51,636 nucleotides of DNA, taken from positions 1-51,636 of the forward strand of contig JAFWIY010000018.1 of assembly GCA_017514675.1 (NCBI GenBank). The letters run 5' to 3'. The notes beneath the pieces were generated by a model that worked only from the letters and a program-made list of their open reading frames with translations, searched no databases and was not told the DNA's origin. Both the position numbers and the translations under genes were made by a program. Source of the DNA: Candidatus Saccharimonadota bacterium (GTDB lineage Bacteria; Patescibacteriota; Saccharimonadia; Saccharimonadales; Saccharimonadaceae). Positions 1 through 51,636 of this stretch are shown piece after piece (position 1 is the stretch's first letter; each line of letters starts with the position of its first letter).

Positions 1-879
1 CCTCCGATTACCATCCATCAACTTAGCTTTTTCATCATCAATTTTACCTATCAACATGCGGCCCAGTCTACTCACCAAATTATTCGTGCTAGCAATCGCC
101 TCACGCCGGTCCGGCACCAATAATTCCGCCGCATTTGATGGCGTAGAAGCCCGTACGTCCGCAGCCAAATCGCACAGCGACTCATCTACCTCATGGCCGA
201 TCCCAGTAATCACCGGTATTCTAGAAGCCGCCACCGCCCGCACCAAGGCCTCATCATTAAAACACGCCAAATCATCTGCCGACCCGCCACCACGCAAAAT
301 CGCAACCACCTGCACTTCCGCCTTCTCGTTAAAGTATTTCAAAGCTCGTATTATCTGGTCCGGAGCATCCATACCCTGCACCTGCGTGTGCGCCACTTCA
401 ATCTTTACGCCGCCCCACCTAGCATTCATAATCTTAATAAAATCCGCATACCCCGCCGCCTGCGTAGACGAAATCACGCCCAATCTAGTCAAATCTCTCG
501 GCAGTTGCCGCTTTTTCTCCGGCGCAAATAACCCCTCGCCGGTTAGTTTCTTTTTCAAAATCTCGTAGGCTTTCTTCAGGCTACCTTCGCCCACCGGCTG
601 TACCGCCGTTACCGTAAACGAAAACTTTCCCCATTTGGTCACCTTTGGCACGCCGCGCACCACTACTTTCATGCCATCCTCTAGCGGCATCCGCAAGCTC
701 CACACCGACATAAAACACCCTACACTAGACTCCTCATCCTTAAGATCAAAAAACACCCACTTGCCTTGATTCACCTTAAAACTCGCCACCTCCCCCACAA
801 TCTGCACACTCTCATAAGCATACTCCAAGGTTTGATTAACTACAGCGATGAATTCGGTAGGAGTAAACTTATTCTCCAT
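1..879 (-). CDS. xseA: Exodeoxyribonuclease VII large subunit (partial, C-terminus outside window)
   Basis: XseA is the catalytic large subunit of exonuclease VII, which degrades single-stranded DNA. Reading the minus strand from the ATG at 879 gives 293 open codons to the window edge, so the C-terminal part is missing. The N-terminal ~100 residues form an OB-fold (start MENKFTPTEF, then VQIVGEVASF and a WVFFDLKD strand typical of XseA). The catalytic domain follows with the signatures RLGVISSTQAAGYADF, VVAILRGGGSADDLACFNDE and ITGIGHEVDESLCDLAADVRASTPSNAAEL. The start overlaps the end of the upstream membrane-protein gene by 11 nt, so the two are probably co-transcribed. No xseB is visible; it would lie beyond the left edge. 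Confidence 0.95.
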   Translation of the reverse strand, partial: MENKFTPTEFIAVVNQTLEYAYESVQIVGEVASFKVNQGKWVFFDLKDEESSVGCFMSVWSLRMPLEDGMKVVVRGVPKVTKWGKFSFTVTAVQPVGEGSLKKAYEILKKKLTGEGLFAPEKKRQLPRDLTRLGVISSTQAAGYADFIKIMNARWGGVKIEVAHTQVQGMDAPDQIIRALKYFNEKAEVQVVAILRGGGSADDLACFNDEALVRAVAASRIPVITGIGHEVDESLCDLAADVRASTPSNAAELLVPDRREAIASTNNLVSRLGRMLIGKIDDEKAKLMDGNRR

Positions 880-1915
880 CCTTGCCCTCTATCGCTTTGT
901 AATACGGCACCGAGCCAGAAACGATCGTAAATACTAATGTAATCACGCGCGTCATCACTGTAATAATCGTGGCGGTCGTAAAATCCACGCCCAGCGCAAT
1001 CATTACGCCGGCCATCCCTAGCTCATATAGCCCATACGGCACAATCCCATCAAACACCGAGCCAATCGCCTCGCCTACCATAATATACGCGATAAGTTCA
1101 GGCCGCCCCAGCGAAACCGCCACCAGCCAATACGTACCAACCTCACAAAGACTATAAATAATTCCCCAAATCGCCGGCTTTTTCAAAAACTTTTTATTCT
1201 CTTTGGCGATTTTCACACTCTCATGAATATCCATAAAATAGTCGTATACCTTTTCGTAATGGAATATACGCTTTTTTAGTCCAAATGTCACAATCGTAAT
1301 AAATATATCAGACAACTTATCTACCGTTTTCGCAAAAAAGCCAATTCGTTTTTTACTACTCGCAATATACACCATGAACCACAAGAAAAGACCCACCCCC
1401 ACATTCATCAACAGCGCCACCGGAATAATCCACTTCGCCTCATCCGGAATTAAATTAAGCGCAAGTAGCACAATTATCGCAATCAGCGCCTGCAGATAAT
1501 TTATCACCGTAGTCACAGCGTATCTAAAAATATAAAGAAAACTCGCCTGCCCCGCCGATACATTATACTCGCCTAACCGATAAGTAAGAAACGCCAGCCC
1601 GCCTACTCCGCCCACCGGTATCGCATGGTTCACAAAATTAAGCTCAGTAGAAATCCGCATTTTTTCGCCTCGCGTAAATTTCCGTACATTCGTCCTATTG
1701 GACAAATACGAAAAGAAAATCTGCCCACAAGCATAATACATAAATAATTGTTCCGGAATCAAAAGCAAAAGGACAAATCCGTTAGTATCTTTCAGATGCT
1801 CAAAAGTTTCTACAATATCCGGCCAGTTCTGGTAAATCACATATCCAACCAAAATCGCCGTAAGGATTAACAAAATCGTGCGAAAAGAAACAAACCTTTT
1901 CTTCTTCTTAGCCAT
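869..1915 (-). CDS. Lysylphosphatidylglycerol synthase TM-region / UPF0104-like membrane protein (flippase-like)
   Basis: Integral membrane protein of about 348 residues with a Lys-rich N-terminus (MAKKKKR) followed by about eight hydrophobic segments. The segment NHAIPVGGVGGLAFLTYRLGEY and the later GEAIGSVFDGIVPYGLYELG are typical of the LPG_synthase_TM/AglD-like family, which are lipid flippases or membrane domains of lipid-modifying enzymes. The C-terminal MprF synthetase domain is absent, so a lipid translocation role is inferred only from the family. An upstream in-frame codon exists, but I take the ATG at 1915 because a TGGTATAAT -10 element lies exactly 6 nt before it, predicting a leaderless message. 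A terminator for rpmA separates it from the preceding gene. Confidence 0.82.
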   Translation of the reverse strand: MAKKKKRFVSFRTILLILTAILVGYVIYQNWPDIVETFEHLKDTNGFVLLLLIPEQLFMYYACGQIFFSYLSNRTNVRKFTRGEKMRISTELNFVNHAIPVGGVGGLAFLTYRLGEYNVSAGQASFLYIFRYAVTTVINYLQALIAIIVLLALNLIPDEAKWIIPVALLMNVGVGLFLWFMVYIASSKKRIGFFAKTVDKLSDIFITIVTFGLKKRIFHYEKVYDYFMDIHESVKIAKENKKFLKKPAIWGIIYSLCEVGTYWLVAVSLGRPELIAYIMVGEAIGSVFDGIVPYGLYELGMAGVMIALGVDFTTATIITVMTRVITLVFTIVSGSVPYYKAIEGKDGE

Positions 1916-1921
1916 AAGAAA

Positions 1922-1930
1922 ATTATACCA
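1922..1930 (-). promoter_or_regulatory. Leaderless promoter, TGGTATAAT
   Basis: Extended -10 (TGG TATAAT on the minus strand) followed by 6 nt (tttctt) and the ATG at 1915. The predicted transcription start coincides with the A of the start codon. Confidence 0.7.
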
Positions 1931-1933
1931 CAA

Positions 1934-1958
1934 AAAATAGCCCTTAAAGGGCTATTTT
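1934..1958 (-). terminator. Rho-independent terminator after rpmA
   Basis: Perfect 12-bp inverted repeat (aaaatagccctt / aagggctatttt) beginning at the rpmA stop codon, followed on the minus strand by a T run at 1937-1932. It is A/T-symmetric, so it could act in both directions. The promoter of the next gene starts right behind it. Confidence 0.75.
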
Positions 1959-2230
1959 TATCGTACTTCTACTCTAATCCGTGGCAAAGACTTACCAGAA
2001 AAATGCGATTTTTTAGTCTTTACAAAAGTTACTACGCCATCCTTTGCAGCATGGATAGTAAAATTGCGCGACATATAAGTACCTGGGCCAGCAATCTTGG
2101 TTGCACCAGTTTGGCGAACTAGAACTTCGCCGTTTTTGACTTTTTGGCCACCAAAGCGCTTCACGCCTAGGCGCTGGCCAGCATTGTTATGGATATTCTT
2201 GGCGGTACCGCCAGCTTTTACATGTGACAT
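1958..2230 (-). CDS. rpmA: 50S ribosomal protein L27
   Basis: L27 is a large-subunit ribosomal protein whose N-terminal tail reaches the peptidyl-transferase centre. The 90-residue product shows the family core: HVKAGGTAKNIHNNAGQRLGVKRFGGQ, then VKNGEVLVRQTGATKIAGPGTY and a C-terminal strand KDGVVTFVKTKKS. The N-terminus starts MSHVKAGG, so no Firmicutes-type cleaved extension is present. The ATG at 2230 abuts the stop of the upstream methylase gene and is preceded by a purine-rich aagga site. The downstream hairpin ends the transcript. No rplU (L21) neighbour is seen, unlike the usual L21-L27 pairing. Confidence 0.97.
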   Translation of the reverse strand: MSHVKAGGTAKNIHNNAGQRLGVKRFGGQKVKNGEVLVRQTGATKIAGPGTYMSRNFTIHAAKDGVVTFVKTKKSHFSGKSLPRIRVEVR

Positions 2231-3450
2231 TATTTTTTCCTTAAAATTATTATATCTCTCGCCACGACTTGGTCTTCACGATGATAAAGAAGCCCCTCGC
2301 GCGATTTATCCTCTACATTATACCCCAGTTCTTCTATCTTGTCAATAATTTCTAGCCTCTCATACTCGCCGTTTTCCCTCAGCCATGCCGGCACTGCTAT
2401 TACTACCGGCGTATTCTTTTTAATTTGCGAAGCCAAATTCTTCAAAAATCCTAACACTATTGCACCACATTCTTGTTTCTGCTCTTTTAATTCCATTTCT
2501 GATGGGATTTTTGCAAATGGCTTACCTAGATACCCCTCACACGCTACCGCATCAATCGGTTCACTCCATTGAAAAGAAGTTGCATCGCCTTGGCTAAGCG
2601 AGAAAATACTACTTTCTGGGACGCTTCGGAGGTTACGACCGAGAACGCGAGGAGCGCGCCGCCCGTAACGACGGGCCGGCGCGACTCCGGTCCCAGAAAG
2701 TATGTATTTTTCGCTTAGCCATTGCAAATTTTTTTCAGTATATTCAATCATTCTATCATTTATGTCGGTGCCGTAAGCACAGTATCCCATGAGGAGCGCC
2801 TCTTGCAAAACCACACCAGTACCACAAAACGGATCTAGAACCGTGGCGCCAGGCCTTAAAGGCCCACAAAGATTTATTAAAATCTGCGCAAGCTTCGGTG
2901 GTAGCATCCCGACTTTCGCATCCCGCGCCGGCCGCGCTTGGTCGCGCCGCGCATACGCATCAATATCTTGCACGCCAATCACCCTAAACCATTCATTGTC
3001 AACTTTTATCAGTTCTACTTTGCGCTCGTTTTTGCCAGACAAGCCATTATGTAGCGATGCCGCCGTAGAAAGCACCGCATCCTTATTCTCTACCACCCTT
3101 ACACTTCGCCCGTGCCGCACCAAAATTTTCTTTAGTTTCAGCGCTTCAGTCTGCGCCGTTCGCTTGGATGCCTTCTCGGAATAATCCGACACCCCTAACG
3201 TAATCTTCCCCTCCGGGAGAGACTGTAAATACTCTAACGGTTTTTGTTCCAGCTCAACAGCGAGTTTAATTGTCCCGCCAAGATGCGCTATGGCGGGTGG
3301 CATCAATGTGTCTTTTGAAGGGCCTAAGACTTGGGCGAGCGCCCCGGAGCGGCCCGAGAAAGACACTTGATGCCAGGACCCGCCATAACGAATATTAAGT
3401 TCCGCTATTGATATTTCCGGCTGTCGCCCAAGTACCGCTAAATATTTCAT
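2230..3450 (-). CDS. TRM11/THUMP-type RNA methyltransferase (UPF0020 family) carrying two structured inserts
   Basis: Predicted SAM-dependent tRNA guanine-N2 methyltransferase of the UPF0020/TRM11 type. Visible: an N-terminus typical of this group (MKYLAVLGRQPEISIAEL), a middle THUMP-like region, then the SAM motif VLDPFCGTG at about residues 204-212 and an acidic GTDIND strand end. The usual DPPYG catalytic motif is represented by ACEGYLGKP near residue 303-311, a substitution seen in some divergent members but worth testing. Two GC-rich in-frame inserts interrupt it, at about residues 22-54 and 245-286 (see the repeats at 3290 and 2591). They fall outside conserved motifs. The start overlaps the tyrS stop in an ATGA, so translation is probably coupled. 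Confidence 0.85.
   Translation of the reverse strand: MKYLAVLGRQPEISIAELNIRYGGSWHQVSFSGRSGALAQVLGPSKDTLMPPAIAHLGGTIKLAVELEQKPLEYLQSLPEGKITLGVSDYSEKASKRTAQTEALKLKKILVRHGRSVRVVENKDAVLSTAASLHNGLSGKNERKVELIKVDNEWFRVIGVQDIDAYARRDQARPARDAKVGMLPPKLAQILINLCGPLRPGATVLDPFCGTGVVLQEALLMGYCAYGTDINDRMIEYTEKNLQWLSEKYILSGTGVAPARRYGRRAPRVLGRNLRSVPESSIFSLSQGDATSFQWSEPIDAVACEGYLGKPFAKIPSEMELKEQKQECGAIVLGFLKNLASQIKKNTPVVIAVPAWLRENGEYERLEIIDKIEELGYNVEDKSREGLLYHREDQVVARDIIILRKK
2591..2721. repeat. Structured GC-rich insert, copy E1 (inside methylase gene)
   Basis: 131-nt imperfect palindrome. The 32-nt outer arms (2591-2622 and 2690-2721) are complementary apart from two 1-nt bulges and are partly AT-rich sequence specific to this locus. 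The GC-rich core starts gggac and ends gtccc and holds two internal hairpins: ggt-tacg-acc and a longer stem around cccgt-aacg-acggg (2662-2675). Its core is nearly identical to copy E2 in uvrD. It is translated in frame as about residues 245-286 of the methylase. Confidence 0.9.
3290..3386. repeat. Structured GC-rich insert, copy E5 (short variant, inside methylase gene)
   Basis: 97-nt imperfect palindrome. The arms atggcgggt..ggcatcaa..gtgtcttt at 3290-3315 and their complement at 3361-3386 are interrupted by a 3-nt and a 1-nt bulge. The reverse-complement core reads gggccgctccgg.., resembling the start of E1/E2 (gggacgctccgg), but the second hairpin is missing. It lies in the opposite orientation to the other copies and encodes about residues 22-54 of the methylase. 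Assignment to the same family is less sure than for E1-E4. Confidence 0.65.
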
Positions 3451-4682
3451 TTTACCACTGCAAATTTATTTTTGCCTTTTTTCACAATTGCGATTTGCTC
3501 TATGGCAATATCCTCAGAAACTTTCGCCCCATTCACCGTAATCGCCCCTTGCGAAATAAACTCACGCGCCTTTTTCTTAGACTCGGCCAGCCCAGTAGAA
3601 ACTAATATATCTACCAAAGTCTCGCCCCGCTTTGCCACTGGCAAATAAGTCGCAAATTCCGCAATCTCATCCGCGCTAAACTCTGCAAAATTTGTTTCAC
3701 GACTAAATAATACCGCGTTCAGACTTTCTACCGCCTCAGCCTTTTCGGCTCCATGTACTACTTCTGTCACGCCACGCGCGAGAGCCCTCTGGGCAATCCG
3801 CTTTTCTGGCGCCGCAAAATGCTGTTTCAAAATATCTTCAATCGTATCGCGCTCATAAAGCGTGTAAATCTTAATCAAATATTCCACCGCTTCATCTGGT
3901 TGATTCAGCCAAAATTGGTAAAAATCAAACACCGAGGTATAATTTCCGCCACCATTATCCGAACCAGCCAACCAAATCGCATTGCCCTCGGACTTACCAA
4001 ATTTTCGCCCGGTCACCGGGTCTATCACGAGCGGCGTAGACCACACATCGGCCTCGGCATCCTCTAGGCGCTTGATCAAATGAATACCCGAAGTACAGTT
4101 GCCATACTGGTCTGCCCCACAAAGCTGCAGTGAAATCCCATACTTACGATATAAATGCAAAAAATCATAGCCCTGAATTAGAGTATACGAAAATTCCGCA
4201 TAAGAAATCCCGCTGCCGCCTTCGCCAATCCGATTTTGCACAAATTGCCGGTCCAGTAGCTGCGTCATCGAAAACGCCTTCCCGACCTCGCGCAGGAAAT
4301 CCAGATATTTCATCTCGCGGAACCAATCGTAATTATCCACCATCACAGCATCGCCAGAATTAATCACTCTTTCTACCTGTGCTTTAATACAAGCTTTGTT
4401 ATGTTCTACTTCCTCAAGTGTTTTCAAATCCCGCTCGCCGTTTTCTTTTGGGTCACCAATCTGCCCAGTTGCCCCACCTACCAACATATACGGCTCATAC
4501 CCGTGACGCACAAAACACGCGCACATCATCAGTGCCGCCAAATTCCCAATTGTCAAAGAATCTGCCGATGGGTCTGCGCCCCAGTAAAACTTTTTTGACG
4601 CCCGCGTATCTAAATCCGCCGGGTTATCAATAGTAGTCTCCGCAGCAAAGCCACGATAAATAAGTTCTTCTGATAATTTCAT
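3447..4682 (-). CDS. tyrS: Tyrosyl-tRNA synthetase
   Basis: Class I aminoacyl-tRNA synthetase charging tRNA-Tyr. The 411-residue length is normal. The HIGH-equivalent region is GADPSADSLTIGN near residue 35-47; the tyrosine-binding part is YTLIQGYDFLHL..LQLCGADQYGN; the KMSKS-equivalent is KFGKSEGNA. An S4 RNA-binding domain closes the protein (KKAREFISQGAITVNG). A TGATATAAT box whose TGA is also the rnhA stop codon lies 6 nt before the ATG, so it is likely transcribed as a leaderless message. Its TGA stop overlaps the methylase ATG. Confidence 0.97.
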   Translation of the reverse strand: MKLSEELIYRGFAAETTIDNPADLDTRASKKFYWGADPSADSLTIGNLAALMMCACFVRHGYEPYMLVGGATGQIGDPKENGERDLKTLEEVEHNKACIKAQVERVINSGDAVMVDNYDWFREMKYLDFLREVGKAFSMTQLLDRQFVQNRIGEGGSGISYAEFSYTLIQGYDFLHLYRKYGISLQLCGADQYGNCTSGIHLIKRLEDAEADVWSTPLVIDPVTGRKFGKSEGNAIWLAGSDNGGGNYTSVFDFYQFWLNQPDEAVEYLIKIYTLYERDTIEDILKQHFAAPEKRIAQRALARGVTEVVHGAEKAEAVESLNAVLFSRETNFAEFSADEIAEFATYLPVAKRGETLVDILVSTGLAESKKKAREFISQGAITVNGAKVSEDIAIEQIAIVKKGKNKFAVVK

Positions 4683-4688
4683 AGTTCA

Positions 4689-4697
4689 ATTATATCA
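4689..4697 (-). promoter_or_regulatory. Leaderless promoter of tyrS, TGATATAAT
   Basis: TGA TATAAT, then 6 nt (tgaact), then the tyrS ATG. The TG of the extended -10 is the stop codon of rnhA, a very compact arrangement. Confidence 0.7.
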
Positions 4698-5123
4698 CAG
4701 TTCGGCGCCAAGCCTGGCTTTGTTCGCCCATTCATCTGCGAGCTCGTTGTATTCCGTACCTGCATGACCCTTTTCCCAAACCAGCTTCACTGGATACTTA
4801 ACATAAAGCTCGTATAGCTCTTGCACTAAATCTAGATTTTTAATCGGCCCAGATTTTTTGCGCCAACCGGCCGCTTTCCAGCTAGGTGCCCATTTAGTAA
4901 GTACATTAATCCAAAACTCCGAATCGGTATGTATCTCGCAGCCTTCCTCGCCCGCATAAGAAATCGCCGCAATCATTGCCGCGCCTTCCATCCGGATATT
5001 CGTAGTATCCTTATCGCGCCCTAGTGCCACCGGCTTCGCCTCGCCACTAGCCACTTCAATTACTGCCCATCCCCCCGGCCCCGGATTGGGTGATGCACTA
5101 CCATCTGTCCATAATATCTTCAT
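4695..5123 (-). CDS. rnhA: Ribonuclease HI
   Basis: Degrades the RNA strand of RNA-DNA hybrids. The 142-residue length fits the family. The catalytic acids are visible: D7 in WTDGSASPNPGPGG, the Glu in NIRMEGAAMIAAI, the Asp in IHTDSEFWIN, and the last Asp in NELADEWANKAR, with the WEKGHAG loop His before it. A TGATACAAT box 6 nt before the ATG suggests leaderless transcription. The stop codon is part of the tyrS promoter. Confidence 0.96.
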   Translation of the reverse strand: MKILWTDGSASPNPGPGGWAVIEVASGEAKPVALGRDKDTTNIRMEGAAMIAAISYAGEEGCEIHTDSEFWINVLTKWAPSWKAAGWRKKSGPIKNLDLVQELYELYVKYPVKLVWEKGHAGTEYNELADEWANKARLGAEL

Positions 5124-5129
5124 ACCACC

Positions 5130-5138
5130 ATTGTATCA
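5130..5138 (-). promoter_or_regulatory. Leaderless promoter of rnhA, TGATACAAT
   Basis: TGA TACAAT, 6 nt (ggtggt), then the ATG at 5123. Same geometry as the tyrS and gpmI promoters. Confidence 0.68.
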
Positions 5139-5204
5139 TATAATGATTTTAATATAGCTCTCGTACCACGGTTTACATTTCCGCATACAATAAAAGCCCC
5201 TCGT

Positions 5205-6593
5205 TTACTCCCCCTCCCCCAACCCAAGCACCTCGCCCATACTTTTACTATTTAAGAGTAGCTGCATTTGTGACTTGGCGATTTCGTTTAGTTTAGCTAG
5301 CCTTTCTGATTGCGAGAGATTATCTTTGATTAATAATGCATTTACGTTTTCTAGGTTATTTAGAATAATTAAATGCAGTAAATCAGTATAGTCGCGGATG
5401 TTACCAGTCTTGGCTAGTTCTGGGTTCTCTTCTCGCCATTCTTTGGCGGTCATGCCAAATAATGCTACATTTAGCACATCTGCTTCTTCAGCGTAGATAA
5501 ATCGTTTTTGGCTTTCTGTAATGGTAGGAATGATAGTTTGTTTAATCGCATCAGTTTGGATTAAGTAGTTTGCTTTAGCCAACAAACGATTAGCGCGCCA
5601 CTCTAACTTTTCGTGATAGGCCTCGTTTTTCTTTAGACGTTCAAACTCGCGGATGAGATATAGTTTAAACTCTGGATTTAGCCATGAAGCAAATTCAAAG
5701 GCGATGTCTGGATGGGCAAAAGTACCTATACTATAACGCCCACCTTTAGAAATGATACCTATCGCATCCGTAGATTTTATCCATCTTTTTGGACTCATAG
5801 TAAAAGAATATGTCCCGACTTCTTCCGTTTTAATTTCGCGGAATTCCGCGAAATTAAAATTTGGGTTATTGATTTTCTCCCACAAGCCAATATAGTTAAA
5901 TGTGCTTTTGTTACTAAGCCAGTGAACAATGACATCAGAAGGCTTTTCTGGATTAGAATATCTCGCGAGATCGGTCAGTGAAATAACCATCTCCAAAAAC
6001 TTCCCCAAATAATCCACATCTCTAATTTCGTGTATCGCAAAGCATTTCTTACCTAAGTCCTTAAAACTCGCGCCACAATGATATAGAGTTTTCTCATCAA
6101 TAATAATAAACCTGTCATGAAAAGAATTATCACTTATAAATACTATATTGTTACCAACATAATTATCAATAATCATTATCGTATCCTTCGCCGAATTAAA
6201 TATATCAATCAAAAGCGAATGGGCATCATAAAGCTCGCCTTCAAAGAAAATATAGTCTTTGGCAATTACTGATGGGTCAAACTTATCAAAAAGCTCGTTG
6301 ATTCTTTTGGTATTGTTGTCCACTTTTTCCTCTAGCAATAATACTTTATTTGGCAGCAAATTTTTATTAAAGTTGATGTAGTGGCGCATGCTAACAAACG
6401 CATCCATAATAGCAATGGAAACTTCTGTAGCGACTCTTGATTTTAGTATAGTGGCAAGCATATAAACACCTTGCTCGGTAAAAACGCGCGGATTTACCCT
6501 GGACATATTGTTTAAATTTGCGGTCGAAATTTTCGACCTTAGAGAATCATTTGCGGTTCCAATTTGGAACCGCAAAATAGACTTGTCTTCCAT
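5205..6593 (-). CDS. Chimeric ORF6N / KilA-N domain protein, N-terminally truncated
   Basis: Phage-type DNA-binding domains, function unknown. Residues 1-75 match only the C-terminal half of an ORF6N domain (LRSKISTAN..PRVFTEQGVYMLATIL). Residues ~80-205 resemble the PLD-like tail of ORF6N proteins (HDRFIIIDEKTLYHCGASFKDLGKKCFAI), but a stretch after IMIIDNYVG seems to be missing. From ~208 a KilA-N protein begins directly (SLTDLARYSNPEKPSDVI..AIGIISKGGRYS..FAHPDIAFEFASWLNPEFKLYLIREF) and continues to the normal C-terminus. The in-frame codons upstream of the ATG hit a stop, so the start of ORF6N is truly absent. I infer a fused remnant of two genes that has kept an open frame. Confidence 0.75.
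   Translation of the reverse strand: MEDKSILRFQIGTANDSLRSKISTANLNNMSRVNPRVFTEQGVYMLATILKSRVATEVSIAIMDAFVSMRHYINFNKNLLPNKVLLLEEKVDNNTKRINELFDKFDPSVIAKDYIFFEGELYDAHSLLIDIFNSAKDTIMIIDNYVGNNIVFISDNSFHDRFIIIDEKTLYHCGASFKDLGKKCFAIHEIRDVDYLGKFLEMVISLTDLARYSNPEKPSDVIVHWLSNKSTFNYIGLWEKINNPNFNFAEFREIKTEEVGTYSFTMSPKRWIKSTDAIGIISKGGRYSIGTFAHPDIAFEFASWLNPEFKLYLIREFERLKKNEAYHEKLEWRANRLLAKANYLIQTDAIKQTIIPTITESQKRFIYAEEADVLNVALFGMTAKEWREENPELAKTGNIRDYTDLLHLIILNNLENVNALLIKDNLSQSERLAKLNEIAKSQMQLLLNSKSMGEVLGLGEGE
6522..6575. repeat. Pair of short perfect palindromes in the 5' end of the ORF6N/KilA-N gene
   Basis: ggtcgaaa-t-tttcgacc at 6522-6538 and a 25-nt palindrome with arms ttgcggttccaa / ttggaaccgcaa at 6551-6575. 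Both lie in the first 25 codons and encode the repeated SKISTAN / FQIGTAN peptides. They could be hairpins or operator-like sites. Confidence 0.6.
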
Positions 6594-6674
6594 CAGAAAA
6601 CCTTTCTAATAAGATTAAATTTTATAAGTTGTCAGCTATACTATTTTGCATTATAACATACTAAACAATCATAT

Positions 6675-6680
6675 TATAAT
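6675..6680 (+). promoter_or_regulatory. Leaderless promoter of the DGR operon, TATAAT
   Basis: TATAAT followed by 6 nt (atactc) and the ATG at 6687. No extended TG. It would drive the accessory gene and the RT. Confidence 0.6.
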
Positions 6681-6686
6681 ATACTC

Positions 6687-7476
6687 ATGAAAAATCAAAA
6701 CAACTCTGCCGCGGATGCGGCCTATAAACAATATTTCAAAACCAAGCAAATAGCTAAAATCATGGAGGAAGATAACAACAGTAAGCTTATCATCTTTCCA
6801 TCAGTAGAAACCAAAGGCGAGAAAGATGAATGGCTCAAAATTGGCGGCAACTCCGCCCTTTTTTATAAATATCTCATCGCGCCAAGACTAGGCAAAAAAC
6901 CACCCACTATTCGCCCAGACACCGATTTGAAGCACCGCTTCAAAGATGGTATCATCTCCGTGCATTGGAAAAATACTTTTTTGAACAATCTTTCTAAAAT
7001 AGGGCTACCCCCCCCCCCACGACAAAAGTGGGTTGCTAGTCGTTGAACTCGGTCACGCTTACTCTCAATCTGAAATCAAAAAGTTAAAAACTCGCGAAAA
7101 AGCCGACACCGAAAAAATCAACCAGATTTTAAAACCAGCTCACACCCACCCCGACCTCTACCACAAACTCCTCACCTTGTCCAAGATCTTACCCGCAAAA
7201 GTCGCTAAACTAAGGGAGCCTTATCGCAGCGATTTCGGCACTAGACTAAATCAAGCCTTAGCCGAACTTTTTGAAACCTACTTTAACATCATCAGCCAAA
7301 GCCAAGACCAAAGCCAAGACCAAAGCCAATCCCAATACCTTCTCCAAAACCTAGACAAACTCACCGCCAATCTCATCATCTTAAACGAAAACAAACTCTT
7401 AGACATTTCCACAATCAGCCGCCTCGGCAAACTCATCCTAGAACTAAAAGAAACCATAAAAAGGGCTTTCAAATAA
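6687..7476 (+). pseudogene. Avd-like DGR accessory gene, frame broken (or switched) at an 11-C tract
   Basis: Two reading frames make one protein. Frame 1 runs from ATG 6687 to a stop at 7044-7046 (119 aa); the second frame is open after the C tract and ends at 7476. With 10 instead of 11 Cs at 7008-7018 the whole would be a single 262-residue protein reading ..KIGLPPPHDKSGLLVVELGHAYS... The C-terminal part (DLYHKLLTLSKILPAKVAKL, RLNQALAELFETYFNII, LDKLTANLIILNENKLLDISTISRLGKLILELKE) has the helix pattern of the Avd four-helix-bundle accessory protein of DGRs, which partners the RT. The N-terminal ~115 residues are unfamiliar. A QSQDQ low-complexity stretch comes from a tandem 12-nt repeat near 7292-7330. 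The stop overlaps the RT start (TAATG), so loss of frame should also lower RT translation. Confidence 0.75.
7008..7018 (+). repeat. Homopolymer of 11 C, candidate phase-variation tract
   Basis: Eleven consecutive C residues inside the DGR accessory gene, immediately followed by a small potential hairpin (cccac / gtggg around 7016-7032). Changing the tract by one base fuses the two frames. It could be a real slipped-strand switch or a sequencing error. Confidence 0.8.
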
Positions 7477-8717
7477 TGCAAACTATCCTGAGCAAAATCA
7501 AACCATACGACAAAGCAAACTACCGCGATTTTAAAAGTCAACTAGAACTTGCTCTCTACTATGCCTATCTAGAAGCCCGAAAAGGTGGCAAACGCAAAAC
7601 CCACGATGAACACGATTTTGAAATAAAAGATTACGAAAACCTTAAAAACTTACAAAACGATATTTTGAATCACACCTACCATCCCTCGCGCAGCACCGCT
7701 CATATCATCACTAGTCCGGTCATCCGCGAAATTTTCGCCGCACCCTTTCGCGACCGCGTTGTCCACCATCTAATCTTTAGCTCAGTTTACGACTGGTGGG
7801 ACAAGCGTTTTATCTACGACTCGTACTCTTGTCGTAACGACAAAGGCACTCTGTTTGGTATCAAGCGCCTAGACCATCACATCCGCACAGTGTCTCATAA
7901 CTATGCTCGCCCTGCTTATGTCTTGAAATTAGACATTGAGGGTTACTTTATGTCCTTGCCTCGCCACGAGCTATATAAAAGAGCCATCTGGGGTCTAGAC
8001 CGCCAATTTAAAAATCAAACCCATACCAAAGAATACCAAACCCTAAAGTTTCTTTGGCACCAAACCATCATGGACGACCCCATAAAAGGCGCCAAGAAAA
8101 AAGGCGACCTCACTCTCTGGGACAAATTGCCCAAATCAAAAAGCCTTTTCTCGCAACCTCCCGGAAAAGGTATCGTTATTGGCAATCTCACTTCGCAGCT
8201 CCTCTCTAATATTTACCTAGACCAGCTGGATCGTTTTATCGTTTATGGCTTAGGTTACAAACACTATGGTCGCTACGTAGATGATTTCTATATTGTAGTT
8301 AGCGAGGATGAATTGCCCCAACTAAAACGCGACATCTGTGCCATAGAAGAATACTTAAAGCTCCTAAGTCTAACTCTTCACCCCAAAAAACGCTTACTAA
8401 GAAATAGTAAGTACGGCATTCCTTTTCTTGGTGCCACTATTTATAATAATCATATCTTGCCCGGCCGGCGCCTAACTAACAATATGCGCACCGCCTTCAA
8501 AGAAGTTGTTAGCGGACAGCGCGACATAGAAACCGTCCCCTCTTACATGGGTCATCTAAAATACATAAACAGCTACAAACTCCTAAAAGAGGTTTTTGAA
8601 GCTACTGGTTGGAGTTACTATGATGATGATGCTTTCCGCACTACTGCCCAAAAAACCAAAAAGCCGCCAAAGGCGGCTGACTTTACCTTGCAGGGAGCTG
8701 AATATACACGAACTTAA
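7476..8717 (+). CDS. DGR reverse transcriptase
   Basis: Group-II-intron-related reverse transcriptase of the diversity-generating retroelement class, which copies template-repeat RNA into cDNA with errors opposite adenines. 413 residues. Visible: RT motif with D153 in LKLDIEGYF, the DGR-specific IGNLTSQ at 235-241 (SQ in motif 4, where other RTs have QG), and the catalytic YVDD at 267-270, then a thumb region. No maturase or endonuclease domain follows, as expected for DGRs. The ATG overlaps the accessory-gene stop by one base. The last codons (EYTRT, stop 8715-8717) lie inside the constant end of the template repeat, so the 3' end of the gene doubles as template RNA sequence on the other strand. 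Confidence 0.95.
   Translation: MQTILSKIKPYDKANYRDFKSQLELALYYAYLEARKGGKRKTHDEHDFEIKDYENLKNLQNDILNHTYHPSRSTAHIITSPVIREIFAAPFRDRVVHHLIFSSVYDWWDKRFIYDSYSCRNDKGTLFGIKRLDHHIRTVSHNYARPAYVLKLDIEGYFMSLPRHELYKRAIWGLDRQFKNQTHTKEYQTLKFLWHQTIMDDPIKGAKKKGDLTLWDKLPKSKSLFSQPPGKGIVIGNLTSQLLSNIYLDQLDRFIVYGLGYKHYGRYVDDFYIVVSEDELPQLKRDICAIEEYLKLLSLTLHPKKRLLRNSKYGIPFLGATIYNNHILPGRRLTNNMRTAFKEVVSGQRDIETVPSYMGHLKYINSYKLLKEVFEATGWSYYDDDAFRTTAQKTKKPPKAADFTLQGAEYTRT
8650..8678 (-). terminator. Terminator of the template-repeat RNA, inside the RT 3' end
   Basis: On the minus strand a 7-bp hairpin agccgcc-ttt-ggcggct (8678-8662) is followed by a T-rich tail ttttggttttttg. It lies about 20 nt past the template repeat and inside the RT coding sequence (codons for the KKPPKAA stretch). 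Confidence 0.7.
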
Positions 8718-8904
8718 CTACCCACCAAGCACCGAACGCTAAAGCCGTTGTTCTTGTTGTTGTTGTTGGTACCCGGGTTCACGTTGCTACTGTTGAAGTT
8801 CAGATTGTAGCTGTTGTTGCTATTGTTCACCGAACTAGACCAGTAGTTGCCGTTGCTACCCCGATTGTTCGCCGAGCTATCGTTGAAGTTGCCGGAGTAG
8901 ATAA
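8698..8904 (-). repeat. DGR template repeat (TR)
   Basis: 207-nt donor sequence aligning without gaps to 9294-9500 (offset 596). The first 51 nt (8698-8748) are identical, and include the initiation-of-mutagenic-homing region. Between 8749 and 8889 there are 26 mismatches, all at T on the plus strand, that is A in the TR sense; about 55 such adenines exist there and none of the other bases differ. Read as protein, it is Asn-rich (AAC codons), the classic pre-set for adenine mutagenesis. Identity ends at 8904. Confidence 0.97.
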
Positions 8905-9139
8905 TAGGTACTTTTAACAACACCGAACAGGCATTTCGGCACTACACTCATAAGGAGTTAAAAGAAGCAACTTATAATCATTATAACCCTTGGGTTACAA
9001 AAATCGCTTTTTGATAAAACATATACCTAGCACTCTAGGTGGCTTCTTGAGCCCTGCATTAGCAAAGTAAACTAGTCTCGGGCGATGATAATAACTTAAT
9101 TTATCATTCCTTTCCCGCTAGTGCTTATTAGCTAATATC

Positions 9140-9168
9140 ATTATACTAAATCAAGATTTTAAGCGCAA
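9140..9168 (-). promoter_or_regulatory. Promoter for the template-repeat RNA
   Basis: Minus-strand -35 TTGCGC (9168-9163) and -10 TATAAT (9145-9140) separated by exactly 17 nt; predicted start near 9133. The -35 sits in the loop and arm of the palindrome at 9155-9180. Confidence 0.6.
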
Positions 9169-9180
9169 GCGCTTAAAATC
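9155..9180. other. 12-bp palindrome between variable and template repeats
   Basis: Perfect inverted repeat gattttaagcgc-aa-gcgcttaaaatc. It overlaps the -35 of the template-RNA promoter and may also end transcripts from the target gene. Confidence 0.6.
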
Positions 9181-9187
9181 GTAGCCC

Positions 9188-9245
9188 TTGAGCCGGGCGG
9201 TGCCGGCTCAAAGGTGGTCGGGGTCCGGCTGTAGGGCCGGACCCC
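9188..9245. other. Two tandem GC-rich hairpins downstream of the variable repeat
   Basis: Hairpin 1: ttgagccgg / ccggctcaa (9188-9196, 9203-9211), 6-nt loop. Hairpin 2: ggggtccggc / gccggacccc (9220-9229, 9236-9245), 6-nt loop. Hairpin 2 is about 50 nt past the end of the variable repeat. Hairpin or cruciform structures just downstream of the variable repeat are known to aid target recognition in the Bordetella phage DGR; the role here is inferred. Confidence 0.65.
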
Positions 9246-9293
9246 TCCAGTTCGCACACTTACTACGCAAGCGTGCTCACGTTCAACAGGGCT

Positions 9294-9500
9294 CTGAATA
9301 TACACGAACTTAACTACCCACCAAGCACCGAACGCTAAAGCCGTAGTACTTGCCGTTGTAGTTGGTACCCGGGTACACGAGGCTACTGTCGAAGCCCAGA
9401 TTGTAGCTGTAGCTGCTACCGCCCACCGAACTAGACCAGTAGCCGCCGCGGCTACCCCGAGAGTACGCCGAGCTATCGTAGAAGCTGCCGGAGTAGATAA
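9294..9500 (-). repeat. DGR variable repeat (VR)
   Basis: Recipient sequence at the 3' end of the target gene; it runs from codon ~653 through the stop (9310-9312) and 16 nt beyond. Compared with the template, 18 Asn codons have become Ser, Tyr, Arg, Gly, Asp or Leu. The final 51 nt, including the stop codon, are unchanged. Confidence 0.97.
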
Positions 9501-11457
9501 AGTTATTGGGGAAGCTTCGGAGCTTGTTAGATGCATTAGTGCCTTCCGTAGTATTGTTTCTACCATAATATGGATAAGTTTGGCTAGAATAATCTGCAGG
9601 TTTCGCACCTATTATAGCTTCGCTGAGAGCCAAGAATTCATTATTGGCTGTATTTTGATTATTTCCACCCTTCGGTAAATGCCAACCTTTAGGACAGATA
9701 CTAGTCTCGGTGATAGATTGGTTGTTGGTAGAGTAGTAGCTTGTATCTGCTACTGCGGCTGACCAAGTGTACCAGTTGCCATAGCTGTAAGTATTATTAC
9801 CTGTTCCAGTCATGTTGGTGGCAGGGCTGGCAGTGTTTTGGTTGTTGAAGCGTGGCATACGGTAGCCCGGGGTGTTGCTGGTACCAATATTTATACTAGC
9901 AGTACCGCTCTGGGTACCAGAATAGTAGATGGAGTTGGCGGTGGTGGAGCTAGAGAAGTTTGCCGTTTCTGGTTCAGCGAGGCCGGAGAAGTTACCGTAA
10001 GTGGTGGATGTGCCGTAACCTTGAGCTAAAGCACCGGTAGAATTATCCGAGTTGGTGTTGTCTAGCCGGAGGTTTTCTATCATCCAACATTTACCATCTG
10101 CGAGTTTGGCAACGGCGTAGGTGTTACCATCGCGCTGGTCTGTCAGGGCGGTGACGGTGCCTACTGGCATAGTAGTATCATCTGGACAGGTCCAGCCTTG
10201 TAAATCACCGGCAGATTCTACCCACATGGCGTAGAGTTTTAGGCCACCATTGCTATATTGTCCGGCAGTAAAGGTGATGGTTTCGTTGGGACCATAGCTG
10301 GTACCAGTACCATCATACTTGGTATTCCAACCAGCAAAGCCAGCCATTTTATTATTAGCGCCTTTAATTGGGTTCTTGAAGTTGGAAGCCCAGAGTCCTA
10401 TACTAGTAGCACTCGTGCTAATAGATTGATTACCCATAGAAGGAGCAGCAGTAGTACCTTCGGCAGTAGCGCCATTTGGTTTGTAGCAGATTTTGTTTCC
10501 TGGGCAATCTGTCCATTGGGCGTAGAGAGTAATAGTGTTGCCTGGAGTAGTGATATCCGTAACGCTTTGGCCATTAGTATAGGATGTACCAGAGCCATCC
10601 TTAGCCGTATTCCAGCCAGCAAAGTAGTAAGTAGTACCAGAAACAGTGGGTGCAGTGAAGGCATTGGCAGTGAGTGGTGTAGCAATGCCTTCGGTAATGC
10701 GTTGGTTATTCATGGTACCAGTACCAGTAACCTCAATGGTATTACCGTAGTCATCTACTACATAAGCTGATGGATCAAAAGCTACTTGGTAGGTAGTACA
10801 GTTAATGCTGGTGGTAAGGAAGTAGGTGATTTTATTATCGCCAGCTCCGGTGGTAGTTTCTGCCATAGTATAAGGGCCAGTTTCTATACTAGTATCTACG
10901 CTTACGCCGTAGTAGACTGGGAGATTGTCACCAGTAGCTGTAGTACCAGAGTTCTTGGTGTAGAGGGAAGTGAGGTTGTTATTTAAGCCAACAAAGGAAG
11001 TAGAGTGAATGGTGGCGGGAGTGAAGGTGTTTCCAGTAGCTGGATCACCAATACTATAGCCCCAAGTATTCATATTAGAAGTACCAGAAGTAGTATCTGT
11101 ACCTATGATGCCTCTAGGAGTGTCTTTAGTACCAGCTGAAGCATTAATCTTTTTGGTAGCTTCAGTATTAGACTTGTTGCCGTCTTTATATAGGGTAGTA
11201 TCTGCCGGGCCCTGGATATAGACATTGTAGCCTTCTGGGCAGGTGGAGATAATGTTCAAAGTATCGGTGGTCACACTAGCACCGTTACCAGCCGGAGAAA
11301 CATCAAGAGTAATGCTACCAGAAGTAGAGATAGAAGCTTCATAAGTAGCGGCAAAAGTATTAGTAGACATAATAGCGCTAATAAGGCTAGGAGCTGCTAT
11401 AAGTCCTAGACAAAATAGCGCCGGATGAAAACGAAATGAATGTTTGTGTGACAACAT
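9310..11457 (-). CDS. DGR target: secreted surface protein with InlB-type repeats and a variable FISUMP (C-type-lectin-like) domain
   Basis: 715 residues. A signal peptide (hydrophobic 12-30, likely cleavage after FAA near 37) is followed by a beta-rich region, two Listeria-Bacteroides/InlB-type repeats at ~262-315 and ~365-415 (YYFAGWNTAKDGSGTSY..TLYAQW; GFAGWNTKYDGTGTSYG..LKLYAMW), then a FISUMP domain from ~422 to the end (DGNTYAVAKLADGKCWMIENLRL; ICPKGWHLPKG; YWSSS; GFSVRCL). FISUMP belongs to the C-type-lectin fold commonly used as a DGR scaffold. The last ~63 residues are encoded by the variable repeat. No C-terminal anchor is seen, so surface attachment must be indirect or via the N-terminus. 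It shares a 20-nt upstream motif with the giant adhesin gene. Likely role: variable binding to a host or partner cell, inferred. Confidence 0.93.
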   Translation of the reverse strand: MLSHKHSFRFHPALFCLGLIAAPSLISAIMSTNTFAATYEASISTSGSITLDVSPAGNGASVTTDTLNIISTCPEGYNVYIQGPADTTLYKDGNKSNTEATKKINASAGTKDTPRGIIGTDTTSGTSNMNTWGYSIGDPATGNTFTPATIHSTSFVGLNNNLTSLYTKNSGTTATGDNLPVYYGVSVDTSIETGPYTMAETTTGAGDNKITYFLTTSINCTTYQVAFDPSAYVVDDYGNTIEVTGTGTMNNQRITEGIATPLTANAFTAPTVSGTTYYFAGWNTAKDGSGTSYTNGQSVTDITTPGNTITLYAQWTDCPGNKICYKPNGATAEGTTAAPSMGNQSISTSATSIGLWASNFKNPIKGANNKMAGFAGWNTKYDGTGTSYGPNETITFTAGQYSNGGLKLYAMWVESAGDLQGWTCPDDTTMPVGTVTALTDQRDGNTYAVAKLADGKCWMIENLRLDNTNSDNSTGALAQGYGTSTTYGNFSGLAEPETANFSSSTTANSIYYSGTQSGTASINIGTSNTPGYRMPRFNNQNTASPATNMTGTGNNTYSYGNWYTWSAAVADTSYYSTNNQSITETSICPKGWHLPKGGNNQNTANNEFLALSEAIIGAKPADYSSQTYPYYGRNNTTEGTNASNKLRSFPNNFIYSGSFYDSSAYSRGSRGGYWSSSVGGSSYSYNLGFDSSLVYPGTNYNGKYYGFSVRCLVGS

Positions 11458-11506
11458 TTTGGTATGACCTTTATATATTTAAAGTATTGATATTGGTGTT
11501 TTGTGT

Positions 11507-11526
11507 TTGTATAACTCTTACTCTAC
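11507..11526 (-). promoter_or_regulatory. Shared upstream motif, copy 1 (DGR target gene)
   Basis: ttgtataactcttactctac on the plus strand, about 50 nt upstream of the target ATG, identical to 37391-37410 upstream of the giant surface gene. On the gene strand it reads gtagagtaag-agttatacaa, so it may include a -10-like TTATAC plus a regulator site. Confidence 0.75.
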
Positions 11527-11668
11527 ACCTATAATACCATCTCGCCAAAATAAACGCAAGCACTTTTCTAGACTTTTTTTGCCGAGTTTTCCACAAGCAC
11601 TTTGCCCGCCACCCGCCATTTTACACCTGAAACATTTTTTCCAAAATATTGAAATTTTGTTTCAGGTG

Positions 11669-11677
11669 TGATATTAT
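11669..11677 (+). promoter_or_regulatory. Near-leaderless promoter, TGATATTAT
   Basis: TGA TATTAT followed by 7 nt and the ATG at 11685. Supports this start over the upstream in-frame ATG at 11649, which would lie in the promoter. Confidence 0.55.
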
Positions 11678-11684
11678 CATAAGT

Positions 11685-12611
11685 ATGAACAAAGATATAT
11701 TAGATTTAATCAAGAAAAAAGCTCTTTTGGAGCAAGCTCTATCAGAGTTGGTTTATGGCGCCATAGAGGTTAGGACGGAGAACAAAACCCGCTACATCTA
11801 TGTCCATTACCGTTTATCCGGCAAGCAAATAACTAGCTTCGTGGGCGAATATTCCGATGAGCTTCTAGGCCTCATTACCGCCAACAACGAAAAAGCCAAG
11901 CCATTAAAGGCCGACTTAAGGGCCATCAACCACAAGTTGCGCGAACACGGCTACCAAAAGGCCTCGCTACCCTCAAAAATCCAGCGCAACCTAGATTTCG
12001 CAAAGCGCAACCTCGCGCTCACTATCCATTCTCAGGCAATTTTAGAGGGCGTAGCTACTACCTTCGCCAGCACCGAAGATATTATCGAAGGCGCCAAAGT
12101 CACCAACATGAGCCCAAAAGACATCGCCAAGATCATCAACATGAAGCACGCTTGGGAGTTTATCCTAGATGAGGATGTAATTTTGGCCGAGCCAAACCTA
12201 GCCCTGCTAATGCAAATCAACGAGCTCATAGAAGAGGGGTTTTATTACAATGCCGGCAAGCTCCGCGATGTGCCGGTTCGCATTGGCGGCACCAAATGGT
12301 CGCCCGTTCTACCGATAGAATCCAAAATCAAAGAAGATCTCACCAGTATTTTAAACGCCAAAAAATCCAACACGGCCAAGGCGATAGACCTAGTGCTCTA
12401 TATCCAGAAATCCCAAATCTTCTTAGATGGCAACAAGCGCACAGCTATCATCTTTGCCAACCATTTCCTCATCCAAAATGGGCTTGGTCTAATCTACGTC
12501 CCAGCCGAGCTGGTAGATGAGTACAAAAAACTACTAGTAGAATACTACGAAACCAACCAGAAAAAACCCATCGCCGATTTCCTGGCAACCCATTGCCTAC
12601 TAAAAATCTAG
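11685..12611 (+). CDS. Fic-family protein with degenerate active-site motif
   Basis: 308 residues. The N-terminal ~100 residues (LLEQALSELVYGAIEVRTENKTRYIYVHYR) are not a domain I can name with confidence. The C-terminal half has Fic/DOC features: TIHSQAILEGVATTF (resembling the inhibitory-helix region) near 113-127, and QIFLDGNKRTA at 244-254. In active Fic enzymes this motif is HPFxDGN(G/K)R; here the catalytic His is Gln244 and the Pro is Ile, so AMPylation is not expected. It precedes an intact Fic toxin-antitoxin pair by 66 nt. It could be an inactive regulator or a decoy; function unknown. Confidence 0.75.
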   Translation: MNKDILDLIKKKALLEQALSELVYGAIEVRTENKTRYIYVHYRLSGKQITSFVGEYSDELLGLITANNEKAKPLKADLRAINHKLREHGYQKASLPSKIQRNLDFAKRNLALTIHSQAILEGVATTFASTEDIIEGAKVTNMSPKDIAKIINMKHAWEFILDEDVILAEPNLALLMQINELIEEGFYYNAGKLRDVPVRIGGTKWSPVLPIESKIKEDLTSILNAKKSNTAKAIDLVLYIQKSQIFLDGNKRTAIIFANHFLIQNGLGLIYVPAELVDEYKKLLVEYYETNQKKPIADFLATHCLLKI

Positions 12612-12665
12612 CCACTATTTTTACTACATATATATAATATGCTTGATTTTTGTATTACATTGTCA

Positions 12666-12671
12666 TACAAT
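12666..12671 (+). promoter_or_regulatory. Leaderless promoter of the Fic antitoxin, TACAAT
   Basis: TACAAT, 6 nt (agtatt), then the ATG at 12678. This choice of start gives MSTTTITTNR as the N-terminus and removes a 13-residue upstream extension. Confidence 0.6.
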
Positions 12672-12677
12672 AGTATT

Positions 12678-13052
12678 ATGAGCACTACAACTATTACAAC
12701 TAACCGCCCCAACAACTTAATCCAGGTCCGCGTGCCCGCCGACCTCAAAGAGCGCACCGCTCGGCTTTTTGAAAGCCTCGGTACCAACACCTCCGATGTG
12801 ATTCGGATGATGTTGCTTCGCGCCGATGAAACCAAGAGCATCCCCTTTCAGGTTCGCTCTGGCGCCTATCCGCTCTCGGCCAACGAGCGCATCCGCGAGG
12901 TAGTAGCAACCTTTGCCCTAGAAAATATGCCGCTCAGCGAACAAGACATGCAAGAACTTCGCGACATAGAACTCGGAAAAACTACTACAGAAGAAGTTAG
13001 ACAACGTGTATTAAAAGAAATAAAAGAAGAGAACAAGAAATGCAAAAAATAG
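12678..13052 (+). CDS. Antitoxin: RelB/DinJ-like RHH N-terminus plus VbhA-like inhibitory segment
   Basis: 124 residues. Residues ~12-50 (NLIQVRVPADLKERTARLFE, then SDVIRMMLLRA) look like a RelB/DinJ ribbon-helix-helix. The C-terminal part (residues ~72-115: VVATFALENMPLSEQDMQEL.. ELGKTTTEEVRQRV) matches the VbhA antitoxin pattern, and contains TFALEN (78-83), an exact (S/T)xxxE(G/N) inhibitory motif that blocks ATP in Fic active sites. It overlaps the Fic toxin gene by 13 nt. I infer a class I Fic antitoxin that can also bind its own promoter. Confidence 0.8.
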   Translation: MSTTTITTNRPNNLIQVRVPADLKERTARLFESLGTNTSDVIRMMLLRADETKSIPFQVRSGAYPLSANERIREVVATFALENMPLSEQDMQELRDIELGKTTTEEVRQRVLKEIKEENKKCKK

Positions 13053-13543
13053 ATAATAAACTAATAATGCTTAGAGAAATGGAGCTCTTACGTAGTTCCA
13101 TCATCGGCTCGTTTGACCTGCTTCATCTCCAAAAAATCCACGCTTATCTCTTTCAAGACCTCTACGACTGGGCCGGCGAAATCCGTACCGTAGATATCGC
13201 CAAAGGCGACCTATTCTGCCGGGTCTTTGCTATAGAGTCCGAGGCGAACCGCATTTTTACCGAACTAAAAAACGAAAAATACCTAAAAAACCTCAGCGTC
13301 ACCGACTTTGGCAAACGCCTAGCCTATTATTTTGGCGAAATCAACACCCTTCATCCCTTCCGCGAAGGCAACGGCCGCGCTCAACGCGAATTTATTCGCC
13401 AACTCGCCTTCCAAAATAATTATTATCTGTCATATTTCGGCATTACATCCGAAGAAATGATTGCCGCCTCAAAGGACGCTCTCAAGCTAGACTACAAAAA
13501 GATGGAAGAGCTTATTCTCTCCCATCTTAAAACTTTTCTCTAA
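13040..13543 (+). CDS. Fic-family AMP-transferase toxin
   Basis: 167-residue Fic domain, the size of class I toxins such as VbhT's Fic part. Catalytic loop HPFREGNGR at 105-113, with H105 as base and the GNGR anion hole intact; LYDWAGEIRTVDIAKG (41-56) is the usual Fic flap region; CRVFAIESEANRIF follows. Fic toxins transfer AMP from ATP to target proteins such as gyrase; the target here is unknown. No inhibitory helix is in the protein itself, consistent with a separate antitoxin gene just upstream. The stop codon abuts that of the convergent clpP with no gap. Confidence 0.92.
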   Translation: MQKIDNKLIMLREMELLRSSIIGSFDLLHLQKIHAYLFQDLYDWAGEIRTVDIAKGDLFCRVFAIESEANRIFTELKNEKYLKNLSVTDFGKRLAYYFGEINTLHPFREGNGRAQREFIRQLAFQNNYYLSYFGITSEEMIAASKDALKLDYKKMEELILSHLKTFL

Positions 13544-14125
13544 TTATTTTATAATCTTATCAATTATCCCGTACTTTAGCGCTTCTTCGGCGCTCATCCA
13601 GTTGTCGCGGTCCATATCCTTTTCTACCTGCGCTAGGCTTTTTCCCGTATTTTTCGCAAAAATCTCCGCTAGGCGCTTCTTTAGGAAAATCCCTTCCTTT
13701 AGCATAATCTCTTGGTCGGTAATTTTGCCTTCTGTGCCAGATGATGGCTGATGTATCATAATCCTCGCATTTGGCAAACAAAATCTCTTGCCCTTAGCGC
13801 CGCTAGATAGTAGCATCGCGCCCATGCTCGCCTGCAGCCCAATCCCAATCGTTTCCACATCCGGCTCAATATAATTCATCGTGTCAATAATCGCTAGGCC
13901 ATCATATACCGACCCGCCCGGGGAATTAATATAGAGCTTAATCGGCTTCTTGCTATCCTCGTGCGCTAGATATAGTAGCTGCGCAATCACCAAATTCGCC
14001 GTATGCGAATTTACATCCTCACCGAGAAACACAATCCGGTCATTTAGAAGCCGCGAATAGATATCGTACGCGCGCTCGCCGCGATTAGTTTCTTCCACTA
14101 CGGTTGGTACTAAATAATTTTTCAT
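13544..14125 (-). CDS. clpP: ATP-dependent Clp protease proteolytic subunit
   Basis: Serine peptidase that forms the tetradecameric degradation chamber for Clp ATPases. 193 residues, normal length. Catalytic Ser100 in [11 protein letters not shown], His125 in [10 protein letters not shown], and an Asp in the [13 protein letters not shown] stretch. The oxyanion-strand [12 protein letters not shown] is present, as is the C-terminal [13 protein letters not shown]. It follows clpC by a single base, with an aggag site before its ATG, so the pair is an operon controlled by the upstream CIRCE element. Confidence 0.97.
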
Positions 14126-14126
14126 A

Positions 14127-16595
14127 TTACTCCTTTACTAATTTAAGTTTCTTGTTTACGTATTTTAAGGTTGGGATATCGCCTTTTTTCAGCTCGCCCG
14201 CGATAATCTGCTCAGATAATAGAGCCTCCACTTCATCTTCAATCTTACGGCGCAGTGGCCTGGCGCCGTTTTTCGGGTCGTAGCCGGTCTTGATCAAATA
14301 ATCTTTGGCCTTTGTATCTATCTTGATACTAATTCCCTTCGTGGCAAGCCGCTTCTTCAAATCATCAATCAAATTATCAAAAATCTTCTCCACATCTTTC
14401 CGTGTCAGCGCGTGGAATACCACTACATTATCTAGGCGATTGATGAGTTCTGGCCGCATCGCCTTTTTCAGCGCCTTCATCGCGTAGGATTTATTCTCTT
14501 CGTACTCCTCAGCTAGAGCTTTTTTGTCTTTGGCGGTCTTGGCCGTAAAGCCGAGCTCGCTCTCCCGATACATATCCGCCGAACCAAGATTAGAAGTGAG
14601 AATTACTATTGTATTATTGAATTTGATTTTATTCCCCTGTCCATCAGTTAGCACACCATCTTCCAAAATCTGAAGTAGCAAATTAAACACATCCGGATGC
14701 GCCTTTTCAATCTCATCAAAGAGAATTACCGAGTAAGGCTTACGACGCACCGCCTCGGTCAGTTTGCCGCCATCATCGTAGCCAATGTAGCCCGCCGGCG
14801 CCCCCACCAGTCGCGACACATTATGCTTTTCGCCAAATTCGCTCATATCTATCTTTACCAAAGCATTCTCGCCGCCAAACACCTCGCGCGCAATCACCCG
14901 CGCTAGTTCAGTCTTGCCCACACCGGTCGGACCCATAAAGATAAACGAGCCAATCGGGCGCCTAGTATCCGTAATTCCAGAGCGGCCTCGCCGAATCGCC
15001 TTCGCCACTGCCGAGATCGCTTCATCTTGCCCGATAATAGACTTCTTTAGTTCATCTTCCAAATTAATCAGCATTTTCATTTCGCTTCCATGCACCTTAG
15101 ACACCGGAATACCAGTCTTTAGGGATACCGCTGTAGCTAAATTCTCTTCGGTCAAAGTCGGGTTTTCCGTCTTTTTAACGCCAGCTTTTTCTAGTTTTTT
15201 AATTTCTTGCTCTAGCTTAGCTAGTTCAGTCTTGTAATTGGCCGCTTTTTCGTAATCTTCTTTTTCGGCCGCTTCGGAAATTTTGCTTTCCAAAGTAGAT
15301 TTTTCAATTTTTAGTTTCTTGTACTTGCCGCCGCCCTTTTTATCAGCCGCAACTTTCGCAATCGCGCTCGCCTCATCTATAATATCTATCACCTTGTCCG
15401 GCATAAAGCGGTCGTTAATATAGCGCTGGCTCATTGTAATCGCGGTTTCCAAAATCGCATCCGGAATCACCACGCCATGATGTTTTTCATAATGCTTCTT
15501 GATGCCCTTCAAAATCCTGAGCGTTACTGTTACCGATGGCTCTTCTACTATCACGGTTTGGAAGCGCCGAGACAAAGCCTTATCTTTTTCAATAGTCTTT
15601 CGGTACTCATCTAGTGTAGTCGCACCGATTAGGTTAATAGAGTTTCGCGCCAGCGCCGGCTTCAAAATATTTGCCGCATCCATACTACCCTCGCTAGAGC
15701 CCGCCCCACAAAGCAAATGAATTTCATCTATAAATAGCAACACCGTATCATCACCTACCGCTTCATCTATTATGCCCTTGATGCGCTCCTCAAATTCGCC
15801 GCGAAACTTTGTTCCCGCTACCACCGAACTTAAATCCACCTGATAGATATGTTTACCTATTAGATTTCCCGGCACTTCGTTTTTGGCAATCCGCGTGGCC
15901 AAGCCCTCCACGATCGCGGTCTTACCCACACCCGCCTCGCCAATTAGCACCGGATTAGACTTGGTGCGGCGGCTAAGCACTGTCACCACTCGCTCTATTT
16001 CGTTTTCGCGGCCAATCACTGCATCCAGCTTGCCGGCTCTAGCTTCTTCCGTTAAATCCTTGCCGTAACGATTTAAAAATTTCAGCGGAGATTTTTTTAG
16101 GTACTTGGCCTTTTCGGCTTTGAGTTTTTCATCCTTGGTTTGCTCTTCTACTAATTTTTCTATGTCATCTAGTAGTTTTTCGTTATCTACTTTTAGGCCT
16201 TGCAAAATTAGCGCCGCGCGCGAATTTGGCTGACTGAGAAGCGCATACAAGATATGCTCGGTGCCAATCGTGCTGATACCCTGCTCCTTTACAAAACCTT
16301 GCGCCATTCGTAGCGTCAAAATCACCGCTTCCGACAAAGACATCATTGCCATGTCTGAGCCGGGCACTTCTACCGCTACTTTGTTTAAAGCTTTTTCTAC
16401 TTCTTCTAGTGTCGCACCTTCTTCGCGCACCATCTTAGCCCCGGTGGAATTGTCCATTGCCATAATCCCGAGCAGCAAATGCTCGGTACCCATGTAGCCA
16501 TTATTATATCTTTTACTATAATAATCGGATTTTTGCAGCGCAAACCGCGCATTCTCCGACAAGTTATTCATAATTTCACTAAATTCTGCTTGCAT
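14127..16595 (-). CDS. clpC: Clp protease ATPase subunit, ClpC type
   Basis: AAA+ unfoldase feeding ClpP. From the ATG at 16595 the protein has ~822 residues: two Clp N repeats ([14 protein letters not shown]..; [13 protein letters not shown]), first AAA with [15 protein letters not shown], a central UVR-type coiled motif ([20 protein letters not shown]) that marks ClpC rather than the long-middle-domain ClpB, second AAA with [12 protein letters not shown], and a ClpB_D2-small C-terminal domain. The upstream in-frame codons encode MLILYNGY and overlap the promoter, so I reject that start. The perfect CIRCE directly upstream implies HrcA repression and heat induction. Confidence 0.93.
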
Positions 16596-16601
16596 ATATC
16601 C

Positions 16602-16607
16602 ATTATA
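16602..16607 (-). promoter_or_regulatory. Leaderless promoter of clpC, TATAAT
   Basis: TTG TATAAT, 6 nt (ggatat), ATG at 16595. The CIRCE operator begins 5 nt upstream of the hexamer, in position to block RNA polymerase. Confidence 0.68.
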
Positions 16608-16612
16608 CAAAA

Positions 16613-16639
16613 TTAGCACTCATATTGCAAGAGTGCTAA
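16613..16639. promoter_or_regulatory. CIRCE operator (HrcA site)
   Basis: Perfect TTAGCACTC, 9-nt spacer, GAGTGCTAA. This is the consensus binding site of the heat-shock repressor HrcA, here controlling clpC-clpP. Confidence 0.97.
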
Positions 16640-16655
16640 TTTAGTTTTTTATATC

Positions 16656-17237
16656 CTATTCGGTCGTTGGGTTTTCTACTACGGTAGTATCTTCTACTAT
16701 CGTACTGTCGGTAGTCGCCCCTTCGATAGTTGCATCTTCGGTCGTACCATCATTTACCTGAGGCTGTTCAACTATATTTTCACTACAAGCAGCAGCTTCT
16801 GGTGTTACCAAACAATCTACTACTATTTTATCATTCTCAATCTGATCTAATTGGTCTTGCAAATCAATCACCTGATCCTGCAAATCGGTATTCTGTTTTC
16901 TCAGTGTCGTTATCTGATCATTCAACTTTTCAACCTCGGTATTTTTATCCATCATCGCCCAAACGCCAAAGCCAACGCCACCGGCCGCAATAATCGCCAG
17001 CAGGATCATACCAAGCACCATGCCGGCACCTTTTTTCTTTGGCTTGTCGGTAAAGACTGGGCTCTCAGCTTTTGGTGCTTCTGGCGCCACCGGTTCCGAA
17101 GCTACTGGATTTACAGTTTCTACGCTTGGAGTTCGCACTGCTACTTCTTCGGCAACTGCTTCCATCTGTGGCGTTTCTACCACTTCTTCAGTAGTCAGCT
17201 CTTCAATCGTTTTTTCTAAATTTTCTTTTGGATCCAT
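16656..17237 (-). CDS. Single-pass membrane protein with coiled coil, unknown function
   Basis: About 193 residues from the ATG at 17237, which has an aaaggg site 5 nt before it; an in-frame GTG two codons upstream is less likely. An acidic, Pro/Val/Glu-rich cytoplasmic N-terminus (~70 aa) ends in KPKKK, then one TM helix (MVLGMILLAIIAAGGVGFGVWAM), then a heptad-like segment (VEKLNDQITTLRKQ, DLQDQVIDLQDQL), two cysteines (CLVTPEAAAC), and a Thr/Glu-rich extracellular tail. I do not recognise a family. The two Cys suggest an external disulphide. Confidence 0.75.
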   Translation of the reverse strand: MDPKENLEKTIEELTTEEVVETPQMEAVAEEVAVRTPSVETVNPVASEPVAPEAPKAESPVFTDKPKKKGAGMVLGMILLAIIAAGGVGFGVWAMMDKNTEVEKLNDQITTLRKQNTDLQDQVIDLQDQLDQIENDKIVVDCLVTPEAAACSENIVEQPQVNDGTTEDATIEGATTDSTIVEDTTVVENPTTE

Positions 17238-17287
17238 TTTCACCCTTTCAAAATTAAACTTATGCTTATAATTATATCACAAATTCA

Positions 17288-18112
17288 TTATCCGCACACT
17301 ACATTATTTGCGTGCAGCCAACCCTCTACCGAGCCACCATCCAGATACTCACCACTAGTCGGCGCCACGCGCATCACGCCACCATCTTTAATATATTCAT
17401 CAATTGGGTCGGTCACCATATATTCTTGATCCATCGGTCCAAAATCATGCTCATCTACGTATTTCACAATTCGCTTTAGTAAATCCGGCGCCATAATATA
17501 TTTAGATACATTGATTAGGTTAGATGGCGCTTCTTCCGATGTAGGTTTCTCTACTACGCCTACTAGCTTGCCGTCTTTTTCAGACAATACGCCGTATTTC
17601 TCTACATCTTTCTTGTCGATTTCAACACCTAAAATTGCCGACTCGCCCTCATTGGCCGCCTTAATCAACGCTTCCGCCGCCGATTCTCCATCCGGGTTCC
17701 AAATAAAATCATCGCCCATAAATACCAGCACCGGCTCATCAATTTTATATTCCTCTACTACCATCGCAATTGGCACCGCTGTACCATATTTCCCCGCCGG
17801 GTCTTGTACCGTATAATGAATCGTTACATCATCTGGTAAAGTCTTGGCCAGTGCCAACCTATCTTCTTTGCCGCGGTCAATCAAATACTGGTTGAGTGCC
17901 AAATTATCTTTATAAAACTCCTTCACCTGGCACGGCTCAACATTTGAAATCACCATATAAATATCCTTCACACCAGCCTTGATTAGTTCTTGCACCGAAT
18001 AATCCACCAAGGGTCGATTACCCACCGGCAACATCGACTTCTCAATAATCTTTGTGATTGGTAGCCGCCTTGTTCCCCAACCGGCCACCGGAATAATCGC
18101 TTTCGTGATCAT
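17288..18112 (-). CDS. galU: UTP-glucose-1-phosphate uridylyltransferase
   Basis: Makes UDP-glucose from UTP and glucose-1-phosphate for glycans and wall polymers. 274 residues. N-terminal nucleotide-binding AIIPVAGWGTRRLPITKIIEKSMLPV, substrate loop VQDPAGKYGTAVPI, the metal-binding FMGDDFI, KYGVL, and VGVVEKPT are all present. The normal loop GxGTR-x(3)-TK is kept. It sits behind gpmI on the same strand with a gcgagg site before its ATG, so probably the same transcript. Confidence 0.92.
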   Translation of the reverse strand: MITKAIIPVAGWGTRRLPITKIIEKSMLPVGNRPLVDYSVQELIKAGVKDIYMVISNVEPCQVKEFYKDNLALNQYLIDRGKEDRLALAKTLPDDVTIHYTVQDPAGKYGTAVPIAMVVEEYKIDEPVLVFMGDDFIWNPDGESAAEALIKAANEGESAILGVEIDKKDVEKYGVLSEKDGKLVGVVEKPTSEEAPSNLINVSKYIMAPDLLKRIVKYVDEHDFGPMDQEYMVTDPIDEYIKDGGVMRVAPTSGEYLDGGSVEGWLHANNVVCG

Positions 18113-18139
18113 ATAATTCCTCGCTTTAATTTAAGCCAA

Positions 18140-19735
18140 TTATACCACAGAAATCAATGGCTTTTCCCAATTTTCTGGGTAGTCATTTTGACCGAGTAAC
18201 ACCGCGATAGTCGCCGCAAGATTGGCTAACCCGGGGTTTTCTACGCCAGACAAGCGATACTTCGCGCGATTCGCCGTATCGTCATAAATAATGCAAGGCA
18301 CCTTGTTTAGAGTATGCGCGGTCTTGCCATTGCCGGACTCATCCAAAAGCTCCTCGGCATTGCCGTGATCAGCTACCACAATCAAAACTCCGCCCAGCTT
18401 TTTTACCTCCTTAGCAATTTGCGCCAAACTCAAGTCAATCGCCTCCATTGCAACAATTGTCGCATTCACATCAGCTGTATGTCCCACCATATCTCCACCC
18501 GGATAATTTATGCGCACAAATTTGTACTTGTCCAGATTTTCTAGTACTGCATCGGTAATTTCCGCCGCTTTCATCCAGGGCCGCGTTTCAAACGGCTCAG
18601 TGTAAGAATCTATCTGTATATGTTCCTCGTGCTCAGCTTTTTCATAACTATTGCCATTGAAATAATACGTAATATGTCCAAATTTCACCGTTTCCGATAC
18701 CGCCAGTTGGCTAATCCCTCTTTCACCAAGAAATTGGTTGAGAGTCTCACTAATCTCCACTGGCTCCACTAGACGATGCTCCGGCACATGCGTATCAGAA
18801 TTATATTCCGTCATACCGACAAAATATACATCATCCGGTGTATAATTACCACGATTAAAATGCGTAAAATCCCAGTAAGTAAACGCCATGGCAATTTCTA
18901 TTGCACGGTCCGCCCTAAAATCAAAGTAAATCAAGGCGTCGCCTTTTTCAATTTTACCGACCGGCTTTTCGTCATTATCTACTACCACAAAAGCCGGTAA
19001 ATCTTGATCTTGCACTTTCGGATTAATTCTCCGCAGAATCTGAATTCCCTCCTCAGCTGTCTTGAAATAATAATCCGCCTCTCCATTTACCATCATATCC
19101 CAACCTCGTGCTACCACCTGCCAATCATTTTCGTATCTATCCGCCACCGTAGTCTGTCTACCACCACCTGACGCAATCTTGATATCCGCATCCGGAAATT
19201 GCTTGGCAAACTCCTCAAACTCTCTAATATATTTCGGCTCGGAAGTCGGCGGCACATCACGACCGTCAAATATAGCATGTACGCGCATCCTCCTTACGCC
19301 TTCTTTGTAGGCTCTAGCTATCATCTGCTCCAAATGCGAAATATGACTATGTACTCCACCGTCCGAGAATATCCCCGCAAAATGCAAAGTCCGCTCCGTC
19401 TTATTCGAAAGGATTCTAGTAATTGCGCCTTGCCATGCAGCGGAGTTGAAAACTTCGCCAGTATAAAATGCTTCCTCTATCTTAGCGACGCCCTGCTTAT
19501 AGGCTTTACCCGACCCCATTGTATTATGTCCTACTTCAGAGTTACCCATTTGCCCCGGAGTCAAACCCACGGCCTCACCAGAAGCCTCTAATGCCACGTG
19601 CAAACACTCACGCGTAGCTTTACCTAAAAATGGCGTCCTAGCTTTTGATACTGCGTTGCCTGGACCATCTGGAGCGAGCCCTACTCCATCCAAAACAGCA
19701 AGAACTATCGGCCCATCATACGATAATTTATCCAT
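18140..19735 (-). CDS. gpmI: 2,3-bisphosphoglycerate-independent phosphoglycerate mutase
   Basis: Interconverts 3- and 2-phosphoglycerate in glycolysis, Mn-dependent. About 531 residues from the ATG at 19735. The phosphatase-like core is clear: VLDGVGLAPDGPGNAV, the phosphoserine region GQMGNSEVGHNTMGSGK, GIFSDGGVHSH, AIFDGRDVPPTS, FDFRADRAIEI, GGDMVGHT and VVADHGNAEEL. A TGATACAAT box 6 nt before the ATG supports a start two codons inside the longest frame. With pgi, pgk and pyk also in the window, lower glycolysis appears complete from this step. Confidence 0.95.
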   Translation of the reverse strand: MDKLSYDGPIVLAVLDGVGLAPDGPGNAVSKARTPFLGKATRECLHVALEASGEAVGLTPGQMGNSEVGHNTMGSGKAYKQGVAKIEEAFYTGEVFNSAAWQGAITRILSNKTERTLHFAGIFSDGGVHSHISHLEQMIARAYKEGVRRMRVHAIFDGRDVPPTSEPKYIREFEEFAKQFPDADIKIASGGGRQTTVADRYENDWQVVARGWDMMVNGEADYYFKTAEEGIQILRRINPKVQDQDLPAFVVVDNDEKPVGKIEKGDALIYFDFRADRAIEIAMAFTYWDFTHFNRGNYTPDDVYFVGMTEYNSDTHVPEHRLVEPVEISETLNQFLGERGISQLAVSETVKFGHITYYFNGNSYEKAEHEEHIQIDSYTEPFETRPWMKAAEITDAVLENLDKYKFVRINYPGGDMVGHTADVNATIVAMEAIDLSLAQIAKEVKKLGGVLIVVADHGNAEELLDESGNGKTAHTLNKVPCIIYDDTANRAKYRLSGVENPGLANLAATIAVLLGQNDYPENWEKPLISVV

Positions 19736-19741
19736 AACCAC

Positions 19742-19750
19742 ATTGTATCA
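19742..19750 (-). promoter_or_regulatory. Leaderless promoter of gpmI, TGATACAAT
   Basis: TGA TACAAT, 6 nt (gtggtt), ATG at 19735. Confidence 0.68.
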
Positions 19751-19753
19751 CAA

Positions 19754-19872
19754 AGCAACAAAAAATACCATCTCGGGACATTTCGGAGCCTGGCAAGGCG
19801 AGAATTAGCGCCAAAACCCCTGTGGCGACAGGGGTTTTGGACGCGCGTCCCGAATGGTATTATTTTGTTGCT
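19754..19872. repeat. Structured GC-rich insert, copy E4 (intergenic)
   Basis: 119-nt palindrome between gpmI and the antiporter gene. The 26-nt arms (19754-19779, 19847-19872) are complementary with two small bulges. The core has hairpin gcct-ggca-aggc (19788-19799) and an 11-bp stem aaaacccctgt / acaggggtttt closed by a ggcg loop. It is the same family as E3 in ligA, sharing atttcggag, gcgaga, ttagcgcc and ggacgcg, but the stem sequences differ while pairing is kept. This is the only copy outside a coding region. Confidence 0.9.
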
Positions 19873-19876
19873 AATA

Positions 19877-21652
19877 CTACAATGAGAACAGACAAAGTAC
19901 CACAATGTTTACGATGGCAATGCAGGCCACTACGCGAATTCCCCACTTAAACCAAGTTGAATAATCAACTTTAGCAAGTGCAAGACCACCCATAATCGCA
20001 CCACAAGTCGGCGTGATTAGGTTGACCAAACCATTTGCTGCCACGATAGACATCGCTGCCACGTTTGTACTGTAGCCAAGATTGGCCGCCACCGGAGTAA
20101 TAATCGGCGTAGACAAGGTAGCTAGACCCGAAGATGATGGTACTAGTACCGACAATACTACGTGTAGTAGATAGTTCAAAGGTACAAACGCCATCTCTGG
20201 CAAGTTCTTTAGCCATTCTGCGGCATTAATAATGATGAAGTTATCCATCGATGTGTCAGCCATCAGGACCGAAGCGCCACGGGCCACCGCAATCACCAAG
20301 ATTACACCAATCATATCATCGGCGCCATCAATAAAGGCATCCACAAATCCGTGCTCGCCTTGGCGGTTGATAATAGCAATAATAATTGCGCAAATCAAGA
20401 ACCAAAGCGCCGCTTCGTAGAACCACCAATTACCGAGCGATGCACCAGTTAGCCAGCCAGTCCAAGAATCAAAGAACGTAATCCCGAACTCGCCCCATGG
20501 CACAAACCCAACAATCATTACTAGAAAAGTAATCGCAAACATCACAAGCGTCGCAATCTGCTTCCCAGATAGCTTTGGTTCATCATCGTTCGACCTCAAA
20601 AACTTACTATAAGCTTTTTCCGCCGCTGCCTGCTCGCGAAGACTAAGGAATGTAGAGCCTTTATCGCGCTGTACCTTCTTAGCATAACGCACCACGAAGA
20701 ACCCGGCAATCGCTAACGTAGTCAGCCATAATACCACCGCAATCAGGATTATCGTACCTTGATTGTATTCGATGCCGGCATCTTTCATTGCCGAAAGCGC
20801 CACACCAGTCGCGAATGGGTTAATCGTAGAGCCCAATACACCAGAGCCCGCACCAAGCAAAATTGTCGCTACGCCCACCAATGGGTCTAAACCAGCCGCA
20901 TACATCGTTGCCGCGATTAGAATATAGAAACCTACGCTTTCTTCCAGGAACCCGTAAGTAGTACCCAGTATCGAGAAGATAAACATGAGAAGCAGAATTA
21001 ACAAATATTCTTTTCCGTGCAACTTCTTCACTAGGAGCTTAATCCCGGTTTCTAGGGCCTTAGTCTTAGCCACTACGGCAAGCAAACCACCCAGCATCAT
21101 GATAAAGATACTTACGTCAATCGCATCGGCAAACCCGAGAATCGGTGCAATCAAAACTTGATAAAGTTTTGCTCCTACTACACCGGAGCCATCTACGATA
21201 GCGCAAGCTCCTTTGCCGTTTTCCTCTTCGCAAGCTTCCATGCTTTCGTATTTCACGACTTCCGGTTCTTCCGTAGCCTCAGCTTCAGAAATCAACATGA
21301 TTTCTTCACCGCTTCTGTTGCTCATTTCATCAACGGAAATCTCTTCATCAGTAATCATCCGGCTTTCAATCAAACCATCCGTCCCAACTTCTGGCTCGAC
21401 CGTTTCGCCTTCTGGCAACACTATATTCTCTGCCTCGTCCGCCGGCGCTTCGCCCTCCCATTCTCCTGGTCCAACTTCAACGCTCGGCTCGGCTTCGATT
21501 TCGCTTGCTTCTTCTGGCGTTACCGCCACGAACTCCGCTTTCGGCAATACATGCGACAAAATCCCTAGCAAAATAACTAGGACCATAATAATGGAATATG
21601 CCGATAACATCGCTCGAGCACGCTTCTTGCTTCGATTTTTCTTTCTAAACAT
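19877..21652 (-). CDS. YfcC-family transporter, probable arginine/ornithine antiporter
   Basis: Integral membrane carrier of the YfcC/DcuC-like (IT) superfamily; placement as the last gene of the arginine deiminase operon points to arginine-ornithine exchange, inferred from context. 591 residues with 12 or so hydrophobic segments; family signatures are FGFLEESVGFYILI-like (TTYGFLEESVGFY), ATILLGAGSGVLGSTINPFATGVA and LVPSSSGLATLSTPIITPVAANLG. Odd: after the first TM, residues ~45-165 form a long, very acidic extracytoplasmic loop (EGEAPADEAENIVLPEGETVEPE..) with two Cys (CEEENGKGAC), larger than usual. aaggaagg site before the ATG. Confidence 0.85.
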   Translation of the reverse strand: MFRKKNRSKKRARAMLSAYSIIMVLVILLGILSHVLPKAEFVAVTPEEASEIEAEPSVEVGPGEWEGEAPADEAENIVLPEGETVEPEVGTDGLIESRMITDEEISVDEMSNRSGEEIMLISEAEATEEPEVVKYESMEACEEENGKGACAIVDGSGVVGAKLYQVLIAPILGFADAIDVSIFIMMLGGLLAVVAKTKALETGIKLLVKKLHGKEYLLILLLMFIFSILGTTYGFLEESVGFYILIAATMYAAGLDPLVGVATILLGAGSGVLGSTINPFATGVALSAMKDAGIEYNQGTIILIAVVLWLTTLAIAGFFVVRYAKKVQRDKGSTFLSLREQAAAEKAYSKFLRSNDDEPKLSGKQIATLVMFAITFLVMIVGFVPWGEFGITFFDSWTGWLTGASLGNWWFYEAALWFLICAIIIAIINRQGEHGFVDAFIDGADDMIGVILVIAVARGASVLMADTSMDNFIIINAAEWLKNLPEMAFVPLNYLLHVVLSVLVPSSSGLATLSTPIITPVAANLGYSTNVAAMSIVAANGLVNLITPTCGAIMGGLALAKVDYSTWFKWGIRVVACIAIVNIVVLCLFSL

Positions 21653-21710
21653 TTTCCTTCCTTTTTTAAGTTAATATTTATAATTCCAAATTGCTACTTT
21701 TCTTTCGCCC

Positions 21711-22940
21711 TTAGTCCTCCTCTCTTACTAATGCCATACCCATACAGTGCGAACCGCCGCGACCGCGCGAAAGTTCAGAACTTGGAATTTCGATTACTTT
21801 TACACCATGTTTACGGAGCGTTTGATTAGTTACGAAGTTTCTATCATAAGCAATCACTACCCCAGGCTTTAGACAAATCAGATTCACGCCATCGCTCCAT
21901 TGTTCACGCTCAGCATCAATCCTCTTGCCGTTACCACATTTAATTAGTTCTACTTTGTTAAGATGTAGATACTTCTCCAAAACTTTTTGCAAACTCTGAT
22001 GGATTTCCATAATTTCAATTTCACCACCACGCCCTGGCGTAATTTCGTAAATTGTCGAAATGTCCATAATCGCATCTTGCACCGCAAACTTGTCTACATC
22101 TACTTGTGTCATTACGGTGTCTAGATGCATAAAGCTTCTTTCATCCGGAATATCAATAGCTAGCACATACTTAAACTCGTTTTTCTTGTCCTTAAACAAA
22201 TTCTTGGCGAAACTTGCAATTGCATCCGGCTCGGTACGCTGCGAAATTCCAATCGCCACCACTTCTTTTGATAATACCTGAATGTCGCCACCTTCGATAC
22301 AATAAGGCTCATCACGATCATAATACAATTTTGTATCATCATAAAATGGGTGATATTTAAATACATACTCGGCAAAGATTGATTCCCTAGTCCTAGTCAC
22401 CGCCCACATTTTATGAAGCGTAGCACCACGGCCAATTGTCGCCATCGGATCCCTTTGGAACAAAATATTCGGAATTGGATCCAGAATCATTCTACCTGTA
22501 TCGCGCGTAGCATAAAACCCAGACACCGAACCAAGTTTCTTAAGCTCCGAAATATCTACACCAGCAATACATTTTTTCACCATATCGCGCGCATCTTTGA
22601 TATTATTCAAAAACTCAAAGCAGTGCTTGGCAATTTTTGGTGAGGTTACGCCCGCCTCCGCAATAAACTGTTCGATGAATTTCTTGCGCACCGTGCGCCC
22701 GCCAGCTTCAAGCGCTTCCGCCACCAAATCAGTAATATACAAAACTTCCACGCCTTCAGCTCTTAGGGCGTTCGCATAGGCATCATGCTCTTGCTGCGCG
22801 ATTTTGAGATACGGAATATCATCAAACAGAAGTCGCTCCAGAGTGTTTGGCGTAAGATTCAAAAACTCATCGCCCGGCCGATGCAATAAAACTTTTTTTA
22901 ATGGCGCAATTTCGCTAAAATTGCAAATCGCATTACGCAT
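21711..22940 (-). CDS. arcA: Arginine deiminase
   Basis: Hydrolyses arginine to citrulline and ammonia, first step of the ADI pathway. 409 residues. Signatures: KVLLHRPGDEFLNLTP, PIPNILFQRDPMATIG, YCIEGGDIQVLS, SFMHLDTVMTQVD (catalytic His), and the nucleophilic Cys near the C-terminus in RGRGGSHCMGMALVRED. A strong aaggagg site precedes the ATG, which overlaps the argF stop. In Saccharibacteria this pathway yields ATP and ammonia that can help both epibiont and host; that benefit is known from cultured oral strains and inferred here. Confidence 0.96.
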   Translation of the reverse strand: MRNAICNFSEIAPLKKVLLHRPGDEFLNLTPNTLERLLFDDIPYLKIAQQEHDAYANALRAEGVEVLYITDLVAEALEAGGRTVRKKFIEQFIAEAGVTSPKIAKHCFEFLNNIKDARDMVKKCIAGVDISELKKLGSVSGFYATRDTGRMILDPIPNILFQRDPMATIGRGATLHKMWAVTRTRESIFAEYVFKYHPFYDDTKLYYDRDEPYCIEGGDIQVLSKEVVAIGISQRTEPDAIASFAKNLFKDKKNEFKYVLAIDIPDERSFMHLDTVMTQVDVDKFAVQDAIMDISTIYEITPGRGGEIEIMEIHQSLQKVLEKYLHLNKVELIKCGNGKRIDAEREQWSDGVNLICLKPGVVIAYDRNFVTNQTLRKHGVKVIEIPSSELSRGRGGSHCMGMALVREED

Positions 22941-23940
22941 TTCTTTCCTCCTTATTAAATAATGTTAAGAACATCACCGCTTTAATCGTGTGCATACGAT
23001 TTTCCGCCTCATCAAATACTAGCGAGCGTTCCGATTCAAATACCTCGTTCGTTACTTCCATTTCCATCAACCCAAACTTCTCATTCACATCTCGCCCGAC
23101 TGCCGTGTTTAAATCATGAAATGATGGCAAGCAATGCAAGAATATCGATTCTGGCTTTGCCCGATTCATCATCTCCATATTTACCTGATATGGCTGAAGT
23201 TGCGAAATCCTCTCGCCCCATTTTTCTTTATCCTCGCCCATCGAAAGCCAAATATCCGTATAAATCACATCCGCTTTTCCATCTAACGCATGGATATCGC
23301 TCGTAATTGTAATTGTCGCACCATTCTCCTCGGCAATCGCCCGACATTCATTAACTAATTCTTCGCCCGGCTTCAGCTCTTCTGGCCCACAGGCGATAAA
23401 GTTTGCCCCCATCTTGGCACTCATCGCCATTAACGAGTTCGCCACGTTGTTTCTAGCATCCCCTACAAAGGCTAAAGTTAAGCCCTTCAAGTGTCCAAAA
23501 TGCTCCTCCATTGTCATAAAATCCGCTAAAGCCTGGGTTGGGTGACATTCATCCGTTAGGCCATTCCACACCGGCACGCTCGAGTTCTCCGCCAGCGTTT
23601 CAACGATATCTTGCCCGAACCCGCGATACTCAATCCCCTGATAGAGCCGCGAGAGAACCCGCGCCGTATCCGCAATCGATTCTTTATGCCCCATTTGCGA
23701 GCCAGTCGGGTCGAGATAAGTTACCCCCATACCTAAATCATACGCCGCCACTTCAAACGAGCATCGCGTTCTAGTAGAAGTCTTTTCAAACAAAATCGCA
23801 ATATTTTTATTAGGGAAATATTTGTGATTTTGCCCTGCCTTTTTCATTTCTTTAAATTTCTTAGACATCGCCAACATATAGCGAAGCTCCTCCTCGCTAA
23901 AGTCTAGGATTCTAAGAAAATCTCTTCCATATAGATCCAT
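22933..23940 (-). CDS. argF: Ornithine carbamoyltransferase (catabolic)
   Basis: Converts citrulline plus phosphate to ornithine and carbamoyl phosphate in this context. 335 residues. Carbamoyl-phosphate binding motif STRTRCSFE, the HPTQALAD loop, GDARNNVANSL, and the ornithine-binding HCLPSFHD (Cys, Leu, Pro) are present. It could equally be called arcB; placement between arcC and arcA argues for the catabolic role. The 3' end overlaps the arcA start by 8 nt. Confidence 0.95.
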   Translation of the reverse strand: MDLYGRDFLRILDFSEEELRYMLAMSKKFKEMKKAGQNHKYFPNKNIAILFEKTSTRTRCSFEVAAYDLGMGVTYLDPTGSQMGHKESIADTARVLSRLYQGIEYRGFGQDIVETLAENSSVPVWNGLTDECHPTQALADFMTMEEHFGHLKGLTLAFVGDARNNVANSLMAMSAKMGANFIACGPEELKPGEELVNECRAIAEENGATITITSDIHALDGKADVIYTDIWLSMGEDKEKWGERISQLQPYQVNMEMMNRAKPESIFLHCLPSFHDLNTAVGRDVNEKFGLMEMEVTNEVFESERSLVFDEAENRMHTIKAVMFLTLFNKEERNA

Positions 23941-23982
23941 AATGTATCACCCTTTTTAAGTTAATACCATTATAGACCAATT

Positions 23983-24924
23983 TTATTTTAAGCGCAAGCG
24001 TGTTCCGGATTTTTCCGCTAGAGCATCCTTCAAGTTATCAATATCTGTAATTATACCCAGTCCGCCTTTTTTGGCAAAGGCTATCGCCGCTTCTACCTTT
24101 GGCAACATCGAGCCCGCCTTGAAGTAGCCGTATTTTTTGTAGTGCTCGGCTTCTTTTACCGTAACCCCTTCCAATTTTTCTTGATTCGGCAGGCCAAAAT
24201 TAATGTACGCATTCGGTACCGCCGTTACAGATACGAAAATATCCGCCTTAGTCAGCTCGGCTAATCTTTCCGCCGCGTAATCTTTATCAATTACTGCATC
24301 GATACCTTTTAATTTTTTGGTAATCTTGGTTCGGTACACTGGTATTCCACCGCCACCCACCGCAATCACGATGGCGCCATCGTTCACTAAATCCACAATC
24401 GCACTTTTTTCCACAATATCTACCGGCTTTGGTGAAGCCACGACCCTACGCCAGCCTCTACCAGAATCTTCTTTTACCACCCAACCCTTTTCTTTGGCTA
24501 GGGCATTGGCTTCTTTCTCGGTATAAAACTGCCCGATTGGCTTAGTGGGATTTCTAAATGCGGGATCCTTTTTATCTACTATTACTTGCGATACTACAGT
24601 TGCGACTTTTGCCTTGCGACCCTTCTTTATAAACGCATTATCAATCGCTTGGGTTAGCCAATAGCCAATCTGCCCCTGACTCATCGCTACCGCCGTTTCT
24701 AGCGGCATCGCCGGCGCCTTTTCGGTAGCCGCCGCTTCTTCGTGGATTAGAATATTCCCCACCTGCGGGCCATTACCATGCGCCACGATGATTTCATATT
24801 TATCCGCCAGTTCAGCAATTACTTCACCTACTTTGGCCGCTACAGCCTTTTGCGCTTCAGCCGTAGCTTCGCCATTTTTTTGCAAGGCATTCCCACCCAG
24901 TGCTAATACCACCCGTTTTTTCAT
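23983..24924 (-). CDS. arcC: Carbamate kinase
   Basis: Transfers the phosphate of carbamoyl phosphate to ADP, giving the ATP of the ADI pathway. 313 residues of the amino-acid kinase fold: VLALGGNALQKNGEA, AHGNGPQVGN, DSGRGWRRVVASPKP, VIAVGGGGIPVY, IDKDYAAERLA and the C-terminal GSMLPKVEAAIAFAKKGG. The ATG overlaps the pgi stop in an ATGA, so translation is coupled to the glycolytic gene. The ggagg site lies in the end of pgi. Confidence 0.96.
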   Translation of the reverse strand: MKKRVVLALGGNALQKNGEATAEAQKAVAAKVGEVIAELADKYEIIVAHGNGPQVGNILIHEEAAATEKAPAMPLETAVAMSQGQIGYWLTQAIDNAFIKKGRKAKVATVVSQVIVDKKDPAFRNPTKPIGQFYTEKEANALAKEKGWVVKEDSGRGWRRVVASPKPVDIVEKSAIVDLVNDGAIVIAVGGGGIPVYRTKITKKLKGIDAVIDKDYAAERLAELTKADIFVSVTAVPNAYINFGLPNQEKLEGVTVKEAEHYKKYGYFKAGSMLPKVEAAIAFAKKGGLGIITDIDNLKDALAEKSGTRLRLK

Positions 24925-26057
24925 TTTGTTTCCTCCATTAGTTTCTTTAGTTCGGCTTTGTAAGCCTCCACACCCGGCTGGTCAAACGGATTTACGCCAA
25001 ATAATTTCGCCGACACCGCACAAGATAGCTCAAAGAAATAAATCAGTTCACCAAACCCACGCTCATCATAGGTGTCAATTTTGATATCCAGTACCGGTAT
25101 TCCGCCAGCCGTATGCGCTAGCTTCACCGCCTGCACTACCTTACTATTTAGCTCATCAGTCGGATACTCAATAATCGTTTCAAGCAAGTTCCGCCGCCCA
25201 TCTTGCATAAATTGCCCAAGAGAATGCAAATCCGTAGAATAAATCACCGCCGCCGGAAAAATCCCTTGCCGATTTTTTCCCTCGCTCTCGCCAAATAGTT
25301 GCTTTAGCCACTCGTTAAAATACATGGTCGCCGGTTCAAAGCTCGCAAATACCTCTGTATCGTAATTTTTCACTCCCAAAGTTTTACGCATCCAAGCATA
25401 ACGCACCGCCTTATCAGTGTCGTTGTCTACTGCTTCGGCCGCACCCTCTAGCAGCTTATCTACATCCACGCCTGCCACCGCCAGCGGCAACATCCCCACC
25501 GCCGTTAGTACCGAATAGCGTCCACCAATATTATCCGGCACCACGAATCTCGTGTAATTATTCGCCACCGCTTCATCATGTAATGCGCCCGTATTCGCAT
25601 CGGTAGTCGCATAAATCCTATCATATGCGCCTTCTTCGCCATATTTTTCAATCAATTTTTTCTTAAACGCCTCAAACGCTATCGCCGGCTCCAAAGTAGT
25701 ACCAGATTTTGAAATCACATTCACCGAAAAATCATGGTCTCCCACCTTTTCTAACGCCCGCTCTAGCTCGCGCTGCGACAAGGAATTGCCAGCATAGATA
25801 ATCTTAGTTTCAGACTTTGGCCGAAGCGCCTCAATAATCGCCCGATGCCCCAGATACGACCCGCCAATCCCAATACACACCAAGTATTCTGACTCATCCC
25901 GAATTTTCTTCGCCGCATCCTTAATTCGCGCAAACTCGCCCATATCGTATTTTTTGGGCAATTTCACCCATCCGCCCATTGGGTCGGCGGCAATCTCCGC
26001 CAGTATCTGCTGGGTTTTTTCCGCATCTACTGTTGGATTGAAATTTATTTCTATCAT
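24921..26057 (-). CDS. pgi: Glucose-6-phosphate isomerase
   Basis: Interconverts glucose-6-phosphate and fructose-6-phosphate. From the ATG at 26057 (preceded by a ggaggg site) the protein has 378 residues, somewhat shorter than Firmicutes enzymes of ~440. Conserved parts: VCIGIGGSYLGHRAIIEAL, VISKSGTTLEPAIAFEAF, DNIGGRYSVLTAVGMLPLA, QGIFPAAVIYSTDLHSLGQFMQDG and the C-terminal NPFDQPGVEAYK. The 26 codons upstream contain the promoter region and are rejected as coding. It is the first gene of the arc operon, an unusual pairing of glycolysis and arginine fermentation. Confidence 0.93.
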   Translation of the reverse strand: MIEINFNPTVDAEKTQQILAEIAADPMGGWVKLPKKYDMGEFARIKDAAKKIRDESEYLVCIGIGGSYLGHRAIIEALRPKSETKIIYAGNSLSQRELERALEKVGDHDFSVNVISKSGTTLEPAIAFEAFKKKLIEKYGEEGAYDRIYATTDANTGALHDEAVANNYTRFVVPDNIGGRYSVLTAVGMLPLAVAGVDVDKLLEGAAEAVDNDTDKAVRYAWMRKTLGVKNYDTEVFASFEPATMYFNEWLKQLFGESEGKNRQGIFPAAVIYSTDLHSLGQFMQDGRRNLLETIIEYPTDELNSKVVQAVKLAHTAGGIPVLDIKIDTYDERGFGELIYFFELSCAVSAKLFGVNPFDQPGVEAYKAELKKLMEETK

Positions 26058-26079
26058 TTTCCCTCCGTTTTCTACTTTT

Positions 26080-26085
26080 ATTGTA
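26080..26085 (-). promoter_or_regulatory. Promoter of the pgi-arc operon, TACAAT
   Basis: TAG TACAAT on the minus strand, leaving a ~16-nt leader that carries the ggaggg ribosome-binding site of pgi. Of the leadered type, in contrast to the leaderless promoters. Confidence 0.5.
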
Positions 26086-26160
26086 CTAGGTCTTGCATTT
26101 TTTTGCAAAGAGTGATATAATATAGATAGAGGCACTATCTTTTATCTAGGGGGTGGTAAA

Positions 26161-26481
26161 ATGAAATTAACGATAGACGCCACTATCAAAGAAAACCATT
26201 CCTTTAAACTGCTTTGTGCATTGCAGGAATACGGTTTTAGCATCTTAAGAGAAGAAAAGATCACTAAGAAAATCGACGTAGTCAAAGACTACAAAAAGAG
26301 CAAATTTATGGGCGAAAATATATTGTCTCTTGATGAGGCGCATTTCTATACCTGTCATTTTGAAGTTATCGGAACACGCGAGGATATCTTCGTGAACCTC
26401 AAAAGTTTCGAGCAGATATTTCCTAAAATGATAGAAAGTAAAGCACTGATAGACTTTCGGATGGACATCAAAAATAGCTAG
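26161..26481 (+). CDS. Hypothetical protein, 106 aa
   Basis: Small soluble, mixed charge protein (MKLTIDATIKENHSF..), no signal peptide or TM. The fold looks alpha/beta, with alternating strands and helices; the final MIESKALIDFRMDI could be a strand. I recognise no family. It has a good agggggtgg ribosome-binding site 5 nt before the ATG and a TGATATAAT box about 40 nt upstream, so it is probably expressed. Divergent from the arc operon. A short inverted repeat (agata..tatct) lies in its leader. Confidence 0.6.
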   Translation: MKLTIDATIKENHSFKLLCALQEYGFSILREEKITKKIDVVKDYKKSKFMGENILSLDEAHFYTCHFEVIGTREDIFVNLKSFEQIFPKMIESKALIDFRMDIKNS

Positions 26482-26575
26482 CAATCCTCGCGTACCCGTG
26501 CTAGTCCAAGTCATACCATAAAATTACGGCCCGCCATTTGCCGCGATCTCCTTGACGCTTTCTTCTATCGTTTTG

Positions 26576-26602
26576 CCCCCGACTATATGTCGGGGGATTT
26601 TT
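26576..26602 (+). terminator. Rho-independent terminator
   Basis: cccccgac-tatat-gtcggggg followed by attttt, 8-bp GC-rich stem. Ends the transcript of the 106-aa gene just before the tRNA-Leu promoter. Confidence 0.85.
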
Positions 26603-26626
26603 AATTTTATGGTATAATTACCTCAT

Positions 26627-26713
26627 GCCCGCTTGGCGGAATTGGTAGACGCGCTAGCTTCAGGTGCTAGTGGTAGTAATACTGTGAGAGTTCAAATCTC
26701 TCAGCGGGCACCA
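26627..26713 (+). tRNA. tRNA-Leu (CAG)
   Basis: 87 nt including encoded CCA. Acceptor gcccgct / agcgggc, D-arm ggcggaattggtagacgc, anticodon stem ctagc / gctag around loop ttcaggt (anticodon CAG), long variable arm (class II), T-loop gttcaaatc. A TGGTATAAT box ends 8 nt before the first base. Confidence 0.95.
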
Positions 26714-26730
26714 GATTACGACAATTTTCA

Positions 26731-27546
26731 TTACTTCGCATAGTTATACAGACAAGGAACACCTTCTTCTACTAATTCTTTAACCGAACGAGTCTCAATG
26801 CCATTTGGCAAATCTAGAATACTAGTAAACCCAACTAAAACTCCGCTATCAGGATCTGAAAATATTTTACCAGTAGCAATTTTTTGTACAGCATCTAATT
26901 TCCTCTCGATCAACCTATCAATGATTTTCGACTTATTATCTATAGTATTACCAACCTCATCCTTCTGTGGCGCCAACATCTGATCTAAATCATCACATAG
27001 ATACATCAATGCTCGCGAATTCGTGCCATAGGCACTTGCACACATTAATACTAAACTTCTTATATAATTACTAAATGTACGTTCCCTGGTGGTTTCTGTC
27101 GATAAATGTTTAATAAAATTATGCCCAGAATTACGAAAATGTTCCACTTCGTTATCAGAAAGAGGCGGGGTATCGGGCATAATATCGCGGCATGTTTTGG
27201 TAAGATGTCGAAAGAATTTTGATTCAGGAATTCTTTTGTTATCCCCCTTAAAACCATAGTGATAATTATATAATGTCTCCGCTTCACTAAAAAGCCTTAG
27301 TCTATCAAACCATTCTTTTTCATCTTCACTATCATATATCTCCCTCGGAGAACCTAGGCTCTTCAAAGTCAAAGCATCCAATCTATCCAATACCTCCATT
27401 GTAGACAAATAGACGGGCTGAGTATCCATTTCGGCTAGTTCTTTTTCATACTCACGCACGCGTAGTTCAACAGGACCCTCTTCATCGCGTATATGCGAAA
27501 AATCGCCATAATGACTAGCCGATCCTAAAAATTCATGATTTTTCAT
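26731..27546 (-). CDS. Hypothetical protein downstream of a structured leader RNA
   Basis: 271 residues, soluble, charged and helix-rich (e.g. ELRVREYEKELAEMDTQPVYLS, IDRLIERKLDAVQKIATGK), no TM or signal peptide. I recognise no family or catalytic motif. An aggaggt site precedes the ATG. About 45 nt upstream ends a hairpin terminator that belongs to a three-way-junction RNA (27592-27741), so the gene may be controlled by attenuation. Convergent with tRNA-Leu; the stop is 20 nt from it. Confidence 0.65.
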   Translation of the reverse strand: MKNHEFLGSASHYGDFSHIRDEEGPVELRVREYEKELAEMDTQPVYLSTMEVLDRLDALTLKSLGSPREIYDSEDEKEWFDRLRLFSEAETLYNYHYGFKGDNKRIPESKFFRHLTKTCRDIMPDTPPLSDNEVEHFRNSGHNFIKHLSTETTRERTFSNYIRSLVLMCASAYGTNSRALMYLCDDLDQMLAPQKDEVGNTIDNKSKIIDRLIERKLDAVQKIATGKIFSDPDSGVLVGFTSILDLPNGIETRSVKELVEEGVPCLYNYAK

Positions 27547-27591
27547 ATTACCTCCTTTAATTTTTACTTAGCCGCCATAGAAGATTCTCCT

Positions 27592-27622
27592 AAAAAAGTG
27601 GAACACTCGCTATGGAGTGTTC
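27592..27622 (-). terminator. Terminator / attenuator hairpin in the leader of the 271-aa gene
   Basis: Minus strand gaacactc-catagc-gagtgttc followed after 3 nt by six T. Its 5' arm shares 5 nt (27618-27622) with the closing stem P1 of the upstream RNA structure, so both cannot form fully. Confidence 0.7.
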
Positions 27623-27741
27623 AAAGTTCCAATTTCTGCAATCTAGCGGTTGAGCTGGACAGGAGCGAGTGCTCCACTAGTAGCTCAACTCATTATCTAT
27701 TCTCCCAGCAATAGACCAGATTACAAGTTGAAACTTTGAAC
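27592..27741 (-). ncRNA. Candidate structured leader RNA (riboswitch-like or small RNA)
   Basis: On the minus strand: P1 pairs 27742-27728 with 27632-27618 (15 bp, one G-U); P2 aatctgg / ctagatt (27722-27716 with 27646-27640); P3 hairpin tctatt / aataga (27715-27710, 27701-27696); P4 gttgagct / agctcaac (27689-27682, 27656-27649) capped by ggagc-actc-gctcc. P2, P3 and P4 meet in a three-way junction. A terminator overlaps P1. It does not match the consensus of the riboswitch classes I can recall, nor T-box. A stand-alone small RNA is the alternative. Confidence 0.6.
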
Positions 27742-27747
27742 ATTTCA

Positions 27748-27756
27748 ATTATAACA
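27748..27756 (-). promoter_or_regulatory. Promoter of the leader RNA, TGTTATAAT
   Basis: Extended -10 TGT TATAAT; predicted start near 27741, exactly at the first base of P1. Confidence 0.6.
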
Positions 27757-27827
27757 CATAGAACACTGATATACGACAATATATTAATTATTGTTCGACT
27801 CTGCTACTTTTATATAATAGATATCAG

Positions 27828-27836
27828 TGCTACAAT
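27828..27836 (+). promoter_or_regulatory. Leaderless promoter, TGCTACAAT
   Basis: TGC TACAAT, 6 nt (aaaatt), ATG at 27843. Confidence 0.68.
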
Positions 27837-27842
27837 AAAATT

Positions 27843-28457
27843 ATGCGCAAGCAAAATAAAAGCCGGCACCTAAAAACCTACCAAAAACTCGGCATTTTAT
27901 TTCTTATCGTTGTAATTTCCGGCTTTTTCGGCTGGGTTTACGAATTTTTCTTTTACTTTTTAAACTATGGCTGTAAAGAATTCTATATGCAAGGTGGTAA
28001 TCTCCTCCCCTGGATTAACATCTACGCCATCGGCGGAGTGATTATTGTTCTTACTACTTATAAATTCCGCCGCCATCCCTGGGCGGTTTTTCTGATTGCC
28101 TTTTTTGCTACCGGCATTTTAGAATTAGTCGCCGGCTGGCTAGTCTACACCATCGGCGGCGGCACCCGCTACTGGGATTACAACACCGAAATTTTGAACT
28201 TCGGCAATATCGGCGGCTTTGTTTGCCTACGCAGCGTGTTATTCTTTGGCTTTTCGGCCCTCTTTTTAATGTATATCATTCTACCGTTTTGTATTCATCT
28301 GTCTCAAAAATTAAGCAGGCGCACCTTTCTCATTCTCGCTATCACTCTATTCACGCTAGTCATGCTGGATGAGTTCACTAATCTCACTCTCAAAATTCTA
28401 AATCTTCCCACCGCGATGGATTTTTATCGCTCACTTGGTTGGAAATACCATCCGTAA
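27843..28457 (+). CDS. CmpB-like putative ABC transporter permease family membrane protein
   Basis: 204 residues, five or six TM helices. The N-terminal FGWVYEFFFYFLNYGCKEFYMQGGNLLPWINIYAIGG and the later GILELVAGWLVYTIGGGTRYWDY with FGNIGGFVCLRSVLFFG match the ABC_trans_CmpB family (often annotated putative ABC transporter permease). No ATPase partner is nearby, so actual transport function is unproven. The last 27 nt overlap the convergent pepN 3' end. Confidence 0.82.
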   Translation: MRKQNKSRHLKTYQKLGILFLIVVISGFFGWVYEFFFYFLNYGCKEFYMQGGNLLPWINIYAIGGVIIVLTTYKFRRHPWAVFLIAFFATGILELVAGWLVYTIGGGTRYWDYNTEILNFGNIGGFVCLRSVLFFGFSALFLMYIILPFCIHLSQKLSRRTFLILAITLFTLVMLDEFTNLTLKILNLPTAMDFYRSLGWKYHP

Positions 28458-30791
28458 GGCTTCTAACACCGAATCCCGATACTTATCAATCAATTCCACT
28501 CGCGCCCGAATCTCGCCTTCGCCAATCTGAATCGCCCTAGATAGCGCCGGGTCTTTTCGCATCGGCCCAAAGAATGCCAAATATTTTTCCAATTCATCAT
28601 TTGTCCGCGCTAGCCTTGCTACCAGCATCGGATAATCACTTAGCGATTTATCTCCACTCATCTTCTTTACCAAATCCCAATTCTTAGTTAGCCAATCAAA
28701 GGCTTCAGCCTTAGATTTTGGATTACGATAAAGATAAATAAATAGATATAGCTGATCCTGTGGCTTCACCACCTCAATATCCCCAAGTAACCCCAAAAGC
28801 TTTCCGAGCTCTTTTTTCTCACGCACCAAACACGCCGCCGCCAAATAATCAAACTTCACCTCCGGATCCACCACTTCCCTGTACTTTTCTAAATACTCCC
28901 CCACCATCTCTGGCTCAAAATAAACTTTCGCACTCAAAATATCATCCCGAATCTCATTATCCATCTTCGCATAATCATCATCGTACATTGCGGCAAGTTC
29001 TTTAAGTCGCGCTTCATCTTCCGCAAAATAATCTAGCCCTAGCAGATTCGCTCTCAGCCGAATTGTATTTTCATCATCGTCTTCCATAGTCCGGATACCG
29101 ACTTCTGCTAACTTTTCATCAACCAGCCTTAATACATATTTTTTCAGCAACTTTTCCTCATCCGACTCATCCTCAAAATAAACTTTCAAATTCGCCACCA
29201 GTGCCGCAACCTTATTCCAAACCGCCGCCGAGTTTTCGCTCTTAAATTCTAGCGCCAACGGCACTAGCGAAGCCGCACTTTGCAGGCCCGCTTTCGTAAT
29301 TAAATCCCGGTCCATCAGAAGCCTTAACTTTTCTTCCAGCCCCAAATTGTCAAAATCTGCCAACCTCTTTGCAAACTCCGCATCACTCAAATTCAAAATA
29401 TAATGCCCAGACATATCTTCCGTAACTTCCGGCAATGGCCAGCTTTCATCTTCTAGTGGCCCATCTAACAAAAATCTCTTTTGCGTAAATTTCGCAAAAT
29501 CTCCACTTTCGCTCGTAATCACTGGATACCCTGGCCGGTCAATAAAGGCATGGATTAGCTTTTTTGGATCAAAATCCGCATGCGGCGCCAAAGCCTTCCA
29601 CAAATCATCTCCCACCGTATTTTGATATTTAAATTTCTCAAAATATTCTTTAATTCCCTTGCAAAAATTCTCCCAACCCATTAGCCGAATCACCATCAGC
29701 ATCAGTCTAGCGCCCTTTGCATACACAATCGCACCGTCAAACAATGTCGCAATCTCTGCCGGGTCAGACACTTCCTGATGCACCGATTGTACATTTTTAT
29801 ACGCATCGCGATATAACGCCGCCGCACAGTCGCCCGTAAAAAATCCTTCAAAAATTTTGTATTCTGGATGAATCGCATCCACCGCAAAATACTCCATCAC
29901 GCTAGCAAATGATTCGTTCAACCACAAATCATCCCACCATTTCATAGTCACGAGATTACCAAACCACTGATGCGACAGCTCATGCGCCACTGTAATTGCT
30001 ACTGATTTTTTAGTGCCAAGCGTTGCATTCTTGCCAACCAGAAGCATCGCCTCGCGGTAAGTTACTAGCCCCCAGTTTTCCATTGCCCCCGCTTCAAAAT
30101 CCGGCAAAGCTACCTGTACTAATTTTTCCAAAGGATATGGCACGCCAAAATTATCATCAAAAAATTCCAAACTCCTCGCCGCTACCTCATTCGCAAAATC
30201 CACCGAATCAATATCTTGATTAAGTGCTGCATAAGTCGTAATCTCCACTCCGTGCTCATTTACCACCGTTTTCCCGTGGAACCTCCCTATCACAAACGCC
30301 AGTAGATATGTACTCATCCGCGGCGATGGCGTGTTCACCAATACGAGATCGTCCGACCCTTCTGGCAAATTAATCTGCACATTAAACACTGCCTTCGCCT
30401 CTGGCTCATCGATACACGGAAACGCCTGCCTAGCATAATGGCTCTCAAACTGTGTCGCGATAATCTTTTCGGTCTTGCCCTTGTATTCGTAAGTAGAAAG
30501 ATACACCCCCTCCATATTCTCATTCAAAACTCCATTATACGAAATTTCAATCTCCGCCTCGCCAGTCGCCACATCAAAAAGTACAAGAGTATCATCCTCT
30601 AATTTATATTTGACTTTTTGATTATTTACTAAAACTGATTTTATTTTTAGCTGTACTGAATGAAGCTTAATTATTTCATTCTTCGCATGGCCATAAATCC
30701 GCGCCACTCCAGCAAACGACTTTTGCTCTTTATCAAAACAAAAATCCAAGTCATATTTTTCCGGTACAAAATAATCAATCAACCTCTCCAC
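28431..30791 (-). CDS. pepN: M1-family aminopeptidase
   Basis: Zinc aminopeptidase that trims peptides from the N-terminus, useful to an auxotroph living on host peptides. 786 residues, GTG start at 30791 with aaggag before it. N-terminal beta domain, substrate-binding GAMEN at 235-239, zinc motif HELSH at 270-274 with the downstream Glu in NESFASVMEYF, and a helical ERAP1-like C-terminal domain. Follows ftsH by about 14 nt, so the two likely form a proteolysis operon. Confidence 0.93.
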   Translation of the reverse strand: MERLIDYFVPEKYDLDFCFDKEQKSFAGVARIYGHAKNEIIKLHSVQLKIKSVLVNNQKVKYKLEDDTLVLFDVATGEAEIEISYNGVLNENMEGVYLSTYEYKGKTEKIIATQFESHYARQAFPCIDEPEAKAVFNVQINLPEGSDDLVLVNTPSPRMSTYLLAFVIGRFHGKTVVNEHGVEITTYAALNQDIDSVDFANEVAARSLEFFDDNFGVPYPLEKLVQVALPDFEAGAMENWGLVTYREAMLLVGKNATLGTKKSVAITVAHELSHQWFGNLVTMKWWDDLWLNESFASVMEYFAVDAIHPEYKIFEGFFTGDCAAALYRDAYKNVQSVHQEVSDPAEIATLFDGAIVYAKGARLMLMVIRLMGWENFCKGIKEYFEKFKYQNTVGDDLWKALAPHADFDPKKLIHAFIDRPGYPVITSESGDFAKFTQKRFLLDGPLEDESWPLPEVTEDMSGHYILNLSDAEFAKRLADFDNLGLEEKLRLLMDRDLITKAGLQSAASLVPLALEFKSENSAAVWNKVAALVANLKVYFEDESDEEKLLKKYVLRLVDEKLAEVGIRTMEDDDENTIRLRANLLGLDYFAEDEARLKELAAMYDDDYAKMDNEIRDDILSAKVYFEPEMVGEYLEKYREVVDPEVKFDYLAAACLVREKKELGKLLGLLGDIEVVKPQDQLYLFIYLYRNPKSKAEAFDWLTKNWDLVKKMSGDKSLSDYPMLVARLARTNDELEKYLAFFGPMRKDPALSRAIQIGEGEIRARVELIDKYRDSVLEALRMVFPTK

Positions 30792-30805
30792 ACCTTACTC
30801 CTTTT

Positions 30806-32722
30806 TTAATGTAATTTTGCGATAGTTGGTAATTTTGCGGCCTTCAAAATCGGTTCAAGCTCTTTTTCTTCTAATGTTTCGTGTGCCAGCAACTCTTCGG
30901 CCAATTTATCTAGCACTGCCTTATTCGCCTTCAGCACATCTTCTGCTCGCTTCGCCGCTTCATCAGATAGCTTCTTTACCTCGCTATCAATCAGCTCGGC
31001 GGTCTTTTCCGAATACGGCTTGCCCGCAGTAATCGTATAATATCCAGTTGCTTCATCCGGAAATACTAAATTCCTTGTATCGTCGCCCATACCTTCTTCT
31101 ACAATCATAGATTTCGCCAGATTCGCCACATTCTTTAAGTCCGAACTCGCTCCAGTTGTCACTGCGTCTTTGCCAAAAATAATTTTCTCTGCTACGCGAC
31201 CACCCATTGCCCGTGCTAGGATATCTTTCAGCTCATAGATACTTTTGTAGCTTCTATCTTCTGGTGGCAAGAACCAAGTCACCCCACCAGTAGCACCGCG
31301 CGGAATAATTGTTACTTTATGTACCGGATCACTATCTGGTAACACATGACCTACCACAGCGTGACCTGCCTCATGATAAGCTGTAATTTTTCGCTCTTTT
31401 TCATTCATTACCTTGCTCTTTCTTTCCGGCCCAATCGCTACTCTTTCAAATGCCTCAACCACATCCTTATTTGAAATCGCCTTATGTCCCTCACGCGCTG
31501 CAGTAATCGCCGCTTCATTTGCAATATTAGCCAGATCCGCACCACTAGACCCGGCAGTTTTCTTAGCCAACGCTTCCAGGTCCACATTTTCTTCCACTGG
31601 TTTACCCTTAAAATGCACTTTCAAAATCTCTAACCGGTCTTTTCTTTCTGGCAAAGTTACATTCACATGCCGATCAAATCGCCCCGGGCGAAGTAAGGCC
31701 TTGTCTAGCATATCTACGCGGTTGGTCGCCGCCATTACAATTACGCCGCTATCGTTATCAAACCCATCCATCTCCACCAAAATCTGGTTCAAGGTCTGTT
31801 CATCTTCGCGCCCCGCACCGCCGCGCGCATCACGCTTGTGCGCTACCGCATCAATCTCATCAATAAAGATAATGCTCGGCGCATTTTTCTTGGCCTTGCT
31901 AAACAAATCTCGCACACGAGAGGCGCCTACACCCACAAACATTTCGGCAAATTCCGAACCCGAAATCGAGAAAAACGGCACATTTGCTTCACCCGCCACT
32001 GCGCGCGCCATCAAAGTTTTACCCGTACCAGGGTCGCCAGCGAGGAGTACTCCACGCGGAATCTTCGCGCCTAATTTCTCATATTTCTTCGGGCTCTTTA
32101 AGAAATCTACAATTTCAGTTAAATCTTGCTTTGCTGCATCGTTACCCGCCACATCGTTAAATGTTACTTTCTTTTTATCTGGACCATACAACTTTGCTCG
32201 CGACTTCCCGAAACTAAGCGACTGGCTATTTGCTGCATTGGCTTGTCGCATCATCCAGCTTAAGAAAATCACAATCGCAATAATCGGCAAAATTGTCAGT
32301 GCCACATCCAGCACAATCCCCATTGTATTGACATCTTCTTTATACTCAATTACTGGATATTTCTCTTGGCAAGTTTTCAGCTCTTCGCCTTCTAGCGCTT
32401 CGCAATAATTTACTAAGCCCTGGTCATAAAGCGTACCAGAACCATCTTTTCTAGAAACTTCAGTCGCCTTTTCTTCGCCTTTTAGGGTAATTTCTAGTTC
32501 ATTACCTATCACTGTAATTTTTGCGATATTCCCCTCCGGGTCATTCGCTCGGCGCACCACTTCAGAAATCGCTACCTCTTTCTTTTGCTGAGCATCCTTG
32601 TTCATATTAGCAATCAAAAGCACTGCAAAACACAGCAAAATAAATGTAAAAATTACACTTCTAATCGTATTTGATTTATTGTTATTCAGCCCATTTGGCT
32701 TGTTCAGATTTTTTTCCGCCAC
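30806..32722 (-). CDS. ftsH: ATP-dependent zinc metalloprotease FtsH
   Basis: Membrane-anchored AAA+ protease for membrane protein quality control. 638 residues: TM1 at ~20-38, an extracytoplasmic domain with two Cys ([15 protein letters not shown]), TM2 ~138-157, Walker A GDPGTGKT at 229-236, Walker [14 protein letters not shown] with RPGRFDR, and zinc site HEAGH at 450-454 with the third ligand Asp in a GASSDLKN segment. GTG start with aaaggag site. Divergent from the proline tRNA cluster. Confidence 0.97.
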
Positions 32723-32743
32723 TTTTTTCTCCTTTATCTTTTT

Positions 32744-32752
32744 ATTCTACCA
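32744..32752 (-). promoter_or_regulatory. Promoter of ftsH, TGGTAGAAT
   Basis: TGG TAGAAT about 22 nt upstream of the GTG start; the leader holds an aaaggag ribosome-binding site. Confidence 0.5.
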
Positions 32753-32785
32753 TAATAATTTCAAATATGATATAATAAAAAGGAC

Positions 32786-32861
32786 CTGGGTGTAGCACAG
32801 TTGGTAGCGCTTTGGCGTTGGGATGTCGAGGTCGCAGGTTCAAGTCCTGCTTTAACAAAAT
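32786..32861 (+). pseudogene. Decayed tRNA-Pro copy
   Basis: Starts ctgggtgtagcacagttggtagcgc, as the intact tRNA-Pro 78 nt downstream, and keeps the T-arm gtcgcaggttcaagtcctg, but the anticodon stem (ttggc / tgtcg) cannot pair and the 3' acceptor strand is replaced by tttaacaaa with no CCA. A TGATATAAT promoter precedes it, so it may be co-transcribed with the intact copy. Confidence 0.85.
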
Positions 32862-32863
32862 AT

Positions 32864-32939
32864 CTGGGTGTAGCACAGTTGGTAGCGCGCGACGTTTGGG
32901 ACGTCGAGGTCGCAGGTTCAAGTCCTGTCACCCAGACCA
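32864..32939 (+). tRNA. tRNA-Pro (TGG)
   Basis: 76 nt with encoded CCA. Acceptor ctgggtg / cacccag, anticodon stem cgacg / cgtcg around tttggga (anticodon TGG), T-arm gtcgcaggttcaagtcctg. Adjacent tandem copy of the decayed gene; depends on the same upstream promoter. Confidence 0.95.
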
Positions 32940-32945
32940 TGAGGA

Positions 32946-32970
32946 ATCCAAAGCAAGCTTTGGATTTTTT
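32946..32970 (+). terminator. Rho-independent terminator after tRNA-Pro (TGG)
   Basis: atccaaagc-aa-gctttggat followed by a run of T. Separates the first tRNA unit from the next, which has its own TGTTATAAT box. Confidence 0.8.
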
Positions 32971-32990
32971 GTGTTATAATTAATCCAAGT

Positions 32991-33066
32991 CAGGGTGTGG
33001 CGCAGTTGGTAGCGCGCAGCGTTCGGGACGCTGAGGTCGTCGGTTCAAGTCCGATCACCCTGACCA
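32991..33066 (+). tRNA. tRNA-Pro (CGG)
   Basis: 76 nt with encoded CCA. Acceptor cagggtg / caccctg, anticodon stem cagcg / cgctg around ttcggga (anticodon CGG). TGTTATAAT ends 10 nt upstream. Confidence 0.95.
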
Positions 33067-33158
33067 CGGTAGGAGACGAGCAAGAAGAAAGTTCGCTTTC
33101 TTATCCGAGACAACGCAGTTTGGTCTGCTTTTATGAAGCAAAAGAGATCATACATAAT

Positions 33159-33233
33159 CGGGGGTTAGCGCAGTGGTAGCGCGCACGCCTGGGGGGCGTG
33201 AGGTCGCCAGTTCGATCCTGGTACCCCCGACCA
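33159..33233 (+). tRNA. tRNA-Pro (GGG)
   Basis: 75 nt with encoded CCA. Acceptor cgggggt / acccccg, anticodon stem cacgc / gcgtg around ctggggg (anticodon GGG). With the two upstream genes it makes a set of three proline isoacceptors. The 92-nt gap before it holds only small hairpins. Confidence 0.95.
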
Positions 33234-33254
33234 CGGTAGCCTTGAGGTTATTTT

Positions 33255-36200
33255 TTATTTCCTCAGGTATCTCCCAATCATCACCCATCCACTCCCAGCT
33301 GTTACTACGAAGGCTACCATTACGGCAATGCCTATATTGTAAGCGGAGGTGCCAGGTTCGCTCGTACTCATACCTGTATCTGGTACCGGAAGTTCTTCTT
33401 TGGTTTCTTCCTCTTCTTCTTCTGGTTGTTCTGGAGTTGGCTGTTCTGGCTCTTCTGGAACTTCTGGTTCTTCTGGGGTTTCTGGTTCAGGCTCTGGTTC
33501 TGGTTTCTCTGGTGCTTTCTCATAGCGCCAAGTACCTTTGATAATGGCGTTATTAATGATTATATCTCCATCTATGATGTTTTCATCCGGTGTCCAACCA
33601 GAGAAGTAGTAAGTACCAATCAGAGCTGGTTCACAGGAGCTTGTTTCGTTCCCTTCGTTTGTTCCATTTCCTTCGTTTGTTTCGTCTTCTTTGCATTCTT
33701 CATAGACTTCTATTTTGGTATTCTTGGTAAAGGTTGTGTCTAGGCTGACTTTGTTACCACTCGTGTAAGTATTACCATCTACTGGCAAGGCTACATCTTT
33801 TGGGATATCGCCATCCCATTCGTAGGTTAGGGTCAGGTTCTGCTCAGCTAGGGCAATGCCAATGTTCTTGGTGTAGTCGTTACTGCTTAGGGTTTCTACG
33901 TCTACGGTGAACTTATACACTGCTACTGTGTTTTCTTCATTTACTTCACTGTTCTTAATGTCATTGTAGTATTTGTTCTTATTGGATGTACTATTGCTTT
34001 CTATATGTGAGAAGATGTAGTCTTCTTCCGTTGTGGCTTTAGTGACTGTTAATGTATAGTCACCTTGCCTTAGGAAGAAGTCTATGAAGCTTCCTCCTAC
34101 TTTTGCGCGGTTTTTAAATTTACCTTCACTGTCTACATAGAGTTCTCGCATTGGTTCAGTATTGTCATCACGTGATAGTGTCACGGTGTAGGTATTATTA
34201 CTATCGTTATATGGCGTATCTGGAGAATCATAGGTAGCATCACCGTTTCTATCTACAAAGATTTGTCCGGCTAGTTCAATACCATCTGCATTAGCGGCAA
34301 TGATAGAAGAATAGTTCCATATGCCAGTACCATTATCTTCTGTTGCGGCCAAGTTATAAGTACGCCAGTAGTTAGTAGCGTTTGGTTCACGCTCTGTAGT
34401 AGAGTTTAGTTCTAGGTCGTAGATACAAGAACCTTTAGCACCTGGTGTAATATCTGCGTCAGACACAAACTTAATCATTACTACGTCTTTGAGGTTATTA
34501 CCAGAGTTAGCTACGAAGTCTTCTGCTTTGGTCCAGTTAATGGCGCTGGAACCACCAGCTACGACCGGTTCCCAGGTGGCGTCCATTACAGTGTAGTTAT
34601 TTGGATTAGAGCCGGTGATATTAGTAGCAAAGTAGGTAGTCCAGGTAGTACCATCTTCTCCTACCATCTTTGGTATGGAAGTGAGCTTAGTGGAGTATTC
34701 AAAGGTGGCGTTATTGTCGTCTTTAGTCATGGGGCTTTCTATTTCTAGATTCTCAAAGTATTTGGCATAATCTAGACCTTTTTTAGGTACTGGCATATAG
34801 ATAGTGCTGCCTTTTTTATAGTTTGAAGTAGAAGTGGATTCGTAGTAGACTTTAACTTCTGCAGGTTTAGTTCTAGCGATTGTAGCTATACTAGATTCTG
34901 TACCATTATAGGTCATGAAATCTTGGTTCATTCCCTTAGTTCTAATACCAATGTCTATATTTAGGCCAATTAGTGGCTTAATCTGAATGTTGCCGCCAGC
35001 AGCAGCGAGGTTGTAAACCGAACCTTCGGTAGTTTTGCCGGAGCGGTTGGCGGTGTCTGGGTAGACGAAAGACTCATTGCCGGTAACACTAATTGCGGGC
35101 ATGCCCAAATCATACGACAATATATCCTTAAGTGATAGATTATAATCATTGACTGCATTATCTACGATCGCATTAAAGACCACCGTGGAATCCAAAGTAG
35201 TATAGTTGGAGCCTATTGGCTGCGATCCTCTTACTACAAAATCATATGGCCGTTCCACTCCATAATAATACGTCATCCATCTCACACCATCTACCACCTG
35301 TTCGCTGCCACCTTTTGTCTGTACCAAACTGAACCATTCTTCGCCCCTTTCCCCATTAAGAGACTGCGCTCTTACCGATGTGGTATCCAGAGACAAGCCC
35401 TCTGGCAAAGATATTATCACCGTTGGCGCTATTAAATCACTGGTATCCACCTGAACATTCTGATATATTATTTTACCAGAGAATTCTATGGTAGTATTTG
35501 GATAAAAGATCGTATCATTATCATACTTCTTTACCGAAGCTCTATAATACCCAGCGCCACTATTCTGCCAGCCCAATACCGTCTGGTCTATCGCGGTCAT
35601 CCGCTCACCAGTCACTCCATTAACCTCTACTTCGCCAGTGTTATTATCTATCACCGATAGCCTCGCCTCGCCCGCTTCGCCGTTTAGGAAATGCCCCCAG
35701 TATTTACAATTACCTTGAATATAATTAAAAGCACCGTAGTTTCCTTGCACCACACTCATCACAGCACTAATAGATGCTAAATATTCGTCATCCTCTAGGC
35801 CCAATATTTCTTCATTTATCATTACTCCGGTCACAGAATCGGCTGAGCCAAGCACGCTATCTAGCGTTATCGTTCTACCTTTGGTGGTAGCAGCCACAAT
35901 TTCGCGAATATCACTACCCGGAACAGTGATCGCTCTTACTCCCATTCCTTCAGAGAAGTCAAAACGTAGCTTTACGTTTTCATAAGTCAGCGCACTAGAA
36001 AACGCAAATGACCCAAGTGGATAAGAAAATGGGGCTCGGCCATATTCGGCATCGGTATCTCTAAGCCGTTGATTCCTGGGCGAAATTCGCATATCTCTAC
36101 CACTACCAGGAAAAATCAGAGTCCTGCGATAACCAACCCGCCCACTCCTAACATTGCCATTTCTCTTATATTCATAGTCCATGCCTATAGTTAATGTTGG

Positions 36201-37349
36201 GTCTTCTTGAGTATAAATTGCCGTATCGGCCCTAAAGTAGGCAATAGCCTGCAATGGATCATAATGTTTGACTCGAATATTTTTAAGTTTTATCGTAATC
36301 ACACCGCCGCCTCCGTCATTCTCGTTTACTTCAATAGAATAGTGTGGGTTATTCTGGCTAAAATCGGTGATCGTTTGTCCAAGCGCCACTACTTTATTAT
36401 CGAAATACACTCCCGACGGATAGGTAAAATTAGCGTTCAACTCATCAGATAGTGGCACAACTGCACCTAACCCTGGTTGTAGATTTACATACTGACCTAT
36501 GCCGAACTGTTCGCTTCTATTCTCTGCATCGCTTTTTGCTAAAACATTATACGAAGCTGCGGATTCTGGGCGGCCACCATGATGGATTAGCGAAAAGATC
36601 TGAACATCCTTAGCCATGATATCACATCTCTGAGCGATAGAGCCGGCGCTAGAAGTCATCGTAACACTGATAGATCCCATAACCTCAGTATTAGCTGTAT
36701 GCGACAGTATATCATTTTGGACATAGGCTACCAAAACTAGCTCTACTTTAGTAGCAAGATCGGCAAAAGTATATTCTATGTCCCCACCATAGACTCTCTG
36801 GTCTTCGTTTGTGCTAGCATCCAATTTGGCGTACCCAGTAATCTTTTGATTTATCCACGGTGCACCATTCGCAAACTTCACCGGGTTGCCATCTTTATCT
36901 AAGATGTGCGTGTCGCTTGTAGCCGCAGTAAGGCTAGAGGCAAGGATATAGTCTTTATAGGCATTATCAATCTCCACTTTGGTAATGCCTGATATGTTCG
37001 GAGTATTCTCGGTAGCAGAATAAGCACTAATACCAAGCCCTGTAGGCACCTTAATAGTTATTTTCTTATCTTGTCCAGGTGCGAATTCAGCGTTTAGTTT
37101 TATTGTGGCTTTTATGCCCTCTGCCACACTTAAGTTAAAGTTCTTTCCCACTATGTTCTCGTTTACGTAATTAGCTCCCTCGGAATAAGTCACTTCTAAG
37201 CTACCTACTGGGCTAGTCTCAGCGAAAACCATAGCTTTAATAATAGCGCCAATTCCTAGTATCGCAATTAATATTGTAGATAAAATCATAGCCGGTCTAG
37301 AAAACAGCCGAAATGGCCGATGCCATAATTTAGTGTGGAGACTAAACAT
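33255..37349 (-). CDS. Giant wall-anchored adhesin-like surface protein (SdrD-B-like domain, LPxTG-like signal)
   Basis: 1364 residues, the largest gene here. N-terminal signal/anchor (RPAMILSTILIAILGIGAIIKAMVFAET), then a long Thr/Asn/Val-rich beta region of repeated DUF11-like or adhesin modules, an SdrD-B-like domain at ~1020-1170 (GQIFVDRNGDATYDSPDTPY, FFLRQGDYTLTVTK), a Flg_new-like segment, a Pro/Glu stalk (~1275-1315), and a sorting-like end: LPVPDTGM (~1316-1323), a TM helix (AVMVAFVVTAGSGWVMI) and RYLRK. The motif is a variant of LPxTG; no sortase is in the window. It may mediate contact with the host bacterium. It shares a 20-nt upstream motif with the DGR target and ends 21 nt from tRNA-Pro (GGG). 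Confidence 0.85.
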   Translation of the reverse strand: MFSLHTKLWHRPFRLFSRPAMILSTILIAILGIGAIIKAMVFAETSPVGSLEVTYSEGANYVNENIVGKNFNLSVAEGIKATIKLNAEFAPGQDKKITIKVPTGLGISAYSATENTPNISGITKVEIDNAYKDYILASSLTAATSDTHILDKDGNPVKFANGAPWINQKITGYAKLDASTNEDQRVYGGDIEYTFADLATKVELVLVAYVQNDILSHTANTEVMGSISVTMTSSAGSIAQRCDIMAKDVQIFSLIHHGGRPESAASYNVLAKSDAENRSEQFGIGQYVNLQPGLGAVVPLSDELNANFTYPSGVYFDNKVVALGQTITDFSQNNPHYSIEVNENDGGGGVITIKLKNIRVKHYDPLQAIAYFRADTAIYTQEDPTLTIGMDYEYKRNGNVRSGRVGYRRTLIFPGSGRDMRISPRNQRLRDTDAEYGRAPFSYPLGSFAFSSALTYENVKLRFDFSEGMGVRAITVPGSDIREIVAATTKGRTITLDSVLGSADSVTGVMINEEILGLEDDEYLASISAVMSVVQGNYGAFNYIQGNCKYWGHFLNGEAGEARLSVIDNNTGEVEVNGVTGERMTAIDQTVLGWQNSGAGYYRASVKKYDNDTIFYPNTTIEFSGKIIYQNVQVDTSDLIAPTVIISLPEGLSLDTTSVRAQSLNGERGEEWFSLVQTKGGSEQVVDGVRWMTYYYGVERPYDFVVRGSQPIGSNYTTLDSTVVFNAIVDNAVNDYNLSLKDILSYDLGMPAISVTGNESFVYPDTANRSGKTTEGSVYNLAAAGGNIQIKPLIGLNIDIGIRTKGMNQDFMTYNGTESSIATIARTKPAEVKVYYESTSTSNYKKGSTIYMPVPKKGLDYAKYFENLEIESPMTKDDNNATFEYSTKLTSIPKMVGEDGTTWTTYFATNITGSNPNNYTVMDATWEPVVAGGSSAINWTKAEDFVANSGNNLKDVVMIKFVSDADITPGAKGSCIYDLELNSTTEREPNATNYWRTYNLAATEDNGTGIWNYSSIIAANADGIELAGQIFVDRNGDATYDSPDTPYNDSNNTYTVTLSRDDNTEPMRELYVDSEGKFKNRAKVGGSFIDFFLRQGDYTLTVTKATTEEDYIFSHIESNSTSNKNKYYNDIKNSEVNEENTVAVYKFTVDVETLSSNDYTKNIGIALAEQNLTLTYEWDGDIPKDVALPVDGNTYTSGNKVSLDTTFTKNTKIEVYEECKEDETNEGNGTNEGNETSSCEPALIGTYYFSGWTPDENIIDGDIIINNAIIKGTWRYEKAPEKPEPEPEPETPEEPEVPEEPEQPTPEQPEEEEEETKEELPVPDTGMSTSEPGTSAYNIGIAVMVAFVVTAGSGWVMIGRYLRK

Positions 37350-37390
37350 TCTATATTCCTATATATATTAGTATTTATATATTTTGTTTT

Positions 37391-37410
37391 TTGTATAACT
37401 CTTACTCTAC
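37391..37410 (-). promoter_or_regulatory. Shared upstream motif, copy 2 (giant surface gene)
   Basis: Identical to 11507-11526 over 20 nt (one more T matches), about 41 nt upstream of the ATG. A run of eight C (37423-37430; G on the gene strand) lies just upstream, which could vary promoter activity by slippage. Confidence 0.75.
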
Positions 37411-37491
37411 TTATGATTATAACCCCCCCCGTGGCATGTCAATACTCTTCTTGTTGTAATTTTTACAACACCATGACGAAGCGATTACTTC

Positions 37492-39561
37492 CTATTCAAA
37501 CACTGGCACATCTTCCGGAAATGGATCAAACTCATCCTCCGAAAAATCATCCGTAAACCCATCACCATCTTCATCGCGATACCCGGCCGAGCCATACGGA
37601 TTATATCCTAGCTCCATCAAAAATCTTGATGGCATATTATAATTTCTACTCCCAAACGAAAACCGCGACGCCGCATAGGTCAAAAACAATTTCCGCATCG
37701 CTCTAGTCATCCCCACATAGGCTAGTCGCCTTTCTTCTTCTAGCCCATTTTCATCCTCGCACGACCTACTACTCGGGAAAAGCCCTTCTTCCATTCCTAC
37801 AATAAACACCACCGGAAATTCCAGGCCCTTTGCCGCGTGCATAGTCATCAAAGTCACTGCATTTTTTGCCGAACTTTCATCGGCGCTAGACATCAGCGTA
37901 GCGTCCGCCAGAAAATCTTCCAAATTTTCGTACTCTGCGGCATTGCCCGCCAAGACCTCCAAATTCCCCATCTTGTCTTCCGTACTCGGAGTGCCATCGT
38001 CTACTAATTTTCTAAAATCAAAATACTCCACAATTTCTTTTACAACTTCCGCTGGCGCCGCTAATACCAAATCCTTTTTTAGAAAATTTACTAGGCGCAT
38101 AAAACCATTCCTAGCCTTGCCAGTCAAAACATCCGCAAAGTCAATTTCTACTAGCGGTTTTTCGCCAGCATACCCATCAATCGCAGTAATCACTTTTGCA
38201 AACGATGCTTCGCCCACGCCAGACAACACATTCTTCACCACCCGCTCCAAACTTACTTTATCGCGCTGATTTAGTACCAATTTCAAAATCGCCAACGCAT
38301 CCTTTACTTCCTTGCGGTCATAAAATCTCACCCCGCCAATAATTTTATACGGAATATGATGGCTAATAAACGCTTTTTCAAAATTATACGATTGCGCATT
38401 GGTCCGATATAGCACCGCAAAATCCGAAAAATCAGAAAACTTTTGTTTCATATTTATAATTTTTAGCGCCACAAAGTTCGCCTCCGCCACCTCATCGCTA
38501 AGAGATTCAATATCTACCGGCTCACCATTTTCAGCTTCTGTAAACAAAGTCTTATCGGTGCGAGTTTTATTGCAATTAATCACCTTTTGGGAGGCTGCCA
38601 AAATATTGCCCGTAGAGCGATAATTCTGTTCCAGCTTTATTACCTTCGCACCCGGAAAATCCCGTTCAAAATTCAAGATATTTGTAAAGTCCGCCCCTCG
38701 CCACGAATATATTGACTGCCAATCATCTCCTACCACACAAATATTCCGCTCTTTACCTACCAAAAGCCGTACTATATTATATTGTACCGAATTCGTATCT
38801 TGATATTCATCAATCAAAATATGTTTGAACTGGTTTTGCCACCTTTTTCTCACCTCCGGATGGTTTCTAAACAGTTCTAATTCCTTTAAAAGCAAATCAT
38901 CAAAATCTAGCGCGCTAGCCTTAGTTTTCTCACCTTCGTATTTAGTAAAAATCTGCGCGATCTGCTTTTGGTTTGGATAAAACGCCTTTGCCGCATATTC
39001 CTCCGGTCCATTACCTTGATTTTTTTCACTCGAAATAATCGCCTGCACAGATTTTGGCTTTAAGTTTTTATTGTCTGCGAGCTTTAGCTCTTTCATAATC
39101 CGGCGAATTAAAGACACTTGATCATCCGTATCGTAAATCACAAAGTTCCGATCCAGCCCCGCCGCTTCCGCTTCCTGCCTTAGTATCCTCACCGCAATGC
39201 TATGAAATGTTCCCATGTAGGGGATGGAAGCTCTTGAAAGATGGTTTTGGGACGCTCCGGAGGTTACGACCGAGGACGCGAGGAGCGCGCCCCCCGTAAC
39301 GACGGGCGGGCGCGACTCCGGTCCCAAAACTATTTTCAAGAGCTTATATAACCTGTCGCGCATTTCGTTGGCAGCTTTATTTGTAAATGTTACCGCCAAA
39401 ATATTCTGCGGCGCTACGCCATTAGCAATTAAATTCGCAATCCGATGTGTCAAAGTCTTAGTTTTACCAGACCCCGCGCCCGCCAAAATCAGCACCGGAC
39501 CACTCAAGGTCTCTACCGCTTCTTTTTGCGCCTGGTTTAGGCCCGCTAAAATATCTTTCAC
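37492..39561 (-). CDS. pcrA: UvrD/PcrA-type superfamily I DNA helicase with a structured insert
   Basis: 3'-5' helicase in repair and fork maintenance. 689 residues with a GTG start at 39561, backed by a TGCTATAAT box 6 nt upstream. Motif I AGAGSGKTKTLTHR (~27-40), Ia TFTNKAANEMRDR, II IDEYQDTN, III GDDWQSIYSWRGAD, IV EQNYRST, V TMHAAKGLEFPVVF, VI EERRLAYVGMTRA. Between Ia and the TFHS strand, where PcrA normally has ~10 residues, it has ~40 (about 73-113: KIVLGPESRPPVVTGG..), which is copy E2 of the structured insert. The C-terminus is acidic (EDGDGFTDDFSEDEF) and lacks the long Tudor-like tail. Confidence 0.93.
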   Translation of the reverse strand: MKDILAGLNQAQKEAVETLSGPVLILAGAGSGKTKTLTHRIANLIANGVAPQNILAVTFTNKAANEMRDRLYKLLKIVLGPESRPPVVTGGALLASSVVTSGASQNHLSRASIPYMGTFHSIAVRILRQEAEAAGLDRNFVIYDTDDQVSLIRRIMKELKLADNKNLKPKSVQAIISSEKNQGNGPEEYAAKAFYPNQKQIAQIFTKYEGEKTKASALDFDDLLLKELELFRNHPEVRKRWQNQFKHILIDEYQDTNSVQYNIVRLLVGKERNICVVGDDWQSIYSWRGADFTNILNFERDFPGAKVIKLEQNYRSTGNILAASQKVINCNKTRTDKTLFTEAENGEPVDIESLSDEVAEANFVALKIINMKQKFSDFSDFAVLYRTNAQSYNFEKAFISHHIPYKIIGGVRFYDRKEVKDALAILKLVLNQRDKVSLERVVKNVLSGVGEASFAKVITAIDGYAGEKPLVEIDFADVLTGKARNGFMRLVNFLKKDLVLAAPAEVVKEIVEYFDFRKLVDDGTPSTEDKMGNLEVLAGNAAEYENLEDFLADATLMSSADESSAKNAVTLMTMHAAKGLEFPVVFIVGMEEGLFPSSRSCEDENGLEEERRLAYVGMTRAMRKLFLTYAASRFSFGSRNYNMPSRFLMELGYNPYGSAGYRDEDGDGFTDDFSEDEFDPFPEDVPVFE
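39228..39345. repeat. Structured GC-rich insert, copy E2 (inside pcrA/uvrD)
   Basis: 118 nt. Arms 39228-39253 and 39321-39345 (aagctcttgaaagatggttttgggac-like) are complementary with one bulge and one mismatch and are specific to this gene. The core is about 90 percent like E1 in the methylase gene. Within the shared stem, E1 has G2661-C2677 where E2 has C39292-G39308, a compensatory change. Translated in a different frame from E1. Confidence 0.9.
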
Positions 39562-39567
39562 CAGTTT

Positions 39568-39576
39568 ATTATAGCA
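39568..39576 (-). promoter_or_regulatory. Leaderless promoter of pcrA, TGCTATAAT
   Basis: TGC TATAAT, 6 nt (aaactg), GTG at 39561. It fills the 15-nt gap after the murA stop. Confidence 0.68.
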
Positions 39577-41127
39577 TTATATGCCAGTTAGTGGCGTAAT
39601 ATCGGCGCCAAGATGCCTGAGCCTCAACGCAAAATCTTGATAGCCACGATTAATTGAGTAAATATTACGTAAAATTGATTTTCCTGGCGCCGCGAGCATC
39701 GCAATTAGCACCACCACCGCCGGCCTCAGAGCCTGCGGAGCCACCAGTTCTGCCGGCCGCCAATTAGTTGGACCCTCAATATATACACGATGTGCATCCA
39801 GAAGCTCTACTTTAGCGTTTAGATTTGAAAGTTCCGTAATATAAATCGCCCGATTTTCAAACACCCAGTCATGGATGAGGGTCCTACCCTTCGCCGTCGC
39901 CGCAATCACCGAAAAAAACGGCAAGTTATCAATATTAAGCCCCGGAAACGGCATTGGATGAATTTTGTCTACCGGCGCTACCAGCTCAGATTTCTTTACA
40001 GTCAGATCCACCAGCCGCGTACGCCCATTAGCCGAATAATATTCCGGCGACTTTTCAATCACCGCATTCATATTTTTCAACACTTCTAGTTCAATCTCCA
40101 AAAACTCAATCGGCGCCCGTACAATTTTAATCTCTGAGTGAGTCACTAGCGCAGTTGCAATAAAACTCATTGCTTCGATTGGGTCCTCGGAAATACAGTA
40201 TTCCACACCTGTATCGATTCTGGCCTTCCCTTCCACTACCAACCTAGTAGTACCCACACCGGAAATTTTTACACCCAGCTTTTCCAAAAAGAAACATAAA
40301 TCCTGCACCATATAGTTCGGCGATGCACCTACAATGGTGGTCTTGCCCGCGCTAAGTGCCGCCGCCATCAAAACATTCTCTGTTACCGTGTCGCCACGCT
40401 CCGCTAATACAATATATCTATTTTCTTTGCTATTTAAAACTTCCTGGTCTACCTCCACTTCATAATACCCACTATTACATTCTGCATCCACCTTCAAGCC
40501 AAAACTTTCCAGCGCCTTCAAATGCGGCTCCACCGTACGCGTACCCAGTGAGCAACCGCCAGCATACGGAATTTGGAATCTTTTATATCTATGTAGTAGC
40601 GGCCCCAAAAACATAATAATTGAGCGCGTCCTTCTGGCCGCTTCTACATCCATCTCATCCAACTTCAATTCGTTGGGTGATATAATCTCAAGATCCCTGC
40701 GCCTATTTTGCCAACGACATTTCACGCCAACCGACTCCAAAACTTCAATAATTCTAAACACTTCTTCTATGCGTGCCACTCTGCGGAGCAAAGTTTTTCC
40801 TTCATTCAAAAGCGCTGCACAAAGTATTCCCACTGCGGCATTTTTTGATGTATTAATCGTAATTTCACCCGATAATTCCTTACCACCACGCACCACAAAA
40901 CTTTGCGAAACCGTATCATTTACAGATAAGATTTGTTTACCAAGTGCTTCAGATAATTTCTTCACCATTTCTAGTGAAATATTCTGTCCACCTTTTTCTA
41001 TTCTATGGATTGCCGACTGACTAGATCCTACCTCTCGCGCCAAATCTTCCTGTGTCCAACCTTTTTCTAACCTCAACCGCTCAATAGCTTCACCAATTAC
41101 TTCTTGATAAGATTTTACTTTTTTCAT
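39577..41127 (-). CDS. murA: XRE-type HTH fused to UDP-N-acetylglucosamine 1-carboxyvinyltransferase (MurA)
   Basis: MurA catalyses the first committed step of peptidoglycan synthesis. Residues ~8-65 form a Cro/C1-type HTH (EAIERLRLEKGWTQEDLAREVGSSQSAIHRIEKGGQNISLEMVKKLSEALGK), followed from ~75 by a complete EPSP-synthase-fold MurA: K95-N96 in INTSKNAAV, the catalytic Cys192 in PYAGGCSLGTR, EDPIEAMSFIATAL and NIDNLPFFSVIAA near the end. About 516 residues against ~420 for normal MurA; the difference is the HTH. A single frame and a promoter before the HTH argue for a genuine fusion. The HTH might let the enzyme act as a repressor; that is inference. Confidence 0.92.
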   Translation of the reverse strand: MKKVKSYQEVIGEAIERLRLEKGWTQEDLAREVGSSQSAIHRIEKGGQNISLEMVKKLSEALGKQILSVNDTVSQSFVVRGGKELSGEITINTSKNAAVGILCAALLNEGKTLLRRVARIEEVFRIIEVLESVGVKCRWQNRRRDLEIISPNELKLDEMDVEAARRTRSIIMFLGPLLHRYKRFQIPYAGGCSLGTRTVEPHLKALESFGLKVDAECNSGYYEVEVDQEVLNSKENRYIVLAERGDTVTENVLMAAALSAGKTTIVGASPNYMVQDLCFFLEKLGVKISGVGTTRLVVEGKARIDTGVEYCISEDPIEAMSFIATALVTHSEIKIVRAPIEFLEIELEVLKNMNAVIEKSPEYYSANGRTRLVDLTVKKSELVAPVDKIHPMPFPGLNIDNLPFFSVIAATAKGRTLIHDWVFENRAIYITELSNLNAKVELLDAHRVYIEGPTNWRPAELVAPQALRPAVVVLIAMLAAPGKSILRNIYSINRGYQDFALRLRHLGADITPLTGI

Positions 41128-41133
41128 ATCACC

Positions 41134-41142
41134 ATTATATCA
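41134..41142 (-). promoter_or_regulatory. Leaderless promoter of murA, TGATATAAT
   Basis: TGA TATAAT, 6 nt (ggtgat), ATG at 41127. Back to back with the pgk promoter 30 nt away. Confidence 0.7.
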
Positions 41143-41171
41143 CAAACTGAATAATTACTAATTTTAAAATA

Positions 41172-41180
41172 TGGTACAAT
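41172..41180 (+). promoter_or_regulatory. Leaderless promoter of pgk, TGGTACAAT
   Basis: TGG TACAAT, 6 nt (tgtctt), ATG at 41187. Confidence 0.7.
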
Positions 41181-41186
41181 TGTCTT

Positions 41187-42254
41187 ATGAAAACTATACG
41201 AAATTTAGATTTAAAAGACAAAACCATACTAATGCGCGTTGATTACAACGTACCCTTAAAAAATGGCAAAGTCGCCGATGATTTACGTATTCGCTCTAGT
41301 TTGCCAACCATTAATTATCTCTTAGAAAAAGGCGCCAAGAAAATTATTCTACTTTCTCATCTCGGTCGCCCCGATGGCCAAGAAAATCTTGAGTTCTCAC
41401 TTAGTCCAGTCGCTGACACGCTAAGAAAACTATTACCCGAGCAAAAGCATATCGGTTTTTATCCATTACCAGAAAAAGGCAAGTCTATTATCGACTACTA
41501 TGATAAGCCAGACCTCAAGGTTATCCTCCTAGAAAACCTTCGCTTTGACCCCGGCGAAGAAGCCAACTCTCCCGAGTTCATTAAAAATATTATTGATAGC
41601 ACTGGCGCCAACATCTATGTTCAGGATGGTTTCGCCGTAGTTCATCGCGCTCACGCCTCCACCGATGCGGTCGCCAAATTTCTTCCGATATATACTGGTT
41701 TTCTCGTAGAAAAAGAAGCAGAAAATCTCACCAAAGTTCTAGAAAACCCCGAGCATCCGGTACTATTAATTATCGGCGGCTCCAAAGTGGACGACAAACA
41801 ACCTCTAATCGACAAATTTTCCACCATCGCCGATCAAATTTTTGTCGGTGGCAAAATCGCAGCCGATGGCTACAAAGCCAACAATCCCAAGATTTACGTA
41901 TCGGAAGATTTTGATGAAGATGCATCTGGCGCCAAACTAGATATTGGGCCGGTTTCTACCGCTAAACTTGCTGATTACGTCAAAGATGCCAAAACTATCA
42001 TCTGGAATGGCCTACTTGGAAAAGCCGAAGATCCAGCCTATGCCACTGCTTCCACTATCGCCGCCAAGCTAGTTGGCGAGAAAGAAGATGCCACCACCAT
42101 CATCTGTGGCGGTGACACTACTGGATTTGTCGAAAACTTAATGAAAGACAATAAGGATTTATCTTATTCGCTCATTTCTACCGGTGGCGGCGCCGCGCTC
42201 GAATTCTTAGTCGGCAAAGAATTGCCCGGCCTAAAAGTAATTAAACGTGCCTAA
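41187..42254 (+). CDS. pgk: Phosphoglycerate kinase
   Basis: Produces ATP from 1,3-bisphosphoglycerate in glycolysis. 355 residues, shorter than the usual 390-415, with a reduced C-terminal part. Conserved: LMRVDYNVPLKNG, RIRSSLPTINYLLEKGAKKIILLSHLGRPDG, ILLENLRFDPGEE, the VQDGFAVVHRAHAS substrate region, GGSKVDDKQPLI and the nucleotide loop CGGDTTGFV with STGGGAALEFL at the end. Leaderless promoter. Its last 14 nt overlap the convergent pyk. Confidence 0.95.
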   Translation: MKTIRNLDLKDKTILMRVDYNVPLKNGKVADDLRIRSSLPTINYLLEKGAKKIILLSHLGRPDGQENLEFSLSPVADTLRKLLPEQKHIGFYPLPEKGKSIIDYYDKPDLKVILLENLRFDPGEEANSPEFIKNIIDSTGANIYVQDGFAVVHRAHASTDAVAKFLPIYTGFLVEKEAENLTKVLENPEHPVLLIIGGSKVDDKQPLIDKFSTIADQIFVGGKIAADGYKANNPKIYVSEDFDEDASGAKLDIGPVSTAKLADYVKDAKTIIWNGLLGKAEDPAYATASTIAAKLVGEKEDATTIICGGDTTGFVENLMKDNKDLSYSLISTGGGAALEFLVGKELPGLKVIKRA

Positions 42255-43674
42255 TTTTTATCGTATCAGTGCCAAATTTATTCTTATCACCAGAAACAAT
42301 TACAGTTAGTAAGTCCTTTTCGCCATCTTTAGTCTTGATGTAGCCAGATTCTTTCAGTTCTTCTGCCAAATCGTAGCCAAAATCCTCCGAATACGACCGC
42401 ACAAACGCCGAGTTTGCATAAGTTAGCGCCAATTGGTTTGCCACCCTAGTGTTTGAAGTCACGGATACGATTGGCAAGTTTGGCCGCTGTGCCGCCATCG
42501 TAGTAGCCGTCGCGCCAGATGCTGTCTGGCAAATAATCACATCCGCATTAATATCTTCTGCCAATCTAGCCGCAGCGTTGGAAATTGCATCATAGACCTC
42601 AGATTTCTCTCCTGCCGGCTTTTTTGAAATCGGCGCCAAGCGTGAATGATTTTGCGTGTACAAAATTACTTTCTTCATTGCTTTTACGGTTTCTAGTGGG
42701 TATTTGCCGTTGGCGGTCTCGTCCGAAAGCATTACTACATCAGCCCCCTGCACTACCGCAGTCGCCACGTCAGAAACCTCGGCCCTAGTAGGTTCCGGGT
42801 TATCCACCATCGAACTAAGCATCTGAGTTGCTACAATACAAAGCTTGCCATTCGCTCGACACATAGAAATCAGCTTTCTCTGAATAATCGGCACCACCTC
42901 GGCACCCGCTTCTACTGCCATATCGCCTCGCGCTACCATAATACCATCGGATGCTTTTACGATTTCCTCTAGATTTTTTTCACTCTCAATTGCTTTTTTA
43001 GTTTCAATTTTTGCGATTGCCTTTGCCGTAGAACCATACGACAACAAAATCTGTTTCAACTTTTCAATATCGCTCGCGCTTTGCACAAACGAAAGTGACA
43101 CATAATCATAGTCGCAATTCGCGCCATATTCAATATCGGATAAATCTTTTGGAGTTAAGATATCGCCACCAAAATCCGTATCTGGCAAATTTAGTCCCTT
43201 CTTAGACATAATAAAGCCATCATTTAATATCTTCACTTTTATCGCCGTATCAGAAACTATTTCTACTACTTCGCTTTTTACTTTGCCATCAAACATTGAT
43301 AATGGTTCGCCAATTTTTACTTTTTCAGCTAAGTTATACTGCACTGGCACTGTCATTCCACCATCATGCTCAAACTCTGCCGATTCCAAAATTACCTCAT
43401 CGTCCACTTTCAGATCCAAGTGATTATCTTTTAGCATACCTAGTCTAATTTTTGGCCCTTGCAAATCCTGCAAAATCGCCACCGAACGACCTTTTTTCTT
43501 TGCCGCCTCACGTATCCATCTTATTTGCTGATCGCGCTCTTCATTAGAGCCATGTGAACAATTCAGCCTACAGCCATTCACTCCAGCCATAATTACATCT
43601 TCTACTAACTCGGGCGTATTCGTGGCGGGCCCAATTGTCGCCAAAATTTTTGTTCTCTTGAATAGTTTACTCAT
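42241..43674 (-). CDS. pyk: Pyruvate kinase
   Basis: Makes pyruvate and ATP from phosphoenolpyruvate. 477 residues. RTKILATIGPATN, GCRLNCSHGSNEERDQQI, LQDLQGPKIRLG, the B-domain, KIETKKAIESEKNLEEIV, the substrate loop GIMVARGDMAVEAG, ATQMLSSMVDNPEPTRAEVSDVATAV and a C-terminal domain with QTASGATATTMAAQRP. A TGGTAATAT box ends 7 nt before the ATG, a slightly offset version of the leaderless layout. Confidence 0.96.
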   Translation of the reverse strand: MSKLFKRTKILATIGPATNTPELVEDVIMAGVNGCRLNCSHGSNEERDQQIRWIREAAKKKGRSVAILQDLQGPKIRLGMLKDNHLDLKVDDEVILESAEFEHDGGMTVPVQYNLAEKVKIGEPLSMFDGKVKSEVVEIVSDTAIKVKILNDGFIMSKKGLNLPDTDFGGDILTPKDLSDIEYGANCDYDYVSLSFVQSASDIEKLKQILLSYGSTAKAIAKIETKKAIESEKNLEEIVKASDGIMVARGDMAVEAGAEVVPIIQRKLISMCRANGKLCIVATQMLSSMVDNPEPTRAEVSDVATAVVQGADVVMLSDETANGKYPLETVKAMKKVILYTQNHSRLAPISKKPAGEKSEVYDAISNAAARLAEDINADVIICQTASGATATTMAAQRPNLPIVSVTSNTRVANQLALTYANSAFVRSYSEDFGYDLAEELKESGYIKTKDGEKDLLTVIVSGDKNKFGTDTIKIRHV

Positions 43675-43705
43675 ATATAATATATTACCATAAGTTTGAT
43701 GTTTA

Positions 43706-43714
43706 TGATAACAT
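43706..43714 (+). promoter_or_regulatory. Leaderless promoter, TGATAACAT
   Basis: TGA TAACAT, 6 nt (taaact), ATG at 43721. A weaker hexamer than the others. Confidence 0.5.
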
Positions 43715-43720
43715 TAAACT

Positions 43721-44158
43721 ATGAAAAAGCGCAAAGCGACCAAATTTACCCATCCACAAAAAATCGCCCTGGCTGCCATAAGTATTTCTATGTTTGTCGT
43801 ATTTCTATCTATATTATCGTCCGTTCTGTTCTCGCCAGAGCGCACTACGAAGAACCTGCTCTCAAAACTCGCTTCCGAATATTACGAAAACTATTTCTAC
43901 GCAAAATTCATAGACGCCAACCCATCTATCACCACAAAGGAACTAGAAGATATTTTGGGCAAATATCAAACATCCGGCCTCGCCGCCATTCCGCTCCGCC
44001 AATTACTACTTTATGATAATCAAAAGAATGCCGCTTCAGCGCCAAAGCTAGAAAAATACTGTGATACCAATAATACTTATATGAAATTTTATCCAGAACC
44101 ACCATATTCTAAAACTTCCTACCGCACAGAATACTTCTACTCTTGCAATTTTGAATAA
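43721..44158 (+). CDS. Membrane-anchored hypothetical protein, 145 aa
   Basis: Basic N-terminus (MKKRKATKFTHPQK) and one TM helix (IALAAISISMFVVFLSILSSVLF), then an ~105-residue extracytoplasmic domain with two Cys (LEKYCDTNN.., FYSCNFE) that could form a disulphide. No lipobox. The outer domain (TTKNLLSKLASEYYENYFYAKFI) looks helical. I recognise no family. It ends 20 nt before tRNA-Glu. Confidence 0.7.
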   Translation: MKKRKATKFTHPQKIALAAISISMFVVFLSILSSVLFSPERTTKNLLSKLASEYYENYFYAKFIDANPSITTKELEDILGKYQTSGLAAIPLRQLLLYDNQKNAASAPKLEKYCDTNNTYMKFYPEPPYSKTSYRTEYFYSCNFE

Positions 44159-44178
44159 AATTGTTATAATTAATATAT

Positions 44179-44253
44179 GGTCTCGTAGTATAACGGTTAG
44201 TACATCGGGTTTTCATCCCGACAACGCGGGTTCGACTCCCGCCGAGATCACCA
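44179..44253 (+). tRNA. tRNA-Glu (TTC)
   Basis: 75 nt with encoded CCA. Acceptor ggtctcg / cgagatc, anticodon stem tcggg / cccga around ttttcat (anticodon TTC), T-arm gcgggttcgactcccgc. TGTTATAAT ends 8 nt upstream. Confidence 0.95.
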
Positions 44254-44264
44254 AGAAAATAAAG

Positions 44265-44291
44265 AAGACCCTTTAGGGTCTTATTTATTTT
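44265..44291 (+). terminator. Rho-independent terminator after tRNA-Glu
   Basis: aagaccct-tt-agggtctt followed by atttattttc. 8-bp stem. Confidence 0.75.
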
Positions 44292-44299
44292 CTTGTTAT

Positions 44300-44445
44300 T
44301 TGGCGAGAGGCGAACCCGCAGGGTTCGCACCGAACGCCCCTTGGGACGCGTCCTAAGCGAAGCGAGGTTCCACCTCCCGCCACGTAGCGGGTTCGCCCGC
44401 CGTAGGTGGATAACCGAACGAAGTGAGGCTAACTCCCGCCGAAGT
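44300..44445. repeat. GC-rich multi-hairpin intergenic element
   Basis: Contains gcgaaccc-gca-gggttcgc (44310-44328), and a nested palindrome with ccacct (44370-44375), hairpin cccgc-cacgta-gcggg (44376-44391) and aggtgg (44404-44409). The motifs gaagcgagg and gaagtgagg flank it, and its right end (actcccgccga) repeats 11 nt of the tRNA-Glu 3' half. It lies between convergent transcripts. Not obviously the same family as E1-E5. Confidence 0.6.
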
Positions 44446-45030
44446 CTAGTCCCCACTACACGTACCATCAAACTGGCACTTATTCTCTTCCGTCACTTCA
44501 AAACGATAGAGTTCATTTCCGGCTTCATCGCTAAGTATATATATCGAACCCAAAATATCATCCCAGTTCTTAGACGCATCTATCCTCGCGCTAATCGTTT
44601 GCTGGTCAATATTTAATACTGCCTTAAAATCAAATACGTAAGTCGCGGCCAAATTATAACTATCATGCAAATAACTCACCCTAAATAGCTCGATATTCTT
44701 TTCTCTTGCGAATTCCTCTATTACATATTTAAGAACAACCCAATGCTGCACCGGCACCCCATCATCCACAATTTCGTTTTCCGCCACATAATAAATACTC
44801 GGTACACCATCCCCACCATTCGTTGGAGGTAAAAATGAAATCTCCGTTTGCGATGCTGGATCGTACTCGTACTTAATCATTTCATCATACGAATACGTAC
44901 GGCTGGATAATAACTTAGATATTGATATCGCCACAAGCACAATCAAACTCGCAATAATGATTAGCGCCCCAACACCTAAAGGAGATTTAATAAAATCAAG
45001 TAACTTATTTCTTGTACCATTGCTATTCAT
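44446..45030 (-). CDS. Membrane-anchored hypothetical protein, 194 aa
   Basis: Short N-terminus, TM helix (VGALIIIASLIVLVAISISKL) and an ~155-residue outer domain with strands such as HWVVLKYVIEEFAREKNIELFRVSYL and YVFDFKAVLNIDQQTISARI. The Cys pair in NKCQFDGTCSGD at the C-terminus may form a disulphide. No family recognised. Its ATG overlaps the stop of the C39 peptidase-like gene (ATGA), so the two products probably act together at the cell surface. Confidence 0.72.
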   Translation of the reverse strand: MNSNGTRNKLLDFIKSPLGVGALIIIASLIVLVAISISKLLSSRTYSYDEMIKYEYDPASQTEISFLPPTNGGDGVPSIYYVAENEIVDDGVPVQHWVVLKYVIEEFAREKNIELFRVSYLHDSYNLAATYVFDFKAVLNIDQQTISARIDASKNWDDILGSIYILSDEAGNELYRFEVTEENKCQFDGTCSGD

Positions 45031-46739
45031 TTTGATACCACCGTAAAAACTCCCTTATTGTGAGCAAAATAAGCATTAAGTAACGACTCTGGATCATATC
45101 TGTAATCATTCTCCGGATAATCGGAGCTATTAAACGTCAACCACATCCCGTCATCGGAACGACCACGAATAGCTATAAAATGCCCGCCACCGCCAATATT
45201 TGCCGTCAAGCCACACGCCTCGTCAGTGCAATACTCTACCGGATAACTACCCAAAGTAAAATACATCATGTTGCCTTTATCCAATTCACTATTTACATAT
45301 TGGACACTCTCCTTAATATTGCTGCTACTGAACGACTCGCTAGGACCAGTCGCACTCAAGCCATATTCGCTAAAAATGTCTCTCATATATATACCATTGG
45401 TGCCGTTATTACAAATCTGCATTCTCCAACTCGTTCCATCTCTTTCTTTTATTTTATCCGCAACCATCCCAGGAGTCACTAACTGATCGGTTAATGCCGT
45501 GATAATCATGGCCGCAGACGAAGGACCACACCCGGAATCACCAATAGTGCCGCATGCATACGAATCATTACCCCAAGTAGCGCGTGCTACGCCATTTTCA
45601 TAACCACCGCTCTGCAAGAAAAATGTAAAGCCATCTTTCGTACAGCCACCATCATATCCATTGTCTAGTTTAAAACAATTCCCGTGCAGTTTCGTCCCAC
45701 ACCCGGTGCCGCCAACACCTAATCCACCAGCCACATCTACCGGCAAACCTAACTCCCCATACGATTCCCAAGCACCCTCTCTAATATCCGTCCATCCACC
45801 CCAACCATTTTCCTGCACAAACTCATCCGTAGAGACATAACCGCCGGCTGGCAGATTCTCTGATATTGCTAATTCAGTAGAATTCTTCCATCCATGCTCT
45901 TTCATCTTATCTTGTATGGTCGTATTATTATACTTTCCCCCATCGCCACGTATAATATCCATCACTTCGTCGGTATAGCAAGCCGACTTCTTCCCGTCAA
46001 CAGTTTCAACATAACAATAAGATTGCAGCATTTTATCTATACTATCTCTCAATTTGTTCTCGTATTCACTATTAGGCTCCAATTGCTTCAAACCATCAAG
46101 CGCGGCAGGATTCTTCTCTGGTCCAGCCCTTAAGTGATAGATGACGAAACCTAGCATCATTTTTGATATACTATCATAATAACTAAAATTATTTCCCTGA
46201 CATTTCTCATCTTCACTCAAACATATATAGAACGGTTCGTGCTCCACCTCGTAGTGTTCCGTTTCACCAAACCATTTATCCCAAGTCAAGCCCATCATAT
46301 TATAATAACCTTTACTTTTAGCTTTTTGATTCGGATAGTCTGGAGTCGCCTCTGTACCTGCACCGGATTCCGTAATCATTACAGCAAATGGCAACTCCCA
46401 AGGCACGCCATACCATCTCTGCAGGTTCATCGCAAAAAGAGCATATGCATCAAGCAACTTCCCTATCCTACAACCAACATCAGTTGCCGCACACCTATCC
46501 AGATCGTCCCACGTAATTTCTCCTCCATAACTCGCGCCACTGCACAAGCTAGTGCTCGCTCCCGGACAATAAAACAAGATATTGGCTTGCGAAAATTCAT
46601 CCAACTTCTGGTTGGATAATTTACATTTTTCCGCCAGTACGCTATAAGTATTGAAAATTATTACCGAACCAACAATAATAGTCGACACTATAAACAATAC
46701 GCCCCACGACCAGATCTTTCGTCCCCGCATTTTTATCAT
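45027..46739 (-). CDS. Secreted/anchored wall protein: glucosaminidase-like region plus C39-like cysteine peptidase
   Basis: About 570 residues from the ATG at 46739. TM/signal anchor at 10-35 (VLFIVSTIIVGSVIIFNTYSVLA). A region with VPWELPFAVMITESGAGTEA and NMMGLTWDKWF (~100-165) resembles lysozyme/glucosaminidase-like folds with a catalytic Glu. The C-terminal ~190 residues look like a C39-like peptidase: nucleophile Cys in GDSGCGPSSAAMIITAL, His in GGGHFIAIRGR, and an Asp/Asn partner (TFNSSDYPE). Many Cys suggest disulphides. Likely processes peptidoglycan or peptides at the interface with the host cell; inferred. The longer frame start is rejected because it overlaps the promoter. Confidence 0.8.
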   Translation of the reverse strand: MIKMRGRKIWSWGVLFIVSTIIVGSVIIFNTYSVLAEKCKLSNQKLDEFSQANILFYCPGASTSLCSGASYGGEITWDDLDRCAATDVGCRIGKLLDAYALFAMNLQRWYGVPWELPFAVMITESGAGTEATPDYPNQKAKSKGYYNMMGLTWDKWFGETEHYEVEHEPFYICLSEDEKCQGNNFSYYDSISKMMLGFVIYHLRAGPEKNPAALDGLKQLEPNSEYENKLRDSIDKMLQSYCYVETVDGKKSACYTDEVMDIIRGDGGKYNNTTIQDKMKEHGWKNSTELAISENLPAGGYVSTDEFVQENGWGGWTDIREGAWESYGELGLPVDVAGGLGVGGTGCGTKLHGNCFKLDNGYDGGCTKDGFTFFLQSGGYENGVARATWGNDSYACGTIGDSGCGPSSAAMIITALTDQLVTPGMVADKIKERDGTSWRMQICNNGTNGIYMRDIFSEYGLSATGPSESFSSSNIKESVQYVNSELDKGNMMYFTLGSYPVEYCTDEACGLTANIGGGGHFIAIRGRSDDGMWLTFNSSDYPENDYRYDPESLLNAYFAHNKGVFTVVSK

Positions 46740-46745
46740 ACCTAT

Positions 46746-46754
46746 ATTATACCA
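46746..46754 (-). promoter_or_regulatory. Leaderless promoter, TGGTATAAT
   Basis: TGG TATAAT, 6 nt (ataggt), ATG at 46739. Confidence 0.7.
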
Positions 46755-46763
46755 CAATCATTA

Positions 46764-49786
<3,023 letters not shown>

Positions 49787-49806
<20 letters not shown>

Positions 49807-50665
49807 GCTCGAGTCTTTCTATCCGTTTTTCGATCGGCGGATGCGAACTAAGTAGATTACTAAAAAACCCCTTTTTCAAAGGATTATTAATATACATCGC
49901 TTCAGTGGCAATATTTTGACTTTTCATTGGCTGCGAATGAGCTTGAAGTTTTTTAAGCGCCGCGATCATACCCTCTGGATAACGCGTAATATGGGCAGCT
50001 GAAGCATCAGCTAAATATTCTCGCTGCCTAGAAACAGCCATCTGCGCAATACTAGCCACCAGCGGCGACAAAATAGCCGCAACTATTACAAATGCATACC
50101 CTATTGGGCTACCTTCGTTATCGCGCCTACGATTTCCGTAAAACATCATCCGAAACGCCAAATCAGAAATCACACCCACCACGCATACCAATCCAAACAC
50201 AATCATTGATACTCGAATATCGTAATTCTTTACATGGGACATCTCGTGCGCCATCACTGCAGTCAATTCTTTGTCATCCATGATATCAATTAGTCCAGTT
50301 GTAGCCGCTACTGCCGCATGCTTCGGATCGCGGCCAGTCGCAAACGCATTTGGCGCTTTATCATCAATGACATACACTTTGGGCATCGGTAGCCCTGTCG
50401 TAATTGACAAATTTTCCACAATATTATACAATCGTGGATTATCCTTTTTTTGAATTTCCTTCGCACCAGTCATCGCCATTGTTAACGACCCAGCTGCAAA
50501 ATATTGAATTACGGCATAAATTATTGCACCTATAATCGCCCAGACTGCAAGCCAGGGGTCGTTGTAGGCCCACGCGAAAAGCGCGGCTATGCCACCAATT
50601 AGCACTACGAACACCGCAATGATACCTACAGTCCTACGTTTATTTTCCGCTATCTGCTTATACAT
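49787..50665 (-). CDS. htpX: Membrane-bound zinc protease HtpX
   Basis: M48 metallopeptidase for membrane protein quality control. 292 residues: two N-terminal TM helices, ITTGLPMPKVYVIDDKAPNAFATGRDPKHA, zinc motif HEMSH at 140-144, two further TM segments, the third ligand in SRQREYLADASAA, and the C-terminal LLSSHPPIEKRIERLE. A ggttataata region precedes the ATG. Next to lemA, a common HtpX-LemA pairing. Confidence 0.96.
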
Positions 50666-50738
50666 TTATTATAACCTCTCGTTTTTAAAACATAACTCGG
50701 CATTTAACAGGGGAAGAAAAAATCTTAACCTTAAGTTT

Positions 50739-51317
50739 TTAAAACTTAACTTCTGGAGCCTTTTCAATTTTCGCACGCTCTGCTTCAACAACTTCAAAGT
50801 AATCGCGCTTTTTGAAATGACCAACTAGCTTATTAATAATGTTAGTTGGGAAAGTTTTGATTTTAGTATTCAAATCTTTGGCGCCAGAATTATAAAATCT
50901 ACGCGCAGCCTGAATTTTATCCTCTACATCCTGAAGCTGAATTTGCAAAGTCTTGAAATTTTCGTTGGCTTTAAGCTCTGGATAAGCCTCAGCGATTGCA
51001 AACAATCGGCCAAGTGCACCTTGCATGGCATTTTCAGCATCTGCAGCTTGTTTCACAGTCTTGGCACCCATTGCCGCAGTACGAGCTTCCGTTACCATCG
51101 CAAAAGTTTCTTTCTCATGCTTAGCGTAACCCTTTACGGTTTCAACTACATTTGGGATTAGGTCTGCACGATATTTGAGCTGCACCGTAATATCACTCCA
51201 TGCCTCATTCACACGCTCGTTTAGTCTGACTAAGCCATTATACGCGCTTGCGATAATTAGACCCAGTACAACCACTACGGCCACGATTGCTATTAATATA
51301 ATTCCAATTGTAGGCAT
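50739..51317 (-). CDS. lemA: LemA family protein
   Basis: 192 residues. N-terminal TM (IGIILIAIVAVVVVLGLIIASAYN), then the LemA helical domain: NGLVRLNERVNEAWSDITVQLKYRADLIPNVVETVKGYAKHE, AYPELKANENFKTLQIQLQDVEDKIQAARRFYN and the terminal FPTNIINKLVGHFKKRDYFEVVE. LemA proteins are usually linked to HtpX; the biochemical role is unknown. It has an aaaggag site and a TGCTATAAT promoter (51345-51353) with a ~21-nt leader. Confidence 0.95.
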   Translation of the reverse strand: MPTIGIILIAIVAVVVVLGLIIASAYNGLVRLNERVNEAWSDITVQLKYRADLIPNVVETVKGYAKHEKETFAMVTEARTAAMGAKTVKQAADAENAMQGALGRLFAIAEAYPELKANENFKTLQIQLQDVEDKIQAARRFYNSGAKDLNTKIKTFPTNIINKLVGHFKKRDYFEVVEAERAKIEKAPEVKF

Positions 51318-51344
51318 TTCTTTCTCCTTTTAATTTATATAACC

Positions 51345-51353
51345 ATTATAGCA
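51345..51353 (-). promoter_or_regulatory. Promoter of lemA, TGCTATAAT
   Basis: TGC TATAAT about 28 nt upstream of the ATG, leaving a leader with an aaaggag site. Example of the leadered promoter class. Confidence 0.6.
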
Positions 51354-51401
51354 CGTTTTTTTACACAAAAATCAAAATCTGTGGTATAATAAAAATACTG
51401 T

Positions 51402-51478
51402 GCGAGCGTAGCTCAGTTGTTTAGAGCGCTTCCTTGCCAAGGAAGAGGTCGAGAGTTAGAGTCTCTTCGCTCGCACCA
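51402..51478 (+). tRNA. tRNA-Gly (GCC)
   Basis: 77 nt with encoded CCA. Acceptor gcgagcg / cgctcgc, anticodon stem cttcc / ggaag around ttgccaa (anticodon GCC), T-arm gagagttagagtctctt with an unusual gttagag T-loop (A where C is usual at 56). TGGTATAAT (51382-51390) lies 11 nt upstream. Confidence 0.9.
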
Positions 51479-51563
51479 TTTTTGTTCCAGAAAAAGGGCT
51501 AATAACAAAAATGTGTGTATGCTAATGCTTGTAAATATTACTCCTTAATTGTTTAGTAATACA

Positions 51564-51590
51564 AAAAGAGCCACATTAGTGGCTCTTTTC
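51564..51590 (+). terminator. Rho-independent terminator near the right edge
   Basis: aaaagagccac-atta-gtggctctttt, 11-bp stem with T run. Beyond it, gttactc (51592) and gagtaac (51618) and cattag / ctaatg form further inverted repeats. I see no gene between the tRNA and the window end. Confidence 0.75.
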
Positions 51591-51636
51591 TGTTACTCTA
51601 GTATTTGAAGTAAACAGGAGTAACTAATGTGAACAG

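Follow-up and report, generated by a model that had tools for sequence, protein, structure and literature searches.

Does the segment directly ahead of an unrecognised 271-aa ORF, in the 51,636-nucleotide stretch of Saccharibacteria DNA analysed here (the window), encode a regulatory RNA, and if so, of what kind? An earlier note on this DNA had proposed a riboswitch-like leader, in which a promoter directly precedes a 15-bp closing stem and a three-way junction, and an intrinsic terminator overlaps that stem by 5 nt. We found that the RNA occupies positions 27745..27592 of the minus strand (154 nt) and begins 2 bases past the -10 box. The promoter and the coordinates given earlier proved accurate, as did the placing of the ORF (27546-26731), which starts 45 nt past the RNA end and drew no match in Pfam, PHROG or PADLOC. 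The features of the locus are:

27756..27748, minus strand: extended -10 promoter box TGT-TATAAT (sequence inspection and family comparison)
27592..27745, minus strand: structured leader RNA, whole modelled element (covariance model R1, 135 bits, E 2.5e-29, the window sequence being among the 31 that built R1; covariation)
27728..27742, minus strand: 5' strand of P1, partner 27618-27632 (MFE; double changes)
27618..27632, minus strand: 3' strand of P1, its terminal GAACA common to stem T
27636..27726, minus strand: P1b (27715-27726 with 27636-27647), with the three-way junction inside it (MFE)
27697..27714, minus strand: P2 hairpin (27710-27714 with 27697-27701; fold and covariation)
27649..27689, minus strand: P3 arm (27682-27689 with 27649-27656; covariation)
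27671-27675 with 27662-27666, minus strand: P3b, apical hairpin of P3 (near-invariant in the family)
27664..27678, minus strand: 5' strand of Px, AGTGGAGCACTCGCT, located at the apex of P3 (in the window it forms 15 bp with 27597-27611)
27597..27611, minus strand: 3' strand of Px, the putative switching arm AGCGAGTGTTCCACT, of which 27601-27608 double as the 3' arm of T
27601..27622, minus strand: stem T, a terminator-like hairpin, alternative to Px and the P1 base (pattern scan; 4 pairs with double changes)
27592..27597, minus strand: run of six U past the hairpin, where the family consensus is UUGGUUUUAGGGG
26731..27546, minus strand: cargo ORF, 271 aa, unrecognised family, with a strong Shine-Dalgarno sequence AAAGGAGG
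26714..27767, no strand assigned: mini-island of 1.05 kb (promoter, RNA and ORF), adjoined by the 3' end of tRNA-Leu(CAG); the relative G001 lacks the insertion
26627..26710, plus strand: tRNA-Leu(CAG), the integration target

MFE folding of the window RNA yielded P1 (15 bp), P1b (12 bp), P2 (5 bp), P3 (8 bp) and an inner P3b (5 bp) around a three-way junction, in agreement with the closing stem and junction proposed earlier. The fold is more stable than dinucleotide shuffles of the sequence, with z = -5.2 for the whole RNA and -7.7 for the core, and none of 200 shuffles equalled it. BLASTN turned up relatives of the RNA in numerous genomes of the genus, and a pattern combining the conserved P3 apex with the arm detected 32 loci in named assemblies, 31 of them labelled Saccharibacteria and mostly derived from the ruminant gut. 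One contig labelled 'uncultured Bacilli' (CANQWY010000066.1, L063) holds the RNA together with a cargo protein resembling those of Saccharibacteria loci, and is probably misbinned. The covariance model R1, built from an alignment of 31 distinct sequences with the promoter and Px left out, detected 51 copies, spread over 37 of the 174 genus genomes examined, with 1-3 copies apiece and three in the window genome. Under strict filters, R1 had no match in the sampled genomes outside the genus, comprising 247 from the order (131 other genera) and 380 from the phylum (312 other genera), some 440 genera in all. As all its matches lie within one genus, wide conservation is ruled out for the order and phylum genomes sampled. 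Viral contigs, INPHARED and PLSDB likewise held no match to the RNA.

Searches against Rfam returned no gathering-level match for the window. The best permissive matches were to SAM-III (15.6 bits, cut-off 45) and to OrzO-P (26.8, cut-off 60, located elsewhere in a relative's locus); a described Rfam family is thus ruled out at both gathering and permissive thresholds, and the earlier failure to match a known riboswitch class is borne out. Identity with 6S RNA, a housekeeping RNA that the earlier note had singled out as an outcome that would overturn its proposal, is also ruled out: the Rfam 6S search was blank, and the RNA occurs in a patchy manner at 1-3 copies per genome, each before a different gene, unlike the single conserved and free-standing copy per genome of 6S RNA. 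Literature searches brought up no published description of an RNA of this family. It is therefore apparently undescribed, and seen so far only in gut Saccharibacteria.

To assess the fold we examined covariation in 48 distinct aligned sequences. In these, 97.2% of cells are paired, changes on both sides are seen in 33 of the 39 pairs, and 353 double-change cells were observed, where shuffles gave 94 and slid controls 21-40; the counts include one chance match (L109, on the plus strand) and lean toward the model because the alignment was fitted to it. Double changes are distributed over all the main helices, namely 12 of the 13 modelled pairs of P1, 8 of 9 in P1b, and every pair of P2 (5/5) and P3 (7/7). 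Given that this covariation exceeds the controls and was visible even in the initial MAFFT alignment, which already showed 23 pairs with double changes, P1, P1b, P2 and P3 are real helices by the test of covariation. The covariance-model search of relatives, which the earlier note had named as the check on its proposal, thus found the structure conserved. The junction architecture includes conserved unpaired residues. P3b is near-invariant across the family, yet it is broken or shortened in two loci (L138 and L140), in which Px persists. An extra 3' helix between CUCC[AUA] of the T loop and a downstream [UAU]GGGG is a possibility, its signal being weak (252 versus 214 in shuffles, sd 6.7).

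The promoter and the downstream gene recur along with the RNA. A TATAAT-type hexamer lies 5' of nearly all copies, at exactly -8 from the model start in 35 of the 46 distinct copies, and a TG precedes it in 35 of the 46. A same-strand start codon follows 18-60 nt downstream in 44 of the 46; in the other two the contig ends first or the element has decayed. The arrangement first seen in the window, a structured leader just ahead of a gene, is hence repeated at the family loci.

The 3' region required a revision of the earlier picture. In the window, T takes the form GAACACTC-CATAGC-GAGTGTTC (27622-27601) followed by CAC and TTTTTT, which a pattern scan scores as terminator-like, and GAACA is common to T and P1; to this extent the proposed terminator, with its 5-nt overlap of the closing stem, is present. 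However, a six-T run follows T in just 3 of the 46 distinct copies, and a run of at least five in 7, so that the description "intrinsic terminator" does not fit the family. The usual tail is CACUUGGUUUUAGGGG, and conservation runs to a GGGG just beyond the arm and then ceases, short of the Shine-Dalgarno sequence. On these comparisons the 3' region is a conserved element that forms a standard intrinsic terminator in only a few copies.

What the conserved 3' arm, AGCGAGUGUUCCACU (27611..27597), offers is a choice of two partners. One, which yields T, is GAACACUC, and its first five bases form the end of P1. The other is the P3 apex, AGUGGAGCACUCGCU; this pairing, Px, spans 13-16 bp, opens P3b and forms a pseudoknot across P1. 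Px shows double changes at 8 pairs, and at three loci, all divergent members, the entire helix has been re-matched: GGAACGUCCGAUU/AAUCGGGCGUUCC in L128, GGAGCACCCAUUC/GAAUGGGUGUUCC in L124 and AAUAGGGCACCGCG/CGCGGUGUCCUAUU in L141. Among the 48 sequences T shows double changes at 4 pairs, part of which signal could come from P1, as the 3' strands of T and P1 overlap. In one copy (L036) a compensatory pair preserves T while one Px pair is lost, and in another (L134) Px changes in step and T is broken. Both pairings thus look to have been selected and, being mutually exclusive as well as covarying, they would make the RNA bistable. The mutually exclusive folds of the earlier note are upheld insofar as both states are conserved, but the chief competitor of T is the Px pseudoknot, beyond P1 alone. 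By helix energies, P1 with Px is favoured over a shortened P1 with T and P3b by a median of ~20 kcal/mol, a value that excludes any pseudoknot penalty.

The genomic setting places the RNA in mobile islands. In 19 of 50 contexts there is a member of a single large cluster of serine recombinases; its Resolvase and Recombinase domains and zinc ribbon identify it as a serine recombinase, and it matches the phrog_95 integrase with E 2.7e-69. On contigs that extend beyond a downstream recombinase gene, the 3' end of that gene overlaps or adjoins a tRNA gene of opposite orientation (Asn, Lys, Arg, Asp, Leu, Ser or Ile). Genes in the same orientation follow the RNA, up to the integrase several kb downstream, and nearby are genes for a terminase-small-like and a primase/helicase-like protein, together with a weak G2P-like match. 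A satellite-type gene set (integrase, primase-like, terminase-small-like) at a tRNA site is thereby present, and is incomplete in some elements. The window genome itself has a near-complete island (L105:10111-17207) with unrecognised cargo, a terminase-small-like gene, a G2P-like gene and a serine integrase overlapping tRNA-Asn. Decayed islands are seen in L047 / L083 and L136, at a tRNA-Asn site; next to tRNA-Asn the RNA and a truncated cargo ORF are left, and the middle of the element has been lost.

Two empty sites were recovered. In G001 (L146) only ~70-100 nt separate the same tRNA-Leu from a CmpB-like gene, where the window has the 1.05-kb insertion; in G009 ~4.35 kb lie between tRNA-Asp and the neighbour gene of adenylate kinase, a distance of ~0-100 nt in several relatives. 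Furthermore, G009 and G058 share flanks and differ in the cargo gene directly behind the RNA, with the break falling at the RNA 3' end. The RNA thus moves with the islands, as a standard module placed ahead of cargo that changes. A possible repeat flanks the window mini-island, GATTACGACAAT (26714-26725) and GATATACGACAAT (27768-27780); long direct repeats of tRNA ends were not found near the RNA. An inverted repeat, CGACAATA...TATTGTTCG (27772-27801), lies just 5' of the RNA promoter in the window and is possibly the displaced terminator of tRNA-Leu. That the RNA is the element end in all cases is ruled out by G009, in which ~1 kb and two small genes lie beyond it. A single-strand replication origin, raised by the G2P-like protein, was dropped, as the fold does not include the promoter and is nearly always followed by an ORF.

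The cargo is varied, comprising a type II restriction-modification pair, a large Hhe/PDC-S37-like helicase, an HSDR_N protein, by inspection a P-type ATPase, and many unrecognised genes. No common pathway unites the cargo genes of the RNA copies. As to the riboswitch-like leader proposed earlier, the conserved structured RNA thus stands, but the genes behind it are variable island cargo. At one locus (L125:4610-9912) the genes behind the RNA encode a protein with weak likeness to Shedu and a large Hhe/PDC-S37-like helicase, a candidate defence system. We also noted an N-terminal motif, for example ENPWQ[KR][IM]A[DE]E.PPF or GW[ED]NLSEVPF, common to several otherwise different cargo proteins (in L028, L034, L035, L042, L051, L055 and further ORFs that follow the RNA), which could be a targeting or partner-binding signal.

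With middling confidence, we propose that the RNA is a cis-acting two-state leader, an attenuator or antiterminator of island cargo operons. The RNA class and its structure are well supported; the regulatory output and the trigger we infer. In the small integrative islands found in gut Saccharibacteria, the RNA would serve as 5' leader to the cargo gene or operon that comes first, and its promoter has the -10 box at a fixed distance before the first stem. P1, P1b, P2 and P3, the helices with covariation, would fold on emergence, after which the 3' arm would either invade the P3 apex, giving Px with P1 intact, or take the P1 base, giving hairpin T. This choice, presumably made with RNA polymerase nearby, would set transcription into the cargo by attenuation or antitermination in cis. 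As Px is far more stable, we propose it as the ground, read-through state. Candidate triggers are a protein, a metabolite, an RNA in trans, or the speed of RNA polymerase while an island excises or a phage attacks. Transcriptional control fits better than masking of the Shine-Dalgarno sequence since conservation stops before the latter, and translational masking is less likely. Given its two mutually exclusive shapes, the RNA is probably a built-in switch for the island genes. Against this reading, the scarcity of the U-run makes T a poor intrinsic terminator in most members, and a pseudoknot of 13-16 bp requires threading.

The strongest rival is processive antitermination, as by the HK022 put or Tn916 canT RNAs, in which the leader would stay on RNA polymerase so that terminators along the island operon are read through, Px being merely part of the fold. 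The position of the RNA at the promoter, heading co-directional runs to the integrase, is where put (PMC9378689) and canT (PMC11658703) act, and the missing good terminator in most copies and the pseudoknot as the stable state would follow naturally. We nevertheless regard it as unlikely: the covariation of T would be left unexplained, some elements, such as that of the window, have one short cargo gene and little to read through, and the RNA is far larger than put, which has ~70 nt in two stem-loops and acts in cis on phage gene transcription (PMC9378689). RNAs of the put type suppress remote terminators in cis by way of the zinc-binding domain of RNAP beta'. A metabolite riboswitch, the direction in which the earlier note pointed, would have P1-P3 for its aptamer, with Px/T providing the expression platform; it draws on the same two-state 3' arm, on the junction with its conserved unpaired residues, and on the presence of a conserved structured domain with covariation. 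Metabolite riboswitch targets, however, share a pathway, and here restriction-modification, helicase, P-type ATPase and many unrecognised genes share none; the restriction of the RNA to mobile islands of one genus also renders this explanation improbable.

An RNA-based immunity or copy control like that of satellite phage P4 would have the processed leader act in trans, its apex pairing with the arm of another nascent transcript. The immunity leader of P4 has internal complementary segments, and the self-complementarity of apex and arm, along with the satellite-like islands bearing integrase, primase-like and terminase-small-like genes, would be accommodated. However, the same arm sequence coexists within a genome (copies C2 and C9 of G007, C10 and C12 of the window genome), so that the arms appear to form no separate immunity groups, and we judge it quite improbable. 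Least credible is a purely structural 5' cap that blocks decay from the mRNA 5' end without any switching: the first transcribed bases do lie within a few nt of P1, and the pseudoknot, being very stable, would close off the 3' end of the structure, but such a cap needs neither T, nor the conserved tail, nor exclusive pairing.

To our knowledge very few regulatory RNAs of Saccharibacteria have been described. The present RNA is a new structured class of the cis-regulatory leader kind, tied to tRNA-adjacent islands in one Saccharibacteria genus. The Px pseudoknot, the multi-copy family and the mobile-island setting are additions to the earlier observation, the two apparently selected states being the main one. 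Beyond the two-state leader itself, we would tentatively suggest, as a rather doubtful extension, that a standard promoter and RNA-switch module unrelated to known RNA classes allows islands of these ultra-small epibiotic bacteria to place varied cargo, defence genes among it, under the control of one common signal, for instance excision or an attacking phage. Given the strong covariation, the clear two-state design and the defined island setting, the proposal is directly testable in vitro. The RNA also offers a sequence by which mobile islands of Saccharibacteria, and their unrecognised, partly defence-related cargo, can be located.

Among known systems, transcriptional riboswitches and T-box-type attenuators resemble the present RNA in being 5' leaders that set a terminator-like hairpin against an alternative pairing; unlike them, it lacks a U-run in most copies, and it has no common target pathway and no Rfam match. 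The P4 immunity leader shares the complementary segments inside a leader and the satellite-like element, and differs in that identical arms coexist in one genome in the present family. Phage-inducible chromosomal islands and other integrative islands have a comparable layout, with a terminal integrase, primase-like and terminase-small-like genes and restriction-modification cargo; in the islands described here, the 3' end of a serine integrase overlaps the tRNA gene. As with HK022 putL and putR, a structured leader follows a promoter, directly so in putL (PMC9378689), but at ~154 nt and with a three-way junction and pseudoknot the present RNA has neither the size nor the fold of put. The likeness to canT drawn here is one of position; Tn916 is a conjugative element, and a two-state 3' arm goes unmentioned for canT in the abstract of that paper (PMC11658703).
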